From contig JAVTLE010000003.1 of NCBI GenBank assembly GCA_033439295.1, positions 2,418,001 through 2,482,000 of the forward strand: a DNA stretch of 64,000 bases, written 5' to 3'. Source of the DNA: Deuterostichococcus epilithicus. Lineage: Eukaryota > Chlorophyta > Trebouxiophyceae > Prasiolales > Stichococcaceae. A program made the position numbers and the translations under genes. Positions 1 to 64,000 of the stretch are shown piece by piece; position 1 is the stretch's first letter; every line of letters begins with the position of its first letter. Below the pieces are notes generated by a model. It saw nothing but the letters and a program-made list of their open reading frames with translations, searched no databases and was not told where the DNA came from.

Positions 1-245
1 GCCGTGCCCTGAGCATGCAGAGTCCGCCGCATGTGTCACGCACGGCATGGCTGGAGGCGTGTGCGGGTGCTCGTTGGCAGCGGTCGCCAGATGGCAGGAG
101 CTTGAGTGGCGGTCATGTGTGGAGCATGCGCCATGCCGGTGCAGCTGTCAGACGATGCGAATCCCGCCAGCAGATCCATGTGCGATGCCCGCACCTCGCA
201 TGTCTGCCCCCTTCCCGACCCCTGGCCGACAAACCCCACCCGCAG

Positions 246-1998
246 GCCTGACCAAGTGCTCGGCGCTGCGCGGCGGGCAGCGCGACGTGAGCGTCGACGA
301 GCGGCTGGCGGTGGCGCTCGGCATCCAGGGCGCCAGCGTCGCGGACATCCTGCGCCTGGCATACCCCTCGCTCTACGCCCTACACGACCCTAGCCGCGCC
401 ACCCCCAGTGCGTCTCCGCTCTCGCAGCCTCCTCACACCCGTTCCTTCCTTCCTTCCGGCTCCTGCTGGCAACCCGCGCCTGGCACGCACATCGCCATTT
501 GCGGTGGACGACCCGCGCCACCCCAGCGTTGCGTCACCGCAAGCGGATCCTCACCCTCGCGGATCAGATTGCGCCCCAGGCCAGGTTCTGCCGACCACTG
601 GTGCCGAGACCGCTTCAACGCGGCCACGCATTCCCACGCTGCAAGTACAAGAGGCCGCACCGCGACGTCGGCTGCCATGGTCCAGCGCCCGTTCACTCCA
701 CACCTGTCGGTTGTGCGGCGCCCGGGAGACACCCGCTCGCTTCCTGCATCCTTCAAAACCCTACAAAGCGTGACGCCACTCTACCCTTGTGACGCAGCCG
801 ACTGGGGCGCCCGGGACGGAGAGGGGCGTTTCGTGCTGCCGGCGGGCGTGCCCGCGGAGAGCAGCCAGCTGTCCACAGACGGGGCGTACCTGCTGGACAA
901 CGGCCGCATCTTCCTGCTGTGGCTGGGCCACTCAGTGTCGCGCAGCTTCGTGGCGCAGGTGGGCGGGGTTTCTGTGCGGGAGCCCCTGCCGTTCGGCTGT
1001 CCTCCCTGCTGTGGCTGTGCCGTGCGGCCTCGCGCGACGCCGTGGCGGCGCAAGGCAGTTTTCAATTTTCCGGCAAACTTGTGCAAAGTCATTTGGGGGT
1101 GGGCTTCGTTCCGTCAGATCCCTTGCCGGACGGGCACGCCGGTGGGATGTCAAGGCGCCGGCACAGGACCGTGCGGCAGCGGCACGGGCGGGTTCTGCAG
1201 TGCCGCAATGCCCAACCTGTGCACGTCCTCGACACCGGGAGCTGCAGCTGCAGTGAGCGCACCGCAGCGACGCGTCGCCTTCCGACAGCTCTTCAGGGGT
1301 GCCACCTGTGCCCTCTACTGAGGTGTTGGCTTGGAGGCGGCCAAGATGCCGCACAGGGTGGAGCGGCTGCCGTTGGAGTGCGACTCGCACCAGGCCTGGA
1401 GCCTCCAGTCACAACCGCTCCAAGGCTCACCCGATGCCGTAATGCAGATCTTCGGGCTGGAGGCAGACAAGGTGCCGCACGAGGTGGAGCGGCTGCCGCT
1501 GGAGCCGGCGCAGGGCGGCTCCGACGTCTCCCGCCGCTTCAATGCGCTGCTCGGGTGCGCGGCCCCGCCCGTTGCCCTGCGCGACGCGCCGCCAGCTCCG
1601 CAGGCGCATCGCCGCGCATGAACCTGCTTTCCCCGAGCTCGGTTAGCAGACCGCGCAGCTCCCGTCGGTGGTCCCCCGGCCAGCGTCCGCTGCCCGCTCG
1701 GGCTGCTGCTGATGGAGCGCTGCACTCTGCGGCTGCTGCGCCCTCTGTTGCCCCTCCGAGGTCCAGGGCGCCCCGGGCATACATGCTCCGCAAAGCTCCG
1801 CTGACTGGCCCGTATGCTGCGCCGCACAGGGCGCTGCGGGCGGGACGGGCGATGCACGGCCAGGTGTGGGTGGTGCGGCAGGGGTCAGCGCTGGAGGCGC
1901 GGGTGGCGCCCTACCTGGTGGAGGACGGCGGCCCGGGCGGCCCCTCCTACCAGGACTGGCTGCTGCAGCTGCACAAGTCTGTGCTGACCGGCAAGTGA
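246..1998 (+). CDS. SEC24: COPII coat subunit Sec24, 3' exons only
   Basis: C-terminal part of Sec24, the cargo-binding subunit of the COPII coat that buds vesicles from the endoplasmic reticulum. Four exons close in phase: 246-407, 798-958, 1448-1554 and 1830-1998 (TGA), giving 199 residues; the gene runs off the left edge and anything in 1-245 is unresolved. Family-like stretches seen are LTKCSALRGG, a LRLAYPSLYAL block, a gelsolin-like segment (DGAYLLDNGRIFLLWLG), SRRFNALLGALRAGR and the terminal VEDG..GGPSYQDWLLQLH motif that ends Sec24 proteins. The order of these blocks matches the family from the helical domain through the gelsolin domain to the C-terminus. Introns are short and GC-rich. 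The intron before 1448 and the region after the stop both contain decayed copies of this gene's own exons. It converges with the ECM gene on the other strand. Confidence 0.9.
1328..1380 (+). repeat. Decayed copy of Sec24 exon 1448-1554 in the preceding intron
   Basis: About 50 bases here match the 5' half of the exon at 1448-1554 (GGAGGC, CCGCAC, GGTGGAGCGGCTGCCG in the same order and spacing). The copy lies about 120 bases upstream of the original. It reads similarly (LEAAKMPHRVERLPLE against LEADKVPHEVERLPLE). A proper acceptor was not seen in front of it and the exon phases close without it, so it is taken as non-coding. Confidence 0.75.
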
Positions 1999-2248
1999 GG
2001 CGGCGACTGCGGCCACAGCGGGCGGAGGGGAACTCCCTTGCCGATACCAGCTGCTGCAGCTGCACAAGTCGTGCTGACCGGCAAGTGAGCCGGCGGTAGC
2101 GGCGGCTGCGCTGGTGGTGAAATCCTCCTGCCAGGACCTACTGTTGCAGCTGCAGAAGCGGTGTTGGCTGGCAAAGTGAGGCGGGTGATGGTTGCGGCTG
2201 GCTGCTGCAGCCGCGCATGTTGGTGCTGATGAGCAAATGATGCTGTCA
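1948..2248 (+). repeat. Tandem decayed copies of the last Sec24 coding segment
   Basis: The end of the coding sequence, from the CTGCTGCAGCTGCACAAG block through the stop codon, is followed by three further diverged copies. The blocks start near 1960, 2051, 2141 and 2201, so the period is about 90 bases and then about 60 for the most degraded copy. Copy 2 still reads GACCGGCAAGTGAG and copy 3 reads GGCTGGCAAAGTGA. All lie downstream of the stop and would be 3' UTR. Confidence 0.85.
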
Positions 2249-2870
2249 GAGATGACGGCGGCGGTGGCAACAAGGCTGCAGCGCCATGCGGTATGGCCTC
2301 CGGTCGGCGCACGCTGGGCTTCGGGAGACTGGCGCCGCAGACGCACGAGGCTGCTCAGAGCAGCTCGTCATGAGGAGAGCAATAGGTTTGGTGTTGGCAG
2401 GCCAGTCAACTCCTTGCAAGCCCGTAGCGATTCACCATGCAAGATTTGATGGAGCACACAAGCAACTTGAACACCTTGTGCTTCCGATAACAAAGGTCCA
2501 GCAAGCCCGTGCACGTGTGTGCGCGACCGCCGCTGGGTTCGAGATTGCACCAAGGCGATGAAACACTGCAGGAACGATTGAAACTCATCGAACACATCGC
2601 TGCAACAACACCATGCACTCTTTGCCGTTCTCTCGCACAAAATTCCTAATCAATGCAAGAAGCTGCAAAGCACTGCAAAAACGTTTCGTCATTCGCCCTC
2701 AAATGGCTGTGATGATACAATGGGCCGGGATCAGCTGCATCCAACATGAAATTGGTCCCGGCAATGCGCAGTGCTGCATACTGTCAAAGTTCGATTGGCA
2801 ACAGCGGCATTGTGCGTGCGCATGGTCCCCGGGTTTTCATGAATTGGCCATGCGGCCGCTGTCATGAGGG

Positions 2871-2875
2871 TGTAA
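2871..2875 (+). terminator. Candidate TGTAA polyadenylation signal for SEC24
   Basis: TGTAA is the usual poly(A) signal of green algal nuclear genes. This copy lies about 870 bases after the SEC24 stop, which would be a long 3' UTR, so the assignment is tentative. The rest of 2249-3005 holds no gene I can support. Confidence 0.4.
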
Positions 2876-3005
2876 CAATATCATCTTCAGCAAACCGCTG
2901 CGGTTCTGAGCACAGCAGACCCCTGCTGTGATCAGAGACCTCTATCTGGCAGCCTCCTAAGAGCTGATCATCATGCCAACCGCGGCCGGCCGCGGCATCG
3001 CACGT

Positions 3006-6000
3006 TCAGCCAATGCCGCCCAGCAGGTATTGCTGGATGCAGACATTGTCAAGCGCAAACATGGAGGCGTCTCCCGCGTTGCCAGTCGGCGTGAAGCTCA
3101 CCTACCGTCGCGATGGAAGCACTTGTCATGAACCCACAGGCAGCGAAGCTATAGTGCATTGAGAAAACCACGACAATCGCTGGATGATCTGCATTGCACA
3201 CGCAGAGGAAGTCAGGTCGCCGTACCGTGTCGACGCTGCTGAATGCCGGCTGCGGCAAGAACACCTGTTGGTGTGGCTGCGCAGTCTGCAAATTCAGCAC
3301 CATGCTCGCGCCCGACTTGAGCGTGCCGCTGCGATAGCCTTGCACCGTGACCGTCAGCTTCGGCGCGCCAATGGGCGTGATGAAAAAGGAACCGATGTCC
3401 AGCACCTGCAGAGCCCCGGTAGGGCGTGCAGCATCATGGCTGTGAAATTCTTACGTTCCATCAAGCCACACTGCGACAATAAAAGGATGCCCGGGATGGG
3501 ACCATGCAATCGACCAGACATGGGGGAAGTACCAATGTTTTCCACTCTGCTCAGAACCCAGCACGGTACCTCCGCCATGCTCGGGAAGCGACATATACAA
3601 GGCAGGCGGATGTGGCTCGTACCTGCAGCAAGCCGCTGAGAGCGGCCACAATACTTGGCGAACCCCCGCCACTGTTGATGAGGACATTGGGCAAAGAGAT
3701 GAGTGCATTCTGCAGGTTGATGTTGGCGCTTGTAGCACCGTTGATGACCGTGAACCCATTGAACGCCAGGCTAAGCGAGTTGCTGGGCGCTGTGTTGTTT
3801 GCATTCGTATCGAAGTTGAGAAGGGAGCCAACGGTGCAGGTGTTTGAAGGCGGAGGCGGAGGTGGCGACGGCGGTGTGGGAGGCATTGGCGGCGGGCTTG
3901 GTGGAGGGCGGGCGGCGGCAGTGGCGGTGGCGGTGGCGATGGCGGGGAGGGCTAGGCGGTAGCGGGTGCGGATTCGGGGCGGGAGAGGTGAGCTGGGCGG
4001 CGGCGGCGGAGGTGGCGACGGCTGAGAGGGAGGCGTGGGCAGCGGGACTGATGGAGGGCTGGGCAGCGGCAGAGGCGGTGGCGATGGCGATGGCGGGGAG
4101 GGCTGGGCGGCGGCGGGTGCGGACTCGGGGGCGGAAGAGGCGGGCTCGGCGGCGGCGGCGGCGGCATTGTCGGGGAGCCGGGGGCACCATTGATGCACAG
4201 GTTGTCAAGTGCAAACACACCGGCGTTGCCTGTTGCAGACGGTGTGAAGGTGATGCTGTCCTGCGAGTAACAGACAGGGCGGTGTCAGAAAATATCCAGG
4301 TCGGCAAACATCGCCTATAGAATGACACCTCAACCTGATATGATCTGCACCTAGCAGGTGCAGGTGATTCTGACATTGGGAGATTCATGCAGCGGCAAGG
4401 ATTGAATCTCACCGAGCCCTGGATCTCTGGCGGGAAGGTGACGGGCTGCCGCGGCGCGGCTGCCGACAGGTGCAGGTCTGTCGACCAGTAGTCCGTGCCC
4501 GCATAACTGGCAGCTACGGTCACCGTCAGGCTGGAGGCGTAGACCGCCGACACCCACATGGAGTTGAGGTCGAAGGAGTACAGGTCGGCCATGGTGATGG
4601 ACGCCGGCAGTCCTGCATAACGCATGCCAGGATAGGCGGAGCCTTGACTCTGCCGCAATTGAACACAATGCTTCCAGCCACAGCAACTCCGCGTCTGAGA
4701 GAATCTTAGTCCTGACAGAGCCTTCTTTTCAATGCATGCACTCAGCTCCATCCTTTGCCGGCTCCGGTCTCCAGATAAGCCGTTTTAGACGAACCTAGAG
4801 CTGTTCTACAGCCCTAACTGCAAGCACCTGCACCTTGCGCATTGATGATAATGTTGGGCGCCGAGACGACGGCGGCACTCACGCCGCCAGTCAGCAATGC
4901 GCCTCCGTCCTGGACCAGGAAACCGGGGAAGGCGAGCTCGAGGTAGCTGGGCACCGCCGGCAGCGAGTTCATCAGGCTCAGCGGCACCGGTATGTCATCA
5001 AAGGTCAGCAGCGTGCCGCCAGAGCCCGTGGTGCAGGTGGCGCCTGGCGCTGCGGTCAGCAGCGGTGAGGGCGGCGGCGGCGAGGAGGGCGGCGGCGGGC
5101 TGGGAGGTGGAGAGGGGGACGGTGGCGGCGGAGAGGGCGGAGTTGGCGGCGGCGGAGAGGGCGGCAGTGGGGGCGGCGACGGCAGGCTGGGTGGCGCAGG
5201 GTGCTGGACGAAAAACAGCTGGAGCGACGGAGGGCTGGGTGGCGCAGGGTATTCACCGAGGAACAGCTGGCTGACGAGCGACGCAGGAAAGCTGCCGCTG
5301 CCGTCGGAGACTTCATATTGCAGGCCACTGAGCCTCATGTCACCGCAGGGCGTCGGCGGGAAGCTCATGTCGATGGTGGTGACGCCCTGCAAATCGGCGG
5401 GTTCAACCGCGACGTGACCGCCAAAGGGCACTTCGTACACCCGGGTGACGAGTAGGATGCGGTTGAGCTGGTTATCGCAGCCGTTGGCCAGCACCTGTGC
5501 ATTTGGCGGTGTGCTGATTGCTGATTGCTGATTGCTGATGATAACAGCACTTCATCGCGCCAGGGCTCGGCAGAGGCTGGCGGCAGCCTATTGGGGCAAA
5601 CACGCTGGCTGGCTGCGGTGCCTGAGGTTCATCGCAGCAATAAGGCACATAGCAGTATGTGCTTGAACTGCAAAGGCTCAAAACGAATTCGGCACCTGCG
5701 GGTTGGCGGTGACATAGTCAATGTAGCTCCAGGTATTGCAGCGGCGCGTTGCATAGTCAACCGTCATGATGCACTTGCAGTCGGCGTAGCCCCGCAGCGT
5801 CACAATCACGCCCAGTGGAATGAGCGTGGTGCACGAGTCCATCAGAGCGCTGCGCTGGGTTGCCTCCAGGCTCATGGTCATGGCCACGTCTGCAGACAGG
5901 CAGAGGTTTCGGCGTCAGTGTGGCTGCCTGCCGGAAATTCCAACAGACAGAGAGTGGGTGTGCTTTGTTAGTGTGTTGCATCTGCCTGCAGCTGCGCTGG

Positions 6001-7406
6001 AACCCCAGTCGAATTGAAGGGGACATACAACTCAAGCGCAGCTTGCGCCAGAGGCAGCATGCCAGGCAGCCAGCAGCTCGGCCTTAGCCAGTAGCCCGTA
6101 CGTTCCACGCTGCTGTCGGTGGAGCCTTGCAGCGCCGTCGACACCTGCAGCTGCGCCATCACATCGCTGCCCTCCAGCGGCGCCGGCGCAGAAGCGGAGT
6201 CGCTGGGTGCCGCCGCCATGGCCGAGGTGGTGTCGACGGCGCCCGGCAGCACCTATTGCCGGGTGGACGACATGCCTCCTCAGAACGGTTGTCAGAGCTG
6301 CAGAGCATCATGCGTCAGAGCAGCTTGTCCGCAGACTGCATGCCGCCATGACGCTGCCCACACACGCCATCATGTCCAGGCGTCCTGCCAAGCCATCGGC
6401 GCCTGACCACACAGGCATACTTCAGAGCTCGTACTGCCCAAGGTTGGAACGCCAAGCTTGCAAGCAGGAGCACCTGCAGGGCGCCGGTTCCAGGGTCCAG
6501 CGCCATGCCGACAGCAGTGATCATGGTGCCTGCTGCCGGACCCGACGCCACCAACAGCTGCACCGAAGGTGTCGCTGCGGCGGGCGCGCCGCCAATAGGC
6601 ACCGCCTGCAGGCTTTCATGTTTCAATGCAACAGTCGAAGGGGGAAGCTGGTCCGCGGATGGTGCTGGCTGCTCGCCGCCAGTGCTGGCGCTGCCTGTTG
6701 GAGTCGTCGGCAGGCCGGCGCCGCCGCTGGTGGTTGGGGGACTGGCCCATGTTGGCAGCAGCAGGCTCACGACGGCTGCGGGTGCTCTGGACGCGCGCGG
6801 CGGGCGCCTGCGCTGCTGCTCCGCAGTGGGTTTCCGCGCCGGCCGCGGCTGCGTCTTCGGCTGCGCTCTGGTCGGCCGCCGCCTGGTCGGCCGCTTTTGA
6901 GTTGGCCACTTCTCACTGGGGCGCCTGCGAGTTGGCTGCCTCGCTTGCACTTTGCCCGTCGGCCGCGCTCGCATCAGCTGCCTCCTCGTGGGTCGCTTCA
7001 AGGACAGCTGCTTTCGGCTGGCAGACGGTCGCTTGGTAGGCCGTCGGCCCCTGGTAGGCCGATGCAGCCCCATCCTTTCAGCAGATGGCTTCACCGGCGA
7101 TTTCGTGGGCCTGAGGACGCTTTGCCGGACCACACTGTCCTCCGCCTCGCCGCGGGGGGCCGCCTGGCGTGGGTCTCTGCTGCCGCGGGCTGCTGCTTGT
7201 GGTGTCGACCGGGCGGCGCCGCCAGTGTTTGTCTGTGGCTGGTGCGTTGGCGTGCCAGCGCCGCTGCCGCCTTCCGCTGCTCTGTTGGCATAATGGCCTG
7301 TTCTTGCACCCGTGCAAGACCACCGAACCCGGCTGAAATGCTGCGCGGTCTGATGGGCGTCCGCTGCGCCATGGGGCAAGCTCCGGGCTGCTGATGGTGC
7401 TGCTGC

Positions 7407-7439
<33 letters not shown>

Positions 7440-7466
7440 TGCAGCAGGAGGCGCTTCGGGCAGCAA
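3006..7466 (-). CDS. Secreted proline-rich extracellular matrix protein with two beta-sandwich-like repeats
   Basis: I know no named orthologue. Exons read on the minus strand: an N-terminal part from about 7466 to 6474 (limits uncertain, basic and rich in RPT/KRPT), 6252-about 5990, 5889-5696, 5494-4828, 4612-4413, 4260-3623, 3405-3226 and 3101-3006 (TGA). From 5494 down the phases fit, except that 4260-3623 is 638 nt and needs a frame change. The chain has a Cys-containing N-terminal domain, a Ser-Pro linker (SPPPPTPPSPPPPSPSPPP), repeat A (LLTFDD...NIIINAQGAG...FDLNSMWVSAVY...DSITFTPSATGNAG.FALDNLCIN), a second Pro linker, then repeat B with the same order (LLNFDT...NVLINSGGG...VSFTPTGNAGDASMFALDN). 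Hydroxyproline-type SPPP linkers and paired Cys point to a wall or matrix glycoprotein; this is inference. No clear signal peptide was found because the start is unresolved. Confidence 0.72.
3845..4170 (-). repeat. Proline-linker minisatellite
   Basis: Imperfect higher-order tandem repeat of about 150 bases, built from GGCGGTGGCGATGGCGGGGAGGG-like blocks on the plus strand. Two long copies run about 3920-4070 and 4075-4160, and a partial one starts near 3845. It encodes the second Pro-rich linker of the ECM gene on the minus strand. The Pro-rich reading changes frame inside the repeat. Confidence 0.7.
5511..5541. repeat. Short 7-base tandem repeat
   Basis: GATTGCT-type unit repeated about four times in the intron just upstream of the ECM exon at 5494-4828. 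Confidence 0.8.
7395..7446. repeat. CTG microsatellite
   Basis: Run of about 17 CTG triplets with one CTT interruption, at the 5' end of the minus-strand ECM gene. It would give poly-Ala on the minus strand if translated. Confidence 0.9.
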
Positions 7467-9506
7467 GCTGCTGCTGCCGAGTGGTGGCCACCCCGGCAGC
7501 AGAGGTGCTGAGGCCTGTGAAGAGCACGTAATGGTGCGTGGTGCGAAGCGAGGTGTTGCTTACAAGGCGGCCAGTCAGGCTTGCTGCTGACGTTGTGATA
7601 CCCCGAATGGCAAGCAAGAGTCATGATTGCATGAACAGCCGATCCAGCTCTGCCAGCTAGTAGCACTACTGGGATCGGTGCACGAGGTAGTGCTGCCGTA
7701 TGATGTCGGAGGCCGTCAATTTCGTAACGAAGCGCAAGTCAAAACTGTTTTGTACCGCACATATACAAGATCTTCTAGAAAACCGCGGTGCTGGACAGTC
7801 GCCGAACCGCGGTCGTAGGGTAAGTGGACTCACCGCGGTACTGAGAATGATTTGTACCAGGAGGAGCACGCTGCCGAGCGCCGGCGTGTGCCCAACCAAG
7901 TGCCAAGGTTGCGCCGTCCGGTGCGGCATTATTATCGGAAGGCCCAAAGACTAGCTGCACAATCTGCGAGCAAGCACGGCTTCAGACATCATGAACTGCA
8001 AGAAGAAGAGACTTCAATTCATATGTATGCGGTCGAAGCCAGTGGGCGGTCCACCAGGAGTAATCCTGATGTGCGCAGATAGAGTGATGGGCCACGCACT
8101 CCAGCTTTTCTGTACCAGCTCCGGCAGCGAGCAACACGACATCTTCTAGAAAACATCATGTAGCAGGGGCTGATGTAGAAGCTTGAGATGTCTAGCTTGC
8201 AGCAGGGGGATCATCGGGGTGCTATCAGCTCGTATGCTTGGCTGCACCGCGTCTCATCAACGACAATCCGCCACCGAGACAAACGTTCTTGTTCAGCCTT
8301 CGCAGATAAGGCAACAATCCGTTGGGCAAAAAGGATATCATTTTCAGGACTGCGCGCCGGGTCCGCGGTCTCGCCAGAACTTTGCCTGTGTGGCACTAGG
8401 TCGAACGGCCTGCGGCAACATCACGTGCGAGCGACACACACGACCGCCGGCCTCGTGGCTCTGCCATTGATCATCAGTTCATTTGCTAGGCTTGTCTTGT
8501 GCTTCATCTTCTGATGAGAGCACACTCACCTGCGCTATCCTGCGTCTGTGATGGCCGGTCGTCGTTGGCCGCCAACAGTAGAGTGCAAGGTTTGCACTCT
8601 ATCTTGCAACGCTCGCCAGCGGACGAGAGTCAGTGACGCGGCTGCTGCCGAGGCAACACGACGTGTGCGGCATGCCATCTCCGGTTGCGAACCCCTCGGG
8701 CCGTGTACGGCTTTGCAAGAGGCATGATATGGCACGTGCTTACCTATGGCGGTACAGATGACTTCTCCTATATAATCCTGTTCCTGTTCCGTCGAATCTC
8801 CGGTACAGGCATGATGGGGGATGGTTGCTCGGCTGAGCATGCTTGTGTCGCGCTGTGCATACGTGCTTGGTCGCCTCGTCTCTCTGCTGATAGCGCGCAG
8901 ATTCCGCTAGGTACGAGCGGCGCACACCACAGCACTGTGTCTGTCGAGCAAAGATGCTGCAATCAAGCAGGCACAATGGTAAACTGCTGAGGCATGCGAC
9001 ATGCATATCAGGTCGTGCACTCGCTGAAGGCTGACATGTATCGTACAGATCGAGGTCCGCCGTCCAGAGCGCAGAAGGTTGGCTGCTTCTGAGCGCCTCT
9101 GTAATTGACTAAGCAGGCACCTTCCCGAACTTGCTGCTGAGCCTGGCTATCTAAGCTGTCTGCCCTAATCCAATGCATGGCAGCCGTGCCCTGCCAGCAT
9201 CGTGCTGGCCAGCGTAATGGCTGCTGTGTCATGTCCTACCACCGCCAGCTGTAGGTCATGAGAGTCTTTCTAGAGAGTCTTCCGACAAACTCCCTGCAAG
9301 TCAAGGGGGATTGGGAAAGCTGTGCACATCAATCTTGGGGCTTTGCGCTTTGGCTGCGCGTCATTTCGCCGCAGCTGTGCCTCGACACAGGAACGCTGCC
9401 CATAAACAGATGCACAACCGGGAGCGGGCCAATCTGTTTTACGGCAGACATGCCCTCACCTGGACTGCCTTCCCAACCATGCAAAGCACGCCTCAAAAGG
9501 GTCGCC
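7467..9506. other. Intergenic region between the ECM and MLF genes
   Basis: No coding exon with family similarity or consistent splice phasing is visible. It should contain the promoter of the minus-strand ECM gene and the 3' UTR of MLF. Two TTCTAGAA elements near 7770 and 8143 match half of a heat-shock element (TTCnnGAA), and a TATATAA lies near 8769. Their function is not shown. Confidence 0.4.
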
Positions 9507-11711
9507 TCATAGGATTTCGATGGTGCGCGGGCCGCCGGTCGCGCCGGCAGAGCCACCGCTCCTGCCGCCTCTGCCGTCGCCGTCGCCGTAGCGGCTGCCG
9601 CCGCCGCTGCCGAAGCTCAGGCGCGGCAGCCAGCCTCGGGGGCAGCGGCGCTGCCCGTTGCCGATCGCTGAGCCGCCGGCCGCCGAGCCGCCGCGCGCCG
9701 CCCACTCCTCGTCGAATGCTGCAGCCTCCGACTCCCTCAGCCCGTGCAGGGTCTCGTGGAACTCCTCCACGCCTGTGGCGTCCACCGTGCGCACTGTCGT
9801 GCGGCCCTGCGGCAGAGGTGCTACGAGAAACTGCAAACGATGCCAAAAGGGGCGCGCCCCAGCAGAGTCTTGATGCTCTGCCCGCGGGGCACCAATTTCC
9901 GCATGAAGCATCCAAAACTTGCTGAAGGCCCACACATCTCGAAGGCAGTTACACTTTGGACCGGCAAGCTTTTTGCGCTTTACGTCCCACGAGCTGCACC
10001 TGCACCTGCCGCTGGCGCATGTCTATGCTGCGCGCCGGCAGCATAATGCCTCGCGGAAGCCGGGCTGCGGCACCAGGCCACTTGCAAGCAGGGCCGGACG
10101 GGCCTGTTCCGGCATGCACACTGTGGCTAAGCCAGGCTGCAGGTTGCTGCTGGCCTTCAACCCGGAATTCTCAGCACGGATACTGCTGCCGCCCCGCCCC
10201 GCCGCGTGCAGGAAAGGTACTCGTGAACGGCTCTCAGCGCACCTTGTTGCCGATGCGGTGAGAGGTCTTGACAGACTGCATGTTGCTGTCGCTCACCACC
10301 TCCTCGACCACCTCCATCTGCACCACGCGGTGGCAACCCTTGCAATGTGGGCAGCAAGCAACTCAGCAACCCGGGTGGGAAAGATGGGGGGCAGCCGGGG
10401 GTCCGAGGGGTCCACGCTGCTGGCCCCGACTCCTCGTGTGCAAGCACGGCATGTGCACCCACGCACGCTGCATCAAGGATCCTGTGCCACATGACCACCT
10501 CATGCGCGTGGCATGCAGGTGGTGCTCAGCATTGAACTGCCGAGAAGTGCAGAGTCCTGCACGATGTGCCTTGTGTCATACATCACGCCATGTCCCTGGC
10601 CAAACGCTCTTGTTTGCTGGCCGTTCTAAGAAAGGGCCAGCTGACAGCGGGCTCGCACCCCGCTTGGGCCACGCTGCGTGGTGGTCGTCTTGCTGTATCC
10701 GCGGCCGCCGCCGCCATAGCTGCTGTACGAGGTGCTGCTGCTATAGGAAGAAACACTGCCGCCGACTCCGCCACCGCCAAAAAAGCCGCCGCCGCCAAGC
10801 CAGCCGTCTGTCAGGTCCGCCCCTCCAGGATGGGAGCGCGGGGACACCTCATCCCCGCGAGTACAGCTGTGAGGCAAGACTGCAGGCACACGGCAGCGCG
10901 GGAGTGGGCACCGAGTGACATGATATGTGATGGCCTGGTGCTCTCTCTGGCAGCTGGCTGTTGGGGATGCAAGAGTGAAGCCAGGGTACCAAGCACCAGG
11001 AAGAACAACGGGTGGGTGGGGGCACGCTGCCGTAAATGTGCACACGAAGCTAGTCCCGTCGCGACTGGAAGCTTACGTGTGCCTTGGACAGCGGGGAACA
11101 CGACGCTTCAGGCAGCGCCTGACGGTGAACTGCAGAGCGATACCTGTTTCAAACGCAATGCTCAGGCAGGCGCAGCCAGGGCTGCCCTTCATCGCACCTT
11201 GCTCATCCCCTGGCTCCTCAATGAGCGGCGTGTGGTTGGAGTGCGAAGTGCCGCCCTCGTGCGTGCGGGGCACCTCTTCGATTGTCGCACTCTGCCGCGC
11301 CTGTGGAGCACAACGCACATAGCTGAGTGAGGAGTGCATCACGCCAGTGTTTCAGGGTGCAGGCGCTTCAACTCCCGTGGTACATCCGGCTCTGCTGTCC
11401 TACTCGAGCTTGCTGATGCATGTGCGCATACCACACGTGCACCGCTGCTGTGCGCTGTAAGTGTTCCTGGCATCGTTCCTGCACAGAGCTGCAGTCCGTG
11501 ATACAATCACCTGAGGCTGGCGTGGGGGCAGCCACACGCCGGGTCCGCCAAATAGGGGGTCATGAACGAAGGGGTCGCCGGTGAACGGGTCAGAGGTGAA
11601 GAAGGGGTCGCTGAACGAGGGCCGGCCGAAGACGCCGCCGAAGAAGCTGTCCATAATACCCTGGAATGGGTCCTTGGCCTGTCCACCAAAGCGCCGGCCA
11701 CCGCCAAACAT
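9507..11711 (-). CDS. Myeloid leukemia factor (MLF) family protein
   Basis: Homologue of MLF proteins, conserved eukaryotic adaptors of still uncertain biochemical role linked elsewhere to cell-cycle control and protein aggregates. Five exons on the minus strand close exactly: 11711-11511, 11300-11198, 10807-10659, 10338-10243 and 9806-9507 (TGA), for 282 residues, close to the usual MLF size. The start is the first in-frame ATG before the diagnostic N-terminus (MFGGG, then DPFQGIMDSFFGG and repeated SDPFF/GDPF). The middle carries a Gly/Ser stretch, SYSSSTSYSSYGG and YSKTTTTQRGPSG, followed by RVVQMEVVEEVVSDSN and ending in a low-complexity Gly tail with GPRTIEIL. The SYSSS..YSKTTTT..RGP motif and the RTIEIL ending match animal MLF sequences as I remember them. 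It is divergent to the kinase gene. Confidence 0.92.
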
Positions 11712-13707
11712 GTTCGCCACGCCCCGCTGCCTGGCAACGCTGCGTGTTGCTGCCTGCGGCCCGACCAGCGGTGCAGCGCCACGACCTGCGGAACAAAAGT
11801 GCACATGCAGTGGGCAGGACTTGGCACTCGCGCAGGCGAGGTCCTGAGACCGGCTGCACCTGCATGTCCGAACTGCAGGCATACCCCCGCAAGATGGCAG
11901 ATATTGAGCAACAGCACTAACCGTGGGACCTGAAAGTCCTTGGAACTGATGTTTTCAGCCTTCCACGATGCTTACATGCTCTCAGCGGACGAGATTGCAG
12001 TGGTTACCGGCACGGAGACTCAGATCTGCAGATGCTCAGAGGCTGACGGGGATGTCGCCCTCGCGCGTCCCAGATGCTTCCGGCTGGTGAGCGACGTGTA
12101 TGATTGACTTTGTAAGGCGGTGAAGGTGCACAGCTGGTCGCACACAAATGCAGATGTCTGGCATCAGCAGGGGGAAGATTCAAATCAGGACGTGACGTAA
12201 GCGGCGGAATTGTTGGCGGCCGAAATGAGCGTTTCTTAGGTTGACGGCCTCCTTCTATCATCAACAATGGGCGTTCGCCGGGGGCGAGACGCGAGTTTGA
12301 TCGGGTCGCTCAGCCGAAAGGGAGCAGCCAGGTCGCTAATCAGGGCGGCCGAGGAATGCCAGCATTGGGCAGCACCCTGTAGCGAAAACGGCTACAGCAA
12401 ATGAGACATCGCAGCATGCAGCAGCTGGCGTGGCATGCTCGTGCTATCACGGTCGCGGGACTCATACAGATAGCAAATCAGCACGCTCCAGGACACTGAC
12501 GGCTCGGGGCGTGGCGAAAATCATGAAAATGTGCATGAGAGTCGGCGCGACGTGATGGTTCCACGCCGAAAGCTCTCGCACATCACTGCAGAAGCATTTG
12601 TGACATGTGCTGAACCAAGCAGGCGCGATTTCCAGCTCGTCTGCCAAGCATCCTCGGCCAGGCACAGCCCAGAGGATGGCTGGGGATTCAGAAGTGTTAA
12701 TTTTTCCCCCGTCGTTGATGCCTCCGAAACACCCTTCTGCAACCTGCTGCAGCGCGCAGCGGCTGCCAGCTGCAGCAGCCGTGCAACCTGGCTGCGGACT
12801 GCTCTGCAGCCGGGAGGCTTCCGAATCACAGTCTGCGTCTGGCAATCGCGTATATCACCCTCGTTTTCATACCTAGCAATAAGTACCCAGAATCATCCCC
12901 CGTTCTATGGAAAATCGTACTAAGGGCGCGGGAACGATTCTTACATCAACTCGCCAAATCTTACAACGCCGGCTGCCGGGGCGCCGTTCGCACGGCCAGC
13001 CGCAGCGCGAGGTGCCTGCCTCACGCAAGGTCTGCAGAATGGCCCAAGGAACAGCTGACGGACCACGGAAGACCCGAAGGAGCAGACTGACACCGGCAGC
13101 AGGCGTAAGAAGTTTCCCGTCGACGACTCTTAGGGTTTACTACGGCCAGGCGGAAAACTTGAGTGCATAAGTTTGAATCACCGAAGGTGAATCAAAAAAC
13201 TAAAAGGGGTCTCACGTCCTCGCTTGCCTCGCCACGGCCATGCGAATTCGGCTGCGCCGAGTTCTGGTCAGGCCCATGACGCCGCGATGCGATTCACCTG
13301 CAGCTAGGCAGCCAGCATCACGAGCAGCTGCTCCAAAGCCATCCGGCAGGCAGTGCTACCGCAGACCTCGGCGTCGTCATGCTCTCGCATTGTCGTTATG
13401 AAGCGATGGGTGACTTGCTCCTTCCTGCATTTGATGCTGTCATGAGCATGGCAGTATCGAATCGCACGGCTGTCGTAACAATAAGTCATGGCTTGGCCCA
13501 ATAGCCACAACCTGCTGCGCGCCGCCATACTGCAGCGCACGTTCACCGCACGCGCATGGTTCTTGTGAGTTCAAGTTATCCGTCAGCGCACACACCGTCA
13601 TGGCATTACGCTGCGCGCTGCCCCTCTGCGATGTGATGCGCGCTGCCCCTCTGCGTGATTGCTGCGTGCTCCCTGGGCAGCAACTGCCGCCGTGGCACCG
13701 AGCGAGC

Positions 13708-13718
13708 TATATATTTTT
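13708..13718 (+). promoter_or_regulatory. TATA-like element upstream of the kinase gene
   Basis: TATATATTTTT stands out in GC-rich surroundings about 420 bases before the proposed kinase ATG, on the same strand. The distance would require a long 5' UTR or a 5' intron. Confidence 0.35.
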
Positions 13719-13795
13719 GTAGTGGCAAACAGTCACTCATCACTTCTGCACCTCACCCAGCAGCATGACCGCCCCTCCTCCCATCGTTGACTCGC

Positions 13796-13926
13796 CGTCA
13801 GCCTGACCCTCGATTCAGGTGCTTGTCTAGTTGTCTTGTTTCTGTGCATGCTGCTTGGCCAACCTCGCTCGAGTGCATCCTACCCGCTTGCGCTTTGGGC
13901 TGCTCTCCATCATGGCCAGGACACTA
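13796..13926 (+). repeat. Dispersed repeat, copy 1
   Basis: About 130 bases similar to 19948-20071, starting CGTCAGCCTGACCCTCGA and ending GAGGACACT or GCCAGGACACT. The copies lie on either side of the kinase gene in the same orientation. No terminal repeats or coding capacity were seen, so it may be a short non-autonomous element or the remnant of one. Confidence 0.75.
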
Positions 13927-14133
13927 GTTGACTAGCAGCCGGATTGCAACACCCAATTCAGGCACTGATAGACCTTTTTGCATCAGTCATGTGGGTATCA
14001 GGTAAAGCAGTACCAAAAACGGGTACCGGCAAAAAGGACTGCAGATTGGAGGATCTCACGGGCTGTCCTGCCCAGCCACGCCATTCGCACATTCGCGCAC
14101 ATTCGCGAAGCACACCAGAGCTCGAACTACACC

Positions 14134-17100
14134 ATGTTCACCTGCATACGTCCCGTCCTACAGGACGACGACCAGCAGGAAACGGCCTGCTGTTCGCCGT
14201 CAGGCAGCAGCCCGACGAACTCGCGGCGCAGCTCCAGCCGGCGGTCGTCGGGCGGCTCCAGCAATGGCAGCCCCGGTAGCAGCCGACGATGCAGCATGCA
14301 GGGTGGCACCACAGCGCGGCGCAGCCAGCTGGACCTGCAGATGCGGGCGGTGATGCAGCAGGCCGGCAAGTCGGCACAGCAGCAGGCAGGAGCCACGTCG
14401 CGTCGGAAGAGCAGCCAGAGCTCCGTCTTCAGGTGCGAGCGCCTGTCAAGACCATGACTTCTTGGCTCTCTGACGCGCCCACACCCAGCCCTGAACAGTC
14501 CCGTGCACGAGAATTTCCTTAGCTAATCAGTCACTTCGCGCAGCCCTACGCTGGCCTAGCAGCACATTCTCCTGGTGATCCAGGCCCAAAATCAGCATGA
14601 GCTGGTGCGTATCTTGAAACGCTCCAGACGCGGGCGCCCCGCGGGTTCCGGTCCCTGCGCGGGTGGATGGTAGTTGCTTGAGGCGCAACGTGGAGACGCG
14701 TAGTGTCGTGCATTACGCAATGGGCCTCTGCGCTGCTGCCTTCCACGAGGCGTCCTCGCGTGATCTTAGCAGGGGATTTCACGCCAAGGATCAAGCATAC
14801 CCGTTCGCGCAGGACCGGCTTGGAATTACTTGCTACACCGGCTTCCATCCAATCTGTACTGTCGCATGTAGGTGCCACGTGTGCCTAGCTCTCAGCGTGC
14901 GGCCGCGCGCGTTAATCGAGACCGATAGACGATCCGGACGATCAGCTTCTCCCGACACAACATTGCTGACACCGCATCTGTGTCTGCCGGATGCAGTGAT
15001 GACTCGGCATTCGGACCCGCCGGGAGCCCTCCCACTGGCGGCAAGGGCCGCTTCCTCGCCAACATCGCGGGCAGCATCCGCAGCAGCTCGCGGGACAGCG
15101 TCGGCAGCGGCACGCGGAGGCGCAGCAGCGGCCTCTCGCGGCAGGGCAGCCTCAGCAAGCCTGCGGAGCAGCTACTACAGCTGGAGACGGTGCAGCCGTC
15201 TCCAGCCAGCGCCCAGCAGATGGACCGCAGCCTCTCCAGCGCCAGTAGTGGCGCCTCGGCGATGTCAGCCTGCAGCACGGTTCCCATCGACCGGGAACCC
15301 ACAGCGGCGCAGCCGGCGGCAGACGCCGCCGCCGCGGCAGCCGCGGCGATCGTGGCTCGGGAGCCGCTGTTCGGGCACCCTCGCTTCAGGAAGCTCAGAA
15401 ACATCAACAGGCGAGGCTTCCGACCGCATGTTGCGCGGTGTGCCTGTTGGGATGCAAGATGGTTACAGATGGCCGTGTACCTTTGCACTTTCCGAAGCGG
15501 ATCGCAGGTGTGTAGTGCCGACGACCCTCTAGAGAAGCCCAGGCGCTTGGCCACAGCTTTTTCGAGCCGCACAGCGTCTCGCCCATCGTTGTCACGGCAT
15601 GGCTTGCGCGGCATCATGAGTTGCTGACGCCGCTGACTCCGCTGACTCGTCAGCAGCGTCAGCAACCTGTTGTTGGGTATTGCGCAGCCTTTCGATGACG
15701 AAAAATCGCTGGGCCCTTTGCGTCCAGATCGTTGTCAGCAGCCTCCACGAGTCGTTGCAGCGCGACCTTTTGGTCTTGTCCACCGTGCACCATCACTGTG
15801 CCTTTTGCATAAATCCAAAAAGTCAAACGTGTGGCTGACCGCCGCGACGTGTTGCTGCGCGCAGGGGCTCCCACGGCTTCGTGCAGCTGGCGGTAGATCT
15901 CCAGACAGGCAACGAGGTCGCCATCAAGTTCATTAAGCGAGGGTCAAACATGCAGGCGAAGTCGATCCTGAGGTAGGCACCACGCACACAGCAGAAGCTA
16001 CGGCTCACAGTGACCGAAAGCACTGGCAGCGCTATTGCGTTGAGCTGTGCTGACACCTGCATCGTACCTCAGCATCGCACCTGCTGGGCATTACGCGCGT
16101 TGCCAGTAGAAGCACCTTCAGCTCTTGGCACTGGCGCCACTACTCGGACCGGTCGATACCGCCGCTGCATCGCCAACACCCCAAGTCTGTCCTTAGAGCG
16201 TCTCAATCCCAGGCCTGGTCCTTTATCCGTCATTGTGATAGGTTGTTGAGCGCTCGCGCCTGTCTGCCGCCTGCAGGGAGCTGCTGAACCAGCGGCTGTG
16301 CCTCCAACACCCGCACATCATCGGCCTGGAGGAGGTGTTCCTGACGCCCAATCACCTGGGCATCGCCATGGAGTGCGCGCTTAATTCCGCTCCACATCAT
16401 CCATGCAGCACTGCCAGCCCCGCGCACCACATCTGCGCAATTAGTATGTAAGGCATCTCTCGCGCAGTGCGCCCTTGTGTGTTCACAATCAGAGTCTGAC
16501 GCCGCGGCTGCGCACCGTGCAGGTATGCCAACGGCGGGGACCTGTCGGATTACATTGCGGACCACGTCAACCACAAGGTGGGAGCCCTAGGCACTGCTGA
16601 GCTGCTTTGTGCACGAGCGACAATCGAGCGGCGCCTGTGCGCGAACATGTCATCTTGGAGTAACAGCATGCATACGGTGGGGCAAGCTTTCATCTACATC
16701 CACCACCCATGCAGGGCACCAGCGTGCCGGAGAAGGAGGCGCGCCGCATCTTCCAGCAAATGGTGGTGGCCATCCAGTACTGCCACCGCCTGGGCATCGC
16801 CAACCGCGACATCAAGGTCTGCCACTGCGCAGCCGCCTTATTGCTGCTCTGCACCGCCCTGCCCTTCAAAGACCTTGGCTGCGCCTGCCGTGTGAGTAGT
16901 CAGCCGGACGGAAACTGGACTTGCCGGGTCACAGCCTGACCCTGAAACCCTGCCACCAATCACGGTCATGACGGCGGCCACCATCCACAGCAAGCGAATG
17001 TGTGCTCTCGCGGCAGGGCTGTAGCAGCGCCGTGCGTCTGTCAGACATGCCTCCTGGACACCATACATTATGAACTGGGAAGTGCTTCGTCCGATCAAAC

Positions 17101-18701
17101 CCTGTGTCTGCGCTGCAGTTGGACAACGTGCTGCTGCACAACGGCTTCACGGCGGGGCAGCCGGCGCGAGTCAAGCTGTGCGACTTCGGCTACTCCAAGT
17201 CCATGGGCTCCAACTGCATCACCGCCTGCGGCACCCCCGAGTACATGGCGCCTGAGGTGTGCATCGCTTCCCGCTTCTGACGTCAACAGATTTTGGCGCC
17301 GATGGATCCTGCACCAACAGGAGTCCGGAGGCGCAGCAACGTCCAATGCAGTGCTTCAAAGCTGCGCCTGCGCCTGGGGCGTGGCAATCCTATAACTTTA
17401 GCCCGGCAGCCATGACTTGGTAAGGTGAGAAACGTCCCAGAGTTCTTGAGCGCGATGCCCTGTGCATCAGGTCATGAGCGAGAAGGTATATGACGGCAAG
17501 AAGGTGGACGTCTGGTCCTGCGGCTGCACGCTCTTCGTCATGCTGGCCGGCGTGTTCCCCTTCCTCAAGATGAGCGAGGAGGAGCTGCCGCCGACGATGC
17601 GCTTGCGCAAGATGTGCGGCTTGTCTCCCTTTGCACCTTGTCACCTGACCGAAGGTCCTGAAAGATGACTGTCTGCTGGTTCTCTAACCTGAGACTGTCG
17701 AACAGCAACGTGCAGCGCCAGTAGCCGAGTGTTCACGTTGCCGGCCGCCTTGATGCCGCCATATCCCGAGACTGAGTCCGAGCGCCGGAATCGGCTGTCG
17801 GCGGCGCGGTGCGGTGACATCGTGCCTCATCAACGCAGGTACCCGCGCATCCACTCGGGCATCACAAACCCCATCCCCAAGGCCAGCGCCGCGGCCAAGG
17901 ACCTGCTGTCCCGAATGCTGACGCCTGACCCGGCGCGCCGCATCACCATGCCCGAGGTGCGACGCCCAGATTCTGCAACAAACTGATCGTCAGCCTGGAT
18001 ATCTCCCCTCACCACCGCGGCCTGCATCGCCGCCTGCCACCCCGGTCGAGCTGTCGAATGGCGCTTGCCCGCTCCTGCGCACTGATGCGGCGCATGTGCC
18101 GGCACTATCTCGAGCCTGTGCATGCCCAACCTCCAAGCGACCCACCAGGCTGCCGGGCGCTGGACAACAAGCCACGACCCGCTGAACGCCGCGACCCCCT
18201 CGTGCCCGCGCAGATCCTGGCCCACCCATGGGTGGCGGAGGACATGCCCCGGGAGCTTGTGGACCTCAATGACGACATTCTGCTGTCGTCGCCGCGCACT
18301 GCGGCTCGGCGTGGCGTCCTGGCGGCGGTCGCGCGGCGGGATGCAGTCTTCGGCACCCGGCCCGGCCAGGGCGGCTTCACCTCCAACCAGACGGAGGTAC
18401 GAGCATGCACAAAAGGTCTGACAGGGTAGCTGCAAGGGTGGCAGGGACACAGCTGGGCTGCTGCTCGAAGGACAGGATGCGCCACTACTGAGCTGCTAGC
18501 AGGGGGAGAATGTTTCCTGCGCCATGCGGCGGCGCTGCTTGAGCTGCACTGTGCCTGGCGGGCTACAAGCGCCGCTGTCTCACTGCAGCGAGCCTACTCC
18601 TGGCCCTGAGCTGTGCACCGTCTCCCGCGATGCAGGAGCAACTCGTCGCCATCGTGGAGGCCTGCTGCAGGGATGCGCACGACCAGCCCCTCATCCGCTG
18701 A
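14134..18701 (+). CDS. SnRK2-like serine/threonine protein kinase
   Basis: Eleven exons close in phase: 14134-14432, 14997-15410, 15865-15972, 16277-16372, 16523-16577, 16715-16816, 17119-17256, 17471-17613, 17839-17956, 18214-18396 and 18636-18701, giving 573 residues. Residues 1-230 are a Ser/Arg/Ala-rich extension with no known domain. The kinase domain (about 232-497) has the glycine loop [11 protein letters not shown], the Lys of [26 protein letters not shown], the catalytic loop [31 protein letters not shown] and a C-lobe ending HPWV. Word choice ([19 protein letters not shown]) resembles SnRK2-type kinases, which in plants act in osmotic and nutrient stress signalling. The His of the HRD motif is Asn here. 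A C-terminal tail of about 75 residues follows with no clear acidic SnRK2 box. Intron 2 appears to be GC-AG. The start is the ATG in ACACCATGTTC. Confidence 0.93.
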
Positions 18702-20433
18702 TGCGATGCAAGACGTCGCCGGCGGCGTGCTCCAGCGCTCCCGACGGCAGGCGACTGTGTACCAAAGGGGCGGACGCAGGCGCCAGCAATTCGCAGTGTT
18801 GCCTTTTGGCGATGGCGCTTTCCAAGCATGAGCGACATGTTGCCGTTTGAATGCAAACATGCGGCACCAAAATGAAATCAGTAGCAGCAGACATTGGCAG
18901 CCGTGGGTGGCTGCAATCATGCATCTGCTGCGCAGTTGCCGTCGCTAGACAGCAGCTCTCAGCTCTTTTCCTCATTCATACCGGCCTATGTATTGGTGGC
19001 CTGTGCCCTTCCCTGAAAGTCACTCTAGTGCTGGCTGCAACCCAGCACATTTTGCTTTGCGCAATGATGTACATGCTGCTGGACTACCCAGACATATACT
19101 TGCCTTGCTATGACTAGCTATAACTTATTTTGTTGGCTGGTTTCTTCTTGTTGGGACGCGGACATTTTGACGTGATCTGCCTGGGGGGCACGAAATCTTG
19201 GGTGATGACACCCGTTTTGTAGCATACCTATCTAGATAGAGGGCTGCAAGACACCTTTTTCGCCACAAAAAAACATGCTGTAACTGTATTGCATTCGCAA
19301 CCGAGTCCAGTAGATCCAACAACCCCGTGTCTTGCCGCCCAGGCTTGCCGGCTGCTGTCTGTGGCCCCACGCACTGGTCGCCAGCATCAAGTTGCGCGCA
19401 AGGCAGCAGCGTGCCGTTAGGGGAAACCCCGCAATTCCCTGATCCCCAAAGCACATCCCCATGCCGCAGCTTCACCCTTTCATGCATCGCCACCAAGCCC
19501 CTGGCCATCCCATGCCATGACCATTCGACGCTACCTCCACGATACGGGTCAGGGCAGATGCCGCCATGGCCATCGGTCGTGCTGCATCACCAGTAGTGGA
19601 AGAAATACAGCTTCATGACAAAGCCTGCGGCACGCACAGCACCCTTCAGCACCCTGTACTGGTCTGTGGTGTTGCAGCTAGGGATTTTCGAGAACTTCAA
19701 AAGTCCAAACACAGGGAGGCGGACTTCTCTGTGCGATGCGCAACAACATAGGTATGGGCGCAATGCTTCGACCGTACCTGCACCCTCGCTGCCTGGAGGT
19801 ATGCCTTGACGGGCATTCAGACATACATTCAAGGAGGCTGTTCAGGTGCATAGCATACTGCCCTGCTGTATTCAATCCCCGCTGTGCCTCTGACCTGCTA
19901 CCACTGACCCCTGCAGCCGCCGCCTCTCGACCACCTGGTGCCCCTCCCGTCAGCCTGACCCTCGAATCAGGTGCCTTTTCATGTTGTATGCACGCTGCTG
20001 GGCCGGCCCCGCTTGAGTGCACCCTCCCGCTTGCTTCGTTGGAGACAATCCCCGTCGTTGCGAGGACACTGTATGGGCGCAGTGCACGACTGGGCACTGT
20101 CGCGTGGTCACCATCGGCGCAGCCCCACATTCCGGTTTTAATTCAGGATCGTGAGCAAAGCGCACCCAATGCTAGATGCAGGCCACCCATGGTGAGGTAC
20201 ACTGGCAGCGCCCTGCGGCACACGCACAAGCAGAGCTCAACGGGAATGCAGCCGGCAGGAATGGTCCTGGTGTCCGGTCGACAGCATTATGCGTGGGCAT
20301 CATCGAGGTCCAGCTCGACGCAGATGCGCCAAGCCCGACAATGCCACGTGATCAAAAAGAGTGTGCAGCAGACCAGAGTGCGGCGATGCAGCTGCAGAGC
20401 GTGCAGCAGAAGCAGGTCAGGCACCAAGCGCTG
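18702..20433. other. Convergent intergenic region, kinase to YIPF
   Basis: 3' flanks of two convergent genes. A TGTAA motif at 19279-19283 (+) could end the kinase transcript. The second copy of the dispersed repeat lies at 19948-20071. No gene is supported. Confidence 0.5.
19948..20071 (+). repeat. Dispersed repeat, copy 2
   Basis: Diverged copy of 13796-13926, same orientation, about 6.15 kb away. Shared blocks are GTCAGCCTGACCCTCGA, TCAGGTGC, CACGCTGCTGG or CATGCTGCTTGG, GAGTGCA and AGGACACT. Confidence 0.75.
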
Positions 20434-23377
20434 TCACCCTCTTGCCTCCATTGCACACAGGAAAAAACCAATGCTCGAGGTCAGCAGCACGCACTTGGCG
20501 CCTGCGTTCTCGAAGATGGGCGCCCTTAGGTTGGCCATGATGAAGAGGCCGGAGGTAGCGGTGGCCAGCCCCACCAGCGACCAGCGCAGCGCCTCAAGAG
20601 GGAAGATGCAGAGGAAGGCCATGGGGATGAAGATCGTCAGCGCGTAGCCTGCGGTTGAGGTGGGACCAAGGGCTTCAGGGTGTTTGAAGAAGTCAGCGGA
20701 TGACACGCCGTTGCATGGACACGTAGGTGATCCGACAGAGCTGGCGCAGGTCATTGAACCGGTTCAGGGGCCCGGCAGCTGACACAACGAATTGCAGACC
20801 CGCATTGGCGCCCGTGCAGCCGACAACGATGATGGTTTGCAATGGGTTGAAAAGGTTGGAGCTGGCGGCGTCAAGGAGGCTTCCGAACCCAGCCTCAGGC
20901 TGCATGCCAGGGACGGCCGCAGGCACCAGAGAGGCTGCAAGATGCTGCCAAAGGGGACGCCTCCATGTGTGTGGCGTTTCCTGCGCTGCGAGACACTTTT
21001 GCAGGTCGAAGATGTGCTGAGGACGCACCGTACGTACACCAGATTTGCGCGAGAGCGACGCCCGACTTGAAGTATTTGAGCACGGCCCACACCGCCAACC
21101 CAATGACGCCAATGTAGCCGTAGTACAGCACCGCCGAGTAGGACACCTGCGGAACAACCGAACAACTGATGGACGGATGTGGAAATGGGCTCACGATGAG
21201 ACATGCCCACACCACCAGGCCGATGACGCCGACGCAGACATGGTACAGGTTTGCCGAGGTTCGACACCTGCCGCGCATTGAACGGGTAGAGCCAATCAGA
21301 GGTTTGCATGATGCAGAAGGTCCCAGATGGGGAGGCCTTCAGTGGCGACACCATTCTCACGTCCTGCACTGCTGCGGGCGCCACAGCACGGCGCAGCCAC
21401 TCGTTAGCTGCTCAGGGGCACGCTGCGCACCTCCATCAGCACCACGGCCACAGGAGCCCTAGAAAGGCGCATGACATCGACAACTGGCAAGAACAGGACA
21501 TCAGGTGCTGTCTGGGTTTAGGATTTTAGAGTTTACATTGCACCTTGTTGATGTCGTAGTACCAAACTTGCTGGTTGGCGGCGTCGCCCTTGTGCTTGGC
21601 GGCGTAGCTGAGGTAGGAGGCGTAGTTGCCGGTGACCGCCGACACGAACACCAGCGTCGTCGCGATCCAGAAGGGCCCGTACCTGTCGTTCGGCAGGTCC
21701 AGGCAGCGTCACGAGGTCTGAAGTCAAAACCCAGCTCCTGCAGCCGCCTCAGACTGGCAGCGCTGTCTGCAGCAGCCGTGCTGGGTGCACAGCCCGCCTA
21801 AATTTATTGCGGATTAAAGGCACCAGAATGGAATATGCAGCATCGCACCAGCGCAAAGCAATCCTGAACCGCTGCACGCAAGCGGCGCTGCCGCCAACAT
21901 CGGAAGGCAGTGGTTGCACGTCAGGAGAAAGCGCGTCAAGAAGCGCACAGGTCGGCGTTGTCGGTGGTCTTGTCCATGAAGTCCGCCCGCCAAAATCCCA
22001 CCACCGAGTCCATTACCCGGCTCAGCACGTCCTGAGGCGGTGTCAAGAGGGAGACTCACTCCGTCAGACACTGCCGTGCAGCAGGTCAGCTGGTGCCGGC
22101 GCTGAACATGAGCAAGCAGATTCCCCTGTCCACCACACTGCTCACACGCAGACGAACAGGCGCCTGCGCGCCCCTGCGCGGGAGGGCTCGGGAAGGGGAT
22201 GTGAGCAAGTTACTTGGCTGCAAACAGGGTTGAGGGCGTCAAACCACGCCGCCGCAACACACCCCAGTGTCCACGTTGAAGTAGCGCCGGTAGCGCTTGA
22301 TGTTGAGCAGCGAGTAGCTGCCGGCGTCCTCGGAGCGGCCGGCGTCGGACAGGCCGTCCGCGGAGCGGGGAGCGTCGCGCGGCAGCAGCGACCGCGTCGG
22401 CTTGTAGTTCTCGACCGGCGGCGCCGGGCTGCCGATGCGGCCGCTCACGTCGCGGTCTGGCGCCGCCGTCTCTGCGCGGCAAGGGCCCGCAAAAGCCTGG
22501 GAAGGGAGATACGCAGCGCAAGCACAGAGCAGCCACCGCGAGGCCTCCCGATCTTAAGCCCCGACCATCTGCCGGTGTTGCTGCCGAGACAGTTCACTTG
22601 CGAAGCCAGCCAGGGCTTCCTCTGCCGCTGCAGGGGGCCCCGACAGCGGGGCCGGCCGCGACATCAGCATGCGTGCTTGAGGGCATCAGCACAAGCCGTC
22701 ATGCTGGCACGACACATCGAACAGGGCTTGATGGTGTCTGCCAAGGGATGGGACCGGTGAACGATGGTATGCCATGCGCCAAGAGAGCGGCATGGACTGA
22801 TGCGCAGGTACATGACCCAGGGGCGTGACCTGAGAACCCCTGCTGTCAAGCGTCGCCCGCAAGGCTGGGTTTGCAGGCGTGCTGCAGGGTTGCGACTCCT
22901 AGGTGGCCACTCGACCGATAGCTGCACCAGAATCTGCCCCAACACCATGCAAGGGCCTGCGGAAAGCCTGCCTCACCCTCAAATTGGAGGACCACATGAC
23001 TTGGCCTTGCCGCGCCGTCGGCGCCGTTGGACACCGTGGGAACAGCGCCGTGGCCGCCGGCAGTTGCCTGCGCGCCCGCGGCGTACGCGTCGTCGCCCGC
23101 CGACGGCTCCGGCCCAAGCAGGTCGCTCTCCGCAGGCGGCTGGTAGACGGAGGAGTGTGCCCCGGAAGGTTCGCTGCCTGGGTCCCAGTATGTGCTGTCC
23201 AGCGTGTACGGCACGTCGTCCTCGACGTCGAAGGGGCTGCTGTCGTCGCGCTGCGGGAGGCAGGAGCGGTGTGTAACTCACGAGGGTCGGGCTTGAGGCC
23301 GTGGTTCCGCAACCCGGATAGCGGTTGCGCTGCGCAGCGAGCTGGGAAGAGGAGCTAATCGGATGCAGCTCATGCAT
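20434..23377 (-). CDS. Yip1-domain Golgi membrane protein, YIPF1/2 type
   Basis: Yip1-family proteins are multi-spanning membrane proteins of the Golgi and ER that bind Rab GTPases. Minus-strand exons: 23377-23282 (start uncertain), 23250-22977, 22471-22263, 22031-21949, 21682-21544, 21146-21029 and 20648-20434 (TGA). All junctions fit, giving about 377 residues. The N-terminal half is hydrophilic and Ser/Ala/Pro-rich. The family signature YFNVDTGDVLSRVMDSV is followed by DLYGPFWIATTLVFVSAVTGN (last G at the splice-supported exon), then NKVSYSAVLYYGYIG, a WCTYGYALTIFIPMAF block and LEALRWSLVGLA, with about five predicted membrane segments. The order matches YIPF1/2 (plant YIP4-like). The most doubtful part is exon 1. 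An intron holds a decayed copy of exon 6. Confidence 0.88.
21204..21273 (-). repeat. Decayed copy of YIPF exon 6 in the preceding intron
   Basis: Roughly 70 bases match 21085-21153, the 5' part of exon 6, including the acceptor-like ACCTGC block and the GCCCACACC and GATGACGCC segments (plus-strand reading). It reads NLYHVCVGVIGLVVWA against VLYYGYIGVIGLAVWA. Phases close only with the downstream copy, so this one is probably silent. Confidence 0.8.
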
Positions 23378-23865
23378 GTGCGAGCATCAGTTTGGAAACA
23401 AACGTAGTTTTCATGCAGAATGGAGCGATGCCAGCTGTGGGTGATGGCTTGTGCGCGGTCGAGTCAAATTCAAGATTCACTGAAACGCCACTGCGACATC
23501 ATTGCAGCTCTCGGGACGCACCGAATGTGACATGGCGCAGTACCGCTAGTATGTACGATATGTACGTCCAATGATTGAGCGGGCTCGAAGATTTGATGCG
23601 CGATCTGCGATGGTCCTGAGCTGGGACAGCCTCCGGAACGCAAATGTGTCGTGGGCGTGGCTATGTGTGGCTCAAGTAGCAATCCCTGATCCGATGATAA
23701 GGTGGCAGCGTACGCAAGGTGAAGCCTGCCTCACCTGGTCGGTCAGAGAATCCCTGCAACTCCCCCGCTTGACAAAATCTCAGATCTCAGAGTCCCGCAA
23801 CCAATGCTGTGCTAACTTGCCAGCGCAGGTCATATCACGTTCTAGGGACCAGACAAGGCGTCACC
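23378..23865. promoter_or_regulatory. Divergent promoter region, YIPF and MPP-alpha
   Basis: 488 bases between the proposed starts of two divergently transcribed genes. No TATA box or repeat was recognised. Part of it may be 5' UTR or an unseen first exon of the YIPF gene. Confidence 0.4.
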
Positions 23866-26800
23866 ATGCTGGGCCAGGGGCTCAGGAGCGGCTGCGGCCC
23901 CTTGCGGCGCGGCCTCAGCACCAGCGCGGCTGCAGCACAGGCTGTGCCTGCACTTGCTGGCGAGTCCTCAGGTCAGTACCGTTGTGCCGAGGCTGGATCG
24001 GGGAGCGGCAGCCGCAGGCCTGCGTTCTGATCATTCTGTCTCACGCAGGCGGCTTCCTGGCGAAGCTCTTCGGCGGTGGCGGCAAAGGTCGCATCACCAC
24101 GCCACTTTCAGAGCCGCTCGAGGGCGTCAACCTGCCGCTCGCGGACCCTCCGCTCTCGCAGCAGCCTACAACAGAGGTCACTACGCTGAGCAATGGCCTG
24201 AAGGTCGCTTCTGAAGCGACCCCGGTGAGCAGTCGGACACCTGCTATCATCGCCATCGTCCATGCAGATAGCGCAGCCGCATGGTGGAAAGCGGTGCTGG
24301 TTAAACGTCTCAGTATCATCATGCTGGGAGCATTGCGACGCCGTCGGCTGGGCTGTCAGGCTGCGCATTCCTTATTGGGTCAACTAGGGCTGCCTTGCGC
24401 ACATCGTGCATGAGGACTATCTCAAGCCCTGAGCCATATCTTGCAGGGCCCGACGGCGTCGCTTGGCCTATACATCAATGCTGGCAGCGTCAACGAGACG
24501 GACCACAACACAGGCGAGCCTCCTGCTGCCGCACTCATGCGCTGTTGCGTAGTGACTGCATGTTTCGCCCGCAGTGTGCCCTTCATCCGCACCAGGTTCA
24601 TCACTTCAGCAGCCGCTGTCCGGTGATGCGTAGGCGTCTCACACCTTCTGGAGACCCTGGCCTTCAAGGCGACACAACACCGCACCCACTTCCGACTCGT
24701 CCGAGAGGTGAGCAGCACCGTGCGCAGAGCCTGCTCCTGTTGCACTGCTTCAGAGAAAAGCTCCAGAGTCTGCAGCGCCTGCACGACTTACCTCTCGTCC
24801 TTCGTCGTCTTTTTCCGCTTTCTCAAGTCTCATGCATGTGCTGCTGCGGACGGCAACCTCCACAGCCCCTGGAACATCCTGCAACCGAGCATGTAACACA
24901 CCGCGGCCGCTGCCGCCGCAGGTGGAGAACATCGGCGCCAGCACGGTCGCGTCGGCGTCGCGCGAGCAGCTGGTGTACATCATCGACGCCAGCAAGGCGG
25001 TGGTCCCTGAGGCGCTGGAGATTCTGACGGATGCGGTGCTGAACCCCAAGTTTGCGGCGTGGGACGTGCGGGAGGCGGCAGCCAAGCTGGAGGAGGACAT
25101 CAAGTCGCTCGCCGACAACCCGCAGACGCTGCTGCTGGAGGTGCGGCGCCTTATGGTGTCTAGTATTCACATTCATGTGGCAGCCCGCAGGTGCGGATGC
25201 CGGAGGTGCATGCTGCGGCGGCAAGCCATTGGCCTGGGGGTCGACGGCAGAGGCTCTCGCGAGCACCCTGCATCTGCCTCAGCCGGACAAGCGTTTCTGC
25301 ACTGAAAAGGCTTCAGACACTCCGAGCTGTGGAGCAGGTGTCCGTGTCTGACCTACCGCCAACATGGTTGGCACACCGCAGGGCTTGCACAGCGTGGCGT
25401 ACCAGGGTGGCCTGGGACGGCCGCTGATTGCGCCGCCGGGCGCTGCGAGCCGCATCACCCCTGATGACCTCGCGCAGTTTGTCGCCGAGCACTTCACCGG
25501 CAGCAACATGGCGCTCGCAGGTGAGTCGGCCTCCCGCTCGTGCACCTTGCATGCGCTGTCTGCAAGTCTTGACCCTGTGCCGGGCAGACGCCTGGTTGCC
25601 GCCCTCGTATGTCGGATGCTTGTCAACTTGGCAAGCCGGCCTGGAAGCCGGGCGGGAGCGCGCCAGTGCCAGCACCAAAGAGAGCCGCAGAGATTGCAAC
25701 CAATGATGTGGAACATGCCGATTCGTCCACTGTGAAAACCCTGACGACCCATGGACCCATACTTTCTGCCGTCCTAGGCGCCGGCGTGGAGCACTCGGAG
25801 CTGGCGCAGCTGGCGCGGCCGCTGCTGGAGGCCGTCCCTCAAGGCACCCCGCGGCAGGCGCCGCCCTCAAAGTACGTCGGCGGCGACTTCCGCACGCCGC
25901 AGGCGTCGGGGGAGAGCCACGCGCTGCTGGCCTTCGAGGTGGGAGTCTGAAGACGGCAATTTCAAAAGATGATATGAAACACCGGACCAAAGCAGTTGCT
26001 GCCAATTGCTTGCGGTCTGTGCCGCTTGCCCCATGCACAGCCCTGCGCCGCTGCTATACCATGAGTGACATCCGCTGCTGGCCTATGTGGGTCTCACACG
26101 GACAGGACCTTGAAGTTCGATCTGTCCGTGCTTGCCGTCCTTGCTGGCTCGGACAAGAGTTTTGGAATGGCGAGCCTCAACATGCTTGCGGATCTGGTCT
26201 GGGGCCGGCTCGGCAATGCCATTGCAGCGTTTGTGAGTCAGACAACACATCGTGTGCCTGGGCCACTGTGTCCACGAGCGCGCGTCGCTCGAGTCCAGAC
26301 CGTCAGTGGCAGGGCTCAGCATGCGGCCGGGTGTGTGGTGCTGCTGGATCACAGTTGAAGCTGCAGACAGCAGACGGGCAGAGCAGTCCATGTTTCAGCA
26401 GAGCATGCATGCTGGGTTTGCCAGGGGATGTGCCAAAGCAGTCCACCTGGACTTGCACAGCCATGCACCAGATCCTTGCAGCGGTGCAGGTTCCAGCAGG
26501 CTCCCTGGCAACCACGCCATGAGCAGGCAGGACGGCAGCGCCAACAATGCAGAGTGCATTCAGCCTTGCTCCCCACGGCGTGCCACAAGGCTGTGGACCC
26601 GCACACCTCAAGCCCGCCGAGGTCCACCGTCCTCATGGCTTTGGCACTTGCTGGGAGGATGGCACCGTCCTCATGGCTTTGGCACTTGCTGGGAGGATGG
26701 CACGACACGCAGGGCCCCACCGCCGACCCTGCTCCAGCCTGACAGCTGTGACACTTGGTCTGGTGCAGGTGCCGGGCGGGTGGCACGACATGCAGGGCTC

Positions 26801-28138
26801 CATCGCGACGACGGTGCTGCAGTTCCTGCTGGGCGGCGGCGGCTCCTTCTCGTCCGGCGGCCCTGGTGGGCCCCCTGCAGCGAATCGCTGTCCCACATGC
26901 ACACATCTGCACCTGCAGGCCTGCGGCTGCGTGGTGCACCGGCGCAGCCGCCCCGCTGCTGAGGCAAACACAAGGGCAGACACAGATCCGGCGGTTGATT
27001 CATGCCCACGGCGGCCCACTGCACGCCCTCCAGCGCCTCGTCGCCGGGGCGGGGGCGCTGACGCACCTCTCCTGGCCTGCGCCGCAGGCAAGGGCATGCA
27101 CTCGCGGCTGTACACGCGGGTGCTGAACCAGCACCACTGGGTGCACAACGCGTCGGCCTTCTCCTCCGTGTACGACCACACTGGGCTGGCGGGAATCCAC
27201 ATCACCACAGAGTCTGGCAAGATCGAGCAGGGCGTCGACATTGCGTGCAAGGAGCTGCAGGTCCGCTGCTGCTTCCCGCTGCCGCTGCTTCCGGAGTCCA
27301 GGGTTCAGCTCGAGTTCAGGGTCTCCAGGGGGTCCTGCTCCCCTGGGGCGGTGCGGCTCGGGGGCGCGTCGCGAGGGCTCGCGCGACGCGTGCTGCGCCG
27401 GCCGCCCTGACCGCGCAGCGCCGCCGACTCCTCATCCTGGCTACACTTCTGCCCTTCAGCTGCCTCATGTACTCGCTGACGAAGGAGGCGCCACTGGCGG
27501 ACTTGGCGCCTCATGGTCGCTGCTGTCGGCCCGACACACCTGGTCCGTGGCGCTGCGCAGCTGGACGATTCGTGACCCGTGTGCCTCCTCCCGCTGCGCA
27601 GTCGCTGACGAAGGACGTGCCGGAGGCGGAGCTGACTCGTGCCAAGCGTGCCGCGCTGGGCACGGTGCTCAGCAGCCTGGAGGGACGCGCCGTCGTCGCA
27701 GAGGACATCGGCCGCCAGCTGCTTACCTACGGCGCCAGGTGCGGAAATGGCTATGCACCCTCTGGATCGTCAGTGTCAGTGTTTGACATCGACGTCCATG
27801 TTCTTCGCCGCGGGCTTGCCTTCGTCCAGGGGGCTGTGCGGCTGCTCGCCTGGAGCGGGTGAGACATGGGGAAGCGCATGTCACGAGACCACGCTGCACA
27901 GCCAAGGAATGGTGAAGAGTTGGCTGGGCCTGCAGTGTCGTGCGCTGAGCCCCTTGCAAACCGCCCCCGCCCCCGCAGGAAGCCGGTGGCGGAGTTCGTG
28001 TCCACCCTGGAGGGAATCACGGCGGCGGACATCTCCAAGCTGGCGACCAAGATGCTGTCCAGCCCGCCTTCCTTTGCGGGCGCCGGCAACATCAGCGCCA
28101 TGCCGCGCTACGACACGCTGCTGCGCCGCTTCAGCTGA
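23866..28138 (+). CDS. MPPA: Mitochondrial processing peptidase subunit alpha
   Basis: Substrate-binding subunit of the matrix peptidase that removes mitochondrial targeting peptides; in plants it is part of complex III. Eleven exons close exactly: 23866-23971, 24049-24224, 24447-24513, 24634-24707, 24922-25140, 25382-25520, 25778-25938, 26769-26865, 27088-27260, 27602-27738 and 27979-28138, giving 502 residues. The N-terminus (LRRGLSTSAAAAQ) is a plausible targeting peptide. M16 features are TTLSNGLKVASE, SLGLYINAGS, and SHLLETLAFKAT at the position where the beta subunit has HxxEH, so the metal site is lost as expected for alpha. SASREQLVYIIDA follows, and the glycine-rich loop LLGGGGSFSSGGPGKGM, diagnostic of MPP-alpha, is intact across an intron. 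The intron after 24513 is GC-AG. Introns before exons 8 and 10 contain partial copies of those exons. TGTAA at 28685-28689 may be its poly(A) signal. Confidence 0.95.
26625..26740 (+). repeat. 38-base direct repeat and decayed copies of MPP-alpha exon 8
   Basis: Two exact 38-base units (26625-26662 and 26663-26700) each contain CTGGGAGGATGGCAC. They are followed by CGACACGCAGGGCCCC, which matches the start of exon 8 at 26769 (GGGCGGGTGGCACGACATGCAGGGCTCC). These lie in the intron just upstream of the true exon. Confidence 0.8.
27473..27512 (+). repeat. Decayed copy of the start of MPP-alpha exon 10
   Basis: TCGCTGACGAAGGA followed by GCGCC and GGCGGA matches the first 35-40 bases of the exon at 27602 (SLTKEAPLADL against SLTKDVPEAEL). 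It lies 130 bases upstream in the intron and then diverges. Confidence 0.78.
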
Positions 28139-29434
28139 CTGAGGGGGGCCTAGTGCGGCGGCAATTCGTGCGCAAGCCCCGCTGCGCACGCTTTTGGCTG
28201 CCTGGATGACGGCATCTGGGTGGCGGATGTGCAGCCATGCCAGGGCCTGGGGCGGGCGGGCGGCGCGGCGGCGGCGGCGCACGGCTGCAGAGTGCGGATG
28301 CTACGCTGTCCCGCAGCTGCTCCCGCCACGCTGCCGGGGGCTGTGAGGCCGCAACAGCAGCAGCGCCATCGTTGTCACGGAGCGGCAGTGTGTCGAGGGT
28401 CACAGCGCGGACGGGCGCTCTCACATCGTCAGCTGCAAGGCCCGCGGCAGCCAATGGTGCATCAGAGCTGGTGTGCTTCTGGAAGCCGAGCCAGCACACG
28501 AGACAGCAATGCAGCAAATGCGAGGATCCTGCCTTGCCTTCAGGCACAGCAGTGCCGTCACTCGCTGTGGGGTTTTCCAGGATGTGGGATTCGCAACGGG
28601 CTAGTGTAGACTTTTGCAATGTGGCAAGTCGAGATCAGCCATCGACTTGAAAGAGGATGGCGGCAAAGTGACCGCGAACCGACATGTAAAGCGTTGGCTG
28701 TACAGGCAAACCACCATCTCCACCACAGGCGACAGATGCCTCCGTGTAGCATGACTTTGTACTGATGGCGAATGCAGACGACAGCACACCTCCAGAGTAG
28801 CCAAAGGACTCGGTACAGCAAGTTTACCAGCTTCAACATGCATCAACAGGTGCGTCCGGGCATGCTTTCCGACAAACGCCAGCAACAATCGCGAATCACG
28901 TCCCAACTGCACCCGTCAAATGGGCTGCAACGTGTCAACCAACATATTCAACCTTTAGTCCCTGCCACCAAGACCGTCGGTCCCAGTGTTGCACGGCTGC
29001 CTGCCCACGCCTCCGAACCTTGCCAGCAGAAAGCTTCGTATCAGATTCCTAAGGCTTCAACTGGCGCCTGGCCAGCGCGTCCGCTGCCAGGAAGAATTCA
29101 ACCCCAGCATACCAACACGCTACTGGCAACCTGGCTGAACGCATGCTCAAACTATCCTGCAGGGCAGGGCCTTTGTTCATCTGTGTATGGCCCAAATGCG
29201 ATGCGACATCGTGCATTGCTGCCCGATGCCGCCGACCGGTCAAAAAGGTGCCACGGCAAGGGTGGAATCAGCCACCGCGGCGCAGAGGCCACATATGTGG
29301 GTATGTGCGACATCCAAGAGACTTCAAGGCGGCGCAGATTTCGAAGAAGCAGCGGCGGCGCAGCCGCCTCCGGTGCTGCCCCAAGGAAGAGGAGCTGTGT
29401 GGGTCGAGCCAGCGTGAGCAGGCGACGGCACTGG
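28139..29434. other. Convergent intergenic region, MPP-alpha to PHD gene
   Basis: 3' flanks of two convergent genes. A TGTAA lies at 28685-28689 on the plus strand. No exon with family similarity was found. Confidence 0.5.
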
Positions 29435-32012
29435 CTACACGTCCAGCGGGAGGGGCGCGCACGGCGTCAGACTCGGGTGGCGGGTGCCGCGTCGCCGTGA
29501 CGATGCATTCAGCTCCTGCATGATTGCGGCGGTGGACTCAGGATCGTTCACCAGGTGCTCGAGTCGTAACGATGTGCGGTGCCTGATGCAACAGGCAGGA
29601 AGGTCCCGGCTGCCGGACGGGGCATCGAGACTGCAAGGGGAGGAGGCTCTGAAGCCCACTCGTCAACAGCGATGCTGACTGCAGCTACTCGATCCAGCAG
29701 GTCACTGTGCAGCGGCTCGCCTGGTGCAGGAGCATGGCCAGCTCCTCGTCGTTGAGCTCAGTGGATGTCGGCGCAGTTGGCTGCACAGGAGCCGCGGGGG
29801 CAGCCGCTGCGCCCAGCGCCCTGCGCCGCGGGCTGGCTGCCGCCACCGCATCATGGCTCCTGGCGGTGCCTGGAGCCGCCATCTGCCGCCCGGCGGAGAC
29901 GCTGCCACTGGAGCCGCCAGCGGCGATTGGGCTGCGCGGTGTGCGCACCGCCGCCGGCGGGTGCGCGGCNNGGGCACGCGGCGACTGCGGCGCCTGCCGG
30001 GCAACCGACACCGGCCGTGGCGCTGCAGTGCGCAGGCGGCGCCGCCCGACGCTGGCGGCGCAGGGCGGCGTCGCGCCGGCCGGCGGGGCCGGCGCCGCCG
30101 CTCGGACGGCGCGTGCTGACGGACGGCCCTGCGGCATGCCGCGGCTTTGCCGCGTCGCCGGACTCCTTGCCGTCCGCCGCCATTGCTGCCGGGGAGCCGG
30201 TGACGGAGGCTGCTGCAGAGCCGCCCGACAGCGACTCCACCTTCATCAGAACAGCGCCGTCCTCCTGCGCCGCCTCCTGCTTCGGCGGTTGGTCCGGGAG
30301 AGTTGCCACCGCGCCGCCTGCGTCGGCGTCGCCGCCGCCGTACACCGTCTGCCGCCGCGCGGGGATNGACTCCCGGCCGCGGCTGCTGACGAAGCGGCGC
30401 GGCGGTGGCGCAGCGCCCGCGCCGTCGCTGCCGCCGTCGGAGCTCGCCGGCGATGTCGCCGTGTGGGCGGCCGAGGGGTGCGCTCCCGTGCCCGGCGCCG
30501 CCGCTGCAGCCGGGGTGTGCAGGCCCCCTGGCAGCGGCGCGGCCCGCCGCACGCGTTGCGAGCGGCTGCCGGACGGCACGACGGCAAAGCCGGGCCCTGC
30601 GGCAATGAAGTCGCCGTCCGCATCGTCGCCGGCGAGGTCGCCATCAGCAGGCCGCGGCCGCTTGGTGCGGATCCCCGCCTTTGCGCTGCGGCGGGCGGTG
30701 GTCGGCACTGTGCGGGCTGGCTTCGCCGGCACCCGGTTCTTGGGCAGCTGGCTGTGCGTGGGGCAGTAGGTCCAGTCGCGGCGGCCAGGCACAACCCTGT
30801 AGTGCGCGATGAAGCAGTCGCGGTGCATTGTGCCGCGGCAGTCCGAGCACCTGCAGTCGCATGAGATGCAAGCAGTCAGCACTGGCTGCCAAGCCTGGAA
30901 GCATCCCCCACACTATGGCGGCTGCTGGGTGCACAAGAGCGACGCCAGGATAAGGCGCAGAGAACATCGTGTGCAAGGCTCACAGCCAGAAGGACGCATT
31001 GCTCATCTATGTGTCGGTCTTGGCAGACAAAGTAGGCTCCTGCTGCAGATGAACAGACCTGCAACCAGCTCGTCCAGCAGGGTCACACAGTCGTGCACTG
31101 GCAGCAGGGAGTTCCGAGGCACCTGATGGTGGCGGGCCCGCTCGGGAAGCAGGTGTGCAGACCGCACAGCAGGCACTCGTGCAGCTCGCCCACGTACGCC
31201 ACCGCGGTGTCGCAGGAGCCGCCGTCCGAGCGTGCAGCCAGCGACGCCGCGCCTGACAACGGCAGCCCGATGTCGGCCGCGCCGCCGCCGCCGCTGGGGC
31301 CGCTGCCGGCAGCCATCCACTGGCTGCCGTAGCCGCCAGAGGCAGGGCCGCCCTCGGAGGCGTAGCCGCCGCTGCCGCCGCTGGATGTGCCGTGCACGCC
31401 GCCGCCTGGGGTGAACGCGTCGCCAGCGCCGCCGCCAAGCAGGCTGCCATGCCACGCCGGCTGGCCGCTGGTGACAGCGCCGCTGCCGCTGCCGAGCGCA
31501 TGGCCGGGGAAGGCGCCCGTCGAGTCGGACAATGCGCCGGACACTTCGGAGCCCTCGCCCACTGAGGCCTCATACGCCATGATGGCCGCCGTCTGCACGA
31601 CAATATGCAGGCAGGATGAAGTTGCTATCCAGGGCTGGTTTCCCAGGCAGGGGTGCTACCGGCTGAGGCGGATCCTCGCCAGCAGACATGGCCAATTCAA
31701 ATCAGGGACTCGCGACTCATTTCAAAGAGATCAATATGTCTGCCCCGCAGGAGTGCCCACCTTTAACGACTTGGGGTTGACGACCCCTGGTGCCATGCGC
31801 AGGCTGACGCAGCCCCCGGAGCTTCTCGAAGAGCGCGACGGCTCGCAGAAGGAGGTGCCGCCGGACATGAGCCGTGATAGGCCGATGCTTCCCGCTACCG
31901 CTGGCAATGGCCTGACGGCGGCGGCGGCGGCGGCGGTCGGCGGGCGGTTCGCGGCGCAATCCACGTGCGACGCCCCCAGCTGCTTAGGCACCAGGCCCAC
32001 CGTCTTCCACAG
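29435..32012 (-). CDS. PHD-like zinc-finger nuclear protein, 5' end unresolved
   Basis: Minus-strand exons: 32012-31761, 31592-31089, probably 31058-30984, about 30885-29721 and 29515-29435 (TAG). More 5' exons are likely upstream. The zinc-binding region spans three exons: CLLCGLHTC, CLGTPCCQCTT, then CSDCRGTMHRDC and DWTYCPTH. The last part resembles the second half of a PHD finger (C-x2-C-x4-H-x2-C ... W-x-C-x2-H). The C-terminus reads NDEELAMLLHQ, spliced at a GC donor to ELNASSRRRGTRH, very like the LHQELNSS motif I recall from plant PHD proteins thought to read chromatin. Between lies a long Pro/Ala/Arg-rich, presumably disordered region containing ambiguous bases at 29970-29971 and 30367. 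The 30885-29721 exon is 1,165 nt, one base out of frame. Exact finger boundaries and function are uncertain. Confidence 0.6.
29970..29971. other. Ambiguous bases (NN) inside a coding exon
   Basis: Two N characters within the PHD gene's large exon. Upstream and downstream reading frames differ by one base, and the open frame is continuous if this gap is 1 or 4 bases long instead of 2. A further single N is at 30367. Confidence 0.7.
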
Positions 32013-33752
32013 CTGCGCGGCAGCAGGAGGTGGGTGGTTGCTGCATGCCCCGCTGTGGTTGGAGCGGGGGAGGCGAAGGCAGCTGCTGCAGGCAGGCTAT
32101 GCCAGCTGCAGGAGGACATCACCGGGCAGAGCATGGGCAATATTGGCTTCATGGCTCCACCACATGGTGCTGAGGGCAGACAGTATTGCGTCGCCATATC
32201 TGCAGGGTGGATGCAAATGGGCACACACCTGTGCAGAAAAGATGCTGCGCCCCTGCGAGCGTTGCGTTGCCGCAGGGACCTCAGCCCTAAACGCCGGCGG
32301 GTTCATGGGCTCCTGTGCGTCGGCATGGAGAAGAGTGTGAGGTCTTTGGACCGAGCGACCGGCCAAGGGTGCCGGTTCCAGGCAGGATACCTCGCGAGTT
32401 GACAGGCCCAACCGGCCATCTGTGGAGGGTCCGAAGCCGCATCGTCCTCGCGAAAACGTCCCGGAAGCGGATGCAGTGCAGCCCTTACGCTGTGGCAGTA
32501 CCGAGGACGCTGGCAGCAGCGGCTGAGGCCGCACCTTGAGGTCTGAGGAGGTGTGAGCAACCGAGAAGCCAGTATGCGGGGACTCCTCGTGCAGCTGCAC
32601 CATCGCCATGGGCGCCATGCGCGTGCTTGCTGTCGCCTTCGGAAGCCCGCAGCAAGGCTGAGCTACGCCGACTGAGGCTCCGGAGGCGCAGGACACTGCG
32701 ACGCAATCCATACGAACTTGTCAGCGGTCGAGCGTTGGCCGGGTGCCAGGCACCCGGCCATGCTGTGTGAAGGCGCTTGAGCTGCACGAAGCAGAGACAG
32801 CTAAACCAGCACACGCCGGTCAGCTTGCTGCCAGCCTCGCAGTGCCTCGCCCAAGCTCCCTTCTTGAAGTGTCCTGGGCACGCGCGTAGACGAGCAAAAC
32901 ACGCACGAGCCTGCGCAGGCCCTGCGCAGTCAGGCTGCGACGCAGCAGAAGCTGCTGAGACCTGCATTTGTGGCCTGGTGCAGCAGCGGAAGCGCGGCCG
33001 CGCCAAAGGCAGATTACTGATTGAGAGAAGGTTGTCCGGCTCACCCGTCGTCGTGTGCCTGGCACCACCCGCGTCCCTGCAACACCCCCTGCCCTTCCAC
33101 GCGCCGCCCGTCGCCACTGCCTCGCCGACCCTGCTGAGCTCATCGGCTGGAGCGGCACATCTGTCAAGCTGTCAGAGCCCAGGCCCCGAGGTCGTCGCGC
33201 CAACCGCCAAGGCCAAGCGAGCCTCTGACGCAAGTTCCGAAGGCCAGGCGGCCCGTGTACGAAGCTGCCGCCTCGGTCCAGTACCGTCCAACGCTCGCAG
33301 TCTGTGCGTGGATGTTCACTCCTTCCACTACGCTCAAGTTGCACTATTTCGTCGGCTGGCCAGCATGCGTGCCTCAATGTAAGTCGAGCCTGTTGAATGC
33401 TCTCTTGGCGAGGCGTGGAGGTTGTCGCTGCACACTGCCGTGCGCCAAGCGCCTATTCGGCGACAGCATGTCTGGGGGGGAACGGAAATGGTATGCGAGT
33501 CCCTGAGTGGAAATAATGTGCAGACTTGCTGCTGCTGGTCGAGCACAGTTCACCCTTCATCCACTTGATGTGCTGCTTTGTGTCGCACGCAAGCGAATGC
33601 ACAACTTATCTTGGTCAAGCAGAGCGAAGCCTGCAACAAAGTTTGTCGTGCTAACTGAATTTAAAGTTTGAGTCACCAGCGAACTGACATCCCCAGAATC
33701 ATCGACAATCTCAGAATCAGTGTAGTCTGTTGTCTGCAAGCTGTCGGTCAAC
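32013..33752. other. Unresolved region with probable 5' exons of the PHD gene
   Basis: Divergent to the AstE-family gene. Open frames exist on both strands, including a Ser/Ala-rich minus-strand stretch around 33100-33260, but none could be joined with matching splice phase. It probably holds the N-terminal exons of the zinc-finger gene and two promoters. Confidence 0.35.
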
Positions 33753-34408
33753 ATGCGGGACAACAACCTGCAGCCTCTCAGTCCTCAGCACCCCCGCTGG
33801 GACATTGTGCGTCCGAACTTGGATGAAGGCGCGCAACCCAGCAGCAGTGAGCGGCTGCTCATCACCGTCTGTCTGCATGGCAACGAGCCGTGCGGCATGC
33901 GAGTGAGATTCTGGCCCTGTTGTGCCAATGGGTTATGTCCAAGATGTTCAAGCTTCAAACAGTTCATCTGCGACGTTTCCGCCACAACCGGGAGGTAGCA
34001 TGGTCCCTTTGCAACGAATGGCAATGCAATACGCATCCTGACGTACGCAATGTTGCAGGCGGCGAACGAGCTGTTACGGGAGGGCTTCTTCGACTTTGCG
34101 ACCGCCGGTGACAGCTGGCCGCATGCCTGGGAGCGCCTCACGGTGATTCTCGGCAACCCTGACGGCGTGAAAGCCGGCAAGAGGTTGGTGGAAGAACTAG
34201 TCTGGCGCTTCTCACGCTGAGGACGACGGTGCCGCGCGCTGCGCAGTCGTGTCTGTCGCACCATACGCTACGCATTTGCACATCGCCACAATTGCATGCT
34301 GGCTGGCTGATGCAGGTTTCCTCAGTCAGACGCCCGGTCGCTCCGCAATGCGCAGATTCATCGACACCAACCTGAACCGGCTGTTCACAGCCGAGGAGAT
34401 TCAGCGCC

Positions 34409-34439
<31 letters not shown>

Positions 34440-35541
34440 AGCCAGCATCGAGCATGGTCGGGTGCACGAGCTGGCTGCCGCCATCGAGCAGTCAACGCAG
34501 CACGTCGACATACACTCCTCCAGCGCGGCGTCCCCACCCTTCTGTTTCCACTTTCCGGGGGAGCAGACAGCGGTATTTGCGGCGTCATTCCCGATTGCGT
34601 ATGCAGTCGAGGACACCAGCATTGCAAACACGTCCATCGCCTGGGCCTTTGAGAAGGTGCGCCCGCAAACTCATTCTCATTGACAGTAGAAGAGCGCTGG
34701 ACTGCAGGTACCAAACGTCTTCAGCCACTCAGCCTGTAGCCCACAGGCCTCGAAATGCGCCCCAGGCCCAGTTTTCAGGCCTGCTCGGCTTGCCTAGCCC
34801 ATGGCCCTCTGAAACACACGAACAGCTGTAGCCGTGACGGGTCGCGCCATGCCCCCGCAGGGCGTGCAGAGGTCCATCCTGGTGGAGTGCGGGCAGCACG
34901 ATGCCCGGACATCTGTGGGTATAGCAAAGCGCGTGATTTGCCGCCTGGTCACCGGTGAGGCTCTCTTGCGCCGCGTTCATCGTGTCCGGGACCTCGAGAG
35001 GGCACATCCACACCTGGCTGACGCTGCGTAGAGGCAGGCAGTCATGCGGGGTGCGCAGAACGGTATACCTCATTGTTCAGGCACCTGTCCCACCTTTACC
35101 AAGCACAAGTTCATGGTGCAGGTGCAGCGGAGTCCGCCGCGCCGCAGGCGCTGAGGACAGTTGGCAACGTGAAGGTGGGCAGCAACTTCCGATTCAGCCA
35201 AGAGGTGGCGGCATTCCAGCTCGTGATGCAGGGCGAGCTCATTGCTCAGGTGAGACGAGGCTCTGACAGGTTTCAGGCAGTCCACGAACGATTCTGCCTC
35301 TTTGCTTGCGAGAGCTCCCACCACCAAGCGCTGGGTCTGCGTCTTTGTTGAACCGTCTTCATGCGCAGGCGGCACAGATGATGCCAATCTATGGACGTAA
35401 CCTGATGCTTTGCCTGTTTTGGTGGTGTAGGACGACGAGCAAGGCGAGATTCGGTGCCCTCATGCTGAGGCTCGCCTCGTGATGCCAACCAGCTTGCCGG
35501 TCGTGGGGGAGGAAGCATGGCTGTGGGGAGTTGAGAACTGA
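33753..35541 (+). CDS. AstE/aspartoacylase-family zinc-dependent deacylase
   Basis: Member of the succinylglutamate desuccinylase/aspartoacylase branch of M14-type zinc hydrolases, which cleave N-acyl groups from amino acids; the substrate cannot be told here. Six exons close in phase: 33753-33902, 34059-34183, 34356-34656, 34861-34954, 35161-35249 and 35431-35541, giving 289 residues. Zinc and substrate motifs are in order: CLHGNEPCG (His and Glu ligands), ILGNPDGVKAGKRFIDTNLNR, VDIHSSS (third ligand His), and the catalytic-type Glu in ILVECGQHDA. A C-terminal beta domain ends LWGVEN. A poly-Gly run of about ten residues from a GGC repeat (34411-34440) interrupts the domain after NRLFTAEEIQRR and is unusual for the family. 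The acceptor before 35161 was chosen because it alone keeps frame. It converges on the cyclophilin gene with 216 bases between stops. Confidence 0.88.
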
Positions 35542-35648
35542 CGGGGTGGGTCCTTGCCACATCTCTGCATCCGTGGGGATTCATTCAGCGAACAGCAGCT
35601 GTGGGGCGATGTGATGCCGGCACTGCTGCATGTCGATTCTAATATTCT

Positions 35649-35653
35649 TGTAA
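35649..35653 (+). terminator. Candidate TGTAA polyadenylation signal for the AstE-family gene
   Basis: TGTAA about 110 bases after the stop codon, a typical distance for green algal transcripts. Confidence 0.6.
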
Positions 35654-35757
35654 CCTCAGCACTGATTCATCCTCACTTCAACTCTTTGCAAACTAGACAA
35701 TGCTGCACTGCATGACGGGCAAAATTAATTGTAAATCTGCTAAGCTCACTCCCGATT

Positions 35758-37323
35758 TCACATTTCCCCGCATTCTGAGATAGCCACCGCCAACCGCGGC
35801 TTGTTGTTGGCGCCGCATTGCACCTGCAATGCAGACAGCATTTTCACGCCGGACTGCCTCAGACCTGCCCACTGGCTTGATCAGCAAGAAACCCCAGAAG
35901 AGTACCCTGAAGTTGCTTGCACCTACAACCGCATGCACAGTGCGTCCAAGCAAGGAGCCGCGCCCACCGCCCAGCAGCCGCATGAAACACCAAGCCGGCG
36001 TCGACTTGGTAATGTAAGCAACGCACGGACTCACGTTCTCTATCTTCCTGACAACGAGCATGCCGTCGCCCAGCACGCGGCCGAACACAACGTGCTTTTG
36101 GTCCAGCCAGTCTGTCTTTGCGCACGTAATGAAGAACTGGCACCCGTTGGTGTTGGGCCCGCTATTCGCCTGCGATTGCAGATAATGGCCGCGTGGTCAT
36201 TCCCTCGTTCTGCAGCAGGTGAAGTGCAGTTTGCGGCAGGCGTAACGTCCCACCAGGCAGCGGAAACTCCTGCTGCGCAACTGCAAGCCCCAAGCGGCAC
36301 GCGCAGTACAGCTGGTTTCCTGCCCAGCTGCTGCAGCTGAAGACATGTTGGAGGCGATGCCCGGACAGCTGAGGCACCCACCGACGACAGCAGCCCGGGC
36401 CCAGTGTGTCGCCCAATGAAGTTCTCGTCTGCAAAGCGCGTGCCGTAGATGCTGATGGCTCCTGTGCCGTCGCCCTGCAGTTTGCAAATGCCACGAAGGC
36501 GATCATGGCATGGGTCAACCGGCCAACTCAGAGTTGATGCACACGATGGTCACGACATGCGTGATGCACACGGTGTTCTAGACATGTCCAGCAAACTAAT
36601 GGGCATTGCATCTGGCCCGGTTTCCCAGCAAGAAAGCTTTGCACAGAGCGGATGCAAGGCAGTGGACGATGATGCATGGCAAAGTGTGGGATGGTACATG
36701 TATCTGCCAAGGGAACGGGCGCGGGGGAGAACTACATGAGATGGCACCTTCAAAAAGTCGCCGCCCTGGATCATGAAGTTCTTAATGACGCGGTGGAATA
36801 CCGCGTTCTTGTACCCCTGCGGCTGCCCGTTGCTGGCCCTGCGATGAATTCCCAGCCTGAGTGACAGGGAGCTGCCACGAGGCGGAAGCTGCCGTTGCAG
36901 GGGACGCTGGCGGAGGCAAGCAGCATCGAATGCTGCGACTATGTCGACCCCTCCTTCCCTCTGCCCCGCCACGACAAAGGCTCTGAGTGGCCCGTATGTT
37001 GGTGCAGCTAACCTGTGCTCGCCGGTGCAGAATTGCCGGAAGTTCTCCGCCGTCTTCGGCGCAATGTCTGCAAACAGCTCCATCTTGATGCGGCCGGCCG
37101 GCAGGCCTCCCAGCGTCACGTCTGCAGGTGGAAGTGTAGTTCGCACAAATAATCAGCTGCTTGTGCGGCATTAGCGATGACATCATAGGTGCATGCGCGG
37201 CCATGCCGTCAGACCATGCGATGCATACGATGCGAGGAGGTGCGTGCACTCACCGAAAAACACGACCGGGTTCTTGGAGTTGGGCTGACGGAGGTGCCAT
37301 TGAGTCTCCTCTGCTTTTGCCAT
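35758..37323 (-). CDS. PPIH: Cyclophilin-type peptidyl-prolyl isomerase, CypH-like
   Basis: Prolyl cis-trans isomerase closest to cyclophilin H (USA-CyP), the small cyclophilin of the U4/U6.U5 snRNP. Six minus-strand exons close exactly: 37323-37254, 37121-37013, 36838-36748, 36474-36382, 36169-36035 and 35823-35758 (TGA), giving 187 residues, the normal single-domain size. Catalytic-site motifs are present: [15 protein letters not shown] (Arg of the active site), [37 protein letters not shown] (Gln and Phe, with the Trp that contacts cyclosporin) and KHVVFGRV. The N-terminal [15 protein letters not shown] and C-terminal AISECGEM resemble CypH. The start is the ATG giving [10 protein letters not shown]. 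No targeting peptide is visible, so a cytosolic or nuclear place is likely. Confidence 0.95.
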
Positions 37324-38011
37324 GGCTGCCTGTTAGCACCGGCCGCTGGCCGCCTTGCCAGATGCGTGCAACACGGGCAATCGAGTTGGTTTAGGTGATG
37401 CGAGGGCTGGCGAAAGTACCTTTGACGCACAGCTCTCAGTAGGTCCTTGAAAGCGTGCACAGACTGCAAGTTTTGCTTTAGGACGGTTTCTTCTGATCTC
37501 GTCTGGTGATATGGCTTAAATGACTTGCAAGGCTCCAGAATGTGCGACAGGCTGCTTCTGAAACAACCGTTTATGACCTGTTCTGGACGTCGAAGATACT
37601 ATTGCGAGCTCTGTAGTGCCAGCGCTCTGCCATTGTGGCTTTCCGTCAAAGGGGCTGAAGAATTTTGTAGCAGGTTCCCTCTCTCGCCCAGCCCAGTTTG
37701 CGGTGCATTACCGTTTGTGATCAGCACCTGAATCACCAAAGCGTGAACATAATCACTGCGCTTGAGCTGGCAGAATCGGTACTTCGTGCGCTTCCGACAC
37801 CATTTGCTGCATCCTGCTGGCGGCTCACTAAACTCACATACGTCAGGACAAGCCACAGAAACTTCGTGTATGGCTAATAGTTGAGAATCACAAAGCATAG
37901 TTTGCTCGTGGCGCTACTGCCGTGACCCTGGCTTCGACGCCTAGCCGCCTCCTACTGCAACCCAAGGCACCTTGAGGCGGTAGCCAGCACAATACCTACA
38001 CAGCAGCCGCC
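37324..38011. promoter_or_regulatory. Divergent promoter region, cyclophilin and bystin
   Basis: 688 bases between the two proposed start codons. No TATA box or repeat recognised and no coding exon supported. Confidence 0.4.
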
Positions 38012-41000
38012 ATGGCGCCTGCATCGGCGGACGGCCGCACAGCCCAGAAGCCGCCCAGGCAGCGGCCGTCGGCCAAGGAGGCGAAAGACAGGGGCAGGCC
38101 CAAACCGAAGCGGCGGCCGCCGCCGGTGGGACACCGCCAGGCGCTGCCCGACCAGCTGGAAGACCCCAACGAGTACGGCGTCCGGGTGCGTCAAAATTGC
38201 GTGCCGGCAGCAATGAGCTACGTGCCTGGAATATGGCATGACATGCACAGATAAGCATCGGCAATCGGCGCATGCGTACTGTTGCAGCGCATAACATGTT
38301 TACTCGCTGCACTTTTGCACTCGTCCAGTCGTTTTCTGCCTTGCTGGATGGCCGGCTACCCTGACCGCTGTCCTGTCAGCCTCCAGTGGGGCGGATTGCC
38401 GTCCTCATCCCATTCCACACCCGCGCTCATGCTGGCAGACCACCGGCGCTGACGGTGTGCTGCGGTCGCCGCGCAGACGTACGGCCGCAAGAAACGCGCC
38501 CGCCCTGACGAAGTTGAGGACGGCGACGAGGCGCTGCCGGAGGCCGTGTCGGCGCGCATCATGAAGGAGGCGCGCATGCAGCAGGAGGAGGTTGAGGCAG
38601 AAGGGGACCCGCTGCGTCAGGCGGGCGCTGCCGCCGGCGGCCGGTGAGCAGAACGGTTTCTTCACCTGTTACCGCAGCACCCATTCGCCGTGTCTCCGAA
38701 GGAATTGTACATGCAACAGGAGGTATCAGGTATCAGCAGAAGGGGACCCGCTGCGGCATGCAGGCGCTGCCGTCTGGGGCGCTTGGCACACCAGATTGGC
38801 GCCCTTGACGATCTGCATCTGCGCCCAGGCAGGATTCGTGTCCTCTCTTGAGACAGTTGTCAAACGCAAACAGCCACTTGCGCCTGCCACCCGTGTCAGG
38901 CCGCTTGGGGCCGCCGCAACCCGCGACAGCGACTCAGACGAGGACGGGTCGGACGGCGGCTACGGCTCCGACGGCGGCGCGAGCGTTGGCGCCTGGGACG
39001 ACGGCGAGGTGGAGGTGTCGCCGGAGGACGAGCGCGCCATGGCCGCTTTCATGGTGAGGTTTGCTGAGGAGCCCCCGCGTTGCTCGGGCTCCTTCCTGGT
39101 GGCAGCTGGTGCTCAGCTGGGCGTGTGCTCGAGCGACAGTTGCTGTCTTTTCAAGTCAAGATGCACTTCATTGGACCACAGCAAAGCGAGAAGAAAGCAC
39201 AAGGAAACACTGAGGAAGGCCGCCTGGGTGCTGCCAGAATATGCAAGTTCCCGGGACCCTGAAACATTTTTGGCTGCCTCCCCCAGGCAAGCATCATGGC
39301 CGCTTCTCACCTGCTCTATGTTTCGGACGGTCGCCTGGGCAGTCTGATACGATGTGCCGCCTGAAGCGCTGCCGCCTGCCCTGCAGGCGCCGGGGGCGGC
39401 GGGTCAGGCGCAGCGCTCGCTCGCGGACATCATCATGGACAAAATACGGGCCCAACAGGAGGCGTCAGGGCAGCCGCCACCCTCGGAGTGAGGCTTTCTC
39501 TCCTGCCCCTGACCTCCCCTCCTTGCACCGCGTCCCAGTGATGCACGTTGACGAACTGCCAGCGGCGCAGCTATCCAGTTGATGTGCAGCAGGGCTGCGG
39601 AGAGCCGCTGAAGCCAGGGCACCACAACCTCCTTGTCCAAAGGGGTGCACTGGGATGGCCGGACTTGCACCCTATGGGCATGATGCATGCCGGCGGCAGT
39701 CTATGTGTACGGTGAGGCGGGCTACTTGCCACCCGCGGGCGCCGAATGGCAGACTGCCAGACGAAAGACGGGTCGGGGAGGCGGCGCGTGTGATGCGCAG
39801 TGCGCGCTGCGGTCCCACTTGCAGCGCGCATGCGCCCCCCGGCCCCACATGATGGTCGAAATCAGTAGTCTCGACCAAGGGGTCCCAGCCCTTGAGTTAG
39901 ACGACGCTGGCTCCTGCAGCTGTCACCTCGGCGGCCGTGCCAGGCCGGCTTTGAGGACTGCTTCTGTGGCTCCAGCGCGGATACCTTGCCAGACGAACAT
40001 CCGAAGCTCCAGGGAGCCTCATCCCCAGCCCTGGTGGCGATGCAACCGCGCAGGATGGGCGACCCGTCGCAGCTGGTGCCTGGGGGGCTGGACCCCAAGG
40101 TCGTGGCGGTGTACCATGGCGTCGGGACGCTGCTCAGCCGCTATACGACTGGCAAGATCCCCAAGGCCTTCAAGGTGAGGCGCTGCTTCGCGTCCCATTT
40201 GGAGCCAGTGAGGCAGCTGCCAGGACCCACTACTGAATTCCCCCTTTCATGCACAGACGCAGCAGGACTTGTTTTGAGACTGTGCCTGCACAGACGCACT
40301 TGGCCGACCTCGCAGCGGTCATCGAAGTCTTGCATTTGACCTGAAATCTAAAACCTTAAACCTGCCGCAGATCATTCCGGGGCTGCGCAACTGGGAGGAG
40401 GTGCTGTTCCTGACGGACGTGCCCAACTGGACGCCGCACGCCGTGTTTCAGGCCACCCGGCTGTTCGTCTCCAGCCTCAATGCCCGCCTGGTGAGAGCCG
40501 CCCCCCGCAAATCTACCCTGCGTCGAGGTTGATGGGTGCTGAGGTCGAGCAGGTCCATCTTTTTGAGTGGCAGCCAGGGCACTCAGGGCTGGCACTTGGC
40601 ATTTGCCCACCCAGCTTGACGAGCTGCGGCGCTTCTTCGACATTTCATGCCCCTTCACCCCCTCGAACTCCCTCTAATATCCGTCTCGGCTCCCAGGCAG
40701 CGCCGCTCATGTAGTCGCTGTGTGCCCACCCGCAGGCGCAGCGCTTTGTGGCAATCGTGCTGTTGCCGCACGTGCGGCGCGATATCCGCGACAACAAGCG
40801 CCTCCACTTTGCGCTGTTCCAGTCCCTGAAGAAGGCCTGCTACAAGCCTGACGCCTTTTACAAGGTGCGTTTGGGGCTTTTTTCCGCTGCACCTGCAATG
40901 GCCGAGGGCGCTTGGTGGCAGCACCTGGTGCGTGGCGCATGCACCTGCTTATTGCTGCGAGTGCCTCTGGCCTGATGCGGGCGCATCGTCAAGCGCTGCG

Positions 41001-42414
41001 CTGCAGGCAGCTGTCCACGGCTGTCGGAGGTGCCCAAACCTGCGGCTGCATCCAGGGCTATCACAAACCCTGCCTAAGCGACTGACAGAGTTCTACGAGC
41101 ATGTTCGTCGTTGTAGGAGCCGCGCCTTGGGACATCGGTTTTACTTTGCCATGCCTGCATCCAGGGCTTCCTGCTGCCACTGTGCGCCGCCGGCGATTGC
41201 TCCCTGCGCGAGGCCGTCATCGTGTCCGCGGTGTTGCGCCGCGTCAGCCTGCCAGTGCTGCACTCTGCAGCGGCGCTGCTGCGCATTGCCGACATGGAGT
41301 ATTCTGGCACCAACAGCTTCTTCATCCAGGTCCTGCTCAACAAGAAGTATGCGCTGCCCTACCGCGTGGTGCGACTTTCTCGAAACTCTAAACCCTGACA
41401 TAAGTTAACTGTGTTGTAAGGGCCCCTTCCCTGACCTTCGCCTCTGCTGCAGCATGCTGCTGCCACATCTGCCTTGGTCCTTTTCTCGGTGATTCTTACC
41501 GCCCTTTCAACCTTCTGAAATGCTTTAGTTGCATTGCCGGTCTCATGGTATGGTGTTCCTGCATGTGCTGGTGCCTGCGCTGCTTGCGCACTAGCGGGGA
41601 CACCCAGGGGACGGGAGGCTAATGTGTTTTTTTGCCACTCGAAGGGATTGCAAAGCTGCTTCGAAGCTGTTGCAGCCGTTTCTGCTGGACAACTTCTCGT
41701 GTCTGTCGCTGTGACACTGGATCGTCCCTGCGCACAGGTGGACGCGCTGGTGGATCACTTCGTGCGCTTTGCGGACGACCCGCGCCAGATGCCGGTGGTG
41801 TGGCATCAGGCTCTGCTGGCCTTCCTGCAGCGCTACAAGCACGAGATTCGGGCAGAGGACCGGGCGCCGCTCAAGGAGCTCATGCGCAAGCAGTACCATC
41901 ACCAGGTGGGCGCTGTTGTGTTGTATTGCCGTGTAGGGGCGCTCTCGCTCATTTGTGATATATCAGTCTAGGCGATCAGACGGCAGCGATGCAGATCAGG
42001 CCACATAATTGCCGCAGTTATCTGCATCATGCTGAAGCACACTGCCGACGAGCCCTGCTCCAGTGGAGAGTGTTCAGACAGGTACAGGTTGTGAGGGAAG
42101 GGCACACTATCATCTTGTTGCTGCTCAGGCAGCCAAAACGCTGCAGCCATACCCATGTGGTTGGAGCTCCTACTTGGCCGAGGCTTTGCCAGGCTGCGTT
42201 CGGCATCTCTGTTTCACATCCGCATGGGAAGGGTGCTTCGTTCGACCTGCAGGTGACGCCCGAGTCGCACAGGGAACTGGACGCAGCGCGCGAGCGTGGT
42301 GCCAAGCCGCCGGCAGGCGATGGCCCGCAGCCTGCCACGGCGGCAGCGGCGGGCGCCGGCAAAGGGGAGGACCCTCGCAACCTGGCGCCGGTGGTCCTCA
42401 TGGAGCAGGACTAA
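38012..42414 (+). CDS. BYSL: Bystin (Enp1), 40S ribosomal subunit biogenesis factor
   Basis: Nucleolar and cytoplasmic factor needed for 20S pre-rRNA processing and 40S export. Exons: 38012-38185, 38477-38620 (end uncertain), 38829-39053, 39387-39487, 40054-40174, 40371-40490, 40736-40864, 41165-41368, 41738-41905 and 42253-42414 (TAA), about 515 residues. The N-terminus is basic with an acidic middle segment ([12 protein letters not shown]), then the bystin block: [45 protein letters not shown] (two exons' worth of core), [64 protein letters not shown] and LPVLWHQ-like [16 protein letters not shown]. Exon 2 must extend past QQEEVEAE, a segment conserved in other bystins, which favours a GC donor at 38620. 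A decayed copy of exon 2 follows in the intron. The start ATG lies in GCCATGGCG. Confidence 0.95.
38709..38774 (+). repeat. Decayed copy of bystin exon 2 end
   Basis: CATGCAACAGGAGG, then AGCAGAAGGGGACCCGCTGCG and CAGGCGCTGCCG repeat the end of exon 2 (38575-38640) about 135 bases downstream, inside intron 2. A GTATCAG duplication breaks the frame, so it is non-coding. Confidence 0.82.
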
Positions 42415-44418
42415 GCTCATGGAGGAGTTTTGAGCTGTGCTGGAGCGGCGCCTGGCAAGGATTGCGTCGGACTGAGCCTGGGCTCGTTTTGGAACAGCAC
42501 AGGCGAGCCGGTCCGCGCTTAAGCGCCTTGCCAAGGTCTCGCAGTCACACAGACAGGTGGTTTGCACATGAGGCGGCGGCGGTGCCGCTGGCAATAGCGT
42601 CAGCGGCTCCTGCAGACATGATGAGACGGGGACTTTGAGGCTGATCAAGTGCGCAAGTGGTGTAGATAGCAGGGATTGCTGGGTGCTGTCGTTTGTGGTG
42701 GCCGGTTGCTGTTGAAGAGGTTTGGCTTTTGTCGTAGTAGCCTGGCTGAAGATGCCACGGCAGTGCTTGTGTGAGTGCCAAGAGGCCACACGATTGCACT
42801 TTCGCGACGGCCAGCTTGACCCATGTTAGCGACTCATTTCCCTACACACTTGCGGGAACCGGCCACCAGGACGCTAGGCGTACGTAAACACACTCGGCTT
42901 CTCCTCCCAGATCGTGGAATCCACAGATTGACATTGCAGTTATGCACGGTCGCGTTCACATGACTACAATGAGTTCAAACCGTCTCTAGTCGGCGCAGGC
43001 AGCGAACCCCACCGCTGCGCGCCCGCGGCGACGAGGGAGTCCAAGTGACTCATTTACCGACCAGCCGCTTGAGCTGCGATTTTTGCCCGTCTGCGCAACC
43101 GCGACAGCGTCCAGATGGTAAGTGAACTCTCTCAGAGGCCACTGTAAACATCAAGAGGCCGCGAGTCCGCTCGACGCCGAAGTTTGCTGGTCTCGTCATC
43201 ATGACGCACAGCTGTCCGTGACGGCAAAGCCGCGTCCTGGAGCCGTTGCGCTCACATCGATGAGCGATTATGCCGCTGAAACTTGCAATAGATGTTTAGA
43301 CTCTGCAAACCGCCGCTGCGGCGGCTTGTGTTCAAATTTAGATGGTGCGTCAGTCCAACCGCAACATGGATAGTCATAGCCGACTGCCATGGTCGCGGCG
43401 GCATTGCTCTGAGACGATCCAGCTAAGAAACTCAAATCTCCAGAGCGCCAAACAGACGCGCGACCAGCGGAATAGGCAGTCGGACATGGGCTGTACGATG
43501 ACGACACCCGTCTGTCAGCCGGCCGCTGTTGCTCTCTGCACGGCAAATTCCTGCAAACGCTGGATGACCGTGAATGGAATAGATCCTAGACGACTACTTA
43601 CTCTGCTCGGGGCATTCACCGCAGCACAGACGCCCTGCACCTCCTATTTGGTTGCGAATTTGCTGCCAGTTGTAGCGAGTCTAAGAGCGCATTGGTGGGG
43701 GCAGCTTCGTAGCCAAATGCTGAAAATAGTAAAGATCCTTTTGCCTGGTCCCTGAGGTGGATGCAAGCGCAGGCGAGTTTGATTGACCTTCCTGTGAGAG
43801 ATCATCTCATCAGATGTCCCTGAGAAATAGTTAGGTAGCAGGCGACCTGTGCATTTGACTGGCACGTTTATTAGTTTGTCAGGATTGAACGACATTCTCT
43901 GCAGCTGAACGTGCACAAGTCGAGATCTTGCTGTACTGCGAGTCTGTGTACGAGCATGCTGATATAGCATTGATATAGCATTCCCGGCAGGGATGCTACA
44001 TGTTTTCGAATTAAAACGAATCACGCAGATGTTGGGGTTTGAACCAGCCAGCGAGGTGTCGAGCGCATGTCGGGATCTTGCTTGACAAAAACTGTCTTGC
44101 AGCGCTGTGCAGCAACTGTGGCAGCCGCTTGGGTGAAGCCGATGTGCTCATGGGACGTCCTTGCCGCAGTGGCTTTTCCACTACTGGATCCTCCCATGCT
44201 GCGACAGACGCACAGAAAGTGCAACCACGGTGACGCACAGAAAGTGCAACCAGCAGTGCCAGCTGCAGCGCCAGCAAGCAATGAATGCCCGGCCAGCGCG
44301 TGATGGGTCGCGGTGCGCAGGACGGCACTCAGACGCGATCTAGGCATGCAAATGTCAGCCCTGCATCTGATACAAGTGCAACACGTTATGCAACTGATGG
44401 CCACCTTCGCGCTCACAG
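42415..44418. other. Intergenic region, bystin to the giant gene
   Basis: No exon with family similarity. TGTAA at 43143-43147 could serve bystin. The missing first exon and promoter of the giant gene should lie at the right-hand end. A 21-base direct repeat is present at 44207-44252. Confidence 0.4.
44207..44252. repeat. 21-base direct repeat
   Basis: GACGCACAGAAAGTGCAACC-type unit twice, period 25 bases, near the expected 5' end of the giant gene. Confidence 0.85.
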
Positions 44419-47400
44419 GTGCGGCACAGCGCGCCCTCGAGGTTCGGCCCGGCCGCAGCTGTTGCGGCCCTCGTGACAGGCGCCCTGCTGTTTTTGACCA
44501 TGGCCACCGATCCTGTCGCCGGCGCCGCGTCCGCCCTGAGGCCGGCGGACCGTGTCGCCCTCAACCGCATCCGCAACGCCCAAGACAAGGCGCAGCTGAC
44601 GCAGCTGCTGTCCGGCGCCGGCGCGTCCGACCCTGAGGTGACACCCATGCGTCTCGACGGGCACACGTCTTCAGAACAGTGTTGCATACCTGTTACGCAG
44701 CATTGGTGGCCACAGATGCGACAACATGCACATGCTGCCGACAGGCTCTGGGACTTTAAAGCTTGGTGTTTTCTGACACACGAGCTGTTTCCCGCATTGC
44801 AGGTCCTGCGTGTCCTGCACAAGTGTGCTTCCAAGACCGGTAGCGGGCGCTGCACTTCTCTGCGCAACTACATCAACAAGTGCACACATGTAGGCCGCTC
44901 ATTCCTGGGCCTTCGGGCTGAGCTGAGCACACCACCAGAAACTCGACATGTGCTTCCATGCTGGCTCTTCTCGATCCCGCACTGGCCATGACTCCCTCTA
45001 TGGCAGGTTGGGGCAGACCGCTGACAGGCACACTGCGCCCATGGGGGTTCATGCTCGCTGGTGCCCATACTGCCATGCCCAATGCCAGCCTGACGTCTGG
45101 ATCCTGTTTACACAGGCAAGGGGAAGTCGCTGCCTTCGCTGTGCCACCACCCGCGCCCGCAGCAGGTCGACCACCCGCTGCACCGCCGTCCGCGACCCAG
45201 CGCGCTTCACGATCAGGAACGGCGCTGCAGGTATGGCTTGGGTTGGTAGGGGGTTTCCAGGCTAGGAAAGGCTCCCACGACAGTCGAGGCGGTGTGGGGG
45301 TGCTGGCACAGCAGCAGTGGAGCCAATCGTCTGCGTAAGACCTGCGATCATCATGCCTGTGTAGCACAGCAGGGTGTGGGTGCTGCCGCGACGAGGTGCA
45401 GCCTCATGTGCAGGAATGGCGCTGCAAGGGCTGCAGGGCTGCCAACTGCAGCAGCACCACCTCAACACGCCTTGCACTGTACTGCACATTCCCTCGGGCT
45501 CTGTGCTGTCAAAACCTACTGGTATGCGCCGCTCTGACACAGAGCTACTCCATTGTTCGTGCAGTGCCGAAGCCGGGCTACCAACCGGGACGGGGCGGCG
45601 CCTTGCCCTGCCCCGCCGGCCGCTACAAGCGCGGCGCCGGCGCCTTCAAGTGCTCGCTGTGCGCCGCCGGGCGGTACCAGCCGCGGACGGGGCAGACGGC
45701 GTGTCTCACCTGTGCCGCCGGCCGGACCGTTAATGCCGCCCGCACCACCTGTAGTGCGTCCCAGCCGTCCCTTGCCTCTCTCACCAGGCCGCCTTCGAGC
45801 TGCACAGCAGGCTGGAAGTGACGCTCGGAGCACCGGCTGCGTTCTCCTAAAGTTCAGTTTATGGTCCAGCCATGCGCCTCGGCGCCGTGGCATCTTGAAG
45901 ACTCTGGTCACCTAACTCTCCAACTGTCTAGGGTTCAACTAGTTAGAGCAGTTCAGCTGCAGCGCACCCAGCACATCGTGCCTGCATGGCCGGTTGCCTG
46001 TCTCTAATTGTTATCTTTGCACTGCTGAATGCCTCTGACTCAACTGGCTGCTCTGCTTGCAGCTGCAACGAAGAAGCCGCCGCCGCCAAGAAAGACACCC
46101 ACACGCTCGCCAACAAAGGCCCCCACTGCCGCCCCCACCTTCGCGCCCACTGCGGGCCCCACACCTGTGGTCGTCAACTTCACCAGCGTCCCCGACAATA
46201 CCGTTCCGCCAGTCGGCACCGGCGGCATCGCCTCCCTGACGTTCAGCAACTTCGTGGCAGAGTCGCCGACGGGCGACTTTGCAAATTCCAGCGTCGACGG
46301 CGGCAAGGTGGGGTGGAGTATTTACTCGGTGCAGCGCCCATACTGGCGTCTTCTCATGCACAAGCAAGTCATTAAAGGCGCTAGTGTCACATGAAGTCCT
46401 GTCTGGTTGCCCTTTGCTTAGATCCGAATGCCGATATCCATTGAGCTTGCGATGCAGCCGAAAACACATGCGCTGAGCTCAAGGGCAGGGCACTGCTCGT
46501 CGCGCAGGTGCTTGTCAACACAGCCGGCACGCCCGCGATGCTGACCCGCGCCGACGACGGCCTCTTCCGACTGGCCAGCTTCTACATCTCCAACCCGACA
46601 TCGCCCATCGGCGTGCGCGTCACGCTGAGCTGCTCGCCGCCGCTGTACCCTGACCAGGTGGGTCTGTTATAAGGAATCAGAACCCCTTACACACACAAAG
46701 GGTCGCTGAAGGTAACATTTATGTGGTGCACACCGATCTGTGGGATGCACTTGCGCAACAGCGGCCGCTTGGCGACTCGAATGACACCGTGATCAACAAG
46801 GACCCTGACGCACATGATGCTGCATGCTGAGGACTGACCTGGCTACATGCTGCATTTTGAGTGGGAGCCTTGTGTCTGTAGCTCTCTGCCTGCTGTGCCT
46901 CTGCCGCTGCCCATGCATGAGCGCCAGAGGACTTGCAACTCATGTGCCATCCTGACAAGCGGACGACCCCTGTGCGCAGGTCATAGACCTGGCGGAGGGT
47001 CAGGGCCCTACATATGTCAACACGCTGTTCAACGGCGTCACCTCCGTTACCTTCACGCCATCAGTGCCGCCGGTGCCTGGCGGCCGCGCCAGGTTCTCAA
47101 CGGAAGCACTGCAGTTCGTCATATCCAAGCTGTTCCTCGCGTCCGGGGCCGGCCCCTCCACGCCGCCCGTCGCCGCCCCAACGGCGTTGCCCACCGCGGC
47201 GCCCACCGTAGCACCAACCGCCGGCCCAAGTGCCACGCCGACCGGTGCCCCTGCCGCTTCGCCCACGGCGGCACCCAGCACCACACCGACTGCTTCGCCG
47301 ACTGCCGCCCCCTCGACCACACCCACTGACGCGCCCACCGCTTCACCCACGGTGTTGCCGACAGCGGAGCCAACAGCTCCACAAGCGCCGACCGCGGCGC

Positions 47401-50400
47401 CCACGGAAGCCCCAACGAATGCGCCATCGGCCGCGCCCACAGAAGCGCCGACATTGTCACCGTCGGCGCCGCGGCCGCCCTCGTGTGCCACTGGGCTGCT
47501 TCTCAATGCCGCTCGGCAGTGCGTGGACCCCAGGTGCGAAGTTCGACCTGCACACTTGTGCCGGATCGGGATGACCTTTGCTTGGTGACACATGCGTCGC
47601 TGTGAACGAGCCAACTATGTTCAAGAAGACAGCTCTGGCAAGAGTCGAGCGTGTTGTTGACTTCATATTCATAGTTCTCAGAGAAGTGCCCTTGCAGTGC
47701 TGTTTCCTCCATGCTGAGTATGTGCTTGATGATCTCGCCATGTCGTGTTTACCCTTGCAACAACATGCAGCTCACGTCTACATGTGTCTGTCTTGCTCCA
47801 GAAACACTGGTGCTGTGTCACCCTTCCCCACCACTGGAGCTTGCAGCGGAAGCCTGCTCCTCAACAACCTGGAGCTGTGCGCAGATCCAGGGTGCGTGCG
47901 CCTGCCTTGCCTGCCTTCCTTTACTTAGCCCTACGCATCAATCCGCGCGCAGCGCACTGCAGGCACTTGTGTGCGGCAGCCTGTCCAGAAGGAGCCGGCC
48001 TCGGGGCGCATATCACCTGCTGGCCATTTCGGGACGATGACAAGTGTGCAACTGTCTGAGGGGTCGCAAGGACTGTACCCATGGAGGCGCTCAGCAGTTC
48101 GTGTGCCACTCCTCGCACAGGCAGAGCGGCTCAGTCTCGCCGCTGCCGAACGGGCAGTGCAATGGGACTGCCGCCATCAACGTCGTCGGCCTGTGCTCTG
48201 AGCTGGGGCCGTCCAACGCCGTGCCGCCCAATCCCATCGCCGGCGCATGCCCCGGCACGTCACTGCTCAACACCGCGCTGCTGTGCGCCGTGCCCTTCAA
48301 CACAGGCGCCATCGCCGCCCGCCGCGACGGCACCTGCCCGCCCGCCACCATCGCCACGTTCGCGGGGCTGTGCCTGGACGCCGCCGCCATCGGCGCAACC
48401 TCCCCTGAAGCCAGCGGCGCCTGCGCCGCCGGGCTGCTGGGCGCCGCCGGCGTGTGCGTTATGCCGCCGGCGGACGCCCTGGGCACCTCTCCCGGCTACG
48501 GGCAGCTGTGCGCCGGCCTGCAGAACGCTTTCGGCCTGTGCGTCACCAGCACCGTTGCCGGCGCCTTGCCGCCTGCCAGCGGCCCTTCCTGCTCTGGCGG
48601 CAAGCTGCTCAACGCGCAGGCAGTCTGCGTCTCTCCCAGGTGCGGCTCCTGAGGGTTCCTCCAGCTGCTCCTCTGACTGGGTTCCGCTCAGTAAGGCAGG
48701 CTGCCCCAGGTCAAGCCAGGTGCCCACTGCTTGCGTACGCATGCATACATGTTCATTTTGCAACACTTAAACTGGACCTCTCAGGGCTGCACCAGTAATA
48801 CTCGCCTGAGCACAGTCCAGCCTGAGCACAGTCCAGCCACGGGATTTGTCTGGCTGCTGTTGGAAGGAGGTGAAGAGCTGATTGTTCTTGTATGTGATGC
48901 AGCTTCACTGACGGCATCTCGCCGCTATTGCTGAGCGGCCTCTGCACTGGCAGCGGCATCTTCAACTCACTCCGCCTCTGCAGAGACCCCGGGCGCGCAG
49001 CTGCCGTCCTGAATCTCGAGACTCTTTGCTCGTTTCGACGCACATGTCATGTTTCCATGCATGTTTGCATTCCAGGGGTGCATGGGTCGGAAGGAAAAGC
49101 CTTGAGATGCAGGAGTTCACCGCGTTCTCACCTTCTGTACGGTGTTCTCGTGATGCAGGCAGTCGGGCTCCGTGTCCCCCGACCAGTCCACCGGACTCTG
49201 CAGCGCCGGCCTGCTGCCCAATGCCGCCGGCCTTTGCAGCGCTGCTGGGTAACTTGTTTCAGCCTCCATTGCCTAATGAACCTTTGCTACCCCTCCGCAC
49301 TTTGATGCACACCGTGTGGCGGTGCACCTCAGTAGGAATACTTAGGGTTGTCTTTCAAGGGTTTCACAGTTCGCTTTGGAGCCATACTTGCAGGACCGGC
49401 TCGTATGGCTGACCCACGAGCGACCTGTGCCACACGAGAGCTCCGCTGACTGCTCGCTGCACTCGCAGCATTGTTGACAGAGCCCTCTGCTGCGCTGCCA
49501 CTGAGTCCCGCATGTCTGCCTCGCTGTGCAGGCCCACGAGCGCGATTTCACCCACAAATGGCGCCTGCACCGGCACGACCCTGCAGAACGTAGCGTTCCT
49601 CTGTGCCGAGCCCTCCGACACCGGCGCCGTTGCCGCTCAGAACGGCGCCTGCGCGCCGGGCCTCATCGCCACGCTCGCTGGCCTGTGCCTCGACGCCGTC
49701 GGCGTCGGAGGCTTCTCCCCCACTGATGGCATCTGCGCGGCTGCGGCACAGCTGAATCGCGATGGCGTGTGCGTCCTGCCGCCTCCGGCGGCTGTTGGCG
49801 CCTCGCCGGGCTATGCCGGCGGCTGCATGACTGGGCAGCTGAACGCTTTCAAGCTCTGCATCGTCAGCACCATCGCTGGCGCCGTGGCGCCGCTCCAAAA
49901 CACCGGAGCCTGTACTGGATCGAGACTCCTTGACGCTCAGGGCCTCTGCGTCGACCCAGAGTGCGATCTTCGCCCGCTTCTCGCAATAGTCCGTTTGCCT
50001 GAGTTCATGCTGCCATGCGCTGCTGTCGGTACGCCAGCAGCCATTGCATGAGCAATTTGTCGCAGGCCGGCGGTGGACCCAAGGGCCTGAACTTTGCATC
50101 AATTCAGTGAAGCTTGTGATAAATGGGAAGTGAGAACATATAGATGTTCGTTGTGCAAGTGCACGCGATCCTAGCGGACTGAAGCATCTGTTGGCGGCAT
50201 CGCAGGTACACTGGCGCGATTGCTGTTTTGGTGTTGACAGGGACATGCCCAGGCGATTTCCAGCTGAATGCCCTACGCCTCTGCACGGACCCCGGGTGTG
50301 TCCTAGTCTAGATGCAGCGGAACATCATGCAGTCGACCAGCCACACAGATTACCCAGGCCTAGTCGTTCATGCTCATAGCTAGCTGCAAGCGTGCTATTG

Positions 50401-53400
50401 CCAGCACCGCCGGACACATGCTGCGGCGGCACATTCTGCCGCATCGTCATATATCCGACAGGACTGCAAGCCCCCGTGCGTTTGTTCCCCGCAGTCAGAC
50501 GGAGGCCGTCTCCCCTGATCAAACTACAGGACTCTGTGACGGAGGCCGCCTCATCAACGCCGTGAAGCTCTGCGCCGATCCTGGGTGAGCTGCGGTCCGT
50601 TTCTCTGTAATTGTTTGGCCTCCTGGGGCATGTTTGTAGGGCGATAGATGTCTGGCAAGGAAGAGGCCGACGAGCTTGTGACACACTTTGTTGGCACTCT
50701 GCATCAACAGCCTTGCTACCGCCAAAGCGGCCGTGCTGCTGGGGACTCAGCTGATGGGTGCCAGAATCCGACGTCGTAATCCATGACCCCTTAGCCCGGC
50801 TTGCTTGTTTCACCAGCTTGTCCGAGCCAGTTGCATATTGCTGCTGCTGCGCCGCAGACCCACGAGCGCCACCTCGCCGAACTCGTCAACGGGCATGTGC
50901 CCCATCAACCTCCTGCGCAATTCGGCGGGCTTGTGCGTGTCTTCATTCCCTTGTCTTGTCTTGCGCTTTGGAGTCCCTGCTGCTGACTTCGGACCGTTGC
51001 TGTGTTTGCCTTGATGCATGAAGCGGCTGGCATGATGGCAATGTCCTTCCCTGAAGGGGCCAGAATAACGAGGTTGTGATAACACTCTGAATGGGACATG
51101 AAAGGTTATATAAATCACCGATGCCACGCCACCTCTCCTACAGGTGTGCCAGCTCGCGCGGTGTGGGTGCCATCCCCGCCAACACCGATGGCAGCTGTGC
51201 CGCATACCTCATTCACAACATTGCCGGCCTCTGCGTCTACACGACAGCGCCCGGCGCCGCGCCGCCTGCCGCTGATGGCACCTGCGCTGCTGGCAAACTC
51301 AACTACCAGGTTGCATTCCTCGCCTCTGCTGCACAAGGCCCCCTAGGGACCAGCGGCTGTCGTCAGTCATCCCTGTATGCTGCTGTGCCGCCGCCCATGA
51401 CGGTTGTGGACGTGCTCACGGCCGCAAGTTGCGTTTTCATGCAGTTCCTCGGTTGCTGATGGGAGAATGGGGGAGGTTGACTGATCGGATGTTGTGCTGC
51501 CCAGGGAGTTTGTGTCAACCCCCCGACCGGTGCAGACGGCACATCGCCGGGCTACGGTGGCTCCTGCGCCAGCGGTGAGCTGCTCAACGTTGCGGGCCTT
51601 TGTAAGGTCAGCACCATCAGCCACACCAGCCTGCCGACCAATGGAGGCTGCGCTGGAAGCCTGCTGCTCAACGCTGAGGGGCTGTGCGTTGATGGCGGGT
51701 GCGGAATGACCGAAACGTTTCCGTGCAGTATTCTGGGTTCAGACTACAGTCGGTTCGATGGTCATCTGATCAGATGTTATTGGTGGTGCCAACAGGAGCT
51801 GGCTCCGGTAACATTTGTTCAGCGGATCGTAGAGCACATCACCCTGTGCTGTCCTATGCATCCCCCTGTGCTGTCCTATGCATCCCGCATGTACTGTTCA
51901 TTCCTGCGGGTCAGGCACCCGCTACCAGCAGCTTCCTCAGAACAATGTAATCATCTTCGGAGCCCATGCACCGAGCTCTTGCCTTCATGGGCCTGGAATG
52001 ACGCCCTCGATGCTCCGTGCAGAAGCTACGGCGCCGTCTCCCCAACCAAGACCACCGGCCTGTGCCCAGACAACCTGCTTCTCAATGCCGATGGCCTCTG
52101 CTCGGACCCAAGGTGAGTCGCCGCCCTGAGAGGACTTTCTCCAGAACATCCGCCTTCTGCATTGAAATTGCATTCTCTAGAGCACCTTCACCCACCATTC
52201 ATCTGTTGGCGGCTTGGCAGACTTTCACGCGGCCGCTTGCCATTCCTGCAAGCGCTCACACTGGCCATCCACTCTTTCTTCCAGAGCCGTGCTCACTAGC
52301 CTATGTTCCACTGCTGCCCAGGCTCACAGACGGTGTCGCCGTCAACTCTGTGACGTACCAGTGTGACGGAGGCCTGCTCCCAAACGTGCTACGCCTGTGT
52401 GCGGATCCCAGGAACACCGGCGCAATTGCAGTAAATTCCACAGGCAAGCATGACTTGTGCCCCTGCCGCTGCACAGTGGATTTGTGTCCTTCAAATTCAC
52501 AGGACACGCAGTGGATGCAACATCTGCTGCCAAGCCCCCGGTGTCAGATGCGCTGAAGTGGCACCGCATGGTTCTGCATCTGGCTGCGATCCGCAATGCA
52601 GCACAGTGTTGGTGCTGCTCACAGAGCTGCTTGCGAGGCAGCATGTCCTTTTGGCCACCAGATACATCTGGCGTGGCATGGAGCTTCGAATGCGCTGTGT
52701 GCTGTGCAGATGGCGCATGCAGCTCGGGGTACACCGAGAACATCGCCGGCCTGTGCGTGCTGTCGCTGCTCACCGGCGCAACTGCGCCGTCCCCCACCGA
52801 CGGCACCTGCGCCGGCGGCACCATTTTCAATTTCGAGGGCGTGTGTGTGGCGCCACCGCCCGAGGCCAGCGGCATGGCGGTCGCATACGCGGGCGCCTGC
52901 ACCACCGGTCAGCTGCTCAATGCCTTCGGACTCTGCCTCGCCAGCAAGGTTGCTGCGGCCACGGCGCCGACGCGGGGCAGCTGCACAGGCAACGGCATCC
53001 TCAACGCCCAAGCACTCTGTGTGGAGCCGGGGTGAGGCGCCCTGCTGTGCTGTCGAGTCTTGCACTGCCAGAACGGGGAACACTCCTGCCATGCCCTTCA
53101 GCTGGAGCCAGACCATGCTGCGACAGAGCTGGCCGCTGCAGCCAGCAGTGCCTTGCCGCATGCTGTCGACATAGCGCCTGCGCCGATTTTCGCTGCTGTC
53201 AATTTTCCCAGCCACACTTCATGCGCAATAATTGACGTCAACCGATGCATTGTCTCGGAGTCGCCCACCTGATGAGCTGCCGTCGTTGCAGGAGCACCGA
53301 GGCTGTGTCACCAGCGTTGCTGACTGGCGTGTGCAGCGGGTCTCTGATCCTCAACGCCGCCCGGCTTTGCGCCGATCCCGGGTGAGCTGGCGGTAGTCTC

Positions 53401-56400
53401 TCTGCGCCTCTCAGCAATCCCAAGGGCGGCCCTGCAGCGCCCATGCACCTGACAAGTTTCCGATGCATCATGCCTGCCCACAGTTTTCGAAGTGGTTGAC
53501 ATTAGCAGGCCTCCTCACCCTCTGCATCCTGACTGCGACTTGAGCAGACCGCAGAGCTCCACCCTCGACACTGAACCGGGTCAGAAGGCCTGCATATTTC
53601 GAGGCTTGCCGAAACTTGCCTCGCCAAGACAGCCTCGCAAGGTCCGACTGAGGGCCTTCAGCCCCACTAGCTCTCAAAAGAACGTGGCATGGGCTGACGT
53701 TCGACCCTTGAACCTCTGCCGTGCAGGCCGTCCAATGCCGTCGCCACCGATCCAGTTTCCGGCACCTGCTCTGGTGGGCTGCTCCTGAACCAGCAGCGGC
53801 TGTGCGCGAACGCGTACAGCACTGGCGCCGCGCCTGCCGCCGCCGACGGCACCTGCCCTCCGGGCCTCGTTTACAACTTCGCGCGGCTGTGCTTCAACGC
53901 CGTGCTCACAGGCGGCACCTCGCCCGCGCCTGATGGCACCTGCGCCACGGGCACGCTCTCCTACGAGGGAGTCTGCGTGTCGCCGCCGGCGGATGCCCAG
54001 GGCTCGTCGCCGGGCTACGGCCAGGTGTGCACAGGAAGCCCCGGCCGGCGCCTCCTGAACGGCGGCGGCACAACCCGCAACGGCTTTGGCGTCTGCGTCC
54101 ACAGCACCATCGAGGGTCTCGTCACCACCGCCTCGCCCCCGCTGCCGTTCTTGGGCACCTGTCCGTCGGGCTGGCTGCTGAACCAGCAGGCGCTGTGCGT
54201 CAGCCCCGGGTGAGATTCACCTGCTTTCTTGTTGCTCCTCCGAGCACCCACCTTCGAGAGTACCCTTCCCGCTGCCTTCCCATTCAGGGCTCTGCTCTCC
54301 TGTCGCATGTGCAACGGAGCATGATCACCACCCGCTGCACCTTGTTTGCAGCACATGCAGCACACCGAAACCTGCACAGCAGCTGAAGCATGTGATCGTC
54401 TGATGGCGACATCAGTGTTCGCATGTCTGTATCAGCTTTGATGCAACCCTGTCACACGCACACGCTCGCATTTTGAACCGCAGGTCGACCCTTTCGGCGT
54501 CTCCAGACCTGCTGACGGGTGCTTGTCCTGGACCGTCCATCCCCAACGCCCTGCGTCTCTGTGTACCAGCCTTGTGAGCGACCCTTCCGCCCCTTCTACA
54601 TCACCTGGTGATATCTTGTATCATTCAGCATTGGTCTGAGGCGGCTTTGGATGCTCAGGCCTGCACACTGACCGAGACCGTTTGAAATCTTGGAATAAGT
54701 CCAAAAATACAAATGTGGTTTGATGGTGCACTGCAGCTCCACTGGTGCGGTGTCCCCCAACAATCGCGGCGTCTGCCCGACGGGCCTTCTGCGCAATGCG
54801 TTCGCGCTCTGCGCCGACGACAAGGGTGTTGGCGGCTACGCGGCCGACATCGACGGGTCTTGTGCGAACGGCGGCGTCAAGAACATCGTGGGTCTGTGCA
54901 TCAACACCCTGGCAGCCGGCGGCGTCTCGCCGCCAGTCGTCTCGGGGCAATGCACATCGGGCACCCTCAACTTCCAGGTCATTGCTGAGGCCATCCGAGC
55001 GTGCCCTGTGCACCTCCCTAGCGGTTTGGGCTTTGACTCTGTTGCCAGCCGTTCAGCAATGCGTGCAGCCATTTGTCTGCTGCTTGATGTTCGGTCTTCC
55101 CCTAAAACCCTACTTACGCATTTCTGCAGGGCATTTGCGTGTTCCCACCGCCGCCCGCGCTTGGCGTGTCGCCAGGCTATGCAGGCACCTGCGATAGCAC
55201 CATGCTCCTGACCGTTTGGGGTCTTTGCACACCCACAAACGTCGCCGGGGCCTTCACGCCAGCCGCCGGCGGCTGCACGGGCAGCGGCCTGCTCAACCTG
55301 GAGGGTCACTGTGTGAACCCAGGGTACGTGTTTCTCCCACAACAGGTGGTCGTGCCTGCACTTGTGCCTTGTAAGGCAGCAATACGACGGCTGATTAGGA
55401 GATGTTGCTCCTTCTCTGTGAGACACTAGCCTACCTGGGTAGCAGGTTGCGGCCTAGTGGCGTCCTGGAGTTTCTGCACCATCTAACCATCTAAGCTGCC
55501 ATGCGCCTTCCTGCCATCGGCGCCGTTGCTACCTCAGTCCGTCTTGTCGGCGGGCAACGCAGAGGCGTGCATTCGGATCGAGCCCTCTGACTTTGTTTCT
55601 GCCCAGGTCGACCGGCGCCGTGTCCCCAGGACTGCGAACCAGCCTCTGTGCGAACGGCCTGCTGTTCAACGCCCTCCACCTCTGTGCCGCGCCGCCGTTG
55701 TGAGCCCATTCCTCGGCCTTGCCTCCGCCAAAACCAACCTGCCACGATGCACAGCTGCCTGCTGAGCCTGTGCATCGACCCTCAACAACCTCCATACATG
55801 ACGCCACACTAGTGACTGAGCCCCGGTCCTGGCAGCGTCATAGCGGACAGAATCTCTTCCCAATTAGCGGCTTGGCGCATACATCCCTTGAGCTCCTGCC
55901 GGAAAGGACTGGGCATGTCAAACAGCATTCTCATGTGCAACGCAGGCCGTACACCGCACTTGAGCCGGACTTGACAACCAACCAGTGCACCGGTTCGCTG
56001 CTGCTGAACAATCGGCTGCTATGCGCGGATCCAGCCGCCACCGGCGCGACATCTCCCAGCCTGACCACGGGCGTTTGCCCGGCGGTCAGCACGACCGCCA
56101 ATGTCGTCGGACTGTGCGCCGACATAACTATCACTGGCGGCCAGACGCCAATCGGTGGTGTCTGCTCTGCGGGCTTCGCGCTCAACTGGGCAGGTATGGA
56201 GTCTAGGCAGCAGCTGAGCACTCCACCTTTTCGCATGGTCTGGGCAGCACGGAGTGGCAGGCGCCTCCGCAACGTCATGCAGGGTCGGGGTCTGGCGAAG
56301 AGGTCCTGCCAGGGCAGCATTCCGGAGCGAGCAGGTCGACAGAGAGCTTCGAAGGAAACCCTGAAATCGCAGGACAGGGGCACCTCAAGGACCATTCAAA

Positions 56401-59400
56401 CTCATTGGTTTTCGCTGTCCTGGGGCCATCGCAGGCATTTGCGTGCAGCCACCCCCAGCTGCCGTCGGCCGGCAGGCTGGCTACGGAACAGCCTGTGCGG
56501 GTGGGGAGCTGCTCAACCTCTGGGGCCTCTGCCTCAACGGCCAGGCCCCCGACGGCAGGGCGCTGACGGGCTTGGTCGGCGGCGCCTGCCCAGGACTCAC
56601 CCTCCTGAACGGCCAGGCTCTCTGCATCGATGCCGGGTGGGGTCCTGCCGCCCCTCTGCCTTGTCCCATGCTGCCTTGTTGCTGCAGGCTGCGATTTTGC
56701 AGCCTGGTCGAGATGGTCCGTTGCATTAGCAGACATTGCAGAGAGGCAGGAAGCTTGCAACCCTCGCATCAGCGGCCGCCGCTGTCGTTTCTGCAAGATC
56801 AGCCATGCACGATACAGCAAGTCGGTGCAGCGGGACGCTGAGAGACGCAGACATTGCAAATCATAAGCATCGAAGCTGCAATTAAGTGTGCATGTTGTGC
56901 TGCAACTCTGCGAACCTGGGCGGTTTGTAGGAACACCGGAGCTATAGTCCCAGATTTCCACAATGGCACCTGCGACCCGATGCGGCGTCTCAACACCGTC
57001 CTCCAGTGCAGTCTGCCCGGGTGAGCAAGTGCAGCTGCCCGGGCTGCGGCCGATGATGTTGTTCGAGTGAACGATTGGACTGACGGGCTGACTGCAGCGA
57101 GCTCCTTGCATCTTCTGTGTGCGCGCTGCACTGGCCTGTCTCGTCGTCCGGCTCCCCTGCGAGTTACGAACAGAACCCTGCGGCCCCGCCAAGTTGCGAC
57201 AGAAACCGTGTGCTCTCTGTGCAAGCTCGTATGAACGACTGGGACCTGCACATCTCAACCCCAAACCCTGGGCTCCTCCCGTGCACGCAGACCGTCTGGC
57301 GCGGTGGCAGCTGTGAATGGCGGCTGCGCGAGCGGCCTCAGTCGCAACACGGTCCTGTTGTGCGCCGACCCCAAGACCACAGCCTCCATCCCCACCGCAA
57401 TTGACGGCACCTGCCCAGCCGGCTACATCGCCAACTGGGCGGGCCTGTGCACAGTCGCCATCGCCATCGGCGGCATGTCCCCCGCTGGGGACGGTTCCTG
57501 CGCCGCAGGCGTGCTGAGCTTTTCCGGCCTGTGTGTGGCGCCGCCAGCCGCTGCAAACGGCACCTCCCCCGGCTTCGGCGGCACCTGCACCGCGCCGCTG
57601 CTCATGTCCACATACGGCTTGTGCGTGGCGAGCTCTGTGCCCGCCGCCACGGCCGGAAACCCCAACACTTTCGCCTGCGACACCGGCCTCGTCAATGACC
57701 AGGGGCTTTGCGTGTTACCGGGGTGCGCCTTCAGCCGCATTGCTCTCCTTCTGCTTTTGCTGCGGCCGGCTGCATTGTGTGGGCTCGTGTGCTTCCGTCG
57801 CTGGAGCGGCGCACCAGATAGCCGCATTCGTAACACGACTTTGATGGGCCCTCATGGCGGCGCGATGATGACCGCGATGATTCGTTTTAGATACGTTCGT
57901 GTGCCTCGCTCTGAACAGCCAGCCTCGTTTGCAGGCTGACCGCCGGGGGCGCAGTGCTCATGCCCATTGGAGGCTGTCTAAACTACGGCCCGCCCACCAG
58001 CTTCCTCATGAACGCCCTCGGTCTATGCGCGCCTGTCGGGTGCGTCTGCTGCGCTTCTGCTTTCCACTGTGTGCAACACGAGTTGCTCGGCAGGCGTGTC
58101 CAGTGAATCCTGCGTAGTACATCATTCTTTTCCAGGAATGATTGACTTGCGGGCAAGCAGCATGTCCTGATGCGATGGACAGGAGCGGCACCACCCGCCC
58201 CCCCCGTTGTTGACGTTGGCTGCCGTTCCGGGCAGGCTACAGCAGCTACCAGCACTGAACAACCAGTTCTGTCAGAAGGCAATCGCAGGCGCTGATCAAG
58301 TTGACGACAATCTGCAGGCCGCTCCTTGCGACTGCGCCAGACCCCGTCACGCGGACCTGCGCGGGGCTCCTGCTACTAAATATCGCAGGTGCGGTACACA
58401 CCTGCACCTGACTGCTCTTGTGCGCCAAAGGATTGCTCTTGTGCGCCAAGGGACATCTGACAGCCACCAGCGTGGAACTTTGCTGCCAGACTTGATCACA
58501 TTGGCCGGAACTTGCGACATCCCCCCCTGGCGCCGCTGCATTGATGTGGCCCCCGCGACTCAGGTCCAGGGGCTTCAGAATGACGTGCGAATGCAGGTCT
58601 CTGCGCTGACGCTAGAGGCACGAACGCCGCGCCTGCCAACTCCGACGGCAACTGCACCACGCCCTTCGTCCACCAGATCGCTGGGCTGTGTGCCAACCCG
58701 CCTCCCACTGGCGCCAGAACTCCGCTCGGAGTCAACCTCTGTGACGCAGGATACACCTACAACTACCAGGTTTGAACTTCAATCCCTGGAATCAAAACTC
58801 ACCTTTGGTGTGCCAGAGTCGCCGCAATCTTAGAGACCATTCTCAGAGGCTGGTCATGGATGGTTTGGCCCGCCGGTTTGTAAATGCGAGCGACGGTGCT
58901 TACGCCTATGACACCGAGGGAGAGTGTTTGATCAAGGGAAGAAATATGTGGAGGATCCCTGGGTCTGCCTACAGTTCCGCTGCCGGCCATTCAATGACTG
59001 TCGTCCCTGGTGATGCAGGGCCTGTGTGTGCAACCGCCGGCACTCGCGGCCGGATCACCCGTTCCCTACGGCGGATCCTGCACCCCGCCTAGACGACGCC
59101 GACTTGCGGCCCCTACTGCGATCCTCAACGCTTTCGGAACCTGCGTCAACAGCTACGTGGCAGGCGCCACGCAGACGACCACGTTCAATTGCGCCGGCAC
59201 CAGCCTGCTCAACGTCCAAGCCTTGTGTGTGGACCCGGGGTGCGCCTTCCCCCTCTTTGTATTCATGTTCATCAAAATGTGCACTGGCCTGTTTGCCCTG
59301 AAAACCTCGACTGATGATGCAAGTATGTCAACCACACAGCCAGCTGCTGCGAGCTCAAGCAACCATGCATGACCCCACAGCAGCGGCTTGCTGCATTCGT

Positions 59401-62400
59401 CCTGCCCATCCTGCAGGTTCGCTGTTGATCGCCGACCACTGTCATCCCGCAGCGGCAACAGGCGCTGGACCGACATTTCAGGCGACTTGCTGTGCACTGT
59501 GCAGGTCGACTGGCGCCATCTCCCCAGCGCCAAAGACATCTACGTGCAACGCCCCGCGCTTGCAGAATTCCGCAGGCCTGTGCGCCGATCCTGGGTGAGA
59601 GATTTCAAATTTCCAAATTTCATTACCTTCGCCGCCCAGCCGCTGGCGTCCCTCGCCTGCTCTGTCACCGCTCCAGTCGATGTTTCTCAACCTCGACCAG
59701 GATCCCTGTGCCTGGAAATCAATGGAACTCTCTGCCTTTGCTGCACTGCTCATGCGCCATCCGCCGCCTGTTGGCACGGGCTCGACAACTGGGTCGAAAC
59801 TCCGCTGCAGCACGCACGCTCACTTGCTGGCTGCCGCAGGCGCTGCCGGTGGCTGCGCATCTCCTCATGTGCATGCTCTGCCATGACATGAGGGTCTTTC
59901 TGCAGGCAAACAGGCTCCCAACAGTATCCGTTGGCCGTCGGCTGCACCGGCGGCTACCTCATCAACCAGCAGCGTCTTTGCGCAAATCCGACGTGCGCAT
60001 TTGCTCAATCACCCGCGCCCCTGCCAGATGTTGCAGTGTGCCTGTGCATGCTGCTTTGATGGTGCTGCTACCATACATCTGTCGCTGCAGAAGCACAGGC
60101 TCTGAACTATGCAGCCGCAAATGCTCTCGAAACTCACTGCAGTCACTGAGAACCCAGCACACTGCGTCCAGTCACGCACTGAACCCGTCACCACTCAGCG
60201 GGCCGATGCTGCAGGCTCACCGGCGGCTTCGGCATCTCGCCTCTGGTCGGAGACAACTACAACTGCGTGGCGCCGCTGCTCGCCAATGCCGTGCAGTTGT
60301 GTGCCCCAGCGTTCAGCACCGGAGCCGTCGCGACCCTGAGGACGGGCCTGTGCGACACCACTGTCAATGCCTACGTCATCAATGTTGCAGGGTGAGGCAG
60401 AAACCAATGCTGCTGTTCCGAGGCAGGGACCACGGGAATCAGCGAAACTGATGTGGCGCTGCAATGCAGCAGTTGCTCCGCCTGGAGGCGTTCAAGCTGG
60501 GCCTTTCGAGGGACGACTTGTTCCTTGAAGAGGGCGCCAGTGTGGGCAGGATTGCTTGCAGGCACCTGAGCTGCGATGCTGCGCGCAGGCTCTGCATCCG
60601 GCATTACCCAATCACGGGCGTCAGACCCGCCGCCGGCGGAACCTGCTCCCAGGGCATACTGAACTACGAGGTGAGGCGCCCCTCGTCATGCACAGTATCC
60701 CCCTGCTGGGGCCTGCCATTGGCTTGGGGCACGGCTCGCACACCTACTCCCAGCAGACAGCCGAGCGTGGCTGCCCTGCGAAACATCTGGCGCCACCACC
60801 AGCGGCGGAACCCGCCGTGCAGCTCGCTGCCCCGCCTTCGGCAGCCGCTGCCGGCCACCGGTCGCCGCTGTCCGGTGCTCGGACGGCCTGCCATCGGCAG
60901 TCGGTAGTCTTGTCGGCGCTGCCGCCCGCTGAACCCGCAGCGCTGCTTCCTGACGCAGGGCCTGTGTGTCTCGCCGCCTACGCTCGCGCTGGGTGTGTCT
61001 CCGGGGTACGGCCAGGCATGCGCCTCCGGCCGCGTCCTCAACCTCTGGGGCACCTGCATACGAAACATTGTGCCGGGCGCCACCGCGGTCACCTTCCCGC
61101 TGGCCCCCACGGGACCGTGCCCCGTGGGCGTCAGCCGCATGAATGCGCAGGCTTTGTGCCTCAGTCCCACAGGGTGCGCGCCGCCGTCGCCGCTGTTGTT
61201 GCTGTTGCTGCTGCTGCTGCCGCCGCTGCTGCTGCTGCCGCTGCCGCTGCTGCCGCTGCTGCTGCTGCTGCCGCTGCTGCTGCTGCTGCTGCTGCCTCTG
61301 ACAGCGGCTTGGACTGCGCCTACTCCCGATGCCGGTTCGCTGCGTGTGACCGCAGCTTGCGGCGGGGTGGTACCATCAGTGGCACACTATAAAGGCCTTG
61401 CTCGTCGCTGGAGCGACTCACAGAGCCTCTATTGATTTCTGCAGGCCATACACTGTCGCCGTTTCGCCCAACTACAGCACCAGCAGCTGCGCCGGTCCCA
61501 CTTACGCTGGAACACTGCTCAACATTCAACTACTCTGCGCGCCCGCAGGGTGAGATGCGCCCTCAGACAGAGCAAGGATCACAGTCCCTCTGGGATCTGT
61601 CTCGGCACGCTTGCTGGCCTGATCTTTGTGCAGTGACCGGCATCCTACCTCGCATGAGGCATTACATGACTTGCCGTTGGCGCCACAGCATGCACGCACC
61701 AATGTCGGCAGCGTCGATCGCCGCCATCAAAACCCTTCAGCAGCTACAAGGTGAAGCAGCAGCTGAGCACCTTTGCCTGTTTCCCACTTGCAGCGCTACC
61801 GACGTCGTTTCACCGCTGATCACCGGGTCAACCGTCGCCTGCGATGTTAACGGCATCATCAACCTGTTCGGACTATGCGCGCCAAATGGCCTCACATATG
61901 GCGCGCTGCAGCCCAGCACCGTCGACGGCAGCTGCGTCGCGGCGACGTCCCTCAACTACCAGGGTGCGTGCGCTGCAGGGGATCTTTGACTGTGTGCGTG
62001 TTCAGAAAAGGGCCACAGGCCAGTCCTTGGGCAGCAGAGACATTGCCTGCCGGCGGCCGCAGCACAGATGCCGCCACCCAAAACTTCAGAACAAGGCTAT
62101 CATGTCGTCACTGTTTCTCAACCGTCACCGCTTGCATAAAAATTTGGCCATCGGCAGCGGCTGCAGTCGCCAGCTGTGGCGCGTCTGAGGAGTTCACCCA
62201 AGCGCCTCACAAGGCTGACGCGGCCGCGATTGCTGTGCTGTGTTTTTTGCTTGAAGCTCTTCACAAACTCTCTGGCTCGAACGCAGGCGTGTGCGTCAGC
62301 ACGGCCCTTGGCGCGCTGCCCGGGTACGGCGCCAACTGCACGGCGCCGTTGCTGCTCAATTTCTGGGGCGCCTGCCGTCCCACCTTTGCCGGCGGCGTCT

Positions 62401-63347
62401 CGCCCCTGGTCGTCGGCGGCAGCTGCAGATCCGGCCTCACACTCAACACGGAGGTGGGAACACGGTCCCCAGGTCGCCAGTTGCAGCCTTGCCCCTACTG
62501 CCCTTGAAGGCGACACACTCTTGACAGCCCTGGGGGCTGAGGAGCACCGCCTTGGCACGGCTGCAGCCACACGGATCACCGCCGTCCTTCGCCATCCTGG
62601 TGGCACGACACTGGTGCCTCGAACCCTGCCGCCACGACCGCCGCCTGTCCCCGCAGGGCCTGTGCATCGCATCCGACTACAACTATGCCGCACCGCCCAG
62701 CTACATCACCGGCACCTGCTCCGCCGGATTTGCCGTTTACAACGTCCAGGGGGCCTGCGTCACCTCCAGAAGCAGCATCGTGTACCCGCCGAGCGGCATC
62801 GGCGGCACGTGCACCGCCGGCACCGCCGTCTTCAACATCCAGGTGTGCGTCGTGCGCCCAGCCCAGGACCGCCAGCCCAGGGTCTAGAGTCCGCAGCCCA
62901 GGGGTTGAAGTCTGCAGCGCCATGCAGCCGCCCACGTGCAACCGGGTCGCCCGCTTCCTGCCCGGCTTCGGGCGCGGCCTGCGCTTTGTGATGTGAGAAG
63001 GTTCACTTCACGCCTGCAGTCGCTGCACTATGGGGCCGACCCCGCTAAACCCCTGCGCTAAACCCCTGCGCTAAACCCCTGCCGGACCAGGGAGCGTTCC
63101 TGCTGTGCTTCTTTCTGCTCCAGGGTTGAGCTCTGTTGCCGCTGCCACGCTCCAGGGCGCTTGCGTGAACTTCGCGGGCGCGGTGTCGCCAGACCCGGTG
63201 TCCGACACCTGCCTCCGGGCTGGCGATGTGCTGACCACCTACGGCGTCTGCGCCCCTGCCCCGAACGACGCCGTCGACGCCGACTACCTCGGCACCTGCC
63301 CCAGCGGGGCGACCACCAACACCCCCTTCTGCATCAGCACGCCTTAG
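44419..63347 (+). CDS. Giant modular secreted protein with ~70 two-Cys repeats (ECM type)
   Basis: About 45 exons and 2,700 residues; no orthologue recognised. Early exons: 44419-44637, 44803-44889, 45116-45230, 45565-45753, 46063-46307, 46508-46657 and 46980-47533. Repeat exons run from 47802-47891 to 63156-63347 (TAG). The first exon starts at an acceptor (CACAG/GTG), so the ATG exon is missing from the model; an ATG in ACCATGG within this exon is an alternative start. The hydrophobic stretch AAAVAALVTGALLFL may be a signal peptide. A Cys-rich segment, a GCC2/GCC3-like module, an ECM-type beta domain, a (A/S)PT linker and the repeat array follow. Almost all junctions were checked for phase and length. 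The exception is around 58389-58616. Even Cys content, the PT linker and absence of enzyme motifs suggest a disulfide-rich cell wall or matrix protein, which is inference. TGTAA at 63851 could be its poly(A) signal. Confidence 0.85.
45565..45753 (+). other. GCC2/GCC3-like Cys-rich module exon
   Basis: One phase 1-1 exon encoding PGYQPGRG...C.AGRYKRG....CSLCAAGRYQPRTG..ACLTCAAGRTV, the C-x2-C, G-x-Y/F spaced pattern of the GCC2/GCC3 (ephrin-receptor-like) module known from many secreted protist and algal proteins. It precedes the beta domain. Confidence 0.8.
46063..47480 (+). other. Beta-sandwich-like domain and Pro/Thr linker of the giant protein
   Basis: Exons 46063-46307, 46508-46657 and the first part of 46980-47533. 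A basic Pro linker (KKPPPPRKTPTRSPTKAPT) leads to SLTFSNFVAESPTGDF, LFRLASFYISNPTSPIGVRV and LFNGVTSVTFTPSVPP. This is the same order of motifs (LTF.N/D.., ..F.L.S.Y...., S.TFTP) as each repeat of the ECM protein at 3006-7466. Then comes about 90 residues of APTAAPT/ATPTGAPAASPT repeats. Confidence 0.65.
48805..48836. repeat. 16-base tandem repeat, two copies
   Basis: CCTGAGCACAGTCCAG twice in an intron of the giant gene. Confidence 0.9.
51842..51885. repeat. 21-base tandem repeat, two copies
   Basis: CCTGTGCTGTCCTATGCATC-type unit twice, in the intron after 51698 of the giant gene. Confidence 0.9.
58413..58449. repeat. 21-base direct repeat, two copies
   Basis: TGCTCTTGTGCGCCAA occurs twice with period 21 in the poorly resolved stretch of the giant gene. 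Confidence 0.9.
61190..61306. repeat. CTG/CCG microsatellite
   Basis: About 110 bases of CTG with CCG and TTG variants, within the intron after 61173. It reads poly-Leu in one frame but lies beyond a phase-2 donor that matches every other module. Confidence 0.9.
63044..63082. repeat. 13-base tandem repeat containing CTAAACCC
   Basis: GCTAAACCCCTGC three times in the last intron of the giant gene. The CTAAACCC core resembles the plant-type telomere unit, but the unit is 13 bases. Confidence 0.85.
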
Positions 63348-63850
63348 GCACGTGATGAGGCACCTGTCGCCCAGGGCCGCGGCCGCCACCAGTCCCGTGG
63401 CAGCCTCAGGCCGTTGCTCCAGACAGGTCACACTGTCCGCATCTGGTGGGTCCCATCAGAGTGCACTGCACGCCGAAACTACGTACCAGTGGTTAGAGTT
63501 TGCCGTCTGGCCGGCAACTGCGCCCGCATGCATGCGGCAGTACTCGGGGCGTGTGTGGACCCACGTGCAGCTGCGCCGCTCTGCTGCCTCCGCGCAGCAG
63601 AGTTTTGACAGCGCTGCAGCTGCACTGTACAGTTCTGATGTGCGTGTGGTATCAGGTTTTCGAGGTGTTACGTCGCTCGGTCGCCGTTTTCACCGTGCCT
63701 GCAAGCATCGGCCCTGTGACTTCTGTTGTGAACTGGGGGGTTTTGCTGTGTGATTTCCAGTGCGTGCTTTGACAGAATGCATGTAGGTAACACGCATGTA
63801 CGGCCGTGCATGAATTTTGGCGTTGTGACTGGCGTGACCGTTGTTATTGC

Positions 63851-63855
63851 TGTAA
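63851..63855 (+). terminator. Candidate TGTAA polyadenylation signal for the giant gene
   Basis: TGTAA about 500 bases past the stop, in AT-richer sequence (63760-63920) typical of a 3' end. No further gene is seen up to 64000. Confidence 0.5.
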
Positions 63856-64000
63856 TATTGTTGTGACTGTGACACATAGACCTCGAGCGAGACATACCTA
63901 CAATTGTCTATTGTTGATGCTGGTTGCGGCGTGAGGAACAATTGTGGGCAAGCAGCTGCAGCAGGTCCAGATGTCAAGGGCGTCCACGATGCTTAATCTG

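Follow-up and report, generated by a model that had tools for sequence, protein, structure and literature searches.

The Balbiani ring proteins and other giant secreted proteins with cysteine repeats are of very large size, hierarchically repeated and furnished with regularly placed cysteines, and the insect antifreeze proteins are cysteine-stapled solenoids consisting of 12–13-residue repeats with two cysteines each. The array of two-cysteine units described here, encoded by a gene of the green alga Deuterostichococcus epilithicus, resembles the former, by general description only, in its giant size, hierarchical repeats and regular cysteines, but is split by 37 introns; with the latter it has in common the two cysteines per repeat, the length of the repeat being instead 30 residues. 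Another term of comparison is the Ephrin_rec_like family (PF07699, GCC2_GCC3), which likewise has small cysteine loops with C-x2-G and is matched within the same protein; unlike this module, the units have two cysteines in ~30 residues and no Pfam match, and their similarity to it lies at the edge of detection.

In Volvox, hydroxyproline-rich glycoproteins (HRGPs) and pherophorins are components of the extracellular matrix (PMC10762512); a search of this article for “cysteine” and “disulfide” gives 0 occurrences of either. The gene may resemble those for the hydroxyproline-rich matrix glycoproteins of green algae in that its front end is related to that of a gene on contig 12 with a long PT/PPP-rich sequence, whereas the array has cysteines that come in pairs and contains 8.8% Pro.

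The window, i.e., the whole stretch of 64,000 nucleotides that was analyzed (positions 2418001–2482000 of contig 3), belongs to a genome of 46.8 Mb in 21 contigs, in which light-harvesting chlorophyll a/b proteins are matched in part 39 times, marking the host as photosynthetic; these matches, the GC content and the proline-rich genes together suggest a green alga. As judged from its sequence, the locus contains a real and well-kept giant gene, one gene in one genome, whose repeat unit has no name in the libraries searched.

The gene and its front end

The gene model was obtained by spliced alignment to a cyclic profile of the unit, with exons picked by their similarity to the unit; it was corrected by hand at introns 48993 and 56637 and then lengthened upstream. 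It consists of 44 exons on the + strand, from 44419 to 63344, followed by the stop codon (Table 1), and its 8,127 nt specify 2,709 residues, with no internal stop in the 2,709 codons of the spliced model; the repeat portion corresponds to the final 2,213 residues of the predicted protein. This size agrees with the ~2,700 residues proposed in the preliminary description, whose span (47470..63347) is accurate for the array, while the gene itself begins further upstream, at or before 44419.

In the model as it stood before the hand correction, 29 of the 37 acceptors read GCAG, with a G to which the splice model gave zero weight, GC3 was 0.784 in the exons vs 0.585 in the introns, and ten pairwise comparisons among five of the cassettes described below yielded identities of 0.63, 0.70 and 0.48 at codon positions 1, 2 and 3, respectively, a pattern that, at the level of sequence comparison, is one of protein constraint. 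A GC donor is used at one intron (48993–49158). The upstream neighbor is the gene for bystin, PF05291 being matched by two of the three exon stretches tested.

Table 1. Features of the gene (window coordinates)
Feature	Position	Strand	Basis
Signal-peptide-like hydrophobic stretch and start of Cys-containing module	44419–44637, 44803–44889	+	Spliced model; hydrophobicity by reading
Cys-motif exon, GSRCLRC...CTAVRDPARFTIRNG	45116..45230	+	Spliced model; match to contig-12 gene
Ephrin_rec_like (PF07699, GCC2/GCC3-type) cysteine module	45565..45753	+	Pfam E 5.2e-10
Lys-Pro and Pro-Thr linker, then unnamed domain, part 1	46063..46307	+	Spliced model
Unnamed domain, middle exon	46508..46657	+	Spliced model
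Exon with end of unnamed domain, Pro-Thr linker (PF04886) and first two-Cys unit	46980..47533	+	Spliced model; linker, Pfam E 8.8e-13
Array, 74 two-Cys units in 38 exons (linker exon counted) with 37 introns	47463..63344	+	Unit profile and spliced model
Single-unit exon of exactly 90 nt, phase-2 introns on each side (example)	47802..47891	+	Spliced model
Five-unit exon (example)	49532..49960	+	Spliced model
Stop codon TAG	63345..63347	+	Spliced model

The front end opens with a hydrophobic, signal-like stretch; in the frame of this exon, reading reveals no ATG between the upstream stop and the hydrophobic stretch, so that the start codon lies probably in an earlier, unseen exon. The preliminary description had presented the protein as secreted, and the signal-like stretch and the other secretion-type features upstream of the array point in this direction; secretion itself is nevertheless a likely property and not a proved one, since no start codon was found for the signal-like exon; a search for the cleavage site was likewise negative. 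The cysteine module that follows passes the curated cut-off of PF07699 (39.4 bits vs 23.1), and the unnamed domain, which by reading looks β-rich in its predicted sequence, finds no match in Pfam when its parts are joined. A single open frame (46956–47588) leads from the last part of this domain through the PT linker into the first unit, and the exon contained in it is, as far as the sequence goes, the physical link between the front end and the repeat.

The two-cysteine unit and its arrangement

The profile of the unit was built at first from 25 hand-picked units and then replaced by one derived from 57 window stretches. At a threshold of at least 7 bits it yields 68 matches between 47463 and 62854, + strand throughout, and two outside the array in the window, which score 7.1 and 7.3 bits and are thus at chance level; beyond 62854 the units are extended to 63344 by the spliced model. 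At a threshold of at least 15 bits there are 58 matches in the array region and none in 20 out of 20 dinucleotide shuffles, which score 10.4 bits at most, none at positions 1–44000 of the window and, in the 19 kb past the end of the window, no unit at all (top profile score 5.7 bits). Since the profile derives from the array region itself, its scores do not constitute an independent test. The repeat array is real, and what had been noticed in the preliminary description is confirmed.

The 79 pieces delivered by the cyclic profile were reduced to 74 units by dropping three spurious ones (48997, 49063 and 56635) and merging three pieces at 54001–54117 into one, a number very close to the ~73 copies of a ~30-residue unit originally proposed. 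All 74 units, of ~30 residues, contain exactly two cysteines, and every one of the 148 cysteines found in the 2,213 residues of the repeat part is in a unit. The residues between the two cysteines are 11 in 54 of the 74 units, 10 in nine, 12 in five, 9 in one and 14–21 in the remaining five, i.e., the gap is of 10–12 residues in 68 of 74, so that of the earlier claim of two cysteines at constant spacing the first part holds without exception and the second must be softened to near-constant. Over its 2,213 residues the repeat part is weakly charged (63 K+R, 92 D+E) and contains 8.8% Pro, with 40 SP, 25 PP and eight N-glycosylation sequons; the array does not form the proline-rich body of a hydroxyproline-rich matrix protein, the proline-rich linkers being located upstream of it. 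The mean normalized similarity between pairs of units is 0.244.

The units are organized in ~11 cassettes, mostly of six or seven units each. Indeed, the similarity between units as a function of their distance peaks at lags 6 (0.306), 12 (0.315) and 18 (0.310), with 0.297 at lag 7, whereas in 2,000 permutations of the unit order, taking from each the best of lags 1–14, the overall maximum was 0.292. Eleven units of the “GYG/GFG/YAG” type, from which 54831 was excluded as a false member, recur every five to seven units.

Of the 37 array introns 27 are in phase 2, six in phase 0 and four in phase 1; as read from the exon table, 25 of the 27 phase-2 introns coincide with unit borders; 11 of the 12 remaining introns immediately precede the second cysteine. 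Ten array exons measure exactly 90 nt, and 14 exons of 80–106 nt have a phase-2 intron at either end. The introns display almost no similarity to one another (two short pairs at E<0.01, in the model before hand correction) and the duplications therefore look old. The array probably grew through tandem duplications, some of 90-nt phase-2 exons and others of blocks comprising about six units.

Searches for the unit and relatives of the front end

Within its own genome the unit is found, by sequence, at a single locus. Among the best candidates scored, a protein search with a natural cassette placed 14 of 15 matches in the array, and a second one, for which a consensus cassette was used, placed 26 of 28 there. 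The place on contig 19 returned by the natural cassette (E 0.13) contains no unit as judged by the profile, whose best score in the vicinity is 6.6 bits, and the places on contigs 19 and 11 returned by the consensus cassette (E 0.005 and 0.02) are likewise not units by profile. Searches with one cassette gave five pattern matches in viral contig sequence and 62 in prokaryote genome contigs, none of which was confirmed; sequence of these kinds carries no information on other algae.

No named domain had been recognized in the unit by the preliminary description, and this is borne out by Pfam, NCBIfam and PDB sequences. The Pfam scans were made on single exons, in overlapping sets of five repeat ORFs, 13 stretches and eight stretches that cover a part of the exons; no strong match to a known repeat domain emerged from these stretches, none being better than E 0.03 or over a family cut-off, and PF07699 was absent from all three sets at E up to 1. 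CBM_14, CC domain, Turandot, DUF6719, GULLO2-like and TraT appeared at E 0.03–0.64, each in one of 13 stretches, were below the cut-off where bits were given and were rejected. NCBIfam returned no family for 13 repeat stretches at E up to 0.1, and a profile of a cassette matched none of the PDB sequences at E up to 1. The pherophorin domain PF12499 had no match in the genome, the control genomes being likewise silent. The literature searched contained nothing on such a repeat, a statement that applies to this search and is not a wider claim of its being unpublished; a Hydra gene table in PMC6019070 is irrelevant to the repeat.

The front end, on the other hand, has relatives. Four pieces of it, which extend from the signal-like exon through the Cys module, are matched by the gene on contig 12 in a BLAST comparison made without composition correction and hence with optimistic E-values: the identities are 38% over 60 residues in the first exons, 52% over 27 and 50% over 34 in the Cys-motif exon, and 58% over 72 in the Cys module, and a fifth match is out of place (E 0.05). 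For the gene on contig 5 there is one clear piece, the Cys module, with 46% identity over 72 residues. The unnamed domain is also matched in both genes, and in the open frame of the contig-12 gene it is followed by PT/PPP-rich sequence instead of units. The 747 residues covered, in which Pfam names nothing, contain 96 PT/PP pairs, the label PT/PPP-rich resulting from reading and from this count; it is PT/PPP-rich sequence that suggests a location of the relatives in the matrix. The paralogy rests on direct comparison, since PF07699 is reported at two places only in the genome, namely in this gene and on contig 9, and Pfam, at E up to 0.01, matches nothing in the module of the contig-5 gene. 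On contig 9, a gene situated about 8 kb away from the Ephrin_rec_like match alternates a more remotely related domain (E 4e-4 in one comparison, not significant in another) with PT/PPP-rich sequence. Six 10-kb stretches around the related genes contain no unit (best 7.3 bits).

Possible role and origin of the array

Taken together, the paired cysteines with their well-kept gap, the low charge, the signal-like front end and the matrix-type sister genes argue for an extracellular chain of disulfide-closed units and hence for a structural protein secreted into the cell wall or the extracellular matrix, a reading that we hold to be fairly probable. The interpretation given in the preliminary description is supported in part, namely as regards the giant two-cysteine repeat protein unmatched in the libraries searched, the secretion-type features and the matrix-type paralogue; its disulfide-staple solenoid or beads-on-string fibre is a putative shape. 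The front end, with its signal-like stretch, Cys module, Pro-Thr linkers and unnamed domain, would take the protein via the secretory pathway into the matrix, where a C-x(about 11)-C disulfide would close a small loop or hairpin inside each unit; the units closed in this way would form a long, weakly charged and protease-resistant string of beads or rod, and the 74-unit chain would occupy the place of the proline-rich tail of the contig-12 relative. The front end offers a hint at the destination of the protein, not at the role of the array. Against a structural matrix protein it may be observed that the array itself is not hydroxyproline-rich and that the PF12499 domain was not found, as it was not in the control genomes either.

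The same cysteines might be bonded between chains or between neighboring units, giving rise to a covalent network in place of intra-unit staples; the pairing does not follow from how many they are and how they are spaced, but the well-kept gap within the unit (11 residues in 54 of 74) suggests a within-unit pair, and we regard the network as unlikely. Ephrin-receptor-like modules and PT linkers, both present here, occur on surface receptors too, and a cell-surface adhesin or recognition protein, directed at a partner, prey, virus or symbiont and using the units as stalk or binding sites, would be served by units diverse enough to display varied surfaces, as their mean normalized pair similarity of 0.244 allows; yet by reading the last exon leads from a unit directly to the stop, with neither a hydrophobic tail nor a signaling domain, and the contig-12 paralogue has a proline-rich tail of the wall type, so that we deem this role quite improbable. 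It is hardly credible that the locus is a decaying pseudogene or an assembly artefact, even though a GC donor is required at intron 48993–49158 and the cysteine gap is aberrant (9 or 14–21 residues) in six of 74 units: the 2,709 codons are stop-free, all 74 units have two cysteines, the codon positions bear the mark of constraint and the cassette introns share almost nothing (two short pairs, E<0.01). Open frame, kept cysteines, constraint and dissimilar introns make the array look old and kept.

A further alternative concerns origin and fold and is compatible with a structural role, namely that the units are a diverged cysteine hairpin of the ephrin-receptor-like/TNFR-like module of the same protein, amplified from its last Cys pair, i.e., a known fold in a new sequence. 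When the unit was compared by hhalign with nine local ephrin-like half-motifs the profile–profile score was 10.88 (E 0.033), higher than in all 30 Cys-preserving column shuffles of the trimmed unit alignment (maximum 8.55), but the probability was 1.5% over 13 columns. Furthermore, the module ends of this gene and of the contig-5 gene score 9.3 and 10.5 bits, respectively, with the unit profile, values reached by two of 1,000 shuffles each, whereas the score is 1.3 bits for the contig-12 equivalent (239 of 1,000 shuffles) and 1.8 for the motif in the middle of the module of this gene (126 of 1,000); moreover, Pfam does not recognize the units scanned, and the unit lacks the further cysteine that the module has three residues on. 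A common origin of the unit and the final pair of cysteines in the ephrin-like module is thus possible at the sequence level, and the hairpin derivation deserves to be kept in mind, although we lean against it.

The function proposed, that of a structural matrix protein, is ordinary for the setting; the interesting part lies in the unit and in the apparent replacement of a proline-rich tail. In its fullest form, which we consider doubtful, the interpretation would be that a new repeat family, consisting of a 30-residue single-disulfide unit tiling into a long, weakly charged 74-unit extracellular rod, evolved within one algal matrix-protein family as a disulfide substitute for the hydroxyproline-rich shaft and arose from the N-terminal module of the same protein, namely from its last Cys pair. 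If this were true, a single gene family would mount both proline-rich and disulfide-unit shafts on related front ends. The gene would also illustrate clearly how 90-nt phase-2 exons and multi-unit blocks can be put together into a giant gene, and its unit would be an obvious basis for designing a single-disulfide repeat.

Flanking gene and array introns

Upstream of the repeat gene lies bystin; Pfam matched PF05291 in two of the three bystin exon stretches tested. Within the array, a probable GC-AG intron separates two unit exons of 90 nt each, and another intron contains a long low-complexity stretch, one frame of which reads Leu/Pro.

Features and their coordinates
Feature	Location	Strand	Match
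Bystin exons	window 40736-41905	same as repeat gene	PF05291
GC-AG intron, probable	window 48993-49158		
Low-complexity intron	window 61174-61444		
Cys-rich stretch	L056 6377-6847		PF07699
Cys-rich stretch	L056 4857-5435		
Proline-rich gene blocks	L055 (contig 9, 2172001-2182000)		

The contig-9 proline-rich gene and its surroundings

Close to this gene are two Cys-rich, ephrin-receptor-like stretches (L056), of which the higher-numbered contains the contig-9 Pfam match, while the ephrin-receptor-like label of the other is putative, from a reading of the sequence.

The gene region itself (L055) holds several near-identical tandem blocks spaced ~964 bases apart, each comprising one "LMFDDL...GYGG" domain and one PPP-rich linker; within the blocks a repeat finder restricted to periods ≤500 found PPP-coding arrays. 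The gene is long and proline-rich, and apparently of recent expansion.
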